Positions 1-64,000 of a stretch of 64,000 nt of DNA are shown in pieces; the stretch's first letter is position 1; each line of letters begins with the position of its first letter. The position numbers and the translations under genes were made by a program. The notes under the pieces were generated by a model that ran no database searches, had not been told where the DNA came from, and worked only from the letters and a program-made list of their open reading frames with translations. The DNA comes from Siphonodentalium dalli (lineage: Eukaryota; Mollusca; Scaphopoda; Gadilida; Siphonodentaliidae): contig CP136062.1 in assembly GCA_032622095.1 (NCBI GenBank), positions 227,804,578 through 227,868,577 of the forward strand, given 5' to 3'.

Positions 1-1122
1 CACAACATTTCTAACCCCAATGCATTGATATCAGAAATACATAGAGTTGGAGTTGGTAGTGTCGTATTTCTATATATATAGGTGTTACAAGACAGAAATT
101 TTATTCTGTTTTTGGTTTAGTAAGCTGGCCGGCTAATAATTACGGCGAATATACATGTATACACCGTATAATGATTTTGTTCATGCATGATCCGCATTGT
201 ACAGTGTTACGTATAGTTTGTTGTTTATATTCCAGAACACAATGCAACGAGTCACCTGAAATAGTATACTCAATGCATGGGAAACGTTATCAGTGGTTGA
301 ATGTATGCGCTCCCACAATATGTTTCGAATCCAGACGACATGTCTATAGGTATGTGTTATATGTTAAACTGACCCCCAGTATGTCTATACACATATATAA
401 AAATACCTTTAGGGATAGCATTTCCAGAAAATTCACGAAAACGATATTTCGTCTTTTTTTGCGACCAAGACACTTGAGCGTGAAGAAGGACATTCGATGA
501 GTAGAGATGTGTAATACGTTGTTGAATGTTTGTCACACGACCTTGAGATGGGCATAACTAACCTAAATCGCGACCGAAACATATATATTTAACAGCTTCG
601 CTTTGGACCCATCAATTTATTTGTCACCTGCTTGTGCCGGATATATGCCATGTCCAAACGCTTGTCACTGCCTAAAGCCTTCAATATACTTGTTTTGTAC
701 CTCTCAACATGTCATGTTTATAAATTATTCATATTAGATTGATATAAATGGCGAAATAACAGGAATGTCACAAATTTGATTAAAATGACCGCATGTGTCT
801 TCTAATTCCAATTTAAGCCAACAAAAACTTTAGTGTGATTGCAGAAGTATTCCAGCAGACGATTGCACCACTTGAATCAACAGCACGCCATTTGAAATTA
901 CTCAAATTACGTCTAAACGCTCGATGTGAGTTTTGAAATATCACGCGGTCACCAGCATCGCTTTGTACTAACTGCATCATAGCAAAACAGCAGGACCCAC
1001 CAACATCATAGCACTTCTGCAGGACCACTTGACCAGGGGTGTATCCATGGAGTATACCAAATGATCAACCGATTATCCCGAACTATCAAATGAGTTCCCT
1101 AAACCATAACAAGTATGCCGTG
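1..1122. other. No recognised feature
   Basis: AT-rich sequence without a recognisable gene, tandem array or terminal inverted repeat. The longest open frame (171-500, + strand, 109 codons) has no domain I recognise and no coding-like composition, so it is not called as a gene. Confidence 0.5.
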
Positions 1123-1530
1123 ATCAGTCGTAAGTCGGGATTTGTTTTACCCTGTGCCAATGCATTCTCTTATATATGCGAGTCGACCATAGGTCGCCTC
1201 GCATATATAAGAGAATGCATTGGCCTAATAATTTTTTACAATTTTAATAATTTTTTCTTGTATTCTTAAACAATTTTATAATATCACCCATACAGAGCCC
1301 CAGACAAACATGAGCAGACGATACTCTTCTATATGCTTCTATATATATGTGGGGCTCCCTGCAGGGTAATGGATGTTTTTTATTGTATGTCCTAAAAATT
1401 GTAAGAAACATTTATTTAAAAAAAATGATAAAAATTGTTAGGCCAATGCATTCTCTTATATATGCGAGGCGACCTATTGTCGACTCGCATATATAAGAGA
1501 ATGCATTGGCACAGGGTAAAAACATATCAC
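1123..1530. repeat. T1 palindromic element, copy A (CCCGACTTAC shell)
   Basis: Two near-perfect 69-bp hairpins (1156-1224 and 1442-1510) are reverse complements of each other and close the element with CCCTGTG and CACAGGG. Each hairpin arm starts GCCAATGCATTCTCTTATAT and the loop centre is around GACCATAGGTC. The ~215-bp spacer contains a smaller inverted pair (AGAGCCCC / GGGGCTCC, about 1299-1355). The flank CAGTCGTAAGTCGGGA on the left is a remnant of the outer shell also seen at 24703, 47698 and 48691. The right shell is missing here. Confidence 0.85.
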
Positions 1531-3148
1531 TTGGGTTATTCGATATAACAGCAGTATTGTTGCATTGTTTACCAGTCTTGGTCGATTGTCTGGGGCACTC
1601 ATTGGATGGTTTGGAGCGCTAACTATACGGTTTGAGTATCTGATCTGATGGTTTTATACCTTCATGGTGGTTTTAACCATTCGTTATTTGTCTTTAGTAT
1701 TCCTTGGTTGATTTTGGGACACTCATTGGTTAGTCCAGGCGCTTGGTGCATGGGAATGTAAGAATTGCACAATTATGATAAAAGCATGAATCTTGGCACA
1801 TTGGACCTTACTGATCATTTTCAGATATAGACCCAATCGAGATTTGGCCCTCCTTAGCAACGGTTGCTAGGCAACTACCCGAAAGTATAACATGTTCATA
1901 TAAGGATGGATTACATTATTTCATTCAACTTTAGTTGTGGTGAATTACATATTTGAGGTCTAGTTGTGACATAGGATGAATTACAAAGGCTTGTGACCGT
2001 GTTGCCTGTCATGTTGTCCACAACACCCGTTGCTATACAGCTACTCATCGATTGAATGTATCTTTGCTACACTTCTCGGTGACATGTTGGGACCAGCATT
2101 GGTAGATTAGTCTGAAATACATTTTGACATATGCTAATATATCACATAGCGTATATTGTATAGGGATGGATAGTTTCAAGGATGGAAGATGTCATTGACA
2201 ATATTGGTCTTCCATACTATAGAAATGTCATGACTTTAAAGTTTTGGAGCGGGGAAAGTTTGAATAATAGAAGAAAATAAAGGAAGGTAAGTTGGTTACT
2301 ATATTTAGTCAGTGGGCCAAGTCCGATAATTAGGCGATCCGGTAAAAATCGAGGGAGTGAGTCTATCATGTTTTTTAAGTACTCCAATATCCTGTTTTTA
2401 AAACTAAGCATGATAGACATTCTCAATTTTGGTCCGCAGAGACTCCAGACAAGATGGCGTCCAACATATTGGCCACTGTTTTTTTTCAAACGGGTCACTA
2501 AATCAGTTTGATATATATAGTGAGCACATCTTGTCATATGTATGCAAATGTATACATTTTCTGAAGCTAAACTATAATACCACTTTTTATTAGACAGAGA
2601 GCATTCCAATTATAGGTCATCAAGATTAATTCGCTAAACAGTCTGTGGGTAGAGGTAAGTGTTCTACGTCATTAGAAAGACGATGATCTACACTTTCTAA
2701 CTAGGTTGTCAATTATGAATGTCCTTGAACGGTCAAGTCTTGACTGTATTTTTCGACAGATAGTGTCGATTTAATTCACCATCTACATGATAGTATAAAG
2801 ATATGGTATATGGTTCGATGTATTATCTGCACCAGAGCGAGGAAATATTCTTTGTATTTTAGAGCAATGGGCGTTATTTTGTCAGTGGGGTATGTTTGGG
2901 GGAGAGGGGCATGTCTGGCAGCTATTGTTTTAAATCACCCGAATTTTGAAGGAATGATTAGTATTTAGTTATCAATAACACAATTTGAATGTCAGTAAAA
3001 AATGCTATTTAATATTAAACAATTATGAATTATGTAGACTGATATCAAACATGCAGAATGAAGTTTGGTGATGCCAGCGACACAATTTTGCCATGGTAAC
3101 CCGTACGTCCTCCGTGGACAGCAATATTTGGGCAAATACGCCATTTGA
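1531..3148. other. No recognised feature
   Basis: Unique-looking AT-rich DNA. A minus-strand open frame at 2217-2609 (130 codons) has no recognisable domain and low-complexity, AT-driven composition, so it is not called. Confidence 0.5.
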
Positions 3149-3730
3149 TTAAAGTTGTTTATTCAAACGGACATGGCTCGTTCGAAATCCAATATAATGT
3201 TTACATAATTTGGTAACAGCTATTCTAGGTACCTCAAAACATACATACGCGGACGATTACCGAACACATTTGTCGACATATAATTATGGCGCTGATAATA
3301 TGTGATTTGTATATATTTTTCGATTAAATTTGAAATAGTTTCGATTGTGTCAGTTAATTTTTTTTTAAATTAGCGGTCGCGTAAATATTGCTTTTGCCGG
3401 ACAGTCGCGCGTTATTCCGTTGCCGATTCCTGAATTCGATGAATAAAAATAGCGCTGTTATTGCTTGGGATCCGGTTTTTGTGATCGGCGTTATATTTGT
3501 ATGACCGAAACCTGGGATATATCATGTTCCTAGAAGTGTAGTTTTCTAGGCAGAACCATGCACATATTGATTGGATTATATCTTGATCTATATAGATATG
3601 TTTGCGAATATGTGTCTGTGTTCTATAGCAAATAACGGGACCGTCTAGATGGCTCCACGGGGATATAACAGTGGTAACTTTTTACGAAGAAGATAATGGT
3701 TGAGCCCGGTTTTACCATAACTATAAAATA

Positions 3731-3840
3731 AAGAACAATATTATAGGGGTATTCTTATTGGTCGATCCAATTTCATATCCCCCCTGGAAGATATGGAATT
3801 GGCTCGACCAATAAGAATACCCCTATAGTATTGTTCTTAT
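3731..3840. repeat. Foldback hairpin, ~45-bp arms
   Basis: Inverted repeat: a left arm reading GGGGTATTCTTATTGGTCGA faces a right arm reading TCGACCAATAAGAATACCCC, with a short centre around CCCCCCTGG. Duplicated at 9802-9911. Confidence 0.85.
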
Positions 3841-3894
3841 ATATCAGGTATATGTATAGACATTAGATACAGCACACCACACATTGTTAAATAT

Positions 3895-4330
3895 ATAACA
3901 CTAGCCGGTGTGTCCGCTTTCGTCCGGGCTATTTAGGGATTTATTTGTGTTCTCCTCCGCCTGGACAAACTATTGTTAGATCGGTCCAGAAACATGCCTA
4001 TATGAGCGTATATGAGCGAGGACAAGGTCAAGGTCAAGAACCCGGTCGCACGTGAAAGTGGACCCGCCCTTATTGTTCCCAGGATCAAAGTACATGTAGT
4101 CCTACATACCAAACTCGAGTCGGATCGGTCGAGGTCCAGAAACATGCCTATGGGAGCGTCTATGAGCGAGGTCAAGGACACGGTCGCACGTGAAATTGGA
4201 CCCGTCCATGTTGTTCCCCGTATCTAAGTAGGCCTACATACCAAATTTGAGTCGGATATGTCGAGTAGTTTTCGAGTCTATAACACAGACAGACAGACAG
4301 ACAGAAGTTCCAAAATATATAGTAGATGTG
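3895..4330. repeat. Dispersed repeat with CAGA-run tail
   Basis: Begins near ACACTAGCCGGTGTGTCCGC, contains TTCGTCCGGGCT, repeated 'aaggtcaagg...cggtcgcacgtgaaa' blocks, and ends in a (CAGA)n run followed by AGTTCCAAAATATATAGTAGAT. A diverged relative with the same order of landmarks (CTAGC, TTCGCCCGGGCT, AAGGTCAAGGTC, CAGACAGA, AAAATATATA) lies at 43265-43560. The family is not identified. The overlapping small open frames on both strands follow from the internal duplication. Confidence 0.65.
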
Positions 4331-4590
4331 TATTTGAAATAATAGTATGACGAACAATCTCATAATTCAACGTATAATTTAAATTAGTTGATGCACGGTG
4401 TGACGTTATAGTTTTCAGCCACCATATATGCAAGGCATTAAACAAAACTTTTAATATTATTTTGTACCAGCCATCTTATAAATATAACTTTTTGTCCAAA
4501 ATGCACGGGCAGTAGAATTTATCGGTCGCGAACAATTCCTTACGTCGCAGTTCACCACCCAGTTCCTTCAGAACAGTGATATACGGTTAG

Positions 4591-4989
4591 TTAACCCTTT
4601 ACCCAACAGAAGGGCCCTGTGCCAATGCATTCTCTTATATATGCGAGTCGACCATAGGTCGCCTCGCATATATAAGAGAATGCATTGGCTTAACAAATTA
4701 AACATTATAAAATTGTTAAAGAATGTAAGAAAAAATGGTAAAAAGTGTTAAAAAAAGATTTATTTTAGGCCAATGCATTCTCTTATATATGCGAGGCGAC
4801 CTATGGTCGACTCGCGTATATAAGAGAATGCATTGGCACAGGGCATAAGTGTAACTATCACAATGTGGTCAAGGAGCCGGTTCCAATGATATCCATATTT
4901 GTATGGTTCTATTGAGACAGACCGAAGATATTTTAGGCTGTTGAAGCTTTATTTGGCCGGTTTTGGCCGGTTTGTTGGGTAAAGGGTTG
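4591..4989. repeat. T1 palindromic element, copy B (TTAA shell)
   Basis: Left end TTAACCCTTTACCCAACA, then CCCTGTG and the first hairpin (4621-4689). A ~80-bp AT spacer follows, then the inverted second hairpin (~4769-4837), CACAGGG, and a ~150-bp tail ending TGTTGGGTAAAGGGTTGG. The right terminal TTAA is mutated to TTGG. The CCC start and TTAA flank are the hallmarks of piggyBac-type elements. Confidence 0.85.
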
Positions 4990-6148
4990 GAACTGGTCAA
5001 TTGGTGCATTCTGATAAGGCTAATGGTATCACACAAAGAACTGCAAAAAAGACCATTGGTCTCTTTATATTAATTCTCGCCGGTTGATGCAAGATAAAAA
5101 TGTGAACTTGGTGGACAGTTAAATTATTCAGTTATCCAGAATGCACAGGTGTATATAAGATTGTGAATAGAATCATGAACAATTCGTCGTGACGTCAAAC
5201 AACCATTCCCATGTCGTGTTCCAACACATCGTTAATTCATAGAATGATGGCGACACACATAGGTAGGAAAAACAGCTAGCGAAAAGAATGTTTTATGAAT
5301 TGTGATGTTCCCTAATGTGATCCCCATTCCCGACAAGAGTGGTCCCACTTCGAAAAACAAAACATAGACTACACTATTGGGTCTCTTATATCGCGGAAAG
5401 TTTTAAAATAGTAACATCTGTCTATCTCTCTGTCAGTTCGCGATTTTTCTCCCAGACCACTGGACCAATTTTGGGATGGTGACTCGGCCAAATCGAAAAA
5501 GTGCAGCGGCCAAATCGAAAAAGAGCTCTAGTTTTCGAGATACCCCTACCCTCGGTAGAACAAGTTGAAAACAACTTTTTTTTAAAAGAAATATATATTG
5601 TTCAGGAAAATAATTGTGTAAAATAACGGAATCGGTGGTGGCTATTGCCAAATCGACGATGAACGATACCCACCAATGACTTTTTCCATAAATTAACGAT
5701 TTTGGTAAAGCGAGGCTTGCGGCTGTGTCATAACTTATTTGCCAACATTGTTGGTGTTAAAATTACTACATCATACCATATCTCTACTTGATATGAAAAC
5801 AGTATTGGTTAATTTGGATTGTCCTGCCATTTGGAGCCGAAAAATTTATTTTTTGCTGAAAAATCGCTGTTTTTCACAAAACTATTTTGTTTTCAAACAT
5901 TATCATTCAAATGGATATTACAAATAATGCCAGACTATTTAATACATTTGGTGTAGCAGTTATCTAAAAAGCATATGTAGACAGAATTTAACAGAAATTT
6001 ACAACGGTTTGTGAAATAATGGATTTAAGCTACCCCTCCCCAAACACGTTTTTGGTTGAAAAATAACATATTTTTGTTAAGAACTTTACCAAATTTCCCA
6101 ACATGACTCGTCTGCTGAAAATTTGGCCCGGGACATTGCTGAATGGAT

Positions 6149-6498
6149 TAAAGACGTGATCAGACTTCCAAACCCCAAGTTACAACAACAACAACACAAA
6201 CAAAAACACATATACAACATCTATAAATAAACATGCATAGACGTCGACTTTGTAGGACAGAAATATTTGTTATAAACAACATATAACAGACTGTCTAAAT
6301 AGAGTCTCACAAATATCAAACTTTTTTAAAGACGTGATCAGACTAAACAACCCCAAGTTACAACAACAACAAAAACAAAAACACATAACAACAGCTATAA
6401 ATAAACATGCATCGACGTCGACTTTGTAGGACAGAAATATTTGTTATAAACAACATATAACAGACTATCTAAATAGAGTCTCACAAATGTCAAACTTT
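6149..6498. repeat. Tandem duplication, ~175 bp x 2
   Basis: The block beginning TAAAGACGTGATCAGAC and containing an ACAACAACAA run, ATAAATAAACATGCAT and GACGTCGACTTTGTAGGAC occurs at 6149-6326 and again at 6327-6498. The retrotransposon in unit copy 3 inserted in the first of these two blocks. Confidence 0.85.
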
Positions 6499-8486
6499 TG
6501 TTGTTAAATTGATTGTTAGTGTCCCTCTACTAGTAAATAATAAGTAATATATAGAAAATAAATACTATGTTCAACTGAATCCCCACTATAGTCTCACGAA
6601 GGTGGCAGTTCTCTCCGGTTTATATACCAGTATATCTAAATCAAAAGCCAAATAGTGCGATGTGTAGCTGATAGAACGTTGTCATATATTCAGTTCTTCG
6701 TGTGTTCAAGACTTAAAATAGGGTATAGGTGGTCTCCAAACCATTTTGCTGTTCGCTTTTTGTAAGGTGCCGCAGGCTTTCGAAAAAAACGAGCCCTCCA
6801 AAGTAATTAAATATTTCCGGATCGAATAGCCTTTTCTCCACACCCTCTGCTAAAACGTATACATCATTTTAGTTCGAAAAACATTTTTGCAGTCGTCATA
6901 TGTTGTATTCGTTCATTCTAAGACGATTCACTCGACGTTTGACTATATATGGACGTGTGGTGTTGCAGTAACCACTCTGCGGTAGTCGGCAAAAACGTCG
7001 TTAAATTTCGAGGGACTACCTTGGAAATAGGACCGATATCCTTATTATTTTGACTGCAACTTTTTGCTGTGCGACAAACGGGATTCGGAATTAGTGATAA
7101 TGTTGCCAAAATAAAACACCAGGCCCAATAATTCCGTTTTTATTGCGACAGGCTCAAAAATAATTATGTTACATTGAACGATCGGCCCAATAGCGATATA
7201 GTATGTTTGCGCTCTATCGTATATCGCGACGTTCCGTAAACTTTGAGGTTTTTTATAATAACTAATAGATTGTCATGATATTGAAGCATTTGGGGAATGA
7301 TATATACATGGCAGCTTATACCTACACGTTCCATATACAATTCGCTTAATTTTGATGTGATTCATATTCTTGAATACACGAAGGTGGTGAATTAGTCTGC
7401 ACTTTAACCCATATTTGTGTGCATTTTACGATTAGCCGACGAACGTGCGACAACGTTGTCGGCTCCACGTATTCAGTACTTTGATGTTGTAAACAAACTT
7501 TTCTCAAGTGTCGTTTTGGTCCAACTATCACTTTTCGACGGGGAGACCTGATCCGAATAATAGCTAAGATGTATTTAGATAGAATTATCGAAAAAACTTG
7601 ACCGATTAGGGTGCATTTTAAGAGAATCGAGTGGAGAAAACTTGGTAACTATAAACGCGAATTCTGCCATCGCATGTTTCTGTATGATGTAGGCGAAGTA
7701 ACTCTAAAATTTCGGCAAGTATTTAACCCATCAATCCCCATTACGGTGGCAGTTGAAGGGTGAAGGAGTGGTCGCATGGGCTCGCGAATGGTCCGATGAC
7801 ACTTCCCGTGGGTTTTTACCCTTAGATAGGAAGTTTGGGCTCAATCGGTCGAGCCGTTTTCGAGTCTATAAAGGATATATATATATATACATACATAAGT
7901 CATAAGTCGTATGACGTCACCGTCCACATTTTTCTTTGAACTAGCTTTGATCGACATAATGTACTTTTGGTTTCTTATTCGCAAAAGAAAAACGTTGCTT
8001 CTTATTCTATTTCAACCCAAATACAAAATTGAAATCTACCTCAGATTGAATTGCTTGGTACTAAATGTTGAATTTCTTGATAATATTAAATTCTATTGGA
8101 CATGTTAGCTTGTAATATTCATGATATTGGTCAATTATGGACTCTTTTATACTATATACGCCGTTCAGCTAATGTTGAATTGGATGTCATAAACTCTGAA
8201 TTTGTAAACAATGTGTGAAATTAGCCATGCGGCGGAAAAGTTCTTATGCTATTTTTAGCTAATGGGCGGGGTTTACTGAAATCGCGCTGGCTGAATGAAT
8301 TCCCATAGTCTTGGGTATTCCATGCGACTATCGCCTGATTGGTTACATCGCTTTACTGATGATATTGCGATTGGCTGGCAATTACGTAAATCCTGCTTGT
8401 AGTAATGGAACCCCTTTCTAATTTCGTCAGACTCAGTACCCGAACCGTCTGAGTATGATTTTAATCAGAACTGTCCCCGGAGTTGA

Positions 8487-8708
8487 CTTAAAGTTGTTTA
8501 TTCAAACGGACATGGCTCGTTCGAAATCCAATATAATGTTTACATAATTTGGTAACAGCTATTCTAGGTACCTCAAAACATACATACGCGGACGATTACC
8601 GAACACATTTGTCGACATATAATTATGGCGCTGATAATATGTGATTTGTATATATTTTTCGATTAACCGTCTGAGTATGATTTTAATCAGAACTGTCCCC
8701 GGAGTTGA
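8487..8708. repeat. Tandem unit, middle copy reduced to 0.2 kb
   Basis: 8487-8667 repeats the first ~180 bp of the unit (TTAAAGTTGTTTATTC to TTTTTCGATTAA). It then jumps directly into the last ~40 bp of the unit (CCGTCTGAGTATG to GGAGTTGA, to 8708), where copy 3 starts. About 5.1 kb has been lost from between. The presence of both unit ends shows three units in tandem rather than two. Confidence 0.85.
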
Positions 8709-9052
8709 TTAAAGTTGTTTATTCAAACGGACATGGCTCGTTCGAAATCCAATATAATGTTTACATAATTTGGTAACAGCTATTCTAGGTACCTCAAAAC
8801 ATACATACGCGGACGATTACCGAACACATTTGTCGACATATAATTATGGCGCTGATAATATGTGATTTGTATATATTTTTCGATTAAATTTGAAATAGTT
8901 TCGATTGTGTCAGTTAATTTTATTTTTAATTAGCGGTCGCGTAAAAATTGCTTTTGCCGGACAGTCGTGCGTTATTCCGTTGCCGATTCCTGAATTCGAT
9001 GAATAAAAATAGCGCTGTTATTGCTTGGGATCCGGTTTTTGTGATCGGCGTT

Positions 9053-9222
9053 ATATAAGGATTAACTGTCATGTGGACTGTTTTTATGGAGATGTAACGG
9101 TGAGGTAAGTGGACATAACTTGTGTAAAACCCGAAGGGTTTTACATACAAGTTATGACCACTTACCTCACCGTTACATCTCCATAAAAATAGTCCACATG
9201 ACAGTTAATCCTTATATTTATA
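9053..9222. repeat. Near-perfect foldback, ~78-bp arms
   Basis: Left arm from AAGGATTAACTGTCATG to ACTTGTGTAAAACCC, three-base centre GAA, right arm GGGTTTTACATACAAG to CAGTTAATCCTT, with very few mismatches. It forms the left part of an insertion absent from unit copy 1. Confidence 0.9.
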
Positions 9223-9562
9223 TACATTTAGCGAGAAAGCCACTTTTGTAAATATATTTAAATCGAAAAGTGTATCGTGACAAGATCAGCCCAAAATACC
9301 CAATAGCACCCTTGCCAAAAGTTAATAGGAACAATTTATCTTCATATTGAAACCCGATGATGTATTAAGTCAATCCTGCGCGAGTCCAAATGCGCCCAAA
9401 ACATTACGCGTTCGTCTTCCCAAACCTAATGACGTATCGATGGTGTTATTAGCTTGGTGTTATGAGGCGTTGCGCATTCACCGAGAAATAACTGCAACTG
9501 GCCACGTGGGCGCCGACCAATCAGAATGCTGGATTTAGTGATGACAACACTTAGTGTGTAAA
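9057..9562. mobile_element. 0.5-kb insertion carrying the foldback
   Basis: Copy 1 reads GGCGTTATATTTGTATGACC (3487-3506) without interruption. Copy 3 reads GGCGTTATAT, then 506 extra bases, then TATATTTGTATGACC. The 5-bp TATAT on each side is a probable target-site duplication. The right ~340 bp (9223-9562) is not part of the foldback and holds no recognised gene. Confidence 0.75.
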
Positions 9563-9801
9563 TATATTTGTATGACCGAAACCTGTGATATATCATGCTC
9601 CTAGAAGTGTAGTTTTCTAGGCAGAACCATGCACATATTGATTGGATTATATCTTGATCTATATAGATATGTTTGCGAATATGTGTCTGTGTTCTATAGC
9701 AAATAACTGGACCGTCTAGATGGCTCCACGGGGATATAACAGTGGTAACGTTTTACGAAGAAGATAATGGTTGAGCCCGGTTTTACCATAACTATAAAAT
9801 A

Positions 9802-9911
9802 AAGAATAATATTATTGGGGTATTCTTATTGGTCGATCCAATTTCATATCCCCCCTGGAAGATATGGAATTGGCTCGACCAATAAGAATACCCCTATAGT
9901 ATTGTTCTTAT
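9802..9911. repeat. Foldback hairpin (copy of 3731-3840)
   Basis: Same inverted repeat as in unit copy 1, with minor changes such as ATTATTGGGG for ATTATAGGGG. Confidence 0.85.
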
Positions 9912-9969
9912 ATATCAGGTATATGTATAGACATTAGATACAGCACACCCCACATTGTTAAATATATAA

Positions 9970-10355
9970 CACTAGCCGGTGTGCTCGCCTTCGTCCGGGC
10001 TATTTAGGGATTTATTTGTGTTCTCCTCCGCCTGGACAAACTATTGTTAGATCGGTCCGGTAACATGCCTATATGAGCGTATATGAGCGAGGACAAGGTC
10101 AAGGTCAAGAACACGGTCGCACGTGAAAGTGGACCCGCCCTTATTGTTCCCAGGATCAAAGTACATGTAGTCCTACATACCAAACTCGAGTCGGATCGGT
10201 CGAGGTCCAGAAACATGCCTATGGGAGCGTCTATGAGCGAGGTCAAGGACACGGTCGCACGTGAAATTGGACCCGTCCATGTTGTTCCCCGTATCTAAGT
10301 AGGCCTACATACCAAATTTGAGTCGGATATGTAGAGTAGTTTTCGAGTCTATAAC

Positions 10356-10388
<33 letters not shown>

Positions 10389-10405
10389 AGTTCCAAAATA
10401 TATAG
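9970..10405. repeat. Dispersed repeat with CAGA-run tail (copy)
   Basis: Unit copy 3 version of 3895-4330. The (CAGA)n tail near 10365 is expanded by about three repeats. Confidence 0.65.
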
Positions 10406-10673
10406 TAGATGTGTATTTGAAATAATAGTATGACGAACAATCTCATAATTCAACGTATAATTTAAATTAGTTGATGCACGGTGTGACGTTATAGTTTTCA
10501 GCCACCATATATGCAAGGCATTAAACAAAACTTTTAATATTATTTTGTACCAGCCATCTTATAAATATAACTTTTTGTCCAAAATGCACGGGCAGTAGAA
10601 TTTATCGGTCGCGAACAATTCCTTACGTCGCAGTTCACCACCCAGTTCCTTCAGAACAGTGATATACGGTTAG

Positions 10674-11072
10674 TTAACCCTTTACCCAACAGAAGGGCCC
10701 TGTGCCAATGCATTCTCTTATATATGCGAGTCGACCATAGGTCGCCTCGCATATATAAGAGAATGCATTGGCTTAACAAATTAAACATTATAAAATTGTT
10801 AAAGAATGTAAGAAAAAATGGTAAAAAGTGTTAAAAAAAGATTTATTTTAGGCCAATGCATTCTCTTATATATGCGAGGCGACCTATGGTCGACTCGCGT
10901 ATATAAGAGAATGCATTGGCACAGGGCATAAGTGTAACTATCACAATGTGGTCAAGGAGCCGGTTCCAATGATATCCATATTTGTATGGTTCTATTGAGA
11001 CAGACCGAAGATATTTTAGGCTGTTGAAGCTTTATTTGGCCGGTTTTGGCCGGTTTGTTGGGTAAAGGGTTG
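10674..11072. repeat. T1 palindromic element, copy B' (TTAA shell)
   Basis: Duplicate of 4591-4989 carried within the tandem unit, with the same mutated right terminus (GGGTTGG). It arose by segmental duplication, not an independent insertion. Confidence 0.9.
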
Positions 11073-12388
11073 GAACTGGTCAATTGGTGCATTCTGATAA
11101 GGCTAATGGTATCACACAAAGAACTGCAAAAAAGACCATTGGTCTCTTTATATTAATTCTCGCCGGTTGATGCAAGATAAAAATGTGAACTTGGTGGACA
11201 GTTAAATTATTCAGTTATCCAGAATGCACAGGTGTATATAAGATTGTGAATAGAATCATGAACAATTCGTCGTGACGTCAAACAACCATTCCCATGTCGT
11301 GTTCCAACACATCGTTAATTCATAGAATGATGGCGACACACATAGGTAGGAAAAACAGCTAGCGAAAAGAATGTTTTATGAATTGTGATGTTCCCTAATG
11401 TGATCCCCATTCCCGACAAGAGTGGTCCCACTTCGAAAAACAAAACATAGACTACACTATTGGGTCTCTTATATCGCGGAAAGTTTTAAAATAGTAACAT
11501 CTGTCTATCTCTCTGTCAGTTCGCGATTTTTCTCCCAGACCATTGGACCAATTTTGGGATGGTGACTCGGCCAAATCGAAAAAGTGCAGCGGCCAAATCG
11601 AAAAAGAGCTCTAGTTTTCGAGATACCCCTACCCTCGGTAGAACAAGTTGAAAACAACTTTTTTTTTAAAGAAATATATATTGTTCAGGAAAATAATAGT
11701 GTAAAATAACGGAATCGGTGGTGGCTATTGCCAAATCGACGATGAACGATACCCACCAATGACTTTTTCCATAAATTAACGATTTTGGTAAAGCGAGGCT
11801 TGCGGCTGTGTCATAACTTATTTGCCAACATTGTTGGTGTTAAAATTACTACATCATACCATATCTCTACTTGATATGAAAACAGTATTGGTTAATTTGG
11901 ATTGTCCTGCCATTTGGAGCCGAAAAATTTATTTTTTGCTGAAAAATCGCTGTTTTTCACAAAACTATTTTGTTTTCAAACATTATCATTCAAATGGATA
12001 TTACAAATAATGCCAGACTATTTAATACATTTGGTGTAGCAGTTATCTAAAAAGCATATGTAGACAGAATTTAACAGAAATTTACAACGGTTTGTGAAAT
12101 AATGGATTTAAGCTACCCCTCCCCCAAACACGTTTTTGGTTGAAAAATAACATATTTTTGTTAAGAACTTTACCAAATTTCCCAACATGACTCGTCTGCT
12201 GAAAATTTGGCCCGGGACATTGCTGAATGGATTAAAGACGTGATCAGACTTCCAAACCCCAAGTTACAACAACAACAACACAAACAAAAACACATATACA
12301 ACATCTAAAGAACAAGTTCAAAATTTCAACTTTCGTTACAGAATTTAGTAATATTGTTACCGCATATAGTCTGACAAACGGCCATCTT

Positions 12389-14824
12389 GTGTTTCTCGGA
12401 GATATAAATCTACATTACGAACTCCGCGACAACAAACCTGTCAACGACCTCAAATTGGTGTTTACTGAATTCGATATGCACCAAATCGTGAACAAACCAA
12501 CGCACCGACGTCAGCACATACTCGACTGGGTTGTTATGAGAGAGACTTCCTCGGCTTGTGGATTGCAGGTCCTGGATAAGACTATTGGTGATCACTTTTT
12601 GGTTCAATTCCACCTCAAAATCGTAAAGTCAGCAGCTCCTAAGAAAACGATCACCTCACGTAATCTGAAAGCAATCGACCGAACTGAATTCTCAGCCAGT
12701 ATCGATGCCGCATTGTCTTCCATTGATATATCGGATAATGATCTTGCTTTGTTTTACAACGACAAACTCTCAACGGTTCTTGACGAACATGCACCCCTTA
12801 TATCCCGTGTGGCCAGCGACAGAACATCGGCACCTTGGCTAACGTCCGATGTCACTGAATCGAAACGAATCAAACGACAAGCTGAACGAACATGGCGAAA
12901 ATCCGGATTGACAGTACATCGGGAAATATATGTTGAATGTAATCGACAATTGAATGTCACCATCAAGAATGCTAAAACTGAGTTCTACAACAATCAAATA
13001 TACAGCTGCAAATCGACCAAAATGTTGTTTAACATCACGAAACCGATGCTTGGAAAGTCAAAACCATCGATTTTCCCCAACGATCGCGCAGCTGGCACCT
13101 TAGCTGATTCCTTTGCATTGTTTTTCCGAGACAAAGTGTCAAAAATCAGAGCCATTGTTGACCAAACGCATGGTGCACCGGAATATTTGGAGTTCTCAAG
13201 TCACAGAAAAATGGACGAATTTCGATCTGTGAGTTCGGAAGAAGTTAAGAATGTGATTTTGTCAATGCCACCTAAGTCATGTTCGTTAGATCCCATTCCT
13301 ACAACACTTCTTCGTATTCACTGCGATCAACTTTTGGATGTAATAACTGATATTATTAACTCCTCGCTCTCAACGGGTGTTGTTCCCCAATGCTTCAAAC
13401 ACGCCAGTGTTACCCCATTGTTAAAGAAGTCTGGTTTAGATCAAAATTTGCTGCAAAACTATAGACCAGTCTCCAATCTTCCTTTCTTATCTAAAGTCCT
13501 TGAACGTGTAGTGCTCCACCAACTTCGTAAACACTTGAAAGACAATAATTTAGAAGAAAACTTTCAGTCAGCTTACAAGAAAAATCACTGTACGGAGACA
13601 GCCTTGACTCGAATTTTTAACGACTTGCTGTGTGCGACAGATGAGGGCAAACTCTCCATTCTTACATGCCTTGACCTCTCTGCGGCGTTTGACACGCTCG
13701 ATCATTCCATCCTGTTAAAACGCCTTTCTGTGACTTTCGGAATGTCCGGCACGGTATTAAAGTGGTTCCATTCTTACGTAACCGAGAGAACTCAATCAGT
13801 TATTGTTAATTCTACGACGTCTAACCCCGTGCATCTATCATATGGAGTGCCCCAAGGTTCTGTGCTGGGACCTGTACTATATCTCGTTTACACACAGCCT
13901 CTTGGAAACATCATCGAAAAACACAACATTCAGTATCACATGTATGCAGACGATACCCAAATGTACATATCAGTTGAGCCATCGATCTTAGACGAAGCAA
14001 TTTCTCAAGTTCAGACATGCGTTTCAGAAGTTAAAACATGGATGGAGATCAACAAACTCAAACTTAACGAAAGCAAAACTGAAATTATGCTTTGTGGAAC
14101 TAACGCTCGGTTGAAGGGGGTCAGTCTTAATGCCACGCTCATCGGCGACAGTGTAATTGAATTTTCTGATGTTATTAAAAACCTCGGTGTGACCATCGAC
14201 AAAAACTTCTCAATGTCATCTCACATCAGCAACCTATGCAGGTCCTTATATATGGAGCTCCGGCGCATTTCGCATGTACGTCCATATATCTCCGAACAAT
14301 CCACACAAATATTGATGTCCTCATTTGTGTTATCCAAAATCGATTACTGTAATTCTATTTTAGCAGGACTCCCAGATTATCAACTTCACAAACTTCAAAA
14401 AATTGTTAATATTGCTGCAAAAATTGTGTGCCGTGCAGGCAAATTTGATCATGTTACCCCACTGTTGTATAAATTACATTGGCTTCCCATATTTGAACGA
14501 ATTGTGTACAAACATGCTACTTTGTGTTATAGAAAGTCGGATATTGATAATGCTTTGCCACCATATATTGATACATTGTTGGTCAAATATGTACCTGCTC
14601 GACCACTTCGATCACAGGATGCGAATGCGATGGTTGTACCTAAACGAGATCTGATGTACTTTGGTCGCCGTTCTTTCGAGGTCTACGGGCCGACCATTTG
14701 GAACAACCTTCCCAAAGAGGTGAAACAGTCTGACTGTTTGGAAACATTCAAATCGGCCCTAAAAACTCACCTATTCATCTCCCATTTCGGACAAATAACA
14801 TCAGAAAACGTTGAGGAGACTTAA
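12389..14824 (+). CDS. Non-LTR retrotransposon ORF2: endonuclease remnant and reverse transcriptase
   Basis: An 811-codon open frame encoding the polymerase of a CR1/L2-group LINE. Such proteins nick target DNA and reverse-transcribe their own RNA there. Residues 1-80 keep only the C-terminal part of an APE-type endonuclease: GDIN at 4-7 (usual GDFN) and THRRQHILDWV at 38-48. The reverse transcriptase shows motif A DLSAAFDTLDH with Asp429, GVPQGSVLGP at 486-495 and the catalytic YADD at 519-522. The C-terminal domain ends with GRRSFEVYGPTIWNNLP, typical of the group. The frame is open upstream to the truncation at 12308 with no ATG, so the listed GTG start is arbitrary and the native start is lost. 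The N-terminal endonuclease half is missing, so this copy cannot be fully functional although the polymerase part shows no stop or frameshift. Confidence 0.93.
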   Translation: MFLGDINLHYELRDNKPVNDLKLVFTEFDMHQIVNKPTHRRQHILDWVVMRETSSACGLQVLDKTIGDHFLVQFHLKIVKSAAPKKTITSRNLKAIDRTEFSASIDAALSSIDISDNDLALFYNDKLSTVLDEHAPLISRVASDRTSAPWLTSDVTESKRIKRQAERTWRKSGLTVHREIYVECNRQLNVTIKNAKTEFYNNQIYSCKSTKMLFNITKPMLGKSKPSIFPNDRAAGTLADSFALFFRDKVSKIRAIVDQTHGAPEYLEFSSHRKMDEFRSVSSEEVKNVILSMPPKSCSLDPIPTTLLRIHCDQLLDVITDIINSSLSTGVVPQCFKHASVTPLLKKSGLDQNLLQNYRPVSNLPFLSKVLERVVLHQLRKHLKDNNLEENFQSAYKKNHCTETALTRIFNDLLCATDEGKLSILTCLDLSAAFDTLDHSILLKRLSVTFGMSGTVLKWFHSYVTERTQSVIVNSTTSNPVHLSYGVPQGSVLGPVLYLVYTQPLGNIIEKHNIQYHMYADDTQMYISVEPSILDEAISQVQTCVSEVKTWMEINKLKLNESKTEIMLCGTNARLKGVSLNATLIGDSVIEFSDVIKNLGVTIDKNFSMSSHISNLCRSLYMELRRISHVRPYISEQSTQILMSSFVLSKIDYCNSILAGLPDYQLHKLQKIVNIAAKIVCRAGKFDHVTPLLYKLHWLPIFERIVYKHATLCYRKSDIDNALPPYIDTLLVKYVPARPLRSQDANAMVVPKRDLMYFGRRSFEVYGPTIWNNLPKEVKQSDCLETFKSALKTHLFISHFGQITSENVEET

Positions 14825-14957
14825 TTATTGAAATACATGCATATTATTTATTGCGTATATGTTATAGTGTGAATGTGTGTGACTGCGTTTGTGTGAATTG
14901 TTCAGCGCCATGAGCCATACGGGATATGGCGCTATACAAATACTCTATATTATTATT
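14825..14957 (+). other. Retrotransposon 3' UTR and tail
   Basis: Contains the inverted pair GGCGCCATGAGCC / ATATGGCGCTAT-type stem (CAGCGCCATG ... CATATGGCGCTA, about 14904-14934), ACAAATACTC and the terminal TATTATTATT. In related LINEs this 3' hairpin plus short-repeat tail is the recognition end for reverse transcription. That role is inferred here. Confidence 0.75.
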
Positions 14958-17220
14958 ATCTATAAATAAACATGCATAGACGTCGACTTTGTAGGACAGA
15001 AATATTTGTTATAAACAACATATAACAGACTGTCTAAATAGAGTCTCACAAATATCAAACTTTTTTAAAGACGTGATCAGACTAAACAACCCCAAGTTAC
15101 AACAACAACAAAAACAAAAACACATAACAACAGCTATAAATAAACATGCATCGACGTCGACTTTGTAGGACAGAAATATTTGTTATAAACAACATATAAC
15201 AGACTATCTAAATAGAGTCTCACAAATGTCAAACTTTTGTTGTTAAATTGATTGTTAGTGTCCCTCTACTAGTAAATAATAAGTAATATATAGAAAATAA
15301 ATACTATGTTCAACTGAATCCCCACTATAGTCTCACGAAGGTGGCAGTTCTCTCCGGTTTATATACCAGTATATCTAAATCAAAAGCAAAATAGTGCGAT
15401 GTGTAGCTGATAGAACGTTGTCATATATTCAGTTCTTCGGGTGTTCAAGACTTAAAATAGGGTATAGGTGGTCTCCAAACCATTTTGCTGTTCGCTTTTT
15501 GTAAGGTGCCGCAGGCTTTCGAAAAAAACGAGCCCTCCAAAGTAATTAAATATTTCCGGATCGAATAGCCTTTTCTCCACACCCTCTGCTAAAACGTATA
15601 CATCATTTTAGTTCGAAAAACATTTTTGCAGTCGTCATATGTTGTATTCGTTCATTCTAAGACGATTCACTCGACGTTTGACTATATATGGACGTGTGGT
15701 GTTGCAGTAACCACTCTGCGGTAGTCGGCAAAAACGTCGTTAAATTTCGAGGGACTACCTTGGAAATAGGACCGATATCCTTTTTATTTTGACTGCAACT
15801 TTTTGCTGTGCGACAAACGGGATTCGGAATTAGTGATAATGTTGCCAAAATAAAACACCAGGCCCATAATTCCGTTTTTATTGCGACAGGCTCAAAAATA
15901 ATTATGTTACATTGAACGATCGGCCCAATAGCGATATAGTATGTTTGCGCTCTATCGTATATCGCGACGTTCCGTAAACTTTGAGGTTTTTTATAATAAC
16001 TAATAGATTGTCATGATATTGAAGCATTTGGGGAATGATATATACATGGCAGCTTATACCTACACGTTCCATATACAATTCGCTTAATTTTGATGTGATT
16101 CATATTCTTGAATACACGAAGGTGGTGAATTAGTCTGCACTTTAACCCATATTTGTGTGCATTTTACGATTAGCCGACGAACGTGCAACAACGTTGTCGG
16201 CTCCACGTATTCAGTACTTTGATGTTGTAAACAAACTTTTCTCAAGTGTCGTTTTGGTCCAACTATCACTTTTCGACGGGGAGAGCTGATCCGAATAATA
16301 GCTAAGATGTATTTAGATAGAATTATCGAAAAAACTTGACCGATTAGGGTGCATTTTAAGAGAATCGAGTGGAGAAAACTTGGTAACTATAAACGCGAAT
16401 TCTGCCATCGCATGTTTCTGTATGATGTAGGCGAAGTAACTCTAAAATTTCGGCAAGTATTTAACCCATCAATCCCCATTACGGTGGCAGTTAAAGGGTG
16501 AAGGAGTGGTCGCATGGGCTCGCGAATGGTCCGATGACACTTCCCGTGGGTTTTTACCCTTAGATAGGAAGTTTGGGCTCAATCGGTCGAGCCGTTTTCG
16601 AGTCTATAAAGGATATATATATATATATACATACATAAGTCGTATGACGTCACCGTCCACATTTTCCTTTGAACTAGCTTTGATCGACATAATGTACTTT
16701 TGGTTTCGTTTTCGCGAACGACTTTCTTATTCGCAAAAGAAAAACGTTGCTTCTTATTCTATTTCAACCCAAATACAAAATTGAAATCTACCTCAGATTG
16801 AATTGCTTGGTACTAAATGTTGAATTTCTTGATAATATTAAATTCTATTGGACATGTTAGCTTGTAATATTCATGATATTGGTCAATTATGGACTCTTTT
16901 AGCTAATGTTGAATTGGATGTCATAAACTCTGAATTTGTAAACAATGTGTGAAATTAGCCATGCGGCGGAAAAGTTCTTATGCTATTTTTAGCTAATGGG
17001 CGGGGTTTACTGAAATCGCGCTGGCTGAATGAATTCCCCTAGTCTTGGGTATTCCATGCGAATATCGCCTGATTGGTTACATCGCTTTACTGATGATATT
17101 GCGATTGGCTGGCAATTACGTAAATCCTGCTTGTAGTAATGGAACCCCTTTCTAATTTCGTCAGACTCAGTACCCGAACCGTCTGAGTATGATTTTAATC
17201 AGAACTGTCCCCGGAGTTGA

Positions 17221-17544
17221 CTGTTTACGTATCGTACACTCTTTACGTAATGTACTGTATCATAATATGCTTTTGTTTACTAACAAGGCGTACGATCTTG
17301 ACAATAACATGCTATTTTTTGCGATATTTATGATATGATTGGTATAAGAACAAATATGTCTATATTTTAATAATATTTCTGTTTATGACGGTTTTAACGG
17401 ATGTGACTTTTTAAACAGCAACACACCCTATACATTCATAAAATTAGCTAACCGTAGGAATTAGTACATTTAGCCATACGGTTTACATGACCGATGAAGT
17501 CGAACTGAATTATGAACCGCAATTTGATTGATGAACGAAACGCC
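17221..17544. other. No recognised feature
   Basis: AT-rich sequence between the tandem unit and the 40-bp satellite. No gene or repeat is seen. Confidence 0.5.
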
Positions 17545-20500
17545 TAGGAGAGATTGTGTCACGTGCTCGATGCGTGTTGTTATTAGGAGAGATTATGTCA
17601 CGTGCTCGCCGTGTGTTGTTATTAGGAGAGATTGTGTCACGGGCTCGCTGTGTGTTGTTATTAGGAGAGATTGTGTCATGTGCTCGCTGTGTGTTGTTAT
17701 TAGGAGTGATTGTGTGCACGTGCTCGCAGCGTGTTGTTATTATGAGTGATTGTGTGCACGTGCTCGCCGCGTGTTGTTATTAGGAGTGATTGTGTGCACG
17801 TGCTCGCCGCGTGTTGTTATTAGGAGTGATTGTGTGCACGTGCTCGCTGTGTGTTGTTATTAAGAGAGATTGTGTGCACGTGCTCGCCGCGTGTTGTTAT
17901 TTGGAGTGATTTTGTGCACGTGCTCGCTGAGTGTTGTTATTAGGAGAGATTGTGTGCACGTGCTCGCCGCGTGTTGTTATTAGGAGTGATTGTGTGCACG
18001 TGTTCGCTGTGTGTTGTTATTAGGAGAAATTGTGTGCACGTGCTCCCCGCGTGTTGTTATTAAGAGTGATTGTGTGCACGTGCTCGCTGGGTGTTGTTAT
18101 TAGGTTAGGAGAAATTGTGTGCACGTGCTCCCCGCGTGTTGTTATTAAGAGTGATTGTGTGCACGTGCTCGCTGTGTGTTGTTATTATGAGAGATTGTGT
18201 CACGTGCTCGCTGTGTGTTGTTATTAGGAGATTGTGTCACGTGCTCGCCGCGTGTTGTTATTAGGAGTGATTGTGTGCACATGCTCGCTGTGTGTTGTTA
18301 TTAGGAGATATTGTGTGCACGTGCTCGCCGCGTGTTGTTATTAGGAGTGATTGTGTGCACGTGCCCACTGCGTATTGTTATTAGGAGTGATTGTGTGCAC
18401 GTTCTCGCTGTGTGTTGTTATTATGAGAGATTGTGTGCACGTGCTCGCTGTGTGTTGTTATTAGGAGTGATTGTGTGCACATGCTCGCTGTGTGTTGTTA
18501 TTAGGAGATATTGTGTGCACGTGCTCGCCGCGTGTTGTTATTAGGAGTGATTGTGTGCACGTGCCCACTGCGTATTGTTATTAGGAGTGATTGTGTGCAC
18601 GTTCTCGCTGTGTGTAGTTATTAGGAGTGATTGTGTACACGTGCTCGCTGTGTGTTGTTATTAGGAGAGATTGTGAGCACGTGCTCGCCGCGTGTTGTTA
18701 TTAGGAGTGATTGTGTACACGTGCTCGCTGTGTGTTGTTATTAGGAGAGATTGTGTCACGTGCTCTCCGCGTGTTGTTATTAGGAGTGATTATGTGCACA
18801 TGCTCGCTGTGTGTTGTTATTAGGAGAGATTGTGTGCACATGCTCGCCGTGTGTTGTTATTAGGAGAGATTGTGTGCACGTGCTCGTTGCGTGTTGTTAT
18901 TATGAGAGTTTGTGTGCACGTGCTCTCTGCGTGTTGCTATTAGGAGAGATTGTGTGTACGTGCTCGTTGCGTGTTTTTATTAAGACAAATTGTGGTCACG
19001 TGCTATCTGCATGTTGTTACTAAGAGAGATTGTGTGCACGTGCTCGTTGCGTGTTGTTATTATGAGAGATTGTGGTCACGTGCTCTCTGCGTGTTGTTAT
19101 TAAGAGAGTTTGTGTGTACGTGCTCGTTGCGTGTTGTTATTAGGAGAGATTGTGTGCACGGGCTCTCTGCGTGTTGTTATTAGGAGAGATTGTGTGCACG
19201 GGCTCTATGTGTGTTGTTATTAGGAGAGATTGTGTGCACGTGCTCTCTGCGTGTTGTTATTAGGAGAGATTGCATGCATGTGCTCTCTGTGTGTTGTTAT
19301 TAGGAGAGTTTGTGTGCACGTGCTCTCTGCGTGTTGTTATTAGGAGAGATTGTGTGCACGTGCTCTCTGCGTGTTGTTATTAGGAGAGTTTGTGTGCACG
19401 TGCTCTCTGTGTGTTATTATTAGGAGAGTTTGTGTGCACGTGCTCTCTGTGTGTTGTTGTTAGGAGAGTTTGTGTGCACGTGCTCTCTGTGTGTTATTAT
19501 TAGGACAGTTTGTGTGCACGTGCTATCTGCGTGTTGTTGTTAGGAGAGATTGTGTGCACGTGCTCTCTGTGTGTTATTATTAGGACAGTTTGTGTGCACG
19601 TGCTATCTGCGTGGTGTTGTTAGGAGAGATTGTGTGCACGTGCTCTCTGTGTGTTATTATTAGGACAGTTTGTGTGCACGTGCTATCTGCGTGTTGTTGT
19701 TAGGAGAGATTGTGTGCACGTGCTCTCTGTGTGTTATTATTAGGACAGTTTGTGTGCACGTGCTATCTGCGTGTTGTTGTTAGGAGAGATTGTGTGCACG
19801 TGCTCTCTGTGTGTTATTATTAGGACAGTTTGTGTGCACGTGCTATCTGCGTGTTGTTGTTAGGAGAGATTGTGTGCACGTGCTCTCTGTGTGTTATTAT
19901 TAGGACAGTTTGTGTGCACGTGCTATCTGCGTGTTGTTGTTAGGAGAGATTGTGTGCACGTGCTCTCTGTGTGTTATTATTAGGACAGTTTGTGTGCACG
20001 TGCTATCTGCGTGTTGTTGTTAGGAGAGATTGTGCGCACGTGCTCTCTGTGTGTTATTATTAGGACAGTTTGTGTGCACGTGCTATCTGCGTGTTGTTGT
20101 TAGGAGAGATTGTGTGCACGTGCTCTCTGTGTGTTATTATTAGGACAGTTTGTGTGCACGTGCTATCTGCGTGTTGTTGTTAGGAGAGATTGTGTGCACG
20201 TGCTCTCTGTGTGTTATTATTAGGACAGTTTGTGTGCACGTGCTATCTGCGTGTTGTTGTTAGGAGAGATTGTGTGCACGTGCTCTCTGTGTGTTATTAT
20301 TAGGACAGTTTTTGTGCACGTGCTATCTGCGTGTTGTTGTTAGGAGAGATTGTGTGCACGTGCTCTCTGTGTGTTATTATTAGGACAGTTTGTGTGCACG
20401 TGCTATCTGCGTGTTGTTGTTAGGAGAGATTGTGTGCACGTGCTCTCTGTGTGTTATTATTAGGACAGTTTGTGTGCACGTGCTATCTGCGTGTTGTTGT

Positions 20501-21185
20501 TAGGAGAGATTGTGTGCACGTGCTCTCTGTGTGTTATTATTAAGACAGTTTGTGTGCACGTGCTATCTGCGTGTTGTTGTTGGGAGAGATTGTGTGCACG
20601 TGCTCTCTGTGTGTTATTATTAGGACAGTTTGTGTGCACGTGCTATCTGCGTGTTGTTGTTGGGAGAGATTGTGTGCACGTGCTCTCTGTGTGTTATTAT
20701 TAGGACAGTTTGTGTGCACGTGCTATCTGCGTGTTGTTGTTAGGAGAGATTGTGTGCACGTGCTCTCTGTGTGTTATTATTAGGACAGTTTGTGTGCACG
20801 TGCTATCTGCGTGTTGTTGTTAGGAGAGATTGTGTGCACGTGCTCTCTGCGTGTTGTTATTAGGAGAGATTGCCTGCATGTGCTCTCTGCGTGTTGTTAT
20901 TATGAGAGATTGTGTGCACGTGCTCTCTGTGTGTTATTATTAGGATAGTTTGTGTGCACGTGCTCTCTGCGTGTTGTTGTTAGGAGAGATTGTGTGCACG
21001 TGCTCTCTGCGTGTTGTTGTTAGGATAGTTTGTGTGCACGTGCTCTCTGCGTGTTGTTGTTAGGATAGTTTGTGTGCACGTGCTCTCTGTGTGTTGTTGT
21101 TAGGAGAGATTGTGTGCACGTGCTCTCTGCGTGTTGTTGTTAGGAGAGATTGTGTGCACGTGCTCGTTGCGTGTTGTTATTGGGA
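17545..21185. repeat. 40-bp satellite array (~90 units)
   Basis: The unit is about 40 bp: GTGTTGTTATTAGGAGAGAT followed by TGTGTGCACGTGCTCTCTGC. Each unit carries overlapping palindromes GTGCAC and CACGTG. The left part (17545-18780) is more variable and includes shorter GTCACGTG variants. It also has a local duplication of a five-unit block with 200-bp spacing (for example GTGCCCACTGCGTATTG at 18360 and again at 18560). Open frames through the array are period-driven artefacts. Confidence 0.95.
19501..20860. repeat. 80-bp higher-order repeat, 17 copies
   Basis: Within the 40-bp array two monomer types alternate strictly: TAGGACAGTT...GCTATCTGC GTGTTGTTGT and TAGGAGAGAT...GCTCTCTGT GTGTTATTAT. 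TAGGACAGTT (or TAAGACAGTT) recurs every 80 bases at 19501, 19581, 19661 and so on to 20781. Copies are almost identical, indicating recent amplification of the dimer inside an older array. Confidence 0.95.
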
Positions 21186-21301
21186 GATACGTTTGAATTT
21201 GAACATATGTTACTCATAATTATTTTGGCAGTTTTGAAAACTTGTTCACATTATTAATGTTCTATTAAAATTTAAAATGTACTGGTGTATGATTATAATG
21301 A

Positions 21302-21445
21302 TTGACTTGCTGATCGATTGATTTTGACCGGCAGAGTAATTAAACATATAGTACTCGTGAATCCATGCTGGATTCACACACTTTTATTTGTTTAATTACT
21401 CTGCAGGTCAAAATCCAATGACCCCCAGCTCGATCTGCAAGTCAT
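21302..21445. repeat. Foldback MITE-like element
   Basis: Imperfect arms TGACTTGCTGATCGATTGAT ... and ... CTCGATCTGCAAGTCA, including ATTTTGACCGGCAGAGTAAT facing ATTACTCTGCAGGTCAAAAT. The centre is a perfect hairpin GTGAATCCA-TGC-TGGATTCAC (21357-21377). Confidence 0.8.
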
Positions 21446-21448
21446 TTC

Positions 21449-21649
21449 TTAACCCTTTGAGTGCCAGGGGCCGATCTCATCGGCCCTAAACCTAACTAAT
21501 AAGTCTGTTAAAGAATATAAGAATAAATTATTAAAATTGTCAAAAATTGTAATAAAAAAAAGAAAAAAAAAAGAGAATATATAAGAGAATGCATTGGCAC
21601 AGGGTATATGGGTTGATACAAAAATCGGACCTGGCACTCAAAGGGTTAA
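21449..21649. repeat. T1 element, degenerate copy C (TTAA shell)
   Basis: TTAACCCTTTGAGTGCCAGG on the left and CCTGGCACTCAAAGGGTTAA on the right form a perfect 20-bp terminal inverted repeat including TTAA. Inside, only the last half-hairpin (TATAAGAGAATGCATTGGCA, then CAGGG) of the T1 cassette survives. The sequence next to the TIR (GGCCGATCTCATCGGCC) is itself a short palindrome. Confidence 0.8.
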
Positions 21650-22143
21650 ATATCCATCGGGAAGGCCATCCATATCTTTATAACTTCAGGTGACGAAAGC
21701 TACCAACGGTCAAATGATGCATTTGATTGCCAAACGTTCACGCATATCGTTAAAGATGATTCATATTTATATTCCTCGATTATGATTTGACAACAACAAT
21801 TCGGGAAGTGTTTACATTCGCGCGAGTCCATTCGGGCTAATTGACCTAAAGTGTCTACTAAGTAAACATGTTTACTTGGTTTTCTAAGTAAACAAGTTTA
21901 TTTGCACTCTTAGAATTGTGGCCAAAGAATCAGCCGAAGAACCAATAGTTTAGTTCTTGAAGATTGTATAAATCGTGTAGAATCCATATACACAACTAGA
22001 ATGCACTCTCTGGAGCTGCCTATACTTGCTCCCATCACACATTCGGCATCTTTAATTGTCATAGTCTAAAATAAACAAAATATGTCCGCGCGTTTAGGGT
22101 TAAGATGATATGAAGAAGACTAACTCAAGCGAGATTCCTTTGA
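21650..22143. other. No recognised feature
   Basis: Unique-looking sequence with small imperfect direct repeats of AAGTAAACA(T/A)GTTTA near 21860-21900. No gene is called. Confidence 0.45.
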
Positions 22144-22239
22144 AATACCAAGGCATACATTGCTGGTGGAGGTGGCAAGAAAAAGACGCCTGCGAGGAAA
22201 AGAAGGGACGCCGCCAGACGAGCCAAATGGAAAAAGAAG

Positions 22240-22803
22240 ATGGGGGTGACTGTTGATCTGCCAGTCACCCCTCCCCTTGTGGTTCAGCCGACGTCCAGTG
22301 TCACAGCCGGTAGGTCGGAGTTGTCTGAGAGACGCACAGGCAACCCGACCTGCATGGAGACAGGCGACATTGCACCAGCTAGCAGGGACTCCGTTGATCT
22401 GCCGGAGGTCCCTGCTGTCGTCGTCGAGTCGAGCGGAGAAAGGGAGCAGGAAACCAACCCTGCTGTTCCTGCCGCCAGCTTCGAGGTGGAGTTGGACAGC
22501 TTGCCACCACGGACACCGGAATTCCATCTTATCCCGGTGTCCCCCAGCTCCTCCACCACCAACAACAACAACAACTACTTCGAAGATGAGGATGAAAAAG
22601 AACAACAGAGAGCCATGCAGCAAAGAATATCTGAGCAACAAGAAAGAATCGACAAGACTTTAGCAGAGTCATACAGAGTGCTCCGAGAGTCCGACAGATT
22701 GATCCGAATGATCAGCAGCAAAGACCAAGAACGGAAGGACAAACCAACATCACTATCCTCAACAGAAAAGCCACCTAAAAAGACGAAGCACAAAAAGAAA
22801 TGA
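22240..22803 (+). CDS. Hypothetical basic, coiled-coil protein (possible retroelement ORF1 or exon)
   Basis: A 187-codon frame in a locally GC-richer stretch. Residues 1-100 are rich in Pro, Ser, Thr and Val. An Asn run is at 108-112, an acidic patch YFEDEDEKE at 113-121, a Gln/Glu/Arg-rich probable coiled coil at 118-165, and a Lys-rich tail KKTKHKKK at 180-187. The frame is open upstream to about 22144 without another ATG, and that stretch reads GGGGKKKTPARKRRDAARRA, a strongly basic segment. That layout resembles nucleic-acid-binding ORF1/gag-like proteins of retroelements, but no zinc knuckle or polymerase is adjacent. It could equally be an internal exon. I do not recognise a named family. 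Confidence 0.5.
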   Translation: MGVTVDLPVTPPLVVQPTSSVTAGRSELSERRTGNPTCMETGDIAPASRDSVDLPEVPAVVVESSGEREQETNPAVPAASFEVELDSLPPRTPEFHLIPVSPSSSTTNNNNNYFEDEDEKEQQRAMQQRISEQQERIDKTLAESYRVLRESDRLIRMISSKDQERKDKPTSLSSTEKPPKKTKHKKK

Positions 22804-22880
22804 ATATTTGATTAATAGTATAAAAATGCTTTTTTTTTGTGATTACAAATAATTAAAGCTAAAAAAATGAGGGGTGAAGG

Positions 22881-22900
22881 AATAGACCTCTCGGTCTATT
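22881..22900. repeat. Small perfect hairpin downstream of the ORF
   Basis: AATAGACC-TCTC-GGTCTATT, 80 bp after the stop codon of the 22240-22803 frame and just after an AATTAAAG stretch. It could be a 3' UTR stem. No function can be shown. Confidence 0.5.
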
Positions 22901-22903
22901 CGA

Positions 22904-23284
22904 CCATCCCGGGGTTAGCACCCCAAATCACATTCCTGCTGCCAATGTCTGAACATCAGAAGTCTTTTAGGCGTCACTAAACTAATAATGTCATTCCGTC
23001 TCGTCGTATTCAGTAGCGCTTCGTCAGGTTCGTTCGTCTGTTCCGTAACTTCCTCACATCTGCTATCATCATTTCGTATGTCCGTTAGAGAACACCCAGT
23101 CTGTGGCGATGTCTGTCTTTGTCCGAAAAAGTCAGTCAATTAAAACAACAGCCGAACGATATTTCATAAGTACGAAAATAACGAAATACTTTCGTTGCCT
23201 AACTTCGTCTCGAATGTCGATCTATTGAGCGCTTTTATTAATTAGCGTTCTGACGCCATGCTCTCTGTCTCCATTTGGGGTAAA
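22904..23284. other. No recognised feature
   Basis: Mixed-composition sequence with a minus-strand open frame (22915-23139) that has no domain I recognise. Confidence 0.4.
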
Positions 23285-23385
23285 AAAAAAGTTTAGCCAA
23301 AAGTTTAGCCAAATGAAATTTTTATTAGCCAAATTTGAAAAAGATTAGCCATTGGCTAATTTGGCTACCGACAGCGCGAACACTG
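23285..23385 (-). mobile_element. hAT-type element end (solo fragment)
   Basis: Ends at 23385 with a terminus that reads CAGTGTTCGCGCTGTCGGTA on the minus strand, followed by several TTTGGCTAA / AGCCAAAT subterminal repeats. The end at 32521 (CAGGGTTGGCGCTGG followed by TTTGCCAAAT repeats) has the same design and leads into a hAT transposase, so this is taken as a related hAT terminus. No transposase lies beside it here. Confidence 0.6.
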
Positions 23386-23430
23386 ACCAGGACACAAACT
23401 TTCCAAGTGTTGGGAATTTCCAACCTGTCA

Positions 23431-24003
23431 CCCCCCCCCCCCCTAAGGTTGGAAAATTTCTAACTGATAACCATTTAAGTCCAAAATTTTGACAAAAAAT
23501 AGTAAAATATGCAAATATTGGTCCAAAAATAATTAATTCCCCCTAATATATTGTTTGAAAATCAAACTACAAGAACATTTTCAACCTATTGTTGGTGTGA
23601 AATTTCCAACTAATGTTTTGGCAGGTATGAAATTTACAACTGTGAGAATTTTGACCAAAGTTGTGGGGGGGGGGGGGGGGGGGGGGGGGGTGAGACACAC
23701 CAAACCCCCCTGTCTCTGGTTCGTTGTGAAGAACTACTTGGTTCTTAACGAAAATCCATGGAAAGAAGACTTGGTTCTTACGTAGAACCAAGTAAGAACC
23801 AACTTGTTCTTACCATGAACCAAAAGCTTATTTGGTTCCGTTATACAGGGACAATGTATATTGATGTATATAGATTTTGATTCTTTGTCATCTTTTGGTT
23901 CTTCGTTTGGTTCTTCGCATGGGTGCTTTCTGAGACACGCTAATTAATTCTTTTTTCTTTTTGTTTGGTTCTTCGTGGACCCCCCCCCCCCACCCCCCCC
24001 CCC
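23431..24003. repeat. Homopolymer G/C runs
   Basis: C run at 23431-23443, a 26-base G run at 23665-23690, and a C run broken by a single A at about 23980-24003. Such runs are prone to sequencing and assembly error and may adopt G-quadruplex structure. Between them lie repeated GGTTCTTCG / AAGAACCAA words. Confidence 0.8.
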
Positions 24004-24245
24004 TCCGTGTAGAACCGAAACTCATAAAGTTGCAACGAAGAACAAAGTTTATTGTTTATGCTATATAGGGACAAAATTAAGAACCAAATAAGCTTTTATG
24101 GTGAAGTATAAATTTGCCAATAATTGTCCGAATTTTATCTAAAATATCACCAATTTGCCCGAGTTCCATATTTTTATGGTGTAGTATAAATTTGCCAATA
24201 ATTGTCCGAATTTGATCTAAAATATCACCAATTTGCCCGAATTTT
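23812..24245. repeat. Inverted repeat and 76-bp tandem duplication
   Basis: AAAAGCTTATTTGGTTC (about 23821) faces GAACCAAATAAGCTTTT (about 24080) across ~250 bp. Directly after, a ~76-bp block (TATGGTG(A/T)AGTATAAATTTGCC to ATCACCAATTTGCCCGA) occurs twice, at about 24096-24170 and 24176-24242. Confidence 0.75.
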
Positions 24246-24702
24246 GAGCTTTCAAAACGTTGGGGGGGGATACAGTCCCCCTACCCTGGCCCATACGGCT
24301 CTGATTGAACTCACCACTGTATGTCATATCATGACTGATACAAGTCATATATAGAATAAAATCGTCACCAAACCAAATTATAATTATATGTATATAGGAG
24401 GTATAATTATATGGTTATGCATGAATCACAAATCGGATGTTCATCTTCAAATGTCAACCGGTACAGATGATGCAAAAACTATGCAAACGGATACAATAGT
24501 GGTAGTAAGGTGACGATTGTCATTCACATTTAGGTCATTTTGTCTCCCGCGGTGCGCTGATGACATGCTTATGTCATCCTTTCCGTCACGCCATACATCA
24601 CCCGTCACGCCATACATCACCCATACATGTTTGGGGATGTTTGTGGATTCATATGGGAAACCGCAATAGGAAATCACCTCATCCAGAAATGGAAACCATA
24701 TG

Positions 24703-25160
24703 TGACCCGCATATCAAATCCAGTCGGAAGTCGGGATTTTTTTTACCCTGTGCCAATGCATTCTCTTATAAATGCGAGTCGACCATAGGTCGCCTCGCAT
24801 ATATAAAAGAATGCATTGGCCTAACAATTTTAATAATTTGTTCTTGTATTCTTTAACAATTTTATAATTTCACCCATACAGAGCCCCAGACAAAGATGAG
24901 CAGACGACACTCTTCTATGTGCTTCTAAGCCTTCTATATATATGTGGGGCTCCCTGCAGGGTAATGGATGTTTTTTTTATTTTATGTCCTAAAAAATTGT
25001 AAGAAACATTTATTTAAAAAACATGATAAAAAATTGTTAAGCCAATGCATTCTCTTATATATGCGAGGCGACCTATGGTCGACTCGCATATATAAGAGAA
25101 TGCATTGGCACAGGGTAAAAAAAAATCCCGAGTTCCGACTGGATTTGATATGGCGGGTCA
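24703..25160. repeat. T1 palindromic element, copy D (GACCCGC shell)
   Basis: Outer arms TGTGACCCGC...ATATCAAATCCAGTCGGAAG and CCGACTGGATTTGATATGGC...GGGTCACA enclose the T1 cassette: hairpins at about 24754-24822 and 25041-25109. The long spacer has the nested AGAGCCCCAGAC / GTGGGGCTCCCTG pair. The shell is completely different from the TTAACCCTTTACCC shell of copies B, E, F, G, M and N. Confidence 0.85.
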
Positions 25161-25577
25161 CATATTCGCGCAATGCTACAGTATAGGTTACAAACAACTA
25201 AATAATTGAAATTATACCCCTTGGCATTTGTGTAGGGAAACTCGAGTCAACATAAAACAAATACCGGCAGCTGAATGGTGTATAATATCTTCGGTTGTTT
25301 AATGTGAAAGAAAAAGGAAATTTATAGGCTATCTTAATTCCTTGGCCATTTGTGTGGGATTGTTCGTCAAGGGTCTACGTTGGTCGCCAAATTGGATAGG
25401 GGTGGGGAGTATTTGTCTACACTGAATTGTTTTGCACAAAAGGGGGTAGTTGTGGACATGCCAATTTATTCCCAGGAATAAGTATGGTAAGGCACCATTT
25501 CTTTTTGACAACTTATGTCCGACGTGGAGTTCTAAATGCCAAAATATTTCAAGTGTGCCTCAGTACAGTAATGAATC

Positions 25578-26540
25578 GTGGGCATGGCTTAACCATAACA
25601 TTGTCGCCTATGGGAAATAATTAGTTGATTGTAACCTGTAAGTTACAAACAACTAATCAAGCCTACAAATAGTGTGTCTGTCGTTTGCAGAATGAGGTCC
25701 CCAGAGGGTGAATTTAGAGATGCTATACCACATAGCTAGCAAGCATCACCAAATGCATCCTCTTGGATTAGGCCTCATCTTCCGAGAGGTATCTATAGTC
25801 TCAAATTAACATTGTTTTAGTTACCTTTTCCCTTCTGGGAGTTTCTATTTCCCCTAATTTGCAGAAGAAAAATGCATATCGAGGACACAAATGGATGAAC
25901 ATCACCATCTTCAACTGGGGAACTTCAATCTGATCCTATAGGTATCCCATACAAGTAAAAGGCCTAAGCAGAATGAGGTCCCCAGATGGTGAATTTGATG
26001 ATGCCAGCCCGCAAATAACTGCTCAACTAACACACTGTCCTGATTGGTTCTGATTAATGATTATGTAGAAGAGCAAGTCTGCAAATAGTGTGTCTGTCAT
26101 TTGCAGAACGAGGTTCCCAGAGGGTGAATTTAGTTATGCTATCCCGCACAATGGGCTAGCATCACCAAATTCACCCTCTGGGGATCTATAGTCTCAAATT
26201 GACATTCTTTTTAGTTACTTTTTCCCTTCTTGGTAGTTTCTAGATCCCCTAATGTGCAGAAGATAAAACGCATAATCGAGGTGACTAATGTGTGAACATC
26301 ACCAACTTCATCTGTGGAACTTCAATCTGATCCTAGGTCTCCCATAGCAGTTGAGGCCTGAGCAAAATGAGGTTCCTGGAGGGTGAATTTGGTGATGCTA
26401 ACCTGCTGTGCGGGTTAATGTCACTAAATTCACCCTCTGGGGACCTCATTCTGCTATTGACATACACACTATTTGCAGGCTTGTTATGTTCCATAGGCGA
26501 CAGTGTTAACAGTAATCCCACGGCGATGGGTTAAGCCTAT
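25578..26540. repeat. T5 foldback element with internal duplication
   Basis: Terminal arms about 150 bp long: GGCATGGCTTAACCATAACA with TTGTCGCCTATGG on the left match, inverted, CCATAGGCGACAGTGTTAAC with GGGTTAAGCC on the right. Inside, a ~400-bp block containing TTTGCAGAA(T/C)GAGGT, GAGGGTGAATTTAG, CTATAGTCTCAAATT and CTTCAATCTGATCCTA is present twice (about 25668-26060 and 26084-26420). Confidence 0.75.
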
Positions 26541-27605
26541 TTGAACTTTCAATGATCAATTTTCCAACGGAACGTCATCCGATACACCATGCATTTGGTG
26601 ACAACAAACGCACTCTTTTCGGTATTTTTTAACAACATGAATCTTGTATTTCCACAACTACCCCATTTACTGCACACATTTAGCTAGATGTCCGTATATA
26701 CACTCCTAACTTTGGCACAGAATGGGGTGATAGTTCTCCTTGTAATCTTCTATATCGATATTCATTCAAGACCCGGAAACATAACAGGACTATTGGCTTT
26801 CATTCTTTGGATGTATATAAATAATTCCCAGTTTCTCTCAAATCTGCCGATGTTGTCGAAAACCAAGAGTCGGACAATTGGAGAACAAGCCTCAAACAAA
26901 ACTGAGCTTGGAACATCTGGACGACGAACGGAATTCAGGTATCAAACCAATACAATACAATATGTTTATTTCCCATTAAACAGTAAAAACAGTGTTTGAG
27001 ATATAATACATAATATAACAGGCGGGGTATACATTGAAATAGATAATATATACATATTCACGTGTATATACATATTCATAGGGATAACAATTGTTACGAG
27101 GTTACAAAAACAAAAGTGGATTCTCTCTCCTTTAAGTATTAGTATAAAACTTCGACTTACAAGTAATTAACAATAAAATTTAGAAATGACCAATTTTCAT
27201 TCCATCACGACAGAGTTATTATTGATAATTTTCAATAACAATCATATTCATCCACTTTATTTTTTGATATGGGCAACACATTTTGCTGGTATAAAATAAT
27301 ATCAATACAATTTCTGGTATAATGTGAAAACTTCAGATAACTTTTTTTCCCTACTCCATCGTGTTATACTACATATATGTCGTTTTAAAGGAAACAAGGA
27401 GAGAGAGAGACCACATTATTAGAGTAAATTCATCAATATATAGTCACACACACGTAAACAAAAATTTAATTCAGTTTTCATGAAATATTTACCCCGGGTG
27501 AAAAAGTTATTTGGTAGGGATTACTCTCACTGATGTATATACGGTATGTTTCTGATCTAAATGATTTATCGATGAGCGAAGTGTCACCATATACAGTAAA
27601 TTTAG
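26541..27605. other. No recognised gene
   Basis: AT-rich sequence. A 103-codon frame at 26688-26999 has a hydrophobic N-terminal half but no family I can support. From 26945 (CAATACAATACAATATG) the sequence becomes low complexity, as at the end of an old retroelement. Confidence 0.4.
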
Positions 27606-28005
27606 TTAACCCTTTACCCAACACAGCGGCCCTGTGCCAATGCATTCTCTTATATATGCGAGTCGACCATAGGTCGCCTCGCCTATATAAGAGAATGCAT
27701 TGGCTTAACACATTAAAAATTATAAAATTGTTAAAGAATGTAAGAAAAAATGGTAAAAAGTGTTAAAAAAAAATATTTTTTAGGCCAATGCATTCTCTTA
27801 TATATGCGAGGCGACCTATGGTCGACTCGCATATATAAGAGAATGCATTGGCACAGGGCATAACTGTAACCATCACAATGTGGCCAATGAGCCGGTTCCA
27901 ATGATATCCATATTTGTATGGTTTTATTGAGACAGACCCAAGATAATTTAGGCTGTTGAAGCTTTATTTGGCCGTTTTTGGCCGGTTTGTTGGGTAAAGG
28001 GTTAA
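27606..28005. repeat. T1 palindromic element, copy E (TTAA shell)
   Basis: TTAACCCTTTACCCAACA ... TGTTGGGTAAAGGGTTAA with intact TTAA on both sides, hairpins at about 27637-27705 and 27783-27851, then the ~150-bp unique right tail. Confidence 0.9.
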
Positions 28006-28029
28006 AGGGATACCAGACCATTCGACCGC

Positions 28030-28250
28030 CCAGTAAAAGTTCAGAAATGTGCCGGGAGGATGTGGTTCCTCGCGAAGGCTATACAGATAGCGAGAAACAA
28101 AGCGTGGACCTATCGCGGGGGGGGGGGGGGATGTAGCGAAGAAACTGGATAAAGCATTGTTTCGTGTTTTGCTCATCTAATCTGTAACATTCTTTTGTCT
28201 TCAATATTTTTGAGTGTGTTATTTTTTCAGTTTAAAATGGAACTTAATAT
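28030..28250. repeat. Diverged repeat, first copy
   Basis: Shares ordered words with 29590-29800: AGTTCAG, GGGAAACAAAGCGTGGAC (here GAGAAACAAAGCGTGGAC), GGATGTAGC, TTTCGTGTTTTGCTCA, TTCAG(T/A)TTAAAATGGAA and AGAGCTTACAG-like ends. A G run lies at 28118-28131. The nature of the repeat is unknown. Confidence 0.6.
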
Positions 28251-28525
28251 TTCAAGACTGCTAAGGGCTTACAGATAAGACAAGAAAAACATATAGCCAT
28301 ATCAATCTCAACAGTGTGTGTGGTGAAAATTAATGTTAATGTGCAGTGTGAACAGCAGTGAGGAATCAACTGGAATTAGGCCACATTGTTAAGAGATGTT
28401 GTAGTCAGCTTTAACTTGGTCATGAACCTATGACCCAGAACTCATCTCAGCCCAATTGTTTTATTGATTAACATGCATGACATGAACATTATTCGTGGTA
28501 GTTACCTTTCTAATCGAAATGACCA

Positions 28526-28575
28526 TTAAATGAATCACAAATCAAGAAAATCTAAGTCTCCTCTCAAGGTCTTAA
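28526..28575. repeat. 50-bp direct repeat flanking T1 copy F (left)
   Basis: Begins TTAAATGAATCACAAATC and ends CTCTCAAGGTCTTAA, so it has TTAA at both ends. It is identical to 28966-29015 on the other side of the element. Confidence 0.95.
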
Positions 28576-28969
28576 CCCTTTACCCAACAAACCGGCCAAA
28601 ACCGGCCAAATAAAGCTTCAACAGCCTAAAATATCTTCGGTCTGTCTCAATAGAACCATACACATATGGATATCATTGGAACCGGCTCCTTGACCACATT
28701 GTGATAGTTACAGTTATGCCCTGTGCCAATGCGTTCTCTTATATATGCGAGTCGACCATGGGTCGCCTCGCATATATAAGAGAATGCATTGGCCTAAAAA
28801 AAAAAAAATTAACACTTTTTACCATTTTTTTTTACATTCTTTAACAATTTTATAATTTTTAATGTGTTAAGCCAATGCATTCTCTTATATATGCGAGGCG
28901 ACCTATGGTCGACTCGCATATATAAGAGAATGCATTGGCACAGGGCACTTCTGTTGGGTAAAGGGTTAA
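28572..28969. repeat. T1 palindromic element, copy F (TTAA shell, reversed)
   Basis: TTAACCCTTTACCCAACA ... TTCTGTTGGGTAAAGGGTTAA. Orientation is opposite to copy E: the long unique tail (CGGCCAAA, AAGCTTCAACAGCC, GGATATCATTGGAACCGG) is on the left and the hairpins follow (about 28725-28793 and 28872-28940). Confidence 0.9.
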
Positions 28970-29015
28970 ATGAATCACAAATCAAGAAAATCTAAGTCTC
29001 CTCTCAAGGTCTTAA
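28966..29015. repeat. 50-bp direct repeat flanking T1 copy F (right)
   Basis: Identical to 28526-28575 and overlaps the terminal TTAA of the element. Together they look like a target duplication far longer than the usual 4-bp TTAA. Confidence 0.95.
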
Positions 29016-29414
29016 GATATGATAGCATGGTTATATGAACTGCGCTTTTGAAAAACAAATCTATTTGACAGAAGTTCTTGGTACCGAAAAACAGTGAAAT
29101 TTGTCATGCCGTAAAAGTAAAGTAAATGAGGTTATAATTTCCAACGGGTCAATGATTTTAAATAATGTGTCACAATAATCGCTGGTACCAAATTTCACAA
29201 AGAAATTCGTGTCAGATTTTGAGAAAATCCATTTTGAAATACCAGTTAATTTTGGAAAAACGTGCGTCCTTAACATCACTATGCCGTCCGTACTTTTGTG
29301 TGCATTGTGTACATATAAATTGAATACAGCGAGACAATATTTAATTATTGATAGTCATGAATTGTCATGAAGATTCCTACCAGTATGAGAGTATTTGGAC
29401 GAACATCAGTGAGT

Positions 29415-29418
<4 letters not shown>
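29016..29418. other. No recognised feature
   Basis: AT-rich sequence with no gene or repeat recognised. Confidence 0.4.

Positions 29419-29461
<43 letters not shown>
29419..29461. repeat. (TA)n microsatellite
   Basis: About 21 uninterrupted TA dinucleotides. Confidence 0.98.
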
Positions 29462-29465
<4 letters not shown>

Positions 29466-29589
29466 ATTTAACGGTTGTTTAATTTAGCTGTTGTCGGAAA
29501 CGGCTCTCGACGAATCCGGAACTTGGGGGATAAACCACAAACATAAGTTAGTTTGCAACAGTTGGACTACGAATCGAATTTAGCACCAA

Positions 29590-29800
29590 TAGCAGAAGTT
29601 CAGCGCAGAGGGGATGGCGGGAAACAAAGCGTGGACATAATATGGGAGGATGTAGCAAAGACGCTATACACTGTAGATAAGATATGGTTTCGCGTTTTTC
29701 TCAGCTGTAATATTCTGTTGTCCTTAATAATAGTGTGTCTTTTCAGATTAAAATGGAATTTAATTTTCCAAATTTCTAAGAGCTTACAGTTGTACACAAA
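29590..29800. repeat. Diverged repeat, second copy
   Basis: Partner of 28030-28250, in the same orientation and 1.55 kb away. The open frame 29553-29819 runs through it, but the partner copy does not preserve that frame, so it is not called coding. Confidence 0.55.
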
Positions 29801-30110
29801 AAAAATAGCATACCTTTAATAATGTATGTGTTTGCATAAAACAACAGACTGAAAACTACTTAGTTTGAATTTTAAATGTATTTGGTCACTTTATCTAATA
29901 TTTTTAATAAAAACTGTTTAGACTTCCAAGTACAGTCAGAGTAGATATTCATGTTATGATCTATCAGCTGAAGACCTGGGAAAATGGGTTTTTATAGGTT
30001 CTAGATCACCACATTCATCCGTGCCCCCGGCCCTGTGTACTTATTGTTTCGTCATATTCGCCCCTGTTGCCACTATTTACACCAGCTCGTGTCGTAAACA
30101 ACATCGAACG

Positions 30111-30203
30111 GACCATATATAAACACACAGTCGCAGGTACCATACCATTATCTCCACCCGCGTGTCAACTCATTGTTGCTGGTAATTATTAATTCGTATT
30201 ATT
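30111..30203 (+). promoter_or_regulatory. Possible core promoter with TATA box
   Basis: TATATAAA at 30116-30123 lies 81 bp upstream of an ATG in fair Kozak context. The interval is suitable for a transcription start near 30145-30150 plus a short 5' UTR. This rests on motif spacing only; TATATAAA is frequent by chance in such AT-rich DNA. Confidence 0.3.
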
Positions 30204-30235
30204 ATGGCAGAGCATGACGTGTCGGTGTCCATAGG
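30204..30235 (+). CDS. Candidate first coding exon (10 codons + 2 nt)
   Basis: ATG GCA GAG CAT GAC ... reads MAEHDVSVSI and runs into a consensus 5' splice site GG|GTAAGT at 30236. Unspliced, the frame stops at the TAA within the donor, which fits a donor rather than an ORF. No downstream exon is identified, so this is a candidate only. Confidence 0.3.
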
Positions 30236-31046
30236 GTAAGTCTCGGGTGTGTAGGGGTCATGTAGGGGACATGTCCAGACAGCAGGTGCAACACGCTAGA
30301 TCACGTAGTCGTGTCCGTATTGGATTCATCCAGCTCCGTTCCGTGGTCTCAGAGATTCATCCAGCCCCGGTTCCGTGGTTTTAGTGCTACATGTCAAAGT
30401 TCTAGAGTAGCTTTTCCATATATTGAGCGTTTTGTTATTCATGACTTCCTTATATGGAAATGCTACTCCAGAACCCTGAACGGCCTGGTAGATCCAATAT
30501 GGCCGCGAGTTAGTGACAGGGCGTATCGAACTACTACTTATAACTCTATCGCTTCCCTCTCTTTTCCCCACAATCTCGCTCTCTCTCTCCTTCTCTTACT
30601 CGTTCTCTTCTCACCCTCCCTCCTATAAATATTGTACATATTCTCTTTTCCAAACTTCTCCTCTCCCATTTTCTCTTTCTCGTTCTCTCCTTCTCATCTT
30701 CCCTCTTTCGCCGTCTCTCTCGACACAAAATGAATTCCTCTCCAACATCATATGTACATTCACTAATGTAATTAGTTGGTAAGGGCTATAGTTGATAATA
30801 TTTGAATAGATGTGCCTGGTCCATGTGGTCCAAATACCAGAAATACATGGGCTACATGCCACTGTGTAGAGAAGAGTCACAATTAGCAGACATCATTTTC
30901 TGAGAAATAAACCGATCATAATCGATATTTTGGACAATATTCGGTTATGAAATCTAATAATCGCGACCGTCCTATTTTTGGAAGCGCTAAATATCATTTA
31001 ACTAATGCAATTAACGTCGTTTTCGATGCAATTCGGGGCGTATAGT
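30236..31046. repeat. Small repeats and polypyrimidine tract, no gene seen
   Basis: GATTCATCCAGC...TTCCGTGG is repeated at about 30323 and 30354. A hairpin at about 30401-30475 pairs AGTAGCTTTTCCATATA with TATATGGAAATGCTACT. A C/T-rich tract spans 30541-30722 (mostly TCTC, CTTC, CCCT words), capable of triplex formation. Beyond it no gene is recognised. Confidence 0.6.
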
Positions 31047-31310
31047 GGATCATGCCATCATGAATGTCTACTCTGGCTAACGCTCGATATTCCATCAGTA
31101 CAAAACCTGGGAACTTTTTGAAGTTTTGACAGGGAACCTTATAAAGTCGAAACAATAACGCGGGGAACATATTTCTTAGTTATTACAAGTATCTGTTCAT
31201 TAATAATGTACGTCAATGCATTGTAGGTGAAGGTCCCAACTCGAAATTTCACGATTTAAGTGACTTTTTGAGCGATTTTGCTTTGAATCGCTTACAATTA
31301 TGGAAAACTA
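31047..31310. repeat. T4 foldback family, left-arm fragment
   Basis: Matches the left arm of 48166-48690: GATCATGCCAT...GAATG, CAGTACAAAACCTGGGAAC, TTTTGACAGGGAACCTTATA, GGTGAAGGTCCCAACTCGAA, TTTCACGATTTAAGTGACTT. The right arm is absent. Confidence 0.8.
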
Positions 31311-32040
31311 TAATGGGCTTTCGGGATATTATTGTAATGTGTAACACAGTGTTCAAATGGAATTATGTAGTGTTTGAAATGCTTGAGATGTTCGTTCCGT
31401 TTGAAAGTTCTGACAATATAAAAGAAAATGGGTTGCAGTTTCTCTCTTGCCACAGGCAGATAACGCGTTTTCTTGTAGATGATTGATACTGGGATCGGAA
31501 TTCAGATTGCTACAATTCAAATGGAGACTGCAATCATGTATACTAAAATTGGCTCCAATTTAGTTGTTTGTGCAAATTCAAGATACAATAGTTTAATTGC
31601 TTTACCTGCATTAATCGATTTTTTTAAAGTACTAAACGGAGTTACGTTTTCTAATTTGTGATTTTCCCAGGCGCAATTCGTGCAACTTTCGTTTTCGTAA
31701 ATATTCTCTTTCATTTCCAAAACCACACACTTTATTGGGCTTAGTTCACGTAATTACATATTCTCTCATATAAACTCCATTACATTACTTCTATTCATTG
31801 CTAATAACCCGTATACCGGTACAGCATTTATTACACGCTTGTTCCTAGAAGTACAGTGTTATTGTCGTTCCATAGTCACAAATCCGTATGCAACGTACGT
31901 TCCATACGCATCTCGTTGACGTAAAATGACGTAAATGACGTTCGCCTCAACCACGAAACTGGAACTATTTAAATAAAAGAATCATCACACATGACAAACA
32001 CGCCCTGTATGAGCATAAATAAACCTTCTATTCCTGTATT
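31311..32040. other. No recognised feature
   Basis: AT-rich sequence. Open frames of 60-70 codons here have no recognisable domains. Confidence 0.4.
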
Positions 32041-32074
32041 TTTAATGCACGGATTCTAGGACGCGAAGCGTGTA

Positions 32075-32224
32075 ATAAACACAGAACGACACGATGTGTA
32101 AATGGGTTTGTCGATACGGCACTCGTGCTGTCGCGGAAGGATAGAACTCGAGGCGCAAGCTCCACGACAGCACTCGTGTCGTATTGACAAACCCATTTAC
32201 ACATCGTGTCGTTCTGTGTATTTT
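32075..32224. repeat. Foldback element, ~60-bp arms
   Basis: CACAGAACGACACGATGTGT with AAATGGGTTTGTC and GCACTCGTGCTGTCG on the left, and the inverted CGACAGCACTCGTG, GACAAACCCATTT and ACACATCGTGTCGTTCTGTG on the right. The loop is ~25 bp. Confidence 0.9.
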
Positions 32225-32444
32225 ATTTATGCACAATTTAGGTGCTTACCGTTACCGGAATAGGAACTTTGATGACTATGTTGGTAATTCACGTTTCATG
32301 ACGTAATTCTACGTTGGCGGAACTAATTAGTTTTATCTGTCGCTTTGATTTACGGCATTTTAGTCTTACCTGCATGGGACTTCGACTTCGGCATTTTTGG
32401 CACGGTGTATAAGTTACAGGGCGCGTTGTTGCCGGATACGTTGT

Positions 32445-32519
32445 CATATGAGGCGAAGTGAGATTAATATCGGGCGAGGCGCTAGCCGAGCCCGATATTA
32501 ATCTCGCTGAGCCTCATAT
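32445..32519. repeat. Near-perfect hairpin next to the hAT end
   Basis: CATATGAGGC...GATTAATATCGGGC with a centre around GCGCTAGC, then GCCCGATATTAATC...GCCTCATATG. It abuts the hAT-type terminus at 32521. Confidence 0.85.
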
Positions 32520-32520
32520 G

Positions 32521-33480
32521 CAGGGTTGGCGCTGGACCAAAATTTTTTCTTGCCAAAATTTTTGCCAAATGAATTTTTGTTTTTGCCAAATGAATTTTTT
32601 TTTTGCCAAATTAAATCGAAGGTCAAATTGGGGGAAAATTAGCGTTTCTATCTTTATTCATATAAAACGTAAACAGACACAGGTAAAATGACAACAAATC
32701 AATATTAAATGTTAATAGAAGACACAATACATTTAGACAAGCAATTGTCAAATACTAGTTTATCACATAAACCTATAGTATGGTAATGCACATTAATATT
32801 AAACATGAACAATTCTACGAGACTTAACATCAACCCACTTCAAAAATGCAGCAGCAAAATCAAACTCAGACACAGATGGTCCTTCGATAGAAACTTTCAT
32901 TAGATCATTGTGATAACGAACAGACAATCGATTGCGCGATTTTGTTTTAACAATGTTTTGAATGGAGAAGGCTCGCTCGAAGTCGACTGTTGATACGGGA
33001 ACACAGACTAGCCGTTCGGCAAACTGAGTTCCCAGTAAAACACTCTTGGGTATAAAACGGCCCTCCGATTTCAACAGATATCTCCCAAAAACAACAACAT
33101 TCTGGGATGAAGACATGTCCGTAGATTCGTCTAACATGACGCTGTAAACGGGTGATTGTCGAATTTCGTTGATGCAGTTTGTGTCGATCACAGAAATAAT
33201 GGCGTCATGGAATTCAGCGACACTTTGGTGATGGGTGCATGTACGTGGTCTGTTTGTCGACTTTTAGTGCCCGCCAAGTCACTGTTACCCTGGTGGATGC
33301 ACAGTTCGTTTAGGTCACCTAATAGGCTGTTGGGTAGCTGATGCTTTGCTATGAAGTAAGCATTTTTCATAGCAGCGACAACGGATTTCTCGGCTTTGAC
33401 GACGGCAGTTTTGTGGACTTCTTTCATGTTTTTTGATTCGTTGATCATTTGTACGGCAATGCTGTGATAATTTATGCCTG
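32521..33480 (-). mobile_element. Degenerate hAT DNA transposon fragment
   Basis: The 3' end relative to the transposase is at 32521 (CAGGGTTGGCGCTGG followed by TTTGCCAAAT repeats). A broken transposase on the minus strand fills 32799-33479. The other terminus is not identified. Confidence 0.75.
32799..33479 (-). pseudogene. hAT transposase pseudogene (KIAA1586/ZBED-like type), frameshifted and deleted
   Basis: Two minus-strand frames give one protein family. The upstream frame (to 33188) contains KAEKSVVAAMKNAYFIAKHQ, like the segment before the catalytic core. The downstream frame (about 33245 to 32799) contains VYSVMLDESTDMSS with the catalytic-region DEST motif, then PVSTVDFERAFS and KTKSRNRLS, the hAT C-terminal dimerisation region. 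One frameshift near 33230-33260 separates the frames. The several hundred residues normally between DEST and the dimerisation region are absent. An acceptor-like ATTTTCAG/GC at about 33479 suggests an exon boundary. Inactive by inference; the family assignment rests on motif resemblance. Confidence 0.75.
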
Positions 33481-34538
33481 AAAATTAAATATATCCACAC
33501 ATACACACAATAATTAAAATAATTTTGATGAGCTAGAAGTATTTTTATATATATCATTTATTAAAAAAATTATTAATTAATTTTGTTTTAAACATTAACT
33601 ATTTATCCTTGGAAAAATATCTAAGCGACATCTGGTAACTAATAACTTGATATTGTTACGCCATTATCATATTACAATCTCATATGAGTCATATGTCACC
33701 GTAGCCGGCAACAACGAGCCCTGTAACGATTTTATCATGTCATCCACATATCATATACGAAGTTCATTACATGCCAGTAAGTAAATATGTTGTCTATGGC
33801 TATTAACTTATGTAACGTCACAGTGACGCGTCATGGACGTTGAACGTCAACGCATTGAGTCAATGGCTAATCACCAGAAGCAGGACAACAAACTTGAGTT
33901 TGATAGTTAATTTATGAGTGTTTAGAATTTCTCAAATATATCACATGCAGGTTTTGGTATATGGTACTATGTCTTTAAATTAACAGAACTTGATTTCCGA
34001 CAGATATCCCTTTTCTTGGCGCCAAAATATACCGAAAATATACCCGAGGCGGCAGAGTTCCATGAAAAACAAAATGGCGGACATCGACCCCATATGTGGG
34101 AACCATGAGGGGGGTATGGATTCCATATGGGACGGGCTACAAAGATGACGACCCGATGTCTCCTGATATGCCTCTACAACGGAGCGTCCTCATTGGGAAT
34201 TAATCAAAAGTCACCCCTTTACTGGCTGACGTCTATTGGAATTCCCAACTTCGGAATCTAACCCATTTTAGGCCAGATTGTGGACTATCCCTGTTAACAT
34301 AGCTTTGGGGTGCTGTACTTATGCATGGGACTACAACCACTGAATCTGCGCATTATAGATATACTATATGCTTGCATGTTGAATACAATGATATTCTTCA
34401 ATTAAATAATTATTTTATACGCTATTCTTATTATTCAACGTATAACCCTGTGATGATTGTACATCACTACCATATGCATTTCGGGTTTGAAAATTAAACC
34501 CGACCATACAACAATACAACGCCAAGCTCGACAATGAG
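33481..34538. other. No recognised feature
   Basis: AT-rich sequence without a recognisable gene or array. Confidence 0.4.
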
Positions 34539-35105
34539 AGTGAGAAATGATAATTATTTAACATGTTTTTACATGAAAACTAGGTGGAACGTGTTTTAGA
34601 AACGAGAAATCTGCGGAAATTCTGTTTCATATTTTGATTTTTAAAATTCGAGCTTGGCGGTTCGGTGGTCGCTCATCTAATGTAAGAGTAGAAACTTCTC
34701 AATATACAATATTCATTTCCACCAATATCGACTATGGCTGTGAGAAATAATAATCATTTAACATGTTTTTACATGAAAACTAGGTGAAACATGTTTAGAA
34801 ATGAGAATCGGCGGTCAATCAACTTCATATTTTGATTTAAAATTCGAGCTTGGCGGTTCTGTGATCGGGCATCTAAAAGTTGACAATTCTCAGTCAGTAT
34901 ACCAGGTTCAAAACCGCCAAGCTTACTCGACTATGATCAGAGTGATAAATGATAATCGTTGAACATGTTTCGAATAAAACTAGGTACAACTGGTGTTTAA
35001 AACGAGAAATCGGCCAAAATCGACAAGAAATCTGCGTAAAAAACGAGGTATTCATTCGTTGATCAAGCCTTCTATCAACCATCAACCAACCAATCGGGGA
35101 CATAC
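34539..35105. repeat. ~200-bp degenerate tandem repeat, 3 copies
   Basis: Blocks starting GTGAGAAATGATAATTATTT (34541), GTGAGAAATAATAATCATTT (~34740) and GTGATAAATGATAATCGTTG (~34942). Each contains AACATGTTT, AAAACTAGGT, AACGAGAAATC and AAGCTTGGCGGTT-like words. Confidence 0.75.
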
Positions 35106-35207
35106 CTGCCAATATTTACGATAGTACGAAAATCGGCCATAAAAGTATATGGCTGGTGCTATTCCAACATAATTCACTGGAAAACAGCGTTTTTTTATTA
35201 TTTCAAA

Positions 35208-36262
35208 CAGCCAAGCTTGTCTTTTAGTCACCTCCCTCAAACATCGCCAAGCTTATCTTTCAGTCACCTCCCTTAAAATTCACCAAGCTTGTCTTTTCGT
35301 CACCTCCCATAAAAATCGCCAAGCTTGTCTTCTTCTAGTCACCTTCCTCAAAAATCGCCAAGCTTGTCTTTTAGTCACCTCCCTAAAAAATCACCAATCT
35401 TATCTTTTAGTCACCTCCCTCAAAAATTGCCAAGCTTGCATTTCAGTCACCTGCCTCAAAAACCGTAAAGCTTGTCTTTTAGTCACCTCCCTCAAAAATA
35501 GCAAAGCTTGTCTTTAATCAACTCCCTCAAAAATCACCAAGTTTGTCTTTTAGTCACCTCCCTCAAAAATAGCCAAGCTTGCATTTCAGTCACCTCCTTC
35601 AAAAATCACCAAACTTGTCTTTTGATCAACTCCCTCAAAAATCGCAAAGCTTGTCTTTTAGTCACCTCCCTCAAAAACCGTAAAGCTTGTCTTTTAGTCA
35701 CCTCCCTCAAAAATAGCAAAGCTTGTCTTTAATCAACTCCCTCAAAAATCACCAAGTTTGTCTTTTAGTCCCACAAAAATCGCCAAGCTTGTCTTTTATT
35801 CACCTCCCTCAAAAATAGCCAAGCTTGCATTTCAGTCACCTCCTTCAAAAATCACCAAACTTGTCTTTTGATCAACTCCCTCAAAAATCGCAAAGCTTGT
35901 CTATTAGTCCCTCAAAAATCGCCAAGCTTGTCTTTTAGTCACCTCCCTCGAAAATAGCAAAGCTTGTCTTTAATCACCTCCCTCAAAAATCGCCAAGCTT
36001 GTCTTTTAGTCACCTCCCTCAAAAATCGCCAAGTTTGTCTTTTAGTCACCTCCCTCAAAAATCGCCAAGCTTGTCTTTAATCAACTCCCTCAAAAATCGC
36101 AAAGCTTGTCTTTCAGTCACCTCCCTCAAAAATCGCCAAGGTTGTCTTTTAGTCACCTCCCTCAAAAATCGCCAGCCTTGTCTTTTAGTCACCTCCCTAA
36201 AAAAAAGCCAAGCTTGTCTTTTAGTCACTTCCTCAAAAATCGCCAGCTTGACTTTTAGCCGC
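35208..36262. repeat. 36-bp tandem array (~29 units)
   Basis: Unit CAAGCTTGTCTTTTAGTCAC + CTCCCTCAAAAATCGC. Most units contain a HindIII site AAGCTT. Variants include GCATTTCAG and TTTAATCAACTCC units that recur together as higher blocks (35455-35640 resembles 35660-35900). The flanking 200-bp repeat also carries 'cgccaagctt', which may be the seed. Confidence 0.92.
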
Positions 36263-36426
36263 TCTCTAACAGAGTCACTGCAAGGAGGTTGACGAAGAAG
36301 TTGGTAAAGTCAACTTCCCACGCAACCCTCAGAACTGATATAGTAACCATGCAGCAATAAACAATTCAAGAATATTACGTAACAGATTTAGTAATAAAAC
36401 AGGCAGACAAGGGTCGTTGTGTAGTT

Positions 36427-37138
36427 TTAAAGGCCCACTTAAGTTTCGAACCCCCAGATCACATTATATAAAACATAATATTATATACCATTTGAAAGAG
36501 GAAGCTCCAAAACATGACGTGTTTTTTTGTGCTTAAGTTTCATCTGGACTGCAGTGCAAAGCACTTGTCCCCCAATCGCACTGTCTATAAAAATGTATGT
36601 ATCATTTTCTATGTGTTATTGAATTTAGACAAATAGATATGTTTAAACTAAGTTTAAATTTGAATTATGTTGCATTCTGGGAGCCAAACGAGGGAAATAT
36701 TAATTTTCGAACCCCCAGATCACAACATATAAAATATAATATTATATACTAATTGAAAGGGGAAGCTCCAAAACATTGTATTATCAACTTATCCAGTGTA
36801 ATAAACTGTGAATATGTTGTTTTTGTTGAGGTACCGACGTGTTTTTGTGCTTAAGTTTCATCTGAACTGCAGTGCAAAGCATTATTTTCAATGGAAGGGG
36901 AACAACGCTATATCTTAGTTTGAATTATGTTGCATTCTGGGAGACAAACGAGGGAAATATTCTATGATTACAGCTATTTTCTATTACTCTATGGGCACCT
37001 TCTGAGACACAGACGTTCCAAATGGTGATGAATTATAGTATTTTAATCATATTTTATGTCATAGATTGTTATTACAACCGTATATCAAGGCACTATAACA
37101 AAAATAATCGGTGACTCGAAAATTAAATGGGCCTTTAA
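36427..37138. repeat. T3 MITE (TTAA-AGGCCCA termini)
   Basis: Left TTAAAGGCCCACTTAAG, right TTAAATGGGCCTTTAA. Inside, a ~200-bp block (TTCGAACCCCCAGATCAC, GAAGCTCCAAAACAT, GCTTAAGTTTCATCTG, CTGCAGTGCAAAGCA) is duplicated. A shorter relative is at 60564-60731. Confidence 0.8.
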
Positions 37139-37217
37139 TGTCGATGGACAAATACACTCAGGAGGCATTGCGTCAACTGAATAATACTGATCGCTACAAG
37201 AACTTGCAAAAAAAAAA

Positions 37218-37437
37218 CCATTGGCCGAGTAATGTATAACCATTGGCCGAGTAATGTATAACCATTGGCCGAGTAATGTATAACCATTGGCCGAGTAATG
37301 TATAACCATTGGCCGAGTAATGTATAACCATTGGCCGAGTAATGTATAACCATTGGCCGAGTAATGTATAACCATTGGCCGAGTAATGTATAACCATTGG
37401 CCGAGTAATGTATAACCATTGGCCGAGTAATGTATAA
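37218..37437. repeat. 22-bp perfect tandem array, 10 units
   Basis: Ten identical copies of CCATTGGCCGAGTAATGTAT + AA. Each has CCATTGG, i.e. a CCAAT-box word on the minus strand. There are no spacers, so it is not a CRISPR array. Confidence 0.98.
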
Positions 37438-37596
37438 CCTAAATTTAAGAACTCAAAGAGCGGACATTTATCATTAAGAACCAGCTTGATTATCTTGAAC
37501 TTCGACCAAGACTATATTATTGTGTATGCTTCCCAAAATTCATAAACATATCACAAGCTGAGAATGAGGTCCATACATATACAATCACGACGCTAA

Positions 37597-38059
37597 TTAA
37601 AGGTACTTAATCCGATGACGGTCCTCATATCATCAAGTTGCAACAACAACAACAACAACAACATTTCTTCAAAATACGCTTTAGTTATCAGAATCCATTA
37701 ATTACAACAAAATAATGCTAACCACTGTTAACTATGGTATAAAAATTCACAAAACGTGTTATTTATCAACGAAATATGGCCGTATTATTACTTGATTATC
37801 ACGAAATTTGGCCGTATTACCACTTGATTTTAGAGTTATTCATCTTCATCCTCAATTTTGTCCGAGAGAGAACGTCGCCTTGACGATTTTTTTCCAGGCC
37901 ACAATTAAGTATATATCTCGAGAAACGACAAATTAAAAAAATCTATATATGATCACTCTGAGCTCTGATGGGTGGGTTCCGCGACTCGAATCAAATATTA
38001 TTTATTACCGAAGCCAAAGGAATAGTAATTTGTGAGCGTTATTTCGGATTACCTTACTC
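37597..38059. repeat. T2 MITE, copy 1
   Basis: TTAAAGGTACTTAATCCGAT at the left; the right end is worn (TTTCGGATTACCTTACTC). Diagnostic internal words: CAACAACAACAACAAC, CACTTGATTTTAGAGTTAT, GAGCTCTGATGGGTGGGTTC and GACTCGAATCAAATATT. Confidence 0.8.
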
Positions 38060-39233
38060 GTATTTAAATTCGCGCAGTACTAATTTTCGCGTACCCATTG
38101 ATGCGCGAATTTAAAACTGATCGAAAAATAGTACGACTCATAAATTTATATCAAACGATAGGGAAAATAAGGGGGGTATATTTTAGATAGATATAATACA
38201 CTCTTATAATATATTTACATATGGGCAACTAATCAATCTCAACGCCATTACTGAGGCACATGCAAAGCAATAAATCATGGTTAGATCTTTGATGTTGAAT
38301 TGCTTCTAAGAAATGAATGAGCACGAAAGCACTTCTCCGTATTCACAACCCTGGGTTGACACCATGGTTAACCCTTTACCCAACAAACCGGCCAAAAAAC
38401 GCCCAAATAAAGCTTCAACAGCCTAAATTATCTTGGGTCTGTCTCAATAAACCATACAAATATGGATATCATTGGAACCGGCTCATTGACCACATTGTGA
38501 TGGTTACAGTTATTCCCTGTGCCAATGCATTCTCTTATATATGCGAGTCGACCATAGGTCGCCTCGCATTTATAAGAGAATGCATGGCCTAAAAAAAATC
38601 TTTTTTAAAAACTTTTTACCATTTTTTCTTACATTCTTTAACAATTTTAGAATTTTTTCTTACATTTTTTAACAATTTTTATAATATTTTTCTACATTCT
38701 TTGACAATTTTAGAATTTTTAATATGTGTTAAGCCAATGCATTCTCTTATATATGCGAGGCGACCTATGGTCGACTCGCATATATAAGAGAATGCATTGG
38801 CACAGGGCCGTTCTGTTGGGTAAAGGGTTAAACAATACACGCAACCATTCAAGTGTTGATTTGTTTTCTAAACTCAGCAACCTATATATAGATACGTGGT
38901 TGTAGTTTTACTTCTTTCCAGTTCAATTCCATCATGTCCATAAATATTTTATTATATTTACGAATGCTTATTTGGAGCATATTCATAAGCACGTGCCCGT
39001 CTTCACAAGAAACTTATTACGCAGTTGTGTTCTATTCGATGAACATTTTCTTCGAGGCGGTCTTTGAAATATACACATGTATCTTGAGGGATAATTAAGA
39101 ACTGAAACAAGACTTTCGAAAACTATATTTGTCAGTTTTAAATTCGCGCAGCCGGATGCGCGAATTCAAAGTGCGCGAATTCAAAACTGAGCGAAAAATA
39201 TTACTGCGCGAATTTAAATACGAATAAGGTGCA
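38058..39233. repeat. Inverted pair of TTCGCGC blocks
   Basis: At 38058-38148 and 39136-39233 short sequences rich in TTTAAATTCGCGCAG / GCGCGAATTTAAA face each other (ACTCGTATTTAAATTCGCGC versus GCGCGAATTTAAATACGAAT), with AAAACTGA(T/G)CGAAAAATA in both. They enclose T1 copy G. Probably termini of an unidentified element. Confidence 0.55.
38368..38831. repeat. T1 palindromic element, copy G (TTAA shell, reversed)
   Basis: TTAACCCTTTACCCAACAAA ... TTCTGTTGGGTAAAGGGTTAA. Same orientation as copy F. The left hairpin has a small deletion (GAATGCATGGCC) and the spacer is longer through repeats of TTTTTCTTACATTCTTTAAC. Confidence 0.9.
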
Positions 39234-39461
39234 TCTTTAATGCCTAAAAGACGACCTATAGTTTCAGATTGTGGATCAGAGATATATCATATCCGGATTA
39301 CATTGATTAGTTTCTCAAACCTTTAACATATATTAACTTTACCTTTACCTTCTCTGTACATTCCTCCTGTATCGGGAGAACCGTCCTTATGGGTGGAAGT
39401 AACCACGTATATATATATGCATCCGTCATATACCAAAGACACTGGCGATTGTGTATTACGT

Positions 39462-39938
39462 TTAAAGATGTATAATCCGACTAAGCCTCCCCATTACTAT
39501 TTATATGGTTTCGGGGGAAAAAATATTTGATTCAAGTCGAGGAACTCACCTATCAAAGCTCAGAGATTAGATATCGATTTTTAAAATCTATTATTTTGCA
39601 CCATCGAGACTTATCAGTGGCCCAGTAAAGAGTCGACGAGCCGATGGTCTCGGACCAAATTGCGGATGAAGATGGATAACCCTAAAAGCAAGAGGCTTTG
39701 TGTTGGTAATCAGGCAAATTTTCGTCGAACAACATGTTGATAAATAACACGTTTCGGACAATTTTATAGTATATATAGTTGGCAGTGGTTAGCATTATTT
39801 TTGGGCAATTAATCGATTCTGATAACTGAATGGCATTTCTAAAAATGTTGTTGTTGATGTTGTTGTTGTTGTTGTGGTTGTTGTTGTTGTTGGAATCTGA
39901 TTATATGGGGACCATCGAATCGGATTGAGTACCTTTAA
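39462..39938. repeat. T2 MITE, copy 2
   Basis: TTAAAGATGTATAATCCGAC ... GAATCGGATTGAGTACCTTTAA. Opposite orientation to copy 1. Contains an expanded (GTT)n run at about 39845-39893. Confidence 0.88.
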
Positions 39939-40122
39939 GTTTCAGTCCCCAAGGATGTAATTTTAGTCACTCGGGATATCGCTAGTATGTACAACAGAAG
40001 AGGTATTTTATAAATATGAGCCTTTCCATGTCAATGTGCATTGATAGATCCTTGATGAAAACATTTAGCAAGCCCAGCAAGCTGACATTTTTTTTATTAC
40101 CCATTGGTGTCATCCCTCATTA

Positions 40123-40593
40123 TTAACTGATGGTGAACCCAAACCCCCTACCAATTCCGATTAAGTGCCCCTCAATTATTATTTATTTTGATTCGGGGGT
40201 AAAAAAAATATATAAAATTCGAGTCGAGGAACCTACCTATCAAAGCTCAGAGTTATTAGATATCGATTTTGAAATCTGTTATTTTTCACCATCGAGACTT
40301 AATAGTGGCCGATCAGTACAAAGTCGACGAGCCGACGGTGTCGGACCAAATTGCGGATGAAGATGGATAACTCTAATCAAGAGGCTTTGTGTTGATAATA
40401 AGGCCAAATTTCGTCGAACAACATTTTTATATATAACACGGTTCGGGCAATTTTATACTATAGTTGACTGTGGTTAGCATTATTTTTGGGCAATTAATCG
40501 ATTCTGACAGCTGAAGCGGCATTTAAAAAATGTTGTTGTTGTTGTTGGAATCTGATTATATGGGGACCATCGAATCGGATTGAGTACCTTTAA
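40123..40593. repeat. T2 MITE, copy 3
   Basis: The left end is degenerate (TTAACTGATGGTGAACCC); the right end is intact (GAATCGGATTGAGTACCTTTAA without the first two bases in some copies). The interior closely matches copy 2, only ~650 bp away. Confidence 0.8.
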
Positions 40594-40871
40594 GTGCATA
40601 CCTAATACATAATAGGAGAATTCTTTAACCCTTGTGTCCCATTATTTTAAAGAAAAATTACTCCAGGAAAAAAATGTGTAAGCCGGACTGCTGAACCACC
40701 CACACCGCCTAGTGTTCAGAAGAAACGTTCAGACCTCCCCCCACCCGAAGTATAGGTACACAAAGTCATTCGCAATGTACGTATATAGTATAATAAAGAA
40801 AAGTATATCTGACAGTAAGCCACTTCCTTGTCATCTAATTTACCACAAGATTTTGTCTCGAATGATGAATT

Positions 40872-41075
40872 GTATGCCAGGCGTGAAATAGTGTCTGTCA
40901 TTTGGGGAATTAGATCTCGAGACGGTGAATATCGTGACGCAATTCCACACGGCGGATGTCCACAGCGGGTGAATTTAGTGATGCTAGACCGCTGTAAGGG
41001 ATATCGTCACTAAATTCACCCTCTGGGGACCTCATTCTGCAAATGACAGACACACTATTTCAAGGCTTGATTGTA
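40872..41075. repeat. T5 foldback element, short copy
   Basis: GAAATAGTGTCTGTCATTTG ... CACACTATTTCAAGGCTTG as arms, with GGGTGAATTTAGTGATGC facing CGTCACTAAATTCACCC in the middle. Related to 25578-26540 and to the satellite at 62163. Confidence 0.8.
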
Positions 41076-41083
41076 TCCTTCAC

Positions 41084-41400
41084 ATGTCCATTTTTCTAGC
41101 GATAATGTCTCCTTCAGCCAAATATATGGTCATTGCTTCATGCCTCCTTCAGCCAAATATATCATCACAACCGTATGGAATGCGGATGGTCATAGCTTCA
41201 TGCCTCCTTCAGCCAAATTCATCCCCAGCCAAATTCATCCCCACAACCGTATGGGATGCGGATGGTCATAGCTTCATGCCTCCTTCAGCCAAATTTATCC
41301 CCACAACCGTATGGAATGCGGATGGTCATAGCTTCATGCCTCCTTCAGCCAAATTTATCCCCACAACCGTATGGAATGCGATGGTCATAGCTTCATGTTC
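41084..41400. repeat. 60-bp tandem repeat, ~4-5 units
   Basis: Unit GTATGGAATGCGGATGGTCA + TAGCTTCATGCCTCCTTCAG + CCAAATTTATCCCCACAACC. Open frames spanning it are repeat artefacts. Confidence 0.9.
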
Positions 41401-41611
41401 ACCTAGATCATGCCATGAATCTCTATTCTGGTTAGCGCCCGTAGAGATCATATATACTCCTCCAGTACAAAAACCTGGGAACGTTCTGAAGTTTTGACAG
41501 GGAACCTTATAAAGTCGAAAAAATAACACGGGGAATATATTTCTTAGTTATTACCTGTTCCTTAAAATGTACTTCACTATAGGTGAAGGTCCAGACTCGA
41601 AATTACACGAT

Positions 41612-42088
41612 TTAAAGGTACTCAACCCGATAAAACTCCTCTCAATTACTATTTCAATGGCTTCGGGGGTCAAAAATATTTGATTCGAGTCGAGGAAGTC
41701 ACCCATCAAAGCTCAGATTTGTTAGATATCGATTTTAGAAATCTATTATTTTTCATTATCGGGAATACTATCTGGCCCAGAACTCAGTCTAAATTGCGTT
41801 AAAATTACCACTTGATTTTAGAGTTATTCATCCTTGTCTGTTTGAATAGATTTGGAGTACACATCCAGAGCAGATTACGGCAGTTATTAGTACTGATCTC
41901 GAGAACATAACAAATTTGAAAAATCAATATCTAATAACTCTGAGCTTTGTTTGATGGGTTCCTCGACTCGAATCAAATATTTTTTACCCCCAAAGCCAAA
42001 GAAATAGTAATATAGGACCCTCTGATCGGATTGTTGTTGTTGGAATCTGTTGAGATGGGGACCCTCTTTACGGGTTGAGTACCTTTAA
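41612..42088. mobile_element. T2 MITE, copy 4, with demonstrable TTAA target
   Basis: CACGATTTAAAGGTACTCAA at the left and TTGAGTACCTTTAAGTGA at the right. The uninterrupted T4 copy at 48366 reads CACGATTTAAGTGACTTT. Removing the insert and one TTAA restores that sequence, so the target-site duplication is TTAA and the element termini are AGGTACTCAA / TTGAGTACCT. Confidence 0.93.
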
Positions 42089-42374
42089 GTGAATTTGTGA
42101 GGATTTTGATTTGCGTCGCTAACAATTATTGAATTTCTCCTGGGTATATACTTAATTCAATGTTGATTGCGCTCACAAAACTCACAGAAAAACATGCAGT
42201 CTCGAGCTGGGGTCACCACCTAATGTGAAGTAGATTATTGCGAACAAGTATTAAGAAAGAAATATATATTTCCTGTGTTGTTTGTTCAATGTTATAAAGT
42301 TCCCAGGCATAACGTGTCAGAAGAATAAAAAAGTTCCCAGGTTTTGTACTGGTGGAATATGATCTTTACGGGCG

Positions 42375-42782
42375 TTAACCCTTTACCCAACAAAACGGCC
42401 AAAAACGCCCAAATAAAGCTTCAACAGCCTAAAATATATTCGGTCTGTCTCAAAAACACCATACAAATATGGATATCATTGGAACCGGTTCATTGACCAC
42501 ATTGTGATGGTTACAGTTATGCCCTGTGCCAATGCATTCTCTTATATATGCGAGTCGACCATAGGTCGCCTCGCATATATACGAGAATGCACTTTTTACC
42601 ATTTTTTCTTACATTCTTTAACAATTTTGTAATTTTTCTTACATTTTTTAACAATTTTATAATATATTTCTACATAGTTTGACAATTTTATCATTTTTAA
42701 TATGTTAAGCCAATGCATTCTCTTATATATGCGAGGCGACCTATGGTCGACTCGCATATATAAGAGAATGCATTGGCACAGG
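42375..42782. repeat. T1 palindromic element, copy H (TTAA shell, right end lost)
   Basis: TTAACCCTTTACCCAACAAA, long tail, then hairpins. The left hairpin is cut short (ATACGAGAATGCAC then TTTTTACC), the right one (42708-42776) is intact. The terminus stops at CACAGG next to TTATCCAGAG. Confidence 0.85.
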
Positions 42783-42812
42783 TTATCCAGAGTAGAGATT
42801 CATAACATGATG

Positions 42813-43264
42813 GAGTTCACCCGGAAGCGTACGTCGAGAATGGTGACCGAAAATCAAAAAATGAATACATGTCTCACCCTCTTACGTACCAAAAAGAAGA
42901 GAATTTAGTGACAGAACGCACATAAAACACAATGTCAACAAAAACCAACATATATACAAAGAACTATCTCATGTTTCAACACGGTAATCAGGTATGGGTC
43001 ATGACGATAGGCTGGCATAATTAAGCAAGCGAATAGAATGGAAGCTAATCAGGGAACAAATTATAAGGTTTACTTCATTAAAAGAATGGGGCTGTACTCA
43101 AATGTCCTGTATTTGAATACCAACAGAAATCAATATAAAATCATTATAATTATTCCAAAAGAAATGAATTAATCTTGCAGATCATGAATGGTTTTATACG
43201 AAAATCAAACAAACCCGCGATTGGCGGACTACAAGAAATTCAGTTGACAATATTCATTATATAT
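42813..43264. other. No recognised feature
   Basis: AT-rich, nothing recognised. Confidence 0.4.
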
Positions 43265-43560
43265 ACAACTAGCATGGGTGACCCGACTTCGCCCGGGCTG
43301 TTTCCCCTCTGCTTTCATCCATCGAAAGGCGCGATTTGACCTTGAATTGACCATTCTGAAGGTCAAGGTCAGGTCGGGGTCACGATTTGACCCGTCCAAA
43401 ACACTCCCCGGACAAAAGCACCCCTAGGTATCAAATTTCGTCGAAACCGTCCGGCAGTTTCCCCGGCCATTGCTAACAAACAGACAGAAAACAAACAGAC
43501 ATACAAACAAACAGACAGAAAACAAACAGACAGAAGTCCCAAAATATATATTAGATGTAT
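43265..43560. repeat. Dispersed repeat with CAGA-type tail, diverged relative
   Basis: ACAACTAGCATGGGTGACCC, TTCGCCCGGGCTG, AAGGTCAAGGTC, TCAAATTTCGTCGAAACCG and ACAAACAGACAGA runs, then AAAATATATATTAGATG. Same landmark order as 3895-4330. A similar tail (GGTCTGGGAGAAAA, GACAGACAGA) follows at 43866-43930 and a relative is at 53355-53430. Confidence 0.6.
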
Positions 43561-43574
43561 GTGTGATCGATGTG

Positions 43575-43865
43575 TTAACCCTTTCATAACGGGAGCTTCC
43601 TGAATGTTTGCGAAAACCCTGTGCCAAAGAATTCTATTATATATGCGAATCGACTATAGGTCACCTCGCATATATAAGAGAATGCATTGCCTAACACGTT
43701 TTATATTATTTGTTATAAGTGTTAAAAACTGTAAGAAAAAATGAAAAAAGTTATAAAATATTGTTAAAGAATATAAGAAATAATGATAAAAAATTATTAT
43801 AGATTGTAAGAAAAAATTATAAAAACTTATAAAAAATTGTTAAAGAATGGTTGAAATCGGCACAG
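43575..43865. repeat. T1 element, worn copy I (TTAA start)
   Basis: TTAACCCTTTCATAACGGGA, then CCCTGTGCCAAAGAATTC and one degenerate hairpin (43622-43690), followed by AT-rich spacer-like repeats. The second hairpin is absent. Confidence 0.7.
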
Positions 43866-43930
43866 GGATCTGGGAGAAAAGTCCGGGCAGACAGACGGAC
43901 AGACAGATCTTACTCTTTTATATATATATA

Positions 43931-44908
43931 TAGACAAAACAATTAATATGCCGGTCGTTGCGTTGCGGTCTGTGGATAAGTAAGATCACTAACTCGCGGT
44001 GAATCCGCCATTAATTTGCTCTCCGGAGGTCAAAGTTAAGAAGTAGCATCTATTTTTAGCATATGGCTCCAGTCTGGGAATTCCCAAAATAAAATGGCAA
44101 CAGTTCGTTACCGAATCGCAGGTGCGACAACTTCATAAAACTAATTAAACAATCACCCTGGATACATACACTACGTAGGTTTCGCGCAGTAGATGGATTG
44201 AATGTAACACGTATATGTTTTTGCGTTATATTTTTATTGCAAATACTCGCTATTTATCAGTAAATTATGATAAGTTCGTTGACAAAATGGGGCGTCCATC
44301 GCTTAAACGTCTGAATGTCCGCATCGTCACCAGGTCCTAACTCTATGGCATGATGACATGGCCACAAAACAATTCGGGTTTAACAATTCTTAAACCCGTA
44401 GTTGCACTCAGAATATCTGAAATTATGCCATAAAATGCTGATAAAAAAAGGCTCGCACTGTCGAATGTTTACAAATGGATGCTACTTCTTAACTTTGACC
44501 TTTTACCGGTGGGTTGGGTAAAATTCCAGGAATCGGACCATATGGAACCATCGGCCATCTTGAAAATCGCGAACCAGTGACAAGGCTTATTTAGCAACGA
44601 TATTTTTCTCAGGCACATTTGTTTACAGTGCAATTGGTGTATTTCGGATAGGAAAAATAACACGCGCATTTACCGTGTCCCGCTCGCATGTTGAGACTGC
44701 CATTGGCAGTGTTTGAATGTGTCCCCTCGGGTTATAATTAAACACTGGAACACAGTGTGCGATAGTCGCTGGCCGATCGCGCGACCACAACGCGACGGGT
44801 GCTCATGTCCGCCGACCACCGACGAATTCTGTCTCTCCGAAGAAGGTGCAACCAAATTACACACAAAAAGCCGCTCAAATTAAACAAGGGCCTTCATTCT
44901 TGACGCAA
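43931..44908. other. No recognised gene
   Basis: Less repetitive than its surroundings. The phrase TTAAGAAGTAGCATC (44036) is mirrored as GATGCTACTTCTTAA (44474), a ~440-bp spaced inverted repeat that also includes AAAGTTAAG / CTTAACTTTGACC. Open frames on the minus strand (44469-44864) have no recognisable domain. Confidence 0.45.
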
Positions 44909-44940
44909 ATGGATATTATGGGAGCATTACTGTTACTCTG
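44909..44940 (+). CDS. Candidate first coding exon with signal-peptide-like start
   Basis: GCAAATGG gives a good start context. The codons read MDIMGALLLL and end at a consensus donor TG|GTGAGT (44941). The hydrophobic run would suit the start of a signal peptide. It lies 1 kb upstream of the insulin-like gene on the same strand, but its phase (2 nt left over) does not match the exon-like insulin frame, which has its own start and signal peptide. No partner exon is identified. Confidence 0.3.
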
Positions 44941-45346
44941 GTGAGTTCCACTACAAACAATTCGATAGAAGAAAAGAGATAAATTTAGAAGCTGCAGAAG
45001 AATACAAAAACCTGCTCCGGTCGGAACAGAATGAACCAGTTATTTAGGGTCTGTTTGGCAAAATCAGGAGATTTCGTGTCGATTTATCTAAAACAGGGTC
45101 ATTAAGATCGGACGCGTTATCGCTATCAGTTATTGTATGTTCCTTTAACCTAAGTGATCCATACTGGTGTAATAGGGCGACAAGTGAGATGGTGTTTCGA
45201 GCCTGCTGATAGACTCGCGATAGAACGCAAATCGCACCGAGGAACGACATTGTCTCACATATAGATCATCTCGTTTGCGCCATGGACTTTGCGTTTGTCT
45301 GTCCTTGGGTTATTGCTGTTAATGGAAAACGAAAATAGTTGAGTGA

Positions 45347-45453
45347 CGACATTAATTTCCATGACGTCAGAACCATCTTATATGAGATTAATTTGCATGA
45401 CGACAGAACCATCTTAATGACATTCATTTTCGAGACGACATAACCATCTTAAT
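45347..45453. promoter_or_regulatory. Three ~45-bp direct repeats with a CRE-like site, upstream of the insulin-like gene
   Basis: GACATTAATTTCCATGACGT + CAGAACCATCTTA is followed by two diverged repeats (GATTAATTTGCATGACGACA and GACATTCATTTTCGAGACGA, each then AACCATCTTA). The first holds a perfect cAMP-response element TGACGTCA at 45362-45369. It lies ~555 bp before the ATG. Regulatory meaning is inferred. Confidence 0.35.
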
Positions 45454-45921
45454 TTAAAGACAATTAACGGTGTGCAGAGGAAAACGCGATGCTTCTAAAT
45501 CACAAATTGAGCTCTTTAATTGTGACAGAAATTCCTGACGTGAGATGACAAAACAAACAGGGCCAGCGCGGTGGATTCGACAGTTAGGACTGTCATCGTG
45601 CTAATCAAGGTTAATGACTGTGTTTCTCGTCTGAATACAGCGCTAATTGGCTGCGGTGACCGCTATTAGCTACCTGATTGTGCCCATCGTGATTTGCTGA
45701 TAACTCAGTGGGTACATTGCGTGGGTGCGGACAATCGAATAATACGGAATGCTGATTTCACAGAATATCAGAATATTATTATTCCACATGCATGATTATT
45801 CTAAATAACGGAACAGTATTCAAACAGTTCACGCGAGATTTAGCAATTCGTCGCTTTGAAGAGGACGTGCTATCGACAACTTTCGGAATATAGCTCTTCA
45901 GGATTTATTAATTTCAAAGCG

Positions 45922-46365
45922 ATGTTACCAAGATGGACAGTTTGCTTAGGATTTTTATGCATGTGCTATTTCTGCAAATTGTCTGAACAGGCTTCCACCA
46001 AACAGTGTACATCGTTCAACTCGCGCTCTCCACAGGGAACGTGTGGAAGTCAGCTTGTTTCGCTCGTTCAAATGGTGTGTCGTATGCAGAATCATATCCT
46101 CGATCTGCAGCATCAATCTGTGGACCATCGATCTGTGGACCAAATAGATCCCTCAAGTGCAGCCAACCGAAGACTTCCAAGGTCGATAACTCTATCCAAA
46201 GAGGACGCTCATTCGGTGTTGCGATCCAAAAGGTCAACAAGACTTCCTGGAGGTATAGTTTGCGAATGCTGTTACCATCAGTGCTCGATTCAAGAAATAA
46301 GCGAATATTGTTGGTTTACTCCCCGGAGACATAGACACCATCGCAATAGAAGACCGCATCATTGA
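45922..46365 (+). CDS. Prepro-insulin-like peptide (molluscan-type, eight cysteines)
   Basis: A 147-codon intronless frame with the full layout of a secreted insulin-family hormone, which would signal through an insulin-type receptor tyrosine kinase. Residues 1-24 are a hydrophobic signal peptide. The B-chain region has Cys29, Cys41 and Cys53, with CGSQLVSLVQMVC matching the C-G-x-x-L-V-(6)-C spacing of insulins. A connecting segment follows, with NRR at 82-84 and a convertase site SKR at 102-104. The A chain GIVCECCYHQCSIQEISEYC (111-130) has the family CC-x3-C-x8-C core. Extra Cys29 and Cys114 give a probable fourth disulfide, as in molluscan insulin-related peptides. The ATG at 45922 is chosen because it directly precedes the signal peptide; the open frame before it has no ATG. 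Odd points: no intron in the C-peptide region, a repeated SVD(H/Q) segment at 66-74, and an unusual Arg/His-rich C-terminal tail TPRRHRHHRNRRPHH. It could be a retrocopy, but the frame is intact. Confidence 0.92.
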   Translation: MLPRWTVCLGFLCMCYFCKLSEQASTKQCTSFNSRSPQGTCGSQLVSLVQMVCRMQNHILDLQHQSVDHRSVDQIDPSSAANRRLPRSITLSKEDAHSVLRSKRSTRLPGGIVCECCYHQCSIQEISEYCWFTPRRHRHHRNRRPHH

Positions 46366-46602
46366 AATGACTAACAATATATGTTTCCGTTTCATATTGC
46401 TAACAATTCCGCGACTTTTGGTCTGTATGACGGTGCTTATCAATGTTTCGGTCCCAATCGAACGCTCCGCATGTCTGACTATAGTACATGTCTTGCTTCA
46501 GCCCAATATATATTATACACACCGGCGAAGGTCTCAAACTTGTTACCCCATGGCAAATTACATGCAGCTTATAGTGCTATATATAGATTATAATTATCTG
46601 AT

Positions 46603-46866
46603 TTAACCTTGTCGTGACTGGAGCTGCGCTGGTGCAGCATTACAGATCATGTGCCAGGGCATTCTCTTATATATGCGAGTCTCTCATATGGAGCCTCGCA
46701 TATATAAGAAAATGCACTGGCTTACAATGTGAAGGTAAATATTGTTAGGACGATGTGTTCTCTTATATATATGCGAGGCTCCCTATGGAAGATCCGCGTA
46801 TATAAGATAATGCATTGGCACAGGGTTTTCGCAACATTTCAGGAAATCCAGTCATGGAATAGTTAA
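46603..46866. repeat. T1 element, variant copy J downstream of the insulin-like gene
   Basis: TTAACCTTGTCGTGACTGGA ... TCCAGTCATGGAATAGTTAA with TTAA on both sides. The two hairpins are diverged, with GAGTCTCTCATATGGAGCCTC and GAGGCTCCCTATGGAAGATC centres. A third shell type, closest to copy O (55050-55299). Confidence 0.8.
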
Positions 46867-47570
46867 TGTACCGTTGTTTGCAGTATATGTGACTGTGTTA
46901 ACATACACCCAGACTCACATTGACACTGAGTCTATTGTATTCCCGTTAATTTTTCATTTCTCAGAACGCTTGTGATCGTCCCCTCAAATTACGTCACGTC
47001 GCTATAAGTTAATTCGAGTGGGCACTTTTATCTTGGTTCTACTGATAGTGAGTTGTGATTGGACACTTTTATCTTGGTGCTACTGATAGTGCGTTGTAAT
47101 TGTCGCGATTGATGTGGAATCAGGCGGTTCGGCCGGGAAATCAGACCCACTATCTTGTTGTGGGTCGTTAGTTAACTTAGACTATATGTTGTTCGATAAT
47201 ATATTGTTATTGTCATTTGTTGTTAATACTGATGTATAACATGTCGCAGCACGATCTGCATGTCCTTGCACGACTGACAGATTTGTCCTCATCAAAATAA
47301 TATGAATTTGTTTTTAAATTTGAAATTTCCCACGAGCCGAACCACACAGGCCTTGGGTATCAGTTGGAAATAAATCAGAGCCTATGGAGGAAGGGAGGGG
47401 GTGAAAATGTAAATACACAAATTTGTGAGTTTGATCTGGGGGTGCGGTTGGAAATTTCGAGGGATTAATTTCGATTTGGATTCTAGACGTATATGTATAT
47501 GAACAAACAACCACATATATAATTTTCTTGAGTTTGAGTTGTATCGGTGTTACTGTTACCAATAAACTAT
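46867..47570. repeat. Mostly unrecognised; one short tandem repeat
   Basis: 47030-47100 holds two copies of GGCACTTTTATCTTGGTTCT / GGACACTTTTATCTTGGTGC plus ACTGATAGTG. Otherwise no feature is seen. Confidence 0.5.
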
Positions 47571-47693
47571 AGATCATGCCATGAATCGATACTCCGTCTT
47601 ACGCCCGTAGAGATCATATTCCACCAGTACAAAACCTGGGTACTTTTTGATGTTGTGACAGGGAAGTGTAAAACATTAAACAAAAACAGTGCA
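47571..47693. repeat. T4 left-end fragment
   Basis: AGATCATGCCATGAATCGAT, GCCCGTAGAGATCATATTCC, CAGTACAAAACCTGGGTAC, TTGTGACAGGGAAG, then diverges just before T1 copy K. Confidence 0.75.
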
Positions 47694-47697
47694 GGTC

Positions 47698-48165
47698 ATA
47701 TATATGACCCGCCATATCAAATCCAGTCGTAAGTCGGAATTTTTTTTACCCTGTGCCAATGCATTCTCTTATATATGCGAGTCGACCATAGGTCGCCTCG
47801 CATATATAAGAGAATGCATTGGCCTAACAATTTTTTACAATTTTAATAATTTTTTCTTGTATTCTTTAACAATTTTATAATTTCACCCATACAGAGCCCC
47901 AGACAAACATGAGCAGACGACACTCTTCTATATGCTTCTATATATGTGGGGGGCTCCCTGCAGGGTAATGGATGTTTTTTATTTTATGTCCTAAAAATTG
48001 TAAGAAACATTTATTTAAAAAAATTTATAAAAAATTGTTAGGCCAATGCATTCTCTTATATATGCGAGGCGACCTATGGTCGACTCGCATATATAAGAGA
48101 ATGCATTGGCACATGGTAAAAAAATCCCGACTTACGACTGGATTTGATATGGCGGGTCATATATA
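47698..48165. repeat. T1 palindromic element, copy K (GACCCGCC shell)
   Basis: TATATGACCCGCCATATC, AAATCCAGTCGTAAGTCGGA on the left and CCGACTTACGACTGGATTTG, ATATGGCGGGTCATATATA on the right. T1 hairpins at about 47757-47824 and 48042-48110, with the nested AGAGCCCCAGACAAACATGA spacer pair. The only other copy of this shell with both outer arms is D. Confidence 0.9.
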
Positions 48166-48690
48166 TTGATCATGCCATGAATCTCTATACTATGGCTAAC
48201 GCCCGTAGATCATACTCCATCAGTACAAAACCTGGGAACTTTTTGAAGTTTTGACAGGAAACCTTATATAATCGAAAAAATAACACAGGGAATATATTTC
48301 TTTGTTATGATATGTTTCTTAATAAAATACTTCACTGTAGGTGAAGGTCCCAACTCAAAATTTCACGATTTAAGTGACTTTGTGAGCGATTTTTCTTTGC
48401 CTTTTGTTACAATTATGGAATTTTTCCTGCATAATGAATTAAATGTTTATTGCGATATCGACTGTCAAAAGTCACAAAAAAGCATGCAATTTCGAGTTGG
48501 GACCTTCACATATAATGAAATACACTGTAAAGGAACAGATAATAACTAAGAAATATATTCCCCGTGTTATTATTTCTACTTTATAAGGCTCCCTGTCAAA
48601 ACTTCAAAAAGTTCCAAGGTTTTGTACTGGTGGAATATGATCTCTACGGCCGTTAGCCATAGTATATATAGAGATTCATGGCATGATCAA
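48166..48690. repeat. T4 foldback element, complete copy (~240-bp arms)
   Basis: Left arm TGATCATGCCATGAATCTCT, CAGTACAAAACCTGGGAAC, TTTTGACAGGAAACC, GGTGAAGGTCCCAACTC. Right arm is the inverse: GAGTTGGGACCTTCAC, GGCTCCCTGTCAAAACTTC, GGTTTTGTACTGGTGGAATA, AGAGATTCATGGCATGATCA. The centre has TTAAGTGACTTTGTGAGCGA and GACTGTCAAAAGTCACAAAA. It supplies the empty-site reference for the T2 insertion at 41612. Confidence 0.9.
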
Positions 48691-49114
48691 TATATATGAC
48701 CCGCCATATCAAATCCAGTCGTAAGTCGGGATGTTTTTACCCTGTGCCAATGCATTCTCTTATATATGCGAGTCGACCATAGGTCGCCTCGCATATATAA
48801 GAGAATGCATTGGCCTAACAATTTTTTATCATGTTTTTTAAATAAATGTTTCTTACAATTTTTAGGACATAAAATAAAAAAACATCCATTACCCTGCAGG
48901 GAGCCCCACACATATATAGAAGCATATAGAAGAGTGTCGTCTGCTCATGTTTGTCTGGGGCTCTGTATGGGTGAAATTATAAAATTGTTAAAGAATACAA
49001 GAACAAATTATTAAAATTGTAAAAAATTGTTAGGCCAATGCATTCTCTTATATATGAGAGGCGACCTATGGTCGACTCGCATATATAAGAGAATGCATTG
49101 GCACAGGGCAAAAA
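48691..49114. repeat. T1 palindromic element, copy L (GACCCGCC shell), inverted relative to K
   Basis: Starts TATATGACCCGCCATATC like the right end of K read backwards. Its spacer is the reverse complement of the spacer in K (ATCCATTACCCTGCAGGGAG, then CATATAGAAGAGTGTCGTCT). The right outer shell is lost after CACAGGGCAAAAACC. Confidence 0.9.
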
Positions 49115-49503
49115 CCATTCTGAATATGATCTCTACGGGCGTTAGTCATATATTTCTTAGTTAGTCCCAACTTGAAATTGCACGAATTAAGTGACTTCGT
49201 GAGCGATTTTGCTTTGCGTCGCTTATAATCTCCCGGGTAATTAATTCAATGTTTCTTTTGCGATATCGGCTCACAAAAGTCACATAAATGGATGCAATTC
49301 TCGAGTTGGGACCACACCCTACTTCGATGTAAATTATTGATGAGTAAATATCAACAAAGAAATATATTCCCTGCCTTGTATTTTCAATGTTATAAATTTC
49401 CATGTCGGAAGAGGTCAGAACATCAAAATATTCCCATGTTTTGTATACTGGTAGAATATTATTTCTTGTGGGCGTAAGCCAGAGAAGGGATTCATGGCAT
49501 GAT
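49115..49503. repeat. T4 foldback, rearranged copy
   Basis: A piece of right arm (GAATATGATCTCTACGGGCG) is followed abruptly by internal sequence (AGTCCCAACTTGAAATTGCA, TTAAGTGACTTCGTGAGCGA) and a diverged right arm ending GATTCATGGCATGATC. Confidence 0.8.
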
Positions 49504-49535
49504 CTACCAGTAACCCCTTCTCGTCGCATCAACGT

Positions 49536-49913
49536 TTAACCCTTTACTCAACAAAGCGGCCAAATAAAGCTTCAACAGCCTAAACTATCTTCGGTCTGTC
49601 TCAATAACACCATACAAATATGGATATCATTGGAACCGGTTCATTGACCACATTGTGATGGTTTCAGTTATGCCCTGTGCCAATGCATTCTCTTATATAT
49701 GCGAGTCGACAATAGGTCGCCTCGCATATATACGAGAATGCATTGGCCTAAAAAAACATTTATAATATCTTTCTACATTCTTTGACAAATTTTATCATTT
49801 TTAATATGTGTTAAGACAATGCATTCTCTTATATATGCGATGCGACCTATGGTCGACTCGCATATATAAGAAAATGCATTGGCACAGGGCCGTTCTGTTG
49901 GGTAAAGGGTTAA
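49536..49913. repeat. T1 palindromic element, copy M (TTAA shell, reversed)
   Basis: TTAACCCTTTACTCAACAAA ... TTCTGTTGGGTAAAGGGTTAA; hairpins at about 49678-49746 and 49815-49882, with a short spacer. Confidence 0.9.
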
Positions 49914-50123
49914 GCTCTCTTGGCGAACATTATTCATGATTATCACCAGTTATCAAATTATGCAAGAGGCAAATGTCACATTTACCTGCAAGAAAAGATT
50001 AGTTAGACCTGCATAGTTTGATGACAAGCATAAATGATTGAGCGCTAATTTACGATGCAATTAGAAGTGTCGTGTCATCTGGCGGTACAACCCTGTACAT
50101 TGTTATGGAGGTATTATTCATTC

Positions 50124-50562
50124 TTAACCCTTTACCTAACATCACGGCCCTGTGCCAATGCATTCTCTTATATATGCGAGTCGACCATAGGTCGCCTCGC
50201 ATATATAAGAGAATGCATTGGCTTAACACATATTAAAAATGATAAAATTGTCAAAGAATGTAGAAAAATATTATAAAAATTGTTAAAAAATGTAAGAAAA
50301 AATTATAAAATTGTTAAAAAATGTAAGAAAAAATGGTAAAATTTGTTTTTAGGCCAATTCATTCTCTTACATATGCGAGGCGACCTATGGTCGACTCGCA
50401 TATATAAGAGAATGCATTGGCACAGGGCATAACTGTAACCATCACACTGTGGTCAATGAACCGGTTCCAATGATATCCATATGTGTATGGTGTTATTGAG
50501 ACAGACCGAAGATATTTTAGGCTGTTGAAGCTTTATTTGGGCTTTGTTGGGTAAAGGGTTAA
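50124..50562. repeat. T1 palindromic element, copy N (TTAA shell)
   Basis: TTAACCCTTTACCTAACATC ... TTTGTTGGGTAAAGGGTTAA; hairpins at about 50154-50222 and 50353-50420. The spacer is lengthened by repeated AAAAATGTAAGAAAAAAT words. Confidence 0.9.
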
Positions 50563-50659
50563 TTAAGAGATTTATCCCACAGGGAGCCTCACACAGATGG
50601 AAGCATGCACTGCAGATTGTCGTCTGCTCCAGTCTATGTGGGGCTCTATAAAGGGTTAA
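50559..50659. repeat. Short TTAA-bounded foldback adjoining T1 copy N
   Basis: Begins at the terminal TTAA of copy N and ends CTCTATAAAGGGTTAA. Its body (CCCACAGGGAGCCTCACACA ... GTCGTCTGCTCC ... TGTGGGGCTCT) is a diverged version of the spacer module found inside T1 copies A, D, K and L. Confidence 0.65.
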
Positions 50660-51217
50660 CACGACACAGAATAACCACAGAATGGAGGAAATATATACCA
50701 GGGAGCATCATTCTCAAAATAACTTCAGCGCTCAGTCAGACATTTATGTGATCTTTTATAGGGACACGAGGTCTTGTCAGTGAGTTCACGTGAAAGAACA
50801 TAAATGTTTATAAAAAAAGTCTGTAAAATAACAGTAATCATCATCATCATCATCATCGTCAATTTTTAGGGGACTATAAGTCGCGATGACTTTTAACCTC
50901 GCATAAATTAACATGTACTATTTAGATGGAGCGACTTATTGTATGGATTTGTCCGTATACACTGGATGTAATATTTATCCACTCAGTTACAGTCAAATTC
51001 ATATCTTTCGCACCAGAAAACAGCATCGATTTTTCCATTGAACTCGTCTATAGTGTGTTCGCTTCAACCTAACGCTCCGGAGTAAAGAACTTCCGCACAT
51101 CTTTATTTGTTTGTTATTTCTCCTTCTTTGGTATGACCCTTTTTTCGAAAAAAATACAATTGTCGAATATCAACAAGTACATGTACAAATATAATGTCTT
51201 AGTTATTATTTTTATCA
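50660..51217. other. No recognised gene; (CAT)n run
   Basis: Seven or so CAT repeats at about 50837-50858. Nothing else is recognised. Confidence 0.5.
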
Positions 51218-51751
51218 TTAAAGGTACTCAATCCGATCAGACGCTCCTAAATTACTATTTCTTTGGCTTCGGGGGTAAAAAATATTTGATTCGAGTCGAG
51301 GAACCCACCCATCAAAGCTCAATGTGATTAAATATCGATTTTTGAAGTTTGCTATTTCTATTATTTGTGGGCCAGAAGCACTTGATTTTAGAGTTATCCA
51401 TCTTCATTCGCATCTTCGTCCGTTTGACCACGTGCTTCTGGCCCACAAACAATAGAAATAGCAAACTGTTGAAAGACATCTGGCCGGATTGTCAAATATC
51501 TGACACACAAATCCACTTGATTTTAGAGTTATCCATCTTCATCCGCATTTTGGTCCGAGACGGTCGGCTCGACGACTATTTCCCAGGCCGCCAACATTTA
51601 TATATCTCGGGAAATAATAAATTTCAAAAATCGATATCTAATCACCCTGGGCTTTGATGGGTGGGTTCTTCGACTCGAATTAAATATTTTTTACCCTCGA
51701 AGCCAAAGAAATAGTAATTTAGGAGCGTCTGATCGGATTGAGTACCTTTAA
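51218..51751. repeat. T2 MITE, copy 5, with an internal 36-bp inverted repeat
   Basis: TTAAAGGTACTCAATCCGAT ... ATCGGATTGAGTACCTTTAA, both ends intact. GTTTGCTATTTCTATT...GTGGGCCAGAAGCAC (51345-51381) faces GTGCTTCTGGCCCAC...AATAGAAATAGCAAAC (51432-51467). The segment CACTTGATTTTAGAGTTATC is also duplicated. Confidence 0.9.
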
Positions 51752-52503
51752 TGACTCTCCTATAACGAATATCACCGACGACAAGCCAATTAGTGCTATA
51801 TATAGACACCAAAGTTTAATCAAAACTTGACCGCAAACATTAGAAAATGTCAAAAGTATTGAAAAAGATTCTGAAAATCATATTTAGACTAAAACTTTAG
51901 ACAGAACTTACTACACAATTAGCGATCGTTGTTGACATATCACTGTAACCGTTTTGTTTACATAACAATAGTGGCGAATATTCAATAATTACTATAAGAA
52001 CACATTGTATCTATTCCTTCGTGTTCTTCTTGATGGCGATGTTTTCAGTTTTCACAGGCTTTTATATTTTTGCACATTTATCCACCGCGAAGGCAGTGGT
52101 CCCTTTCTATAATAAATATTCACTGACGGAAATGTTCAGATACTAAGTTCATCGACCTTTCATCGGATCTAATTGAATTGTATTCGATGTGATGATGTAC
52201 GACGTCTGACACGGCCATCACAGACGTCATACTTTCACCGCATCAAATAGAAAGCACTTTTGTCACGTTCGGCTTTCCGTACAATGGATTTGGAAATCCT
52301 CGTCACCAAGGGGAATACGCAGATGACGTAATATATCTAATTGTAATCTCTTCGATTGGACGAGGGACCAACGTTTGCACGGGGTATACCAGGCTATTAT
52401 AGAATATACGATACCCTAATATCAGACATTAGGCGCATAGGCCTAATCGCGAAGAACGCGAACATTAATTAGCGTCGTGATTGCATGTGTTTTTACTTTA
52501 TTC
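51752..52503. other. No recognised feature
   Basis: AT-rich sequence with no gene or array recognised. Confidence 0.4.
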
Positions 52504-52713
52504 TCAACGACTCGGCCATTTCCGTTTCGCTAGGAAATAACCTCTTCCATAAATAGACACCATATTTGCACAACGCTACAATACAGGCGATCACCTTGAC
52601 TTGTTGGTGCATATGGATGTGTATGGAGTAGAAATAGTCCAGCCATTATATGGTGTCTGTTTATGGAAGAGGTTATTTCCTAACGAAGCGGAAAAGGCCG
52701 AGTCGTGGAGAAT
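52504..52713. repeat. Foldback element, ~60-bp arms
   Basis: CGACTCGGCCATTTCCGTTT, GGAAATAACCTCTTCCATAA, AGACACCATAT on the left; ATATGGTGTCTG, TTATGGAAGAGGTTATTTCC, CGGAAAAGGCCGAGTCG on the right; ~80-bp loop. Confidence 0.9.
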
Positions 52714-53186
52714 GTTGTAGACCTATATGATGCTATCACCCTCCTTTTTTCGTACGCCGGATTCCTTCTGTATCGTATACGCCGGATTCCTTCTGTACCG
52801 TATGTATGATGGATTCCAATTGCATAACATGATCATGTTTACAATAATGTGATTCCCTGGTATTCGATCGAGAGTATCGAACGAGCACATACACACTGCC
52901 GGAACAGATTTTGCGCTTCGCGATATGCGTGTACATGACGTCGACGTTCCTGTATTATTGTTGATATAAACATCATTGTCTCTGTCGACAGCAGCTCACA
53001 GGTGTTGTTTATAGCAGGAAACCGCAACACAAAACAAACTGCAACCTGATTTTTCCATATGAAGAATGGAGTTTTCCACAGAGGCCACACCCAATGCGAT
53101 ATATATAGTACCGCCCACTGGTAATAAGCCACGCTTGCCCGTATGTTATAACTAGGTGAAGTTTTACTAATTAAATTGTTTTTTTT
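52714..53186. other. No recognised gene
   Basis: Contains a short direct repeat (CGTA(C/T)GCCGGATTCCTTCTGTA at 52752 and 52777). Minus-strand frames at 52736-53132 have no recognisable domain. Confidence 0.45.
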
Positions 53187-53345
53187 ATGTTTTTAGATTG
53201 AACTCCTTGCTCAATTTAAATTTAAGTTTAATTTTGAACAATTTTGAATGTTTTAGATTGAACGCCTTTCTCAGATTAACATTTTAATTAAAATGTTGTA
53301 TTTTTTAGATTGAACTGCTGATTCAATTTAATATTTAAAAAAGAT
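53187..53345. repeat. ~60-70-bp degenerate tandem repeat, 3 units
   Basis: TTTTTAGATTGAACTCCTTG, TTTTAGATTGAACGCCTTTC and TTTTTAGATTGAACTGCTGA each start a unit followed by CA(A/G)ATTTAA-rich sequence. Confidence 0.75.
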
Positions 53346-54370
53346 AATAACACACCAAATTTGGTTGAAATTGGCCCAGGGGTCTGGGAGAAAAATCTCA
53401 AACAGATAGATCCTACTGTTTTGTATATATAGCTATACACCGGAGAACATTCATTCTTTTCCCCTTTTATTGGGAAAATTATCAAAAGTGTCATGCAAAG
53501 TGAAAATACATGTTTTAACCATGGATAAATTTCCAACATCATGGAGCATCATGGTTTCAGTACATCATGATTTGACAACAAAAAAGTTTATTGTAGATTT
53601 AATTTAAACTGAACAATTTAACACTGAATGTATGCATGGATATCCAAATTAGGGTGAAGAAAGATGGCATCATTGCAATGCAGCAATAGACCGGCTTAGT
53701 CGCTGATAGGTCGAAAATATGCTAACAATTATTATTTGACTGACAACTGTGGAAAGGCCCATTATTTTCATTATTAGTGATCTGAATGATGTGAAACTGG
53801 GATGTTGTCAAATAAGATAACAGTGTACCGAGTCAATACAAAATAAATATTGCAATATTTGGACAATAATTGATTCTACGCGGCTTTAATCATGCATTCA
53901 TCTAAATTTGGTCATGTTAAGGCCTCATATAAAATTCAGTAATATTCCATGCGGATAATTGAAAATAACAAAGTTAGCCATTTCTCCAAAAATAATACAC
54001 ATTATAACACTACTTATAGGGTACATTCACACGCTGGCAAGTTTATGTTATGCAGGCATTTCGTCATAGAAAACCACATGGTGCCAGGATAGGAACGGAA
54101 CACGCATATAACATGCATATTTACCAAAGTGAACGACAGGAGAAGTAAAATTTATGTAGTTCCACATGTAACGGTGCTGCTGGCACTTGTCTTCAAATAC
54201 CGGTAAGATTATTACGAGATAATTGCATGCTATTTACGGGCAAATTCAGGTTGCATCGATACAGGTGGAATACAGAGATTTTACGTCTCGCGTATAGCTA
54301 TCTGTGGTACAGCTAGATTTATTTTATATGTATGTTTCCGTTCATATTCTGGCACGGTATCGTGTTCTAC
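53346..54370. other. No recognised gene
   Basis: 53355-53430 resembles the tail of the dispersed CAGA-type repeat (GAAATTGGCCCAGGGGTCTG, GGAGAAAAATCTC, CAGATAGATC). The remainder is AT-rich with nothing recognised. Confidence 0.45.
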
Positions 54371-54436
54371 GATGCAAAGCCCGCAAAGCCCGCAAAGCCC
54401 ACAAAGCCCGCAAAGCCCGCAAAGCCCGCAAAGCAT
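54371..54436. repeat. 10-bp tandem array, ~7 units
   Basis: Repeats of GCAAAGCCC(G/A). Confidence 0.95.
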
Positions 54437-55049
54437 ACCGTGTATTGTATTATTGATTGTCTAACATCTATATATAAGACATTCTAGACAAATTACAAAT
54501 AAATATATACAAATAATATATACAGTCACGTGTGCATCATCACGCATAATATAATCATAATACATTGAATTAATTTCCGTGTTCATTTAAGATCTTTCTA
54601 AGATGTAGTAATCTATAGTCATTTAATTAACTTGATTTATATATATCATATATGTGGTTATTATTACGCGCGTATTTATATAACAGAACACTTTGCTGGG
54701 CCGGTCCGGCGCGCCAAGAGTAGAGATCGACGCTGGGCGAGCATGACCAACTCGGGCCCATGTCAAGTTATATGTTGCAAACTTGCCAGTGTGTGTACGC
54801 ACCCTTTGCTCATTGAAATGACCGCGCAATTAGGTTGTTTATATAAACAATAACACAGGAATGTATATACGCAGATCACGACACGTAAACTATGTCCCTG
54901 TAGTGTGACATAATTATGTATGTTATAAAGGTTAATCTGAGTTCACTATAGTACAACCCGGTGCAAACATGTCAATGAATGAATTTATATGATGTCTTGT
55001 GATAAGTATGTTATATTTGTTTTAGTTTTCACTTTGTTGTCAGCATCTT
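54437..55049. other. No recognised feature
   Basis: No gene seen. GGCCGGTCCGGCGCGCC at about 54700 is a small GC-rich palindromic patch. Confidence 0.4.
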
Positions 55050-55299
55050 TTAGCCCTTTCGTGACGGCAGCTGGGCTGATGCAACATTAAAGATCCTGTG
55101 CCAGTTCATGCTCTTATATATAGGGAGCCTCGCCTATATAAGAGAATGCACTGGGTTACAACGTCAATGTAAATATTGTTAGGCCGATGCATTCTCTTAT
55201 ATATTCGAGGCTCCCTATGGGAAACTCGAATATATAAGAGAATACATTGGCACAGGGTTTTCAAAAAATTTCAGGCAGCTCCAGTCATGGAAGTGTTAA
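55050..55299. repeat. T1 element, variant copy O
   Basis: TTAGCCCTTTCGTGACGGCA ... CTCCAGTCATGGAAGTGTTAA. The right hairpin GCCGATGCATTCTCTTATAT...GAATACATTGGCACAGGG is intact, the left one is shortened. Shares shell and hairpin centres (GGGAGCCTCG / GAGGCTCCCTATGG) with copy J. Confidence 0.8.
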
Positions 55300-55772
55300 A
55301 GGTACTCAACCCGATAAAACTCCTCTCAATTACTATTTCAATGGCTTCGGGGGTCAAAAATATTTGATTCGAGTCGAGGAAGTCACCCATCAAAGCTCAG
55401 ATTTGTTAGATATCGATTTTAGAAATCTATTATTTTTCATTATCGGGAATACTATCTGGCCCAGAACTCAGTCAAAATTGCGTTAAAATTACCACTTGAT
55501 TTTAGAGTTATCCATCCTTGTCTGTTTGAATAGATTTGGAGAACACATCCAGAGCAGATTACGGCAGTTAGTAGTACTGATCTCGAGTTTATAACAAATT
55601 TCAAAAATCAATATCTAATAACTCTGAGCTTTGTTTGATGGGTTCCTCGACTCGAATCAAATATTTTTTACCTCGAAAGCCAAAGAAATAGTAATATAGG
55701 ACCCTCCGATCGGATTGTTGTTGTTGGAATCTGTTGAGATGGGGACCCTCTTTACGGGTTGAGTACCTTTAA
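55296..55772. repeat. T2 MITE, copy 6, sharing a TTAA with T1 copy O
   Basis: TTAAAGGTACTCAACCCGAT ... GGGTTGAGTACCTTTAA. Very close to copy 4 (41612-42088). Its left TTAA is the right TTAA of copy O. Confidence 0.92.
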
Positions 55773-56035
55773 GCTAATGTATATATTTATATTGATGTCA
55801 TATTAAATGTTGCCATAAATATGTGGATAATCAAATTGACTTTGTTATACTTTAAACCTTGCTATACTAATAGATTCTTCCATTGAGTTTTAAAAGTATA
55901 CACTGGAACGGTATATTATTAATCTGGAGGGGTGTTCAGGGTATATAATAAGCAGACGACAGACAATACACGATCAGAATGATTCATATTCATTGGTTGA
56001 AAATGTTCAGATAAAGAGTTCCACGGACGTTTGTT
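55773..56035. other. No recognised feature
   Basis: AT-rich spacer before the 65-bp array. Confidence 0.4.
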
Positions 56036-56480
56036 GAACTTATTATCTGAACATTTCCTATGGGAACTACTCGTAAATGACTATTTAGTAAAGAAAGGGT
56101 TAAACTTATTATCTGAAGGGTAACTACTCGTCAATGACTATTTAGTAAAGAAAGGTTTAAACTTATTATCTGAAGGGGAACTACTCGTCAATGCGTATTT
56201 AGTAAAGAAAGGGTTAAACTTATTATCTGAACATTTCATAATGTAACTACTCGTCAATGAGTATTTAGTAAAGAAAGGGTTAAACTTATTATCTGAACAT
56301 TTCATAAGGGAACTACTCGTCAATGACTATTTAGTAAAGAAAGGGTTAAACTTATTTTCTGAACATTTCATAAGGGAACTACTCGTCAATGACTATTTAG
56401 TAAAGAAAGGGTTAAACTTATTATCTGAACATTTCCTAAGGGAACTACTCGTCAATGGGTATTTAGTATAGAAAGGGTTA
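56036..56480. repeat. ~65-bp tandem array, ~7 units
   Basis: Unit: AAACTTATTATCTGAACATT + TC(A/C)TAAGGGAACTACTCGT + CAATGACTATTTAGTAAAGA + AAGGGTT. Two early units lack ~10 bp (GAACATTTCATA), giving 55-57-bp spacing. Confidence 0.93.
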
Positions 56481-56744
56481 GGCTGTAAACTCTTTTATAA
56501 TGGCCGAAACAGGTGTACACTAACACGACGAAAATAAAACACATTTCCATTCAAAGAATATGAATATGTTTGAACATATATAGGATTGGATTTCCATACA
56601 GTCATATGGTTAGTACCACAGACACTTCTATATATAATGGTGTAATTTAGATGTAAGCCAAGAAAAATAAGGTTCGTGTAGAACAACAGTACCTAGGTTT
56701 AGATGCGACACCCGCTAATCTTATATAGAAGTAGCGCAGAATAT
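56481..56744. other. No recognised feature
   Basis: AT-rich spacer between the array and a foldback. Confidence 0.4.
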
Positions 56745-56905
56745 ATAGAGGATCTACAACTCGTCCCCAGTGTATAGCGGAATTTACAAAACGAGTCCAG
56801 TAAATTAGCTTTGGCGAGGTTCAAACCTAATTTACTGGACGAGTTTTGTAATAGCCGCTATAAACTGGGGACGAGTTGTAGATTCTATTTATTACATGAT
56901 CCAAA
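56745..56905. repeat. Foldback element, ~57-bp arms
   Basis: ATCTACAACTCGTCCCCAGT, ATAGCGG, AAAACGAGTCCAGTAAATTA facing TAATTTACTGGACGAGTTTT, CCGCTATA, ACTGGGGACGAGTTGTAGAT, then ATTACATGATCCAAAA. Same layout and right flank as 59063-59229. Confidence 0.9.
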
Positions 56906-57620
56906 ACATCGACAAAACATACTTAAATCAACAAATGGGACGCGAAACTAACATCGACTTCTATAAGGCATGCGATGACGTTTCACGTAACTATTCCTTT
57001 TTTGACCGCGTAAAGAAATAGTCCCATATAAATAAAGACTCTTTGCACTGCTCTTTGGCGCATTTAATGGCGTATATTTAATGACATAACTTTTCAAACT
57101 CTTCATTCATGATAGTTTGTTGGAAAAGTATTGGAATCCGTAGTATTTTGAGACGTAGTGTACGGAATGTTAACAGACGACAAACCGGAAGTCAAAGGTC
57201 AACTGGCACTATTTCCTGTTATTAAACGAACGTTTAATATCACAATTTATAGAATGGTTTTATTGAATGGAATAAGAGTAGGATCATGTAATATACATGT
57301 ATACAAACCGCAATGAGTTATTGTTGATTCGTGCCCAGCATCGCATGAAATATCCTTCCGCAATCCGCGCTCGAGTGCCGTAATAATCTCTAACCAAACC
57401 CAACACGAGTGCGGTTTTGTATTTATTGCCCACCGCTGGTTTAATTTTGGGAAATACATCAAAATACAGTAGATTTTGAATCACAATAAAAATATATCTT
57501 GTCCTTGGCTAATACACACCGATTACTCTGACGTCGTCCTTGGTGACTATGTCAACATTAACTGAAACGGCCTTCCATATTATGAGGTAAATGTATATTC
57601 TACCCAAATCACTAACTTAT
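56906..57620. other. No recognised gene
   Basis: Nothing recognised; minus-strand frames at 57247-57484 lack domains. Confidence 0.4.
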
Positions 57621-57790
57621 TTAAAGGTACTCAAACCAATTCGATGGTCCCCATATCATCAGATTCCAACAACAACAAATGTTTTTGAAATGCCGCTTCA
57701 GTTATCAGAATCGATTAATTGCCCCAAATATTGCTAACCACAGTCAAATATAGTATGAAAATGCCAAAAACGTGTTATTTATCAACATGT
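57621..57790. repeat. T2 MITE, left half only
   Basis: TTAAAGGTACTCAAACCAAT, GATGGTCCCCATATCATCAG, CAACAACAACAA, GTGTTATTTATCAACATGTT, then it runs directly into the GC-rich satellite. The right half is not found on the far side. Confidence 0.85.
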
Positions 57791-57794
57791 TGTT

Positions 57795-58790
57795 GATGGG
57801 GGTGATGGGTGGGGGGGGGGGGTCGGGGTGTTTCTAGTGGGTATTTGGGGCGGGCCACCCACCCATGCCGTCAAATCGGTCGAAATCCTTACCGTTCTCA
57901 AATATGGTCCATACCCCATTTTCAGCCCCTCGGGGTGGTACCCCCCAGGGGTGATGGGTGGGGGGGGGGGGGGTCGGGTGATTCTAGAGGATATTTGAGG
58001 CGGACCACCCACCCAATGCCGTCAAATCGGTCGAAATCCTTTCCGTTCTCGAAAATGGTCCATACCCCATTTTCAGCCCCTCGGGGTGGTACCCCCCGGG
58101 GTGATGGATGGAGGTTCGTGGTGTTTCTAGGGGGTATTTGTGGCGGGCCACCCACCCATGCCGTCAAATCGGTCGAAATCCTTACCGTTCTCGAAAATGG
58201 TCCATACCCCATTTTCACCCCCTCGGGTGGTACCCCCCGGGGTGATGGGTGGGGTGGGCCCATGGGGGTGTTTCTAAGGGGTATTTGGGGCGGGCCACCT
58301 ACTCATGCCGTCAAATCGGTAGAAATCCTTACCGTTCTCGAAAATGGTCCATACCCCATTTTCACCCCCCTCGGGATGTTACCCCCCCCCCGGTGATGGT
58401 GGGGGTCGGGGTGGTACCCCCCGGGGGTGATGGGTGGGGTCGGGTGTTTCTAGTGGGTATTTGGGCGGGCCACCCACCCATGCCGTCAAATCGGTCGAAA
58501 TCCTTACCGTTCTCGAAAATGGTCCATATCCCATTTTCACCCCCTCGGGGTGGTACCCCCCACCCCCCCCCCGGGGGTGATGGGTGGGGTCGGGTGTTTC
58601 TAGTGGGTATTTTGCCCACCCACCCATGTCGTCAAATCGGTCGAAATCCTTACCGTTCTCGAAAATGGTCCATACCCCATTTTCACCCCCCTCGGGATGT
58701 TACCCCCCCCCCCCCGGTGATGGTGGGGGTCGGAGTGTTTCTAGGGTGTATTTGGGGCGGGCCACCCACACATGCCATCAAATCGGCCGA
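57795..58790. repeat. GC-rich ~148-bp satellite, ~7 units
   Basis: Each unit contains GGTGTTTCTAG, GGTATTTGGGGCGGGCCACC, CATGCCGTCAAATCGGTCGA, TCGAAAATGGTCCATACCCC and a G/C-run block GGTACCCCCCGGGGGTGATG. Runs of up to ~13 G or C vary between units. Open frames of 195 and 219 codons on the + strand exist because the unit lacks stops in those frames. They contain no recognised domain and the frame shifts with run length, so no CDS is called. Confidence 0.93.
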
Positions 58791-59062
58791 AAGCGACATT
58801 TTTGAAAATAAGGAATATGGAATAAGTTTCAAATGTCATGTTCCTACACGGGAGACAACGCTCACACGTCCGGTATTTAAAATTTATGACTGGAAAACTA
58901 TAGGTTGAGATTGTGCCAAAAGACTAATTGTTAGATCACATACTTTGTGAAACTGTAAGGCAGAGTTAAATCTCCCCACTTCGCTGATCTAAACGCTGCT
59001 TCCACGTACAAATTTAAATCCCTCTCTATGCTGGTCTGAATAAACATCCATTCACGTATATA
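58791..59062. other. No recognised feature
   Basis: Transition from satellite to ordinary sequence; nothing recognised. Confidence 0.4.
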
Positions 59063-59229
59063 TAGAGGATCTCACATGAGTTTCTATTTTATACGGAATT
59101 TATCAACCGAGTTCACTAAATTCGATTTGAGCCGAGGTTTACCGAGGCTCAAATAGAATTTAGAGGACGAGGTTGATAAATTACGTATAAAATAGGACGA
59201 GTATGAGATACCTTTTATCACATGATCAA
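59063..59229. repeat. Foldback element related to 56745-56905
   Basis: ATCTCACATGAGTTTCTATT, TATACGGAATTTATCAACC facing AGGTTGATAAATTACGTATA, AATAGGACGAGTATGAGATA, then ATCACATGATCAAAT. An inner pair around GAGCCGAGG / CCGAGGCTC. Confidence 0.8.
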
Positions 59230-60563
59230 ATAAACCCGAAATATTCATCGAAAACAACAATCATAAACTACAGCGATCGCAAGTTATTTGAAGAACGCCG
59301 TGACGTCATCGCACGCGCTGATATTAAACGTGTCTATTACCGATAATTATGAAACTGCTTTTATGGCCAAATTATGTGATAAATATCTATATAGAGTGTA
59401 TAGGGAATAATATATACTTTATTTGAGACTTGTGTAGACATGTATATGAATAGAACACATTCTTGGGAATAATGGTCGTAATTTACATAACATAAAACAA
59501 AAGGTCAAGCTGGGTACATAAAAGACCTTTTCGTAAAGAGGGTACCCAACACTCCAAAAATGTGGGGAATATGACCCCCTCAGCACTATTTCCGTGAGGT
59601 GCCATTCGAACTTAAAGTTCTCGTAGGGGAGATGGGTGGGGGGGGGGAATAATATACTTTATTTGAGACTTGTATAGGTTACACTCCATTCCGCATTATT
59701 CTGAGAACTTTATAAGTTGTCCATATCCATTTGGAAATTGACCGGATCAAATCAGATTAATTAATATATAATAATGGCGATGTGTTACCATTTTGAATAT
59801 AATATTTGAAAATATAACTACTTTAAGCAAAACTATTCCCCATTTATATTTGATCACCGTATCGGACTGTTTCACGTAAATGACCATGCATAGGATGTTT
59901 ACCTGCTTAAACTGTTAATGAATATCTACCGGCCCCGATTTGAATACCACCTACATATTGATATAGGTCAGTTTGTTTCTGTGTTACTGAGATAGCCGAC
60001 CTGTCTGAAGCTTGACCTTAGACTATGCTCTATTCACCTCGAACCGATAACCCAAATATAGAATCGAGTGATGTATTCACATCCTTCGGCAGCGTGTCGT
60101 GTACCGATCTTACATGACGCTATCTGATGGTATATATATATCTACAACAAATTGTCTATGTTTGTCTGATTTATTTCTACCCTTCTATATAGTATTCGAA
60201 TCACACGGTGTCAATAAATCATTACAGTGTGCGCAACACCCAAAAGGTCCACCTGGAACGATCAATCAAGCCACCCACCCACACAAAGAACGTGTTTTAT
60301 TTCAAACAAGCGAAACTAAGGCCAATATAGATAAATTGCTTGATATAAATCCAACTTATTTAGAAAAATGGGGCGGGAGGGCGAATTTTATTTCTTATAT
60401 TTTATTCTTCCTAACTTAAATGGCCATGGACAGTTCTAGATATTGAAGCAGTATTCTATCCTATATAATACATGGTGATTTAGATTGTCCATGTTGATCA
60501 AAATAGACTCACTAACTGGTCATTGAAATGTAAATTGACGGTTAAGGCATGAGAAACATGCAT
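59230..60563. other. No recognised gene; one short duplication
   Basis: GAATAATATATACTTTATTT with GAGACTTGT occurs at about 59406 and, after a G run (59636-59648), again at about 59647. A 106-codon frame at 60099-60419 has no recognisable domain. Confidence 0.45.
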
Positions 60564-60731
60564 TTAAAGACCCTCTTAATTTTCGAACCCCCAGATCGCA
60601 TTATTTAAAATATATGCCATATATATATATACCACTTGAAAGAGGAAGCTCCAAAACATTGTATTATCAACTCATATCCGGTGGAATAAACTGGGAACAT
60701 GTTGTTTTTGTTGAGGTACCGACGTGTTTAA
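60564..60731. repeat. T3 MITE-related fragment
   Basis: TTAAAGACCCTCTTAATTTT, CGAACCCCCAGATCGCATTA, GAAGCTCCAAAACATTGTAT, GTTGAGGTACCGACGTGTTT. Corresponds to one internal block of 36427-37138. A further scrap (TTGTTTTTGTCAAGACACCG) is at 61420-61470. Confidence 0.75.
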
Positions 60732-61559
60732 AGATATCCAAATTAAAAACAAATTGATGAGGTGACTAAAAATAGGGTCGGGTGGGTATGTAAATCGAAC
60801 ATTTATTTAATATTGGCCTAATCAATAAAGACTGCACAGCGGCATTTTTCGGCATGTCACTGTGTGTGTGGGGGAGGCCTACTTCGGCGACCTCGTTACA
60901 GGTATATCTTCACTCCCCACTCGATAATGGGTAAACAAACAACAACTGATAGCATTAAGCTTTAAGTGCTACGCTAGGCGGTCGGACCTAGATAGCGTTT
61001 ATTATTAAATAATAAACTTCTCTACAATTTATGATGAATATATGTGCGCTTTCTGCGCATACCTGGTCACTCAATGACAATCATACTTCACACCAGCTAC
61101 TGAGTACCAATCACACATACCGATAATCACTGCCCAGACTATATATATACACGCGACAAAGCGTTCTTTACCCATTAACTCTGTATGTGCCGTGAAGACA
61201 GTAATTTTCCTCTATACTCCGTAACGCGGAAAATATTATATCTTAAGTTTATTCACACAGAGCTGTGGTGGTGATCTCCCATGGGGAGCCGGGGAGAGGG
61301 GCATAGGAAAGACACAACCCGGGATTAAGGGTTGTGCGACCCCCCCCCCCATTATTTTTGCAAAAAATATCAACAGTTGGAAATTTCGGTCAACTTATTA
61401 GGCGAATAAAATGTGAAAATGTTGTTTTTGTCAAGACACCGACGTGTGTTCTGTGCTTAATTTCGATCTGGTCTATACTTATACTGGAAAAAAAGTCGAC
61501 GAGCCAAATTGAAAATGAAGATGGATAACTCTAAAACCAAGTGACTTTGGGTCACTGAA
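60732..61559. other. No recognised gene
   Basis: Includes a C run at 61340-61350, a T3 scrap at 61420-61470, and a T2 scrap (AAGTCGACGAGCCAAATTG, GATGGATAACTCTAAAACCA) at 61490-61560. Confidence 0.5.
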
Positions 61560-62003
61560 TTAAAGTTACTCAATCCGAATTAAGGCTCGAAAATTACTAT
61601 TTCCTTGGCTTCGGGGGTAAAAAATATATGATTCGAGTCGAGGAACTTACCCATCAAAGCTCAGAGTGATCAGATATCGTTGTTAGAAATCAATTATTTT
61701 AATATTAAGTGTCCCAGTAACAGTCGACGAGAAGACTTTCTCTGACCAAATTGCGGATGAAGATGGATAACTCTAAAATCAAGTGGCTTTTTATGTCAGA
61801 TATTTGACAAACCGGCAAATTTAGTTGAACAATATGTTGATAAATAACAGGTTTTGAGCAATTTTATACTATAGTTGACTGTGGTTAGCATTATTTTTGG
61901 GCATTTAATCGATTCTGATAACTGAAGCGGCATTTAAAAAAATGCTGTTGTTGTTGGAATCTGGTGATATGGGAGACCATCGAATCGGATTGAGTACCTT
62001 TAA
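61560..62003. repeat. T2 MITE, copy 7
   Basis: TTAAAGTTACTCAATCCGAA ... GAATCGGATTGAGTACCTTTAA. The right-end ~85 bp is repeated once more in worn form at 62004-62095 (GATTCTGAACTGAAGCGGCA ... TCGGATTGAGAACATCTAA). Confidence 0.88.
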
Positions 62004-62162
62004 TCGATTCTGAACTGAAGCGGCATTTCATAAGAATTTGTTTTTGTTGGAAACAGATGCTATGGGGACCATGGAATCGGATTGAGAACATCTAATCGGG
62101 GCGGAAGTCCGACACCATATACACGATTAATTATCAGGCATGAAAATGTGCGGCCGGACTTA

Positions 62163-64000
62163 AAATTTGCAAAATGAGGTTCCCATACAGAGGGGGAATT
62201 TAGTGACGCTATCCCGCACAGCACAATGAGGTTCCCATACAGAGGGGGAATTTAGAGACGCTATCCCACACAGCACAATGAGGTTCCCATACAGAGGAGG
62301 GGGGGTTTAGAGACGTTATCCCACACAGCACAATGAGGTTCCCATACAGAGGGGGAATTTAGTGACGCTATCCCACACAGCACAATGAGGTTCCCATACA
62401 GAGGGGGGATTTAGAGACGTTATCCCACACAGCACAACGAGGTTCCCATACAGAGGGGGAATTTAGTGACGCTATCCCACACAGCACAATGAGGTTCCCA
62501 TACAGAGGGGGAATTTAGTGACGCTATCCCACACAGCACAATGAGGTTCCCATACAGAGGGGGGATTTAGAGACGTTATCCCACACAGCACAACGAGGTT
62601 CCCATACCGAGGGGGGATTTAGTGACGCTATCCCACACAGCACAATGAGGTTCCCATACAGAGGGGGAATTTAGTGACGCTATCCCACGCAGCACAATGA
62701 GGTTCCCATACAGAGGGGGAATTTAGTGACGCTATCCCACACAGCACAATGAGGTTCCCATACAGAGGGGGAATTTAGTGACGTTATCACACACAGCACA
62801 ATGAGGTTCCCATACAGAGGGGGAATTTAGTGACGTTATCCCACACAGCACAATGAGGTTCCCATATAGAGGGGGAATTTAGTGACGTTATCCCACACAG
62901 CACAATGAGGTTCCCATACAGAGGGGGAATTTAGAGACGCTATCCCACACAGCACAATGAGGTTCCCATACAGAGGGGGAATATAGAGACGCTATCCCAC
63001 ACAGCACAATGAGGTTCCCATACAGAGGGGGAATATAGAGACGCTATCCCACACAACACAATGAGGTTCCCATACAGAGGGGGAATTTAGAGACGCTATC
63101 CCGCACAGCACAATGAGGTTCCCATACAGAGGGGGATTTAGAGACGCTATCCCACACAGCACAATGAGGTTCCCATACAGAGGGGGGATTTAGTGACGCT
63201 ATCCCACACAGCACAATGAGGTTCCCATACAGAGGGGGGATTTAGTGACGCTATCCCACACAGCACAATGAGGTTCCCATACAGAGGGGGAATTTAGTGA
63301 CGCTATCCCACACAGCACAATGAGGTTCCCATACAGAGGGGGAATTTAGTGACGCTATCCCTCACAGCACAATGAGGTTCCCATACAGAGGGGGAATTTA
63401 GTGACGCTATCCCACACAGCACAATGAGGTTCCCACACAGAGGGGGAATTTAGTGACGCTATCCCACACAGCACAATGAAGTTCCCATAAAGAGGGGGAG
63501 TTAGTGACGCTATCCCACACAGCACAATGAGGTTCCCATACAGATGGGGAATTTAGTGACGCTATCCCACACAGCACAATGAGGTTCCGATACAGAGGGG
63601 GAATTTAGAGACGCTATCCCACACATCACAATGAGGTTCCCATACAGAGGGGGGATTTAGAGACGTTAACCCACACAGCACAATGAGGTTTCCATACAGA
63701 GGGGAATTTAAACGCTATCACGCACAGCACAATGAGGTTCCCATACAGAGGGGGGATTTAGTGACGCTATCCCACACAGCACAATGAGGTTCCCATACAG
63801 AGGGGGGAATTTAGATACGCTATCCCACACAGCACAATGAGGTTCCCATACAGAGGGGGAATTTAGTGACGCTATCCCGCACAGCACAATGAGGTTCCCA
63901 TACAGTGGGGGAATTTAGTGACGCTATCCCACACAGCACAATGAGGTTCCCATACAGAGGGGGAATTTAGTGACGCTATCCCACACAGCACAATGAGGTT
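62163..64000. repeat. 52-bp satellite, ~35 units, running off the window
   Basis: Unit CACAATGAGGTTCCCATACA + GAGGGGGAATTTAGTGACGC + TATCCCACACAG. Unit length varies by 1-2 bases in the G run. Variant positions (AGTGACGC / AGAGACGT; CACACAG / CGCACAG) form local blocks. The unit matches an arm of the T5 foldback family (GAACGAGGTTCCCAGAGGG, TGAATTTAGTTATGC, TATCCCGCACAATG at 26105-26155). Confidence 0.95.

Follow-up and report, generated by a model that had tools for sequence, protein, structure and literature searches.

A putatively retroposed insulin-like gene without the C-peptide intron in the scaphopod mollusc Siphonodentalium dalli

Intronless insulin genes are known from rodents, fish and silkmoths. 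In vertebrate insulins the second intron lies in the C-peptide region, and most bombyxin genes of the silkmoth are intronless (PMC3745042). Rodent Ins1 arose by retroposition, with removal of the C-peptide intron, and is a recent copy in which the non-coding first exon and some 500 bases of 5' flanking sequence have been retained, while insa2 of the pike is a retroposed gene with an intact coding sequence (PMC8051583). Among the molluscan insulin-related peptides (MIPs), the cuttlefish peptide SjILP presents the A-chain signature C(1X)CC(3X)C(8X)C with stated disulfides (PMC9221753); the main text of that source makes no mention of introns or exons. Likewise, the structure of molluscan insulin genes is not given in the available text of PMC6425005, PMC8149454, PMC7357564 and PMC4200219, and no description of an intronless or retroposed molluscan insulin was found in the open-access literature.

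The gene analyzed here lies in a window of 64,000 bases (CP136062.1, 227804578-227868577), on the second of the nine contigs that make up the 2.23-Gb genome of S. dalli (contigs are designated C1 to C9 below), and by comparison with the above systems it is a further example of the known intronless insulins. Its predicted product resembles MIPs such as SjILP in having eight cysteines, the B-C-A order and dibasic sites, a likeness that covers the peptide only (PMC9221753). It shares with bombyxins the condition of an intronless insulin-like gene in an animal that has insulin genes in many copies, although most bombyxin genes are intronless whereas one such member was found in this family (PMC3745042). 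The similarity to Ins1 and insa2 extends to the single coding exon, the absence of the C-peptide intron, the intact frame and the presence of intron-bearing sisters (PMC8051583); unlike Ins1, the window gene has neither a close parent nor a recognised promoter. Its two-exon paralogs in the same genome have the same eight-cysteine pattern and an A-core identity of up to 15 of 20 residues, yet their exons are about 9.9-26.7 kb apart, separated by a phase-1 intron, and their B-chain tails are shorter. The window gene alone changes no view of insulin biology. It adds a probable lophotrochozoan case in which the C-peptide intron is gone and the frame is intact, in a genome that also contains sister genes with the intron. 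With these sisters it forms a natural comparison, both for what is required of an insulin gene that stays functional after intron loss and for whether an altered B-chain tail alters signalling.

Precursor architecture and family membership

A complete frame of 147 codons was found on the forward strand, running from the ATG at 45922 to the stop codon at 46363-46365, within an enclosing open frame of 173 codons (45844-46365). The features of the predicted precursor are as follows:

45922..46365, + strand: insulin-like precursor coding sequence, 147 aa plus stop; complete frame with a Pfam match
45922..45996, + strand: presumed signal peptide, residues 1 to ~25, boundary inferred; residues 5-18 hydrophobic
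45997..46167, + strand: presumed B chain, residues 26-82, with the extra Cys29, C41-G-S-Q-L-V, Cys53 and a 29-residue tail
46106..46135, + strand: in-frame tandem repeat in the B-chain tail, 15-base unit, copies 80% alike
46168..46173, + strand: dibasic site RR 83-84
46174..46227, + strand: C-peptide, 18 aa, residues 85-102; site of the phase-1 intron in the paralogs
46228..46233, + strand: dibasic site KR 103-104 (SKR being residues 102-104)
46234..46311, + strand: A chain, residues 105-130, CECC-x3-C-x8-C; signature as in PMC9221753
46312..46362, + strand: basic C-terminal tail, residues 131-147

The deduced protein matched the Pfam family Insulin (PF00049) with 41.7 bits in hmmscan (E = 2.4e-10; curated cut-off 23), and the two other Pfam families listed for it were both under their own cut-offs. 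IGF-I was the top PDB sequence match, the best of 35 listed (E = 5.6e-4), mainly through the A chain. Cysteines of the mature region were located at residues 29, 41, 53, 114, 116, 117, 121 and 130. Six of them (41, 53, 116, 117, 121 and 130) compose, within one precursor, the arrangement of the superfamily, that is, C-x11-C in the B chain and CC-x3-C-x8-C in the A chain, and Cys29 and Cys114 make up the fourth pair of the MIPs, with the A chain reading C-x-CC-x3-C-x8-C. The A core corresponds to GIVCECCYHQCSIQEISEYC, and is followed by the basic tail. Bombyxins, for their part, have six cysteines. Across all six frames of the window, the complete eight-cysteine pattern gave a single match, and 60 dinucleotide shuffles gave none.

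The length of the frame by itself is only mildly unusual, because 6 of 2000 shuffled versions of the local 1 kb also had a stop-free run of at least 173 codons; judged from the sequence, the case for a gene is carried by the family match and not by frame length. A chance open frame that happens to resemble insulin, which those six shuffles would permit as far as length is concerned, was rejected on the grounds of the Pfam match, the eight-cysteine pattern and the presence of homologous exons in the same genome, and its probability was considered negligible. A single-sequence structure model of the precursor was unusable (pLDDT 38.2, pTM 0.24).

The initial annotation of this DNA had described an intact insulin-like gene with a C-G-x-x-L-V core in the B chain, an SKR site and a fourth cysteine pair of the MIP type, and all of these were recovered in the present analysis; the RR site at residues 83-84 was absent from that description. 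The signal peptide that it had also proposed stood in part: residues 5-18, read by eye, are hydrophobic and resemble the core of a signal peptide, but no obvious ideal cleavage site was seen. The mollusc-like origin proposed in that annotation was read here from the eight-cysteine pattern; a search for PF14830, the haemocyanin domain of molluscs, gave no match, and since its 14 controls likewise gave none, this result carries no weight in either direction.

The tail of the B chain was compared with this genome's paralogs only. In the window gene, Cys53 is followed by 29 residues before a dibasic site (RR 83-84) is reached, as against 5-12 residues past the last B-chain cysteine in 11 of 12 paralog B exons, the twelfth (C4:241.9 Mb) having no dibasic site in its B-chain tail. 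The 15-base tandem repeat accounts in part for this extra length. The motif GG-x-Y, present in the B-chain tail of 8 of the 12 paralog B exons, is absent from the window gene.

Intron-bearing sister genes and the probable route of intron loss

The genome was searched with PF00049 (12 matches, E up to 10), with the window protein (12 matches) and with three paralog B exons (10, 12 and 3 matches). Besides the window gene, the eight-cysteine insulin family comprised 12 intact B exons, a count that omits a truncated B exon at C5:174829771, and 9 A exons, a count that omits an exon of another class, without the extra cysteine, at C1:208875117. Seven B/A pairs matched in order and strand and were 9,880-26,656 bases apart (between match ends), the pairing being based on position, strand and phase and not on transcripts:

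C8:126.8, C7:154.9, C6:77.6, C9:51.7, C1:74.95, C8:185.35 and C8:185.73 Mb: seven two-exon MIP paralogs

Donor sites of the paralogs had the form G/GTRRG (the slash marking the exon end) in 11 of 12 cases and a weak form, G/GTAAAT, in the other one, the exon ending in every case one base into a codon, and a phase-1 junction was found at all nine acceptors, each read within its own locus. As read from these sites, the paralogs have one common phase-1 intron in the C-peptide, the same region that holds the second intron of vertebrate insulins (PMC3745042). In the window gene this intron is exactly missing and the coding sequence lies in one frame, a condition found in no other family member within reach of the genome searches. 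The uninterrupted C-peptide had been regarded as unusual in the initial annotation, which had also suggested a search for intron-containing paralogs elsewhere in the genome; with the seven two-exon paralogs found, the window gene is indeed the exception in this genome.

The C-peptide of the window gene has 18 aa, compared with 20 in four of the spliced paralogs, about 21-24 in two (a range set by alternative acceptor choices) and 31 in one; no remnant of the intron is left in it. A short in-frame intron hidden in the C-peptide or in the B-chain tail, so that the gene would be spliced after all, might be suspected from the 29-residue tail; however, GT occurs 8 times in 46081-46252 but never in the GTRRG form seen in 11 of 12 paralog donors, the C-peptide is of normal length, and part of the extra tail is accounted for by the tandem repeat, so this explanation was judged very improbable. 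When the DNA at 45400-46560 was searched against the genome, only the self-match was returned, and a wider query (45400-46640) added matches to the 3'-end repeat only, among the 40 of 213 candidates that were scored; this type of search skips common words and may miss weak matches, and the gene is single-copy within that reach.

The remaining members of the family showed several arrangements. No B exon was found by pattern in the ~20 kb upstream of the A exon at C6:67.0 Mb, nor in the ~10 kb upstream of that at C8:185.68 Mb; the B exon of the C8:185.73 Mb gene was absent from the 20 kb upstream of its A exon and was located farther off by search. No A exon was found for the B exons at C6:191.7, C5:174.9, C7:134.9, C9:52.3 and C4:241.9 Mb. 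The two-exon MIP genes at C8:185.73 and C8:185.35 Mb are near-identical, lie ~0.38 Mb apart on opposite strands, and have the A cores most similar to that of the window gene. At C5:174.83-174.90 Mb, an intact and a truncated MIP B exon, very similar and ~75 kb apart, represent a local duplication with one copy broken. The A exon of the C9:51.7 Mb gene has an identical counterpart at another locus, and the A-chain exon of the other insulin class (C1:208875117-208875239) has CC-x4-C spacing. Two weak matches were discarded: C2:33436270 (E = 0.86), considered as a second intronless copy, falls in a stretch that by eye is a seven-helix receptor exon on the opposite strand, and C1:93180199 (E = 0.12) falls in a stretch without the insulin pattern.

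The exact removal of the intron points to an RNA intermediate. On the whole, the window gene is probably an old, constrained insulin-like hormone gene of the eight-cysteine (MIP) class, whose intron was lost via RNA, most likely by retroposition. In such a course of events, a two-exon MIP gene would have given rise, through an RNA intermediate, to a retroposed copy minus its one coding intron, which would then have been retained by selection.

Retroposition to a new site was somewhat favoured over loss of the intron in place, by which an old MIP paralog, at the same site, would have shed the intron by recombination with its own cDNA and kept its promoter. Exact intron removal fits both routes equally well, and loss in place would also agree with the lack of a close parent, the best paralog matching at 48% over 53 residues, and with the lack of retroposition marks. 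The longest word shared by the flanks, sought as a target-site duplication, was of 8 bases, a length reached in 75 of 100 shuffles, and no A-run of five or more, as a poly-A remnant, was found in 46367-46600. The upstream region speaks weakly against loss in place: TATA[AT]A occurs 87-101 bases before the ATG in 8 of 12 paralogs, and none was found in 45300-45922, upstream of the window gene. This absence is weak evidence, because random pieces of the window often have or lack the motif (present in 723 of 2000 pieces of 160 bases; absent from 559 of 2000 pieces of 622 bases). Loss in place was kept as a possible, though rather unlikely, alternative to retroposition, and the label of retrogene is used conditionally, since poly-A and target-duplication marks are absent and such marks erode with age. 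As to a possible parent gene, A-core identity favours the C8:185 pair, whereas in the FastTree tree the window gene sits next to C1:74.95 Mb, with a long branch.

Purifying constraint and proposed function

When the 20-codon A core of the window gene was compared with that of the C8:185.35 Mb paralog, 2 differences were found at first, 3 at second and 14 at third codon positions. A codon model was fitted to 48 alignable codons from the window gene plus six paralogs (seven genes in all, two of the paralogs being without a B exon). A neutral window branch was rejected on four tree shapes (2dlnL = 17.7, 19.1, 25.5 and 27.4), also when the eight cysteine columns were left out (2dlnL = 13.5, 15.6, 21.8 and 23.1). 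By part, 2dlnL was 19.1 for the A part alone and 4.2 (p = 0.04) for the B part alone. These values come from columns chosen for alignability, with silent sites saturated and the branch length reaching its limit in each of the ten free fits, and the window branch spans time before the intron loss too; with this scope, they give a signal of purifying constraint on the window lineage.

A recently silenced copy, that is, a real insulin gene until lately, which lost promoter and expression while its frame is still unbroken, would account for the lack of a recognised promoter and for the weak signal of constraint in the B part alone. Simulated neutral decay, with substitutions only and without indels, gives this reading some time to persist: 633 of 5000 copies still kept the frame, the Met and the eight cysteines at 0.05 substitutions per site. 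Nevertheless, intact copies fell to 2 of 5000 at 0.2 and to 0 of 5000 at 0.33 substitutions per site, and together with the rejection of a neutral window branch on the four trees this makes recent silencing improbable.

As a constrained hormone gene, the reading preferred here, the window gene should by family membership encode a secreted two-chain hormone. After entry into the secretory pathway, the precursor would acquire four disulfides (29-114, 41-117, 53-130 and 116-121, as mapped from the SjILP pairing) and be cut at RR 83-84 and KR 103-104, and the resulting two-chain hormone would act on an insulin-receptor-type tyrosine kinase; such processing, disulfide pairing, receptor and expression are what we infer for the product. 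The initial annotation had proposed a functional secreted hormone gene: the intact frame, with its signal of purifying selection, agrees with a functional gene, but secretion is taken from the family. Receptor L-domain exons were detected at C3:237.5 and C4:288.2 Mb (5 matches in the genome search), which is consistent with an insulin receptor. They are no proof of one, because EGF-receptor-type genes also carry the receptor L domain.

A more specific proposal is put forward tentatively, as possible and not as expected: the gene may be an ancient retroposed and neofunctionalised insulin, in which the A chain stayed constrained and the B chain lost GG-x-Y and gained a long tail, derived partly from in-frame duplication. 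If this were true, it would signal differently from its sisters with two exons, and might do so in a different tissue, having left its promoter behind.

Surrounding repeats

The gene had been described as lying in a repeat-dominated region with a MITE within 240 bp, and both points agree with the repeats found in the window:

46590..46870, no strand assigned: palindromic MITE-like repeat, boundaries approximate, in the flank only, starting ~225 bases past the stop codon

This element was found at 16 distinct places in the 64-kb window (15 besides 46590-46870), and copies were present on other contigs. No Rfam family reached threshold anywhere in the window. An open frame of 862 codons on the forward strand (12236-14824) contains a reverse transcriptase domain (RVT_1, E = 1.3e-32) and is probably a non-LTR retrotransposon, the class being assigned by eye. 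A fragment on the reverse strand (32799-33263) corresponds to the dimerisation region of a hAT transposase (E = 3.7e-6), and a tandem array at 17545-21187 consists of ~91 copies of a 40-base unit, with 87% matches.
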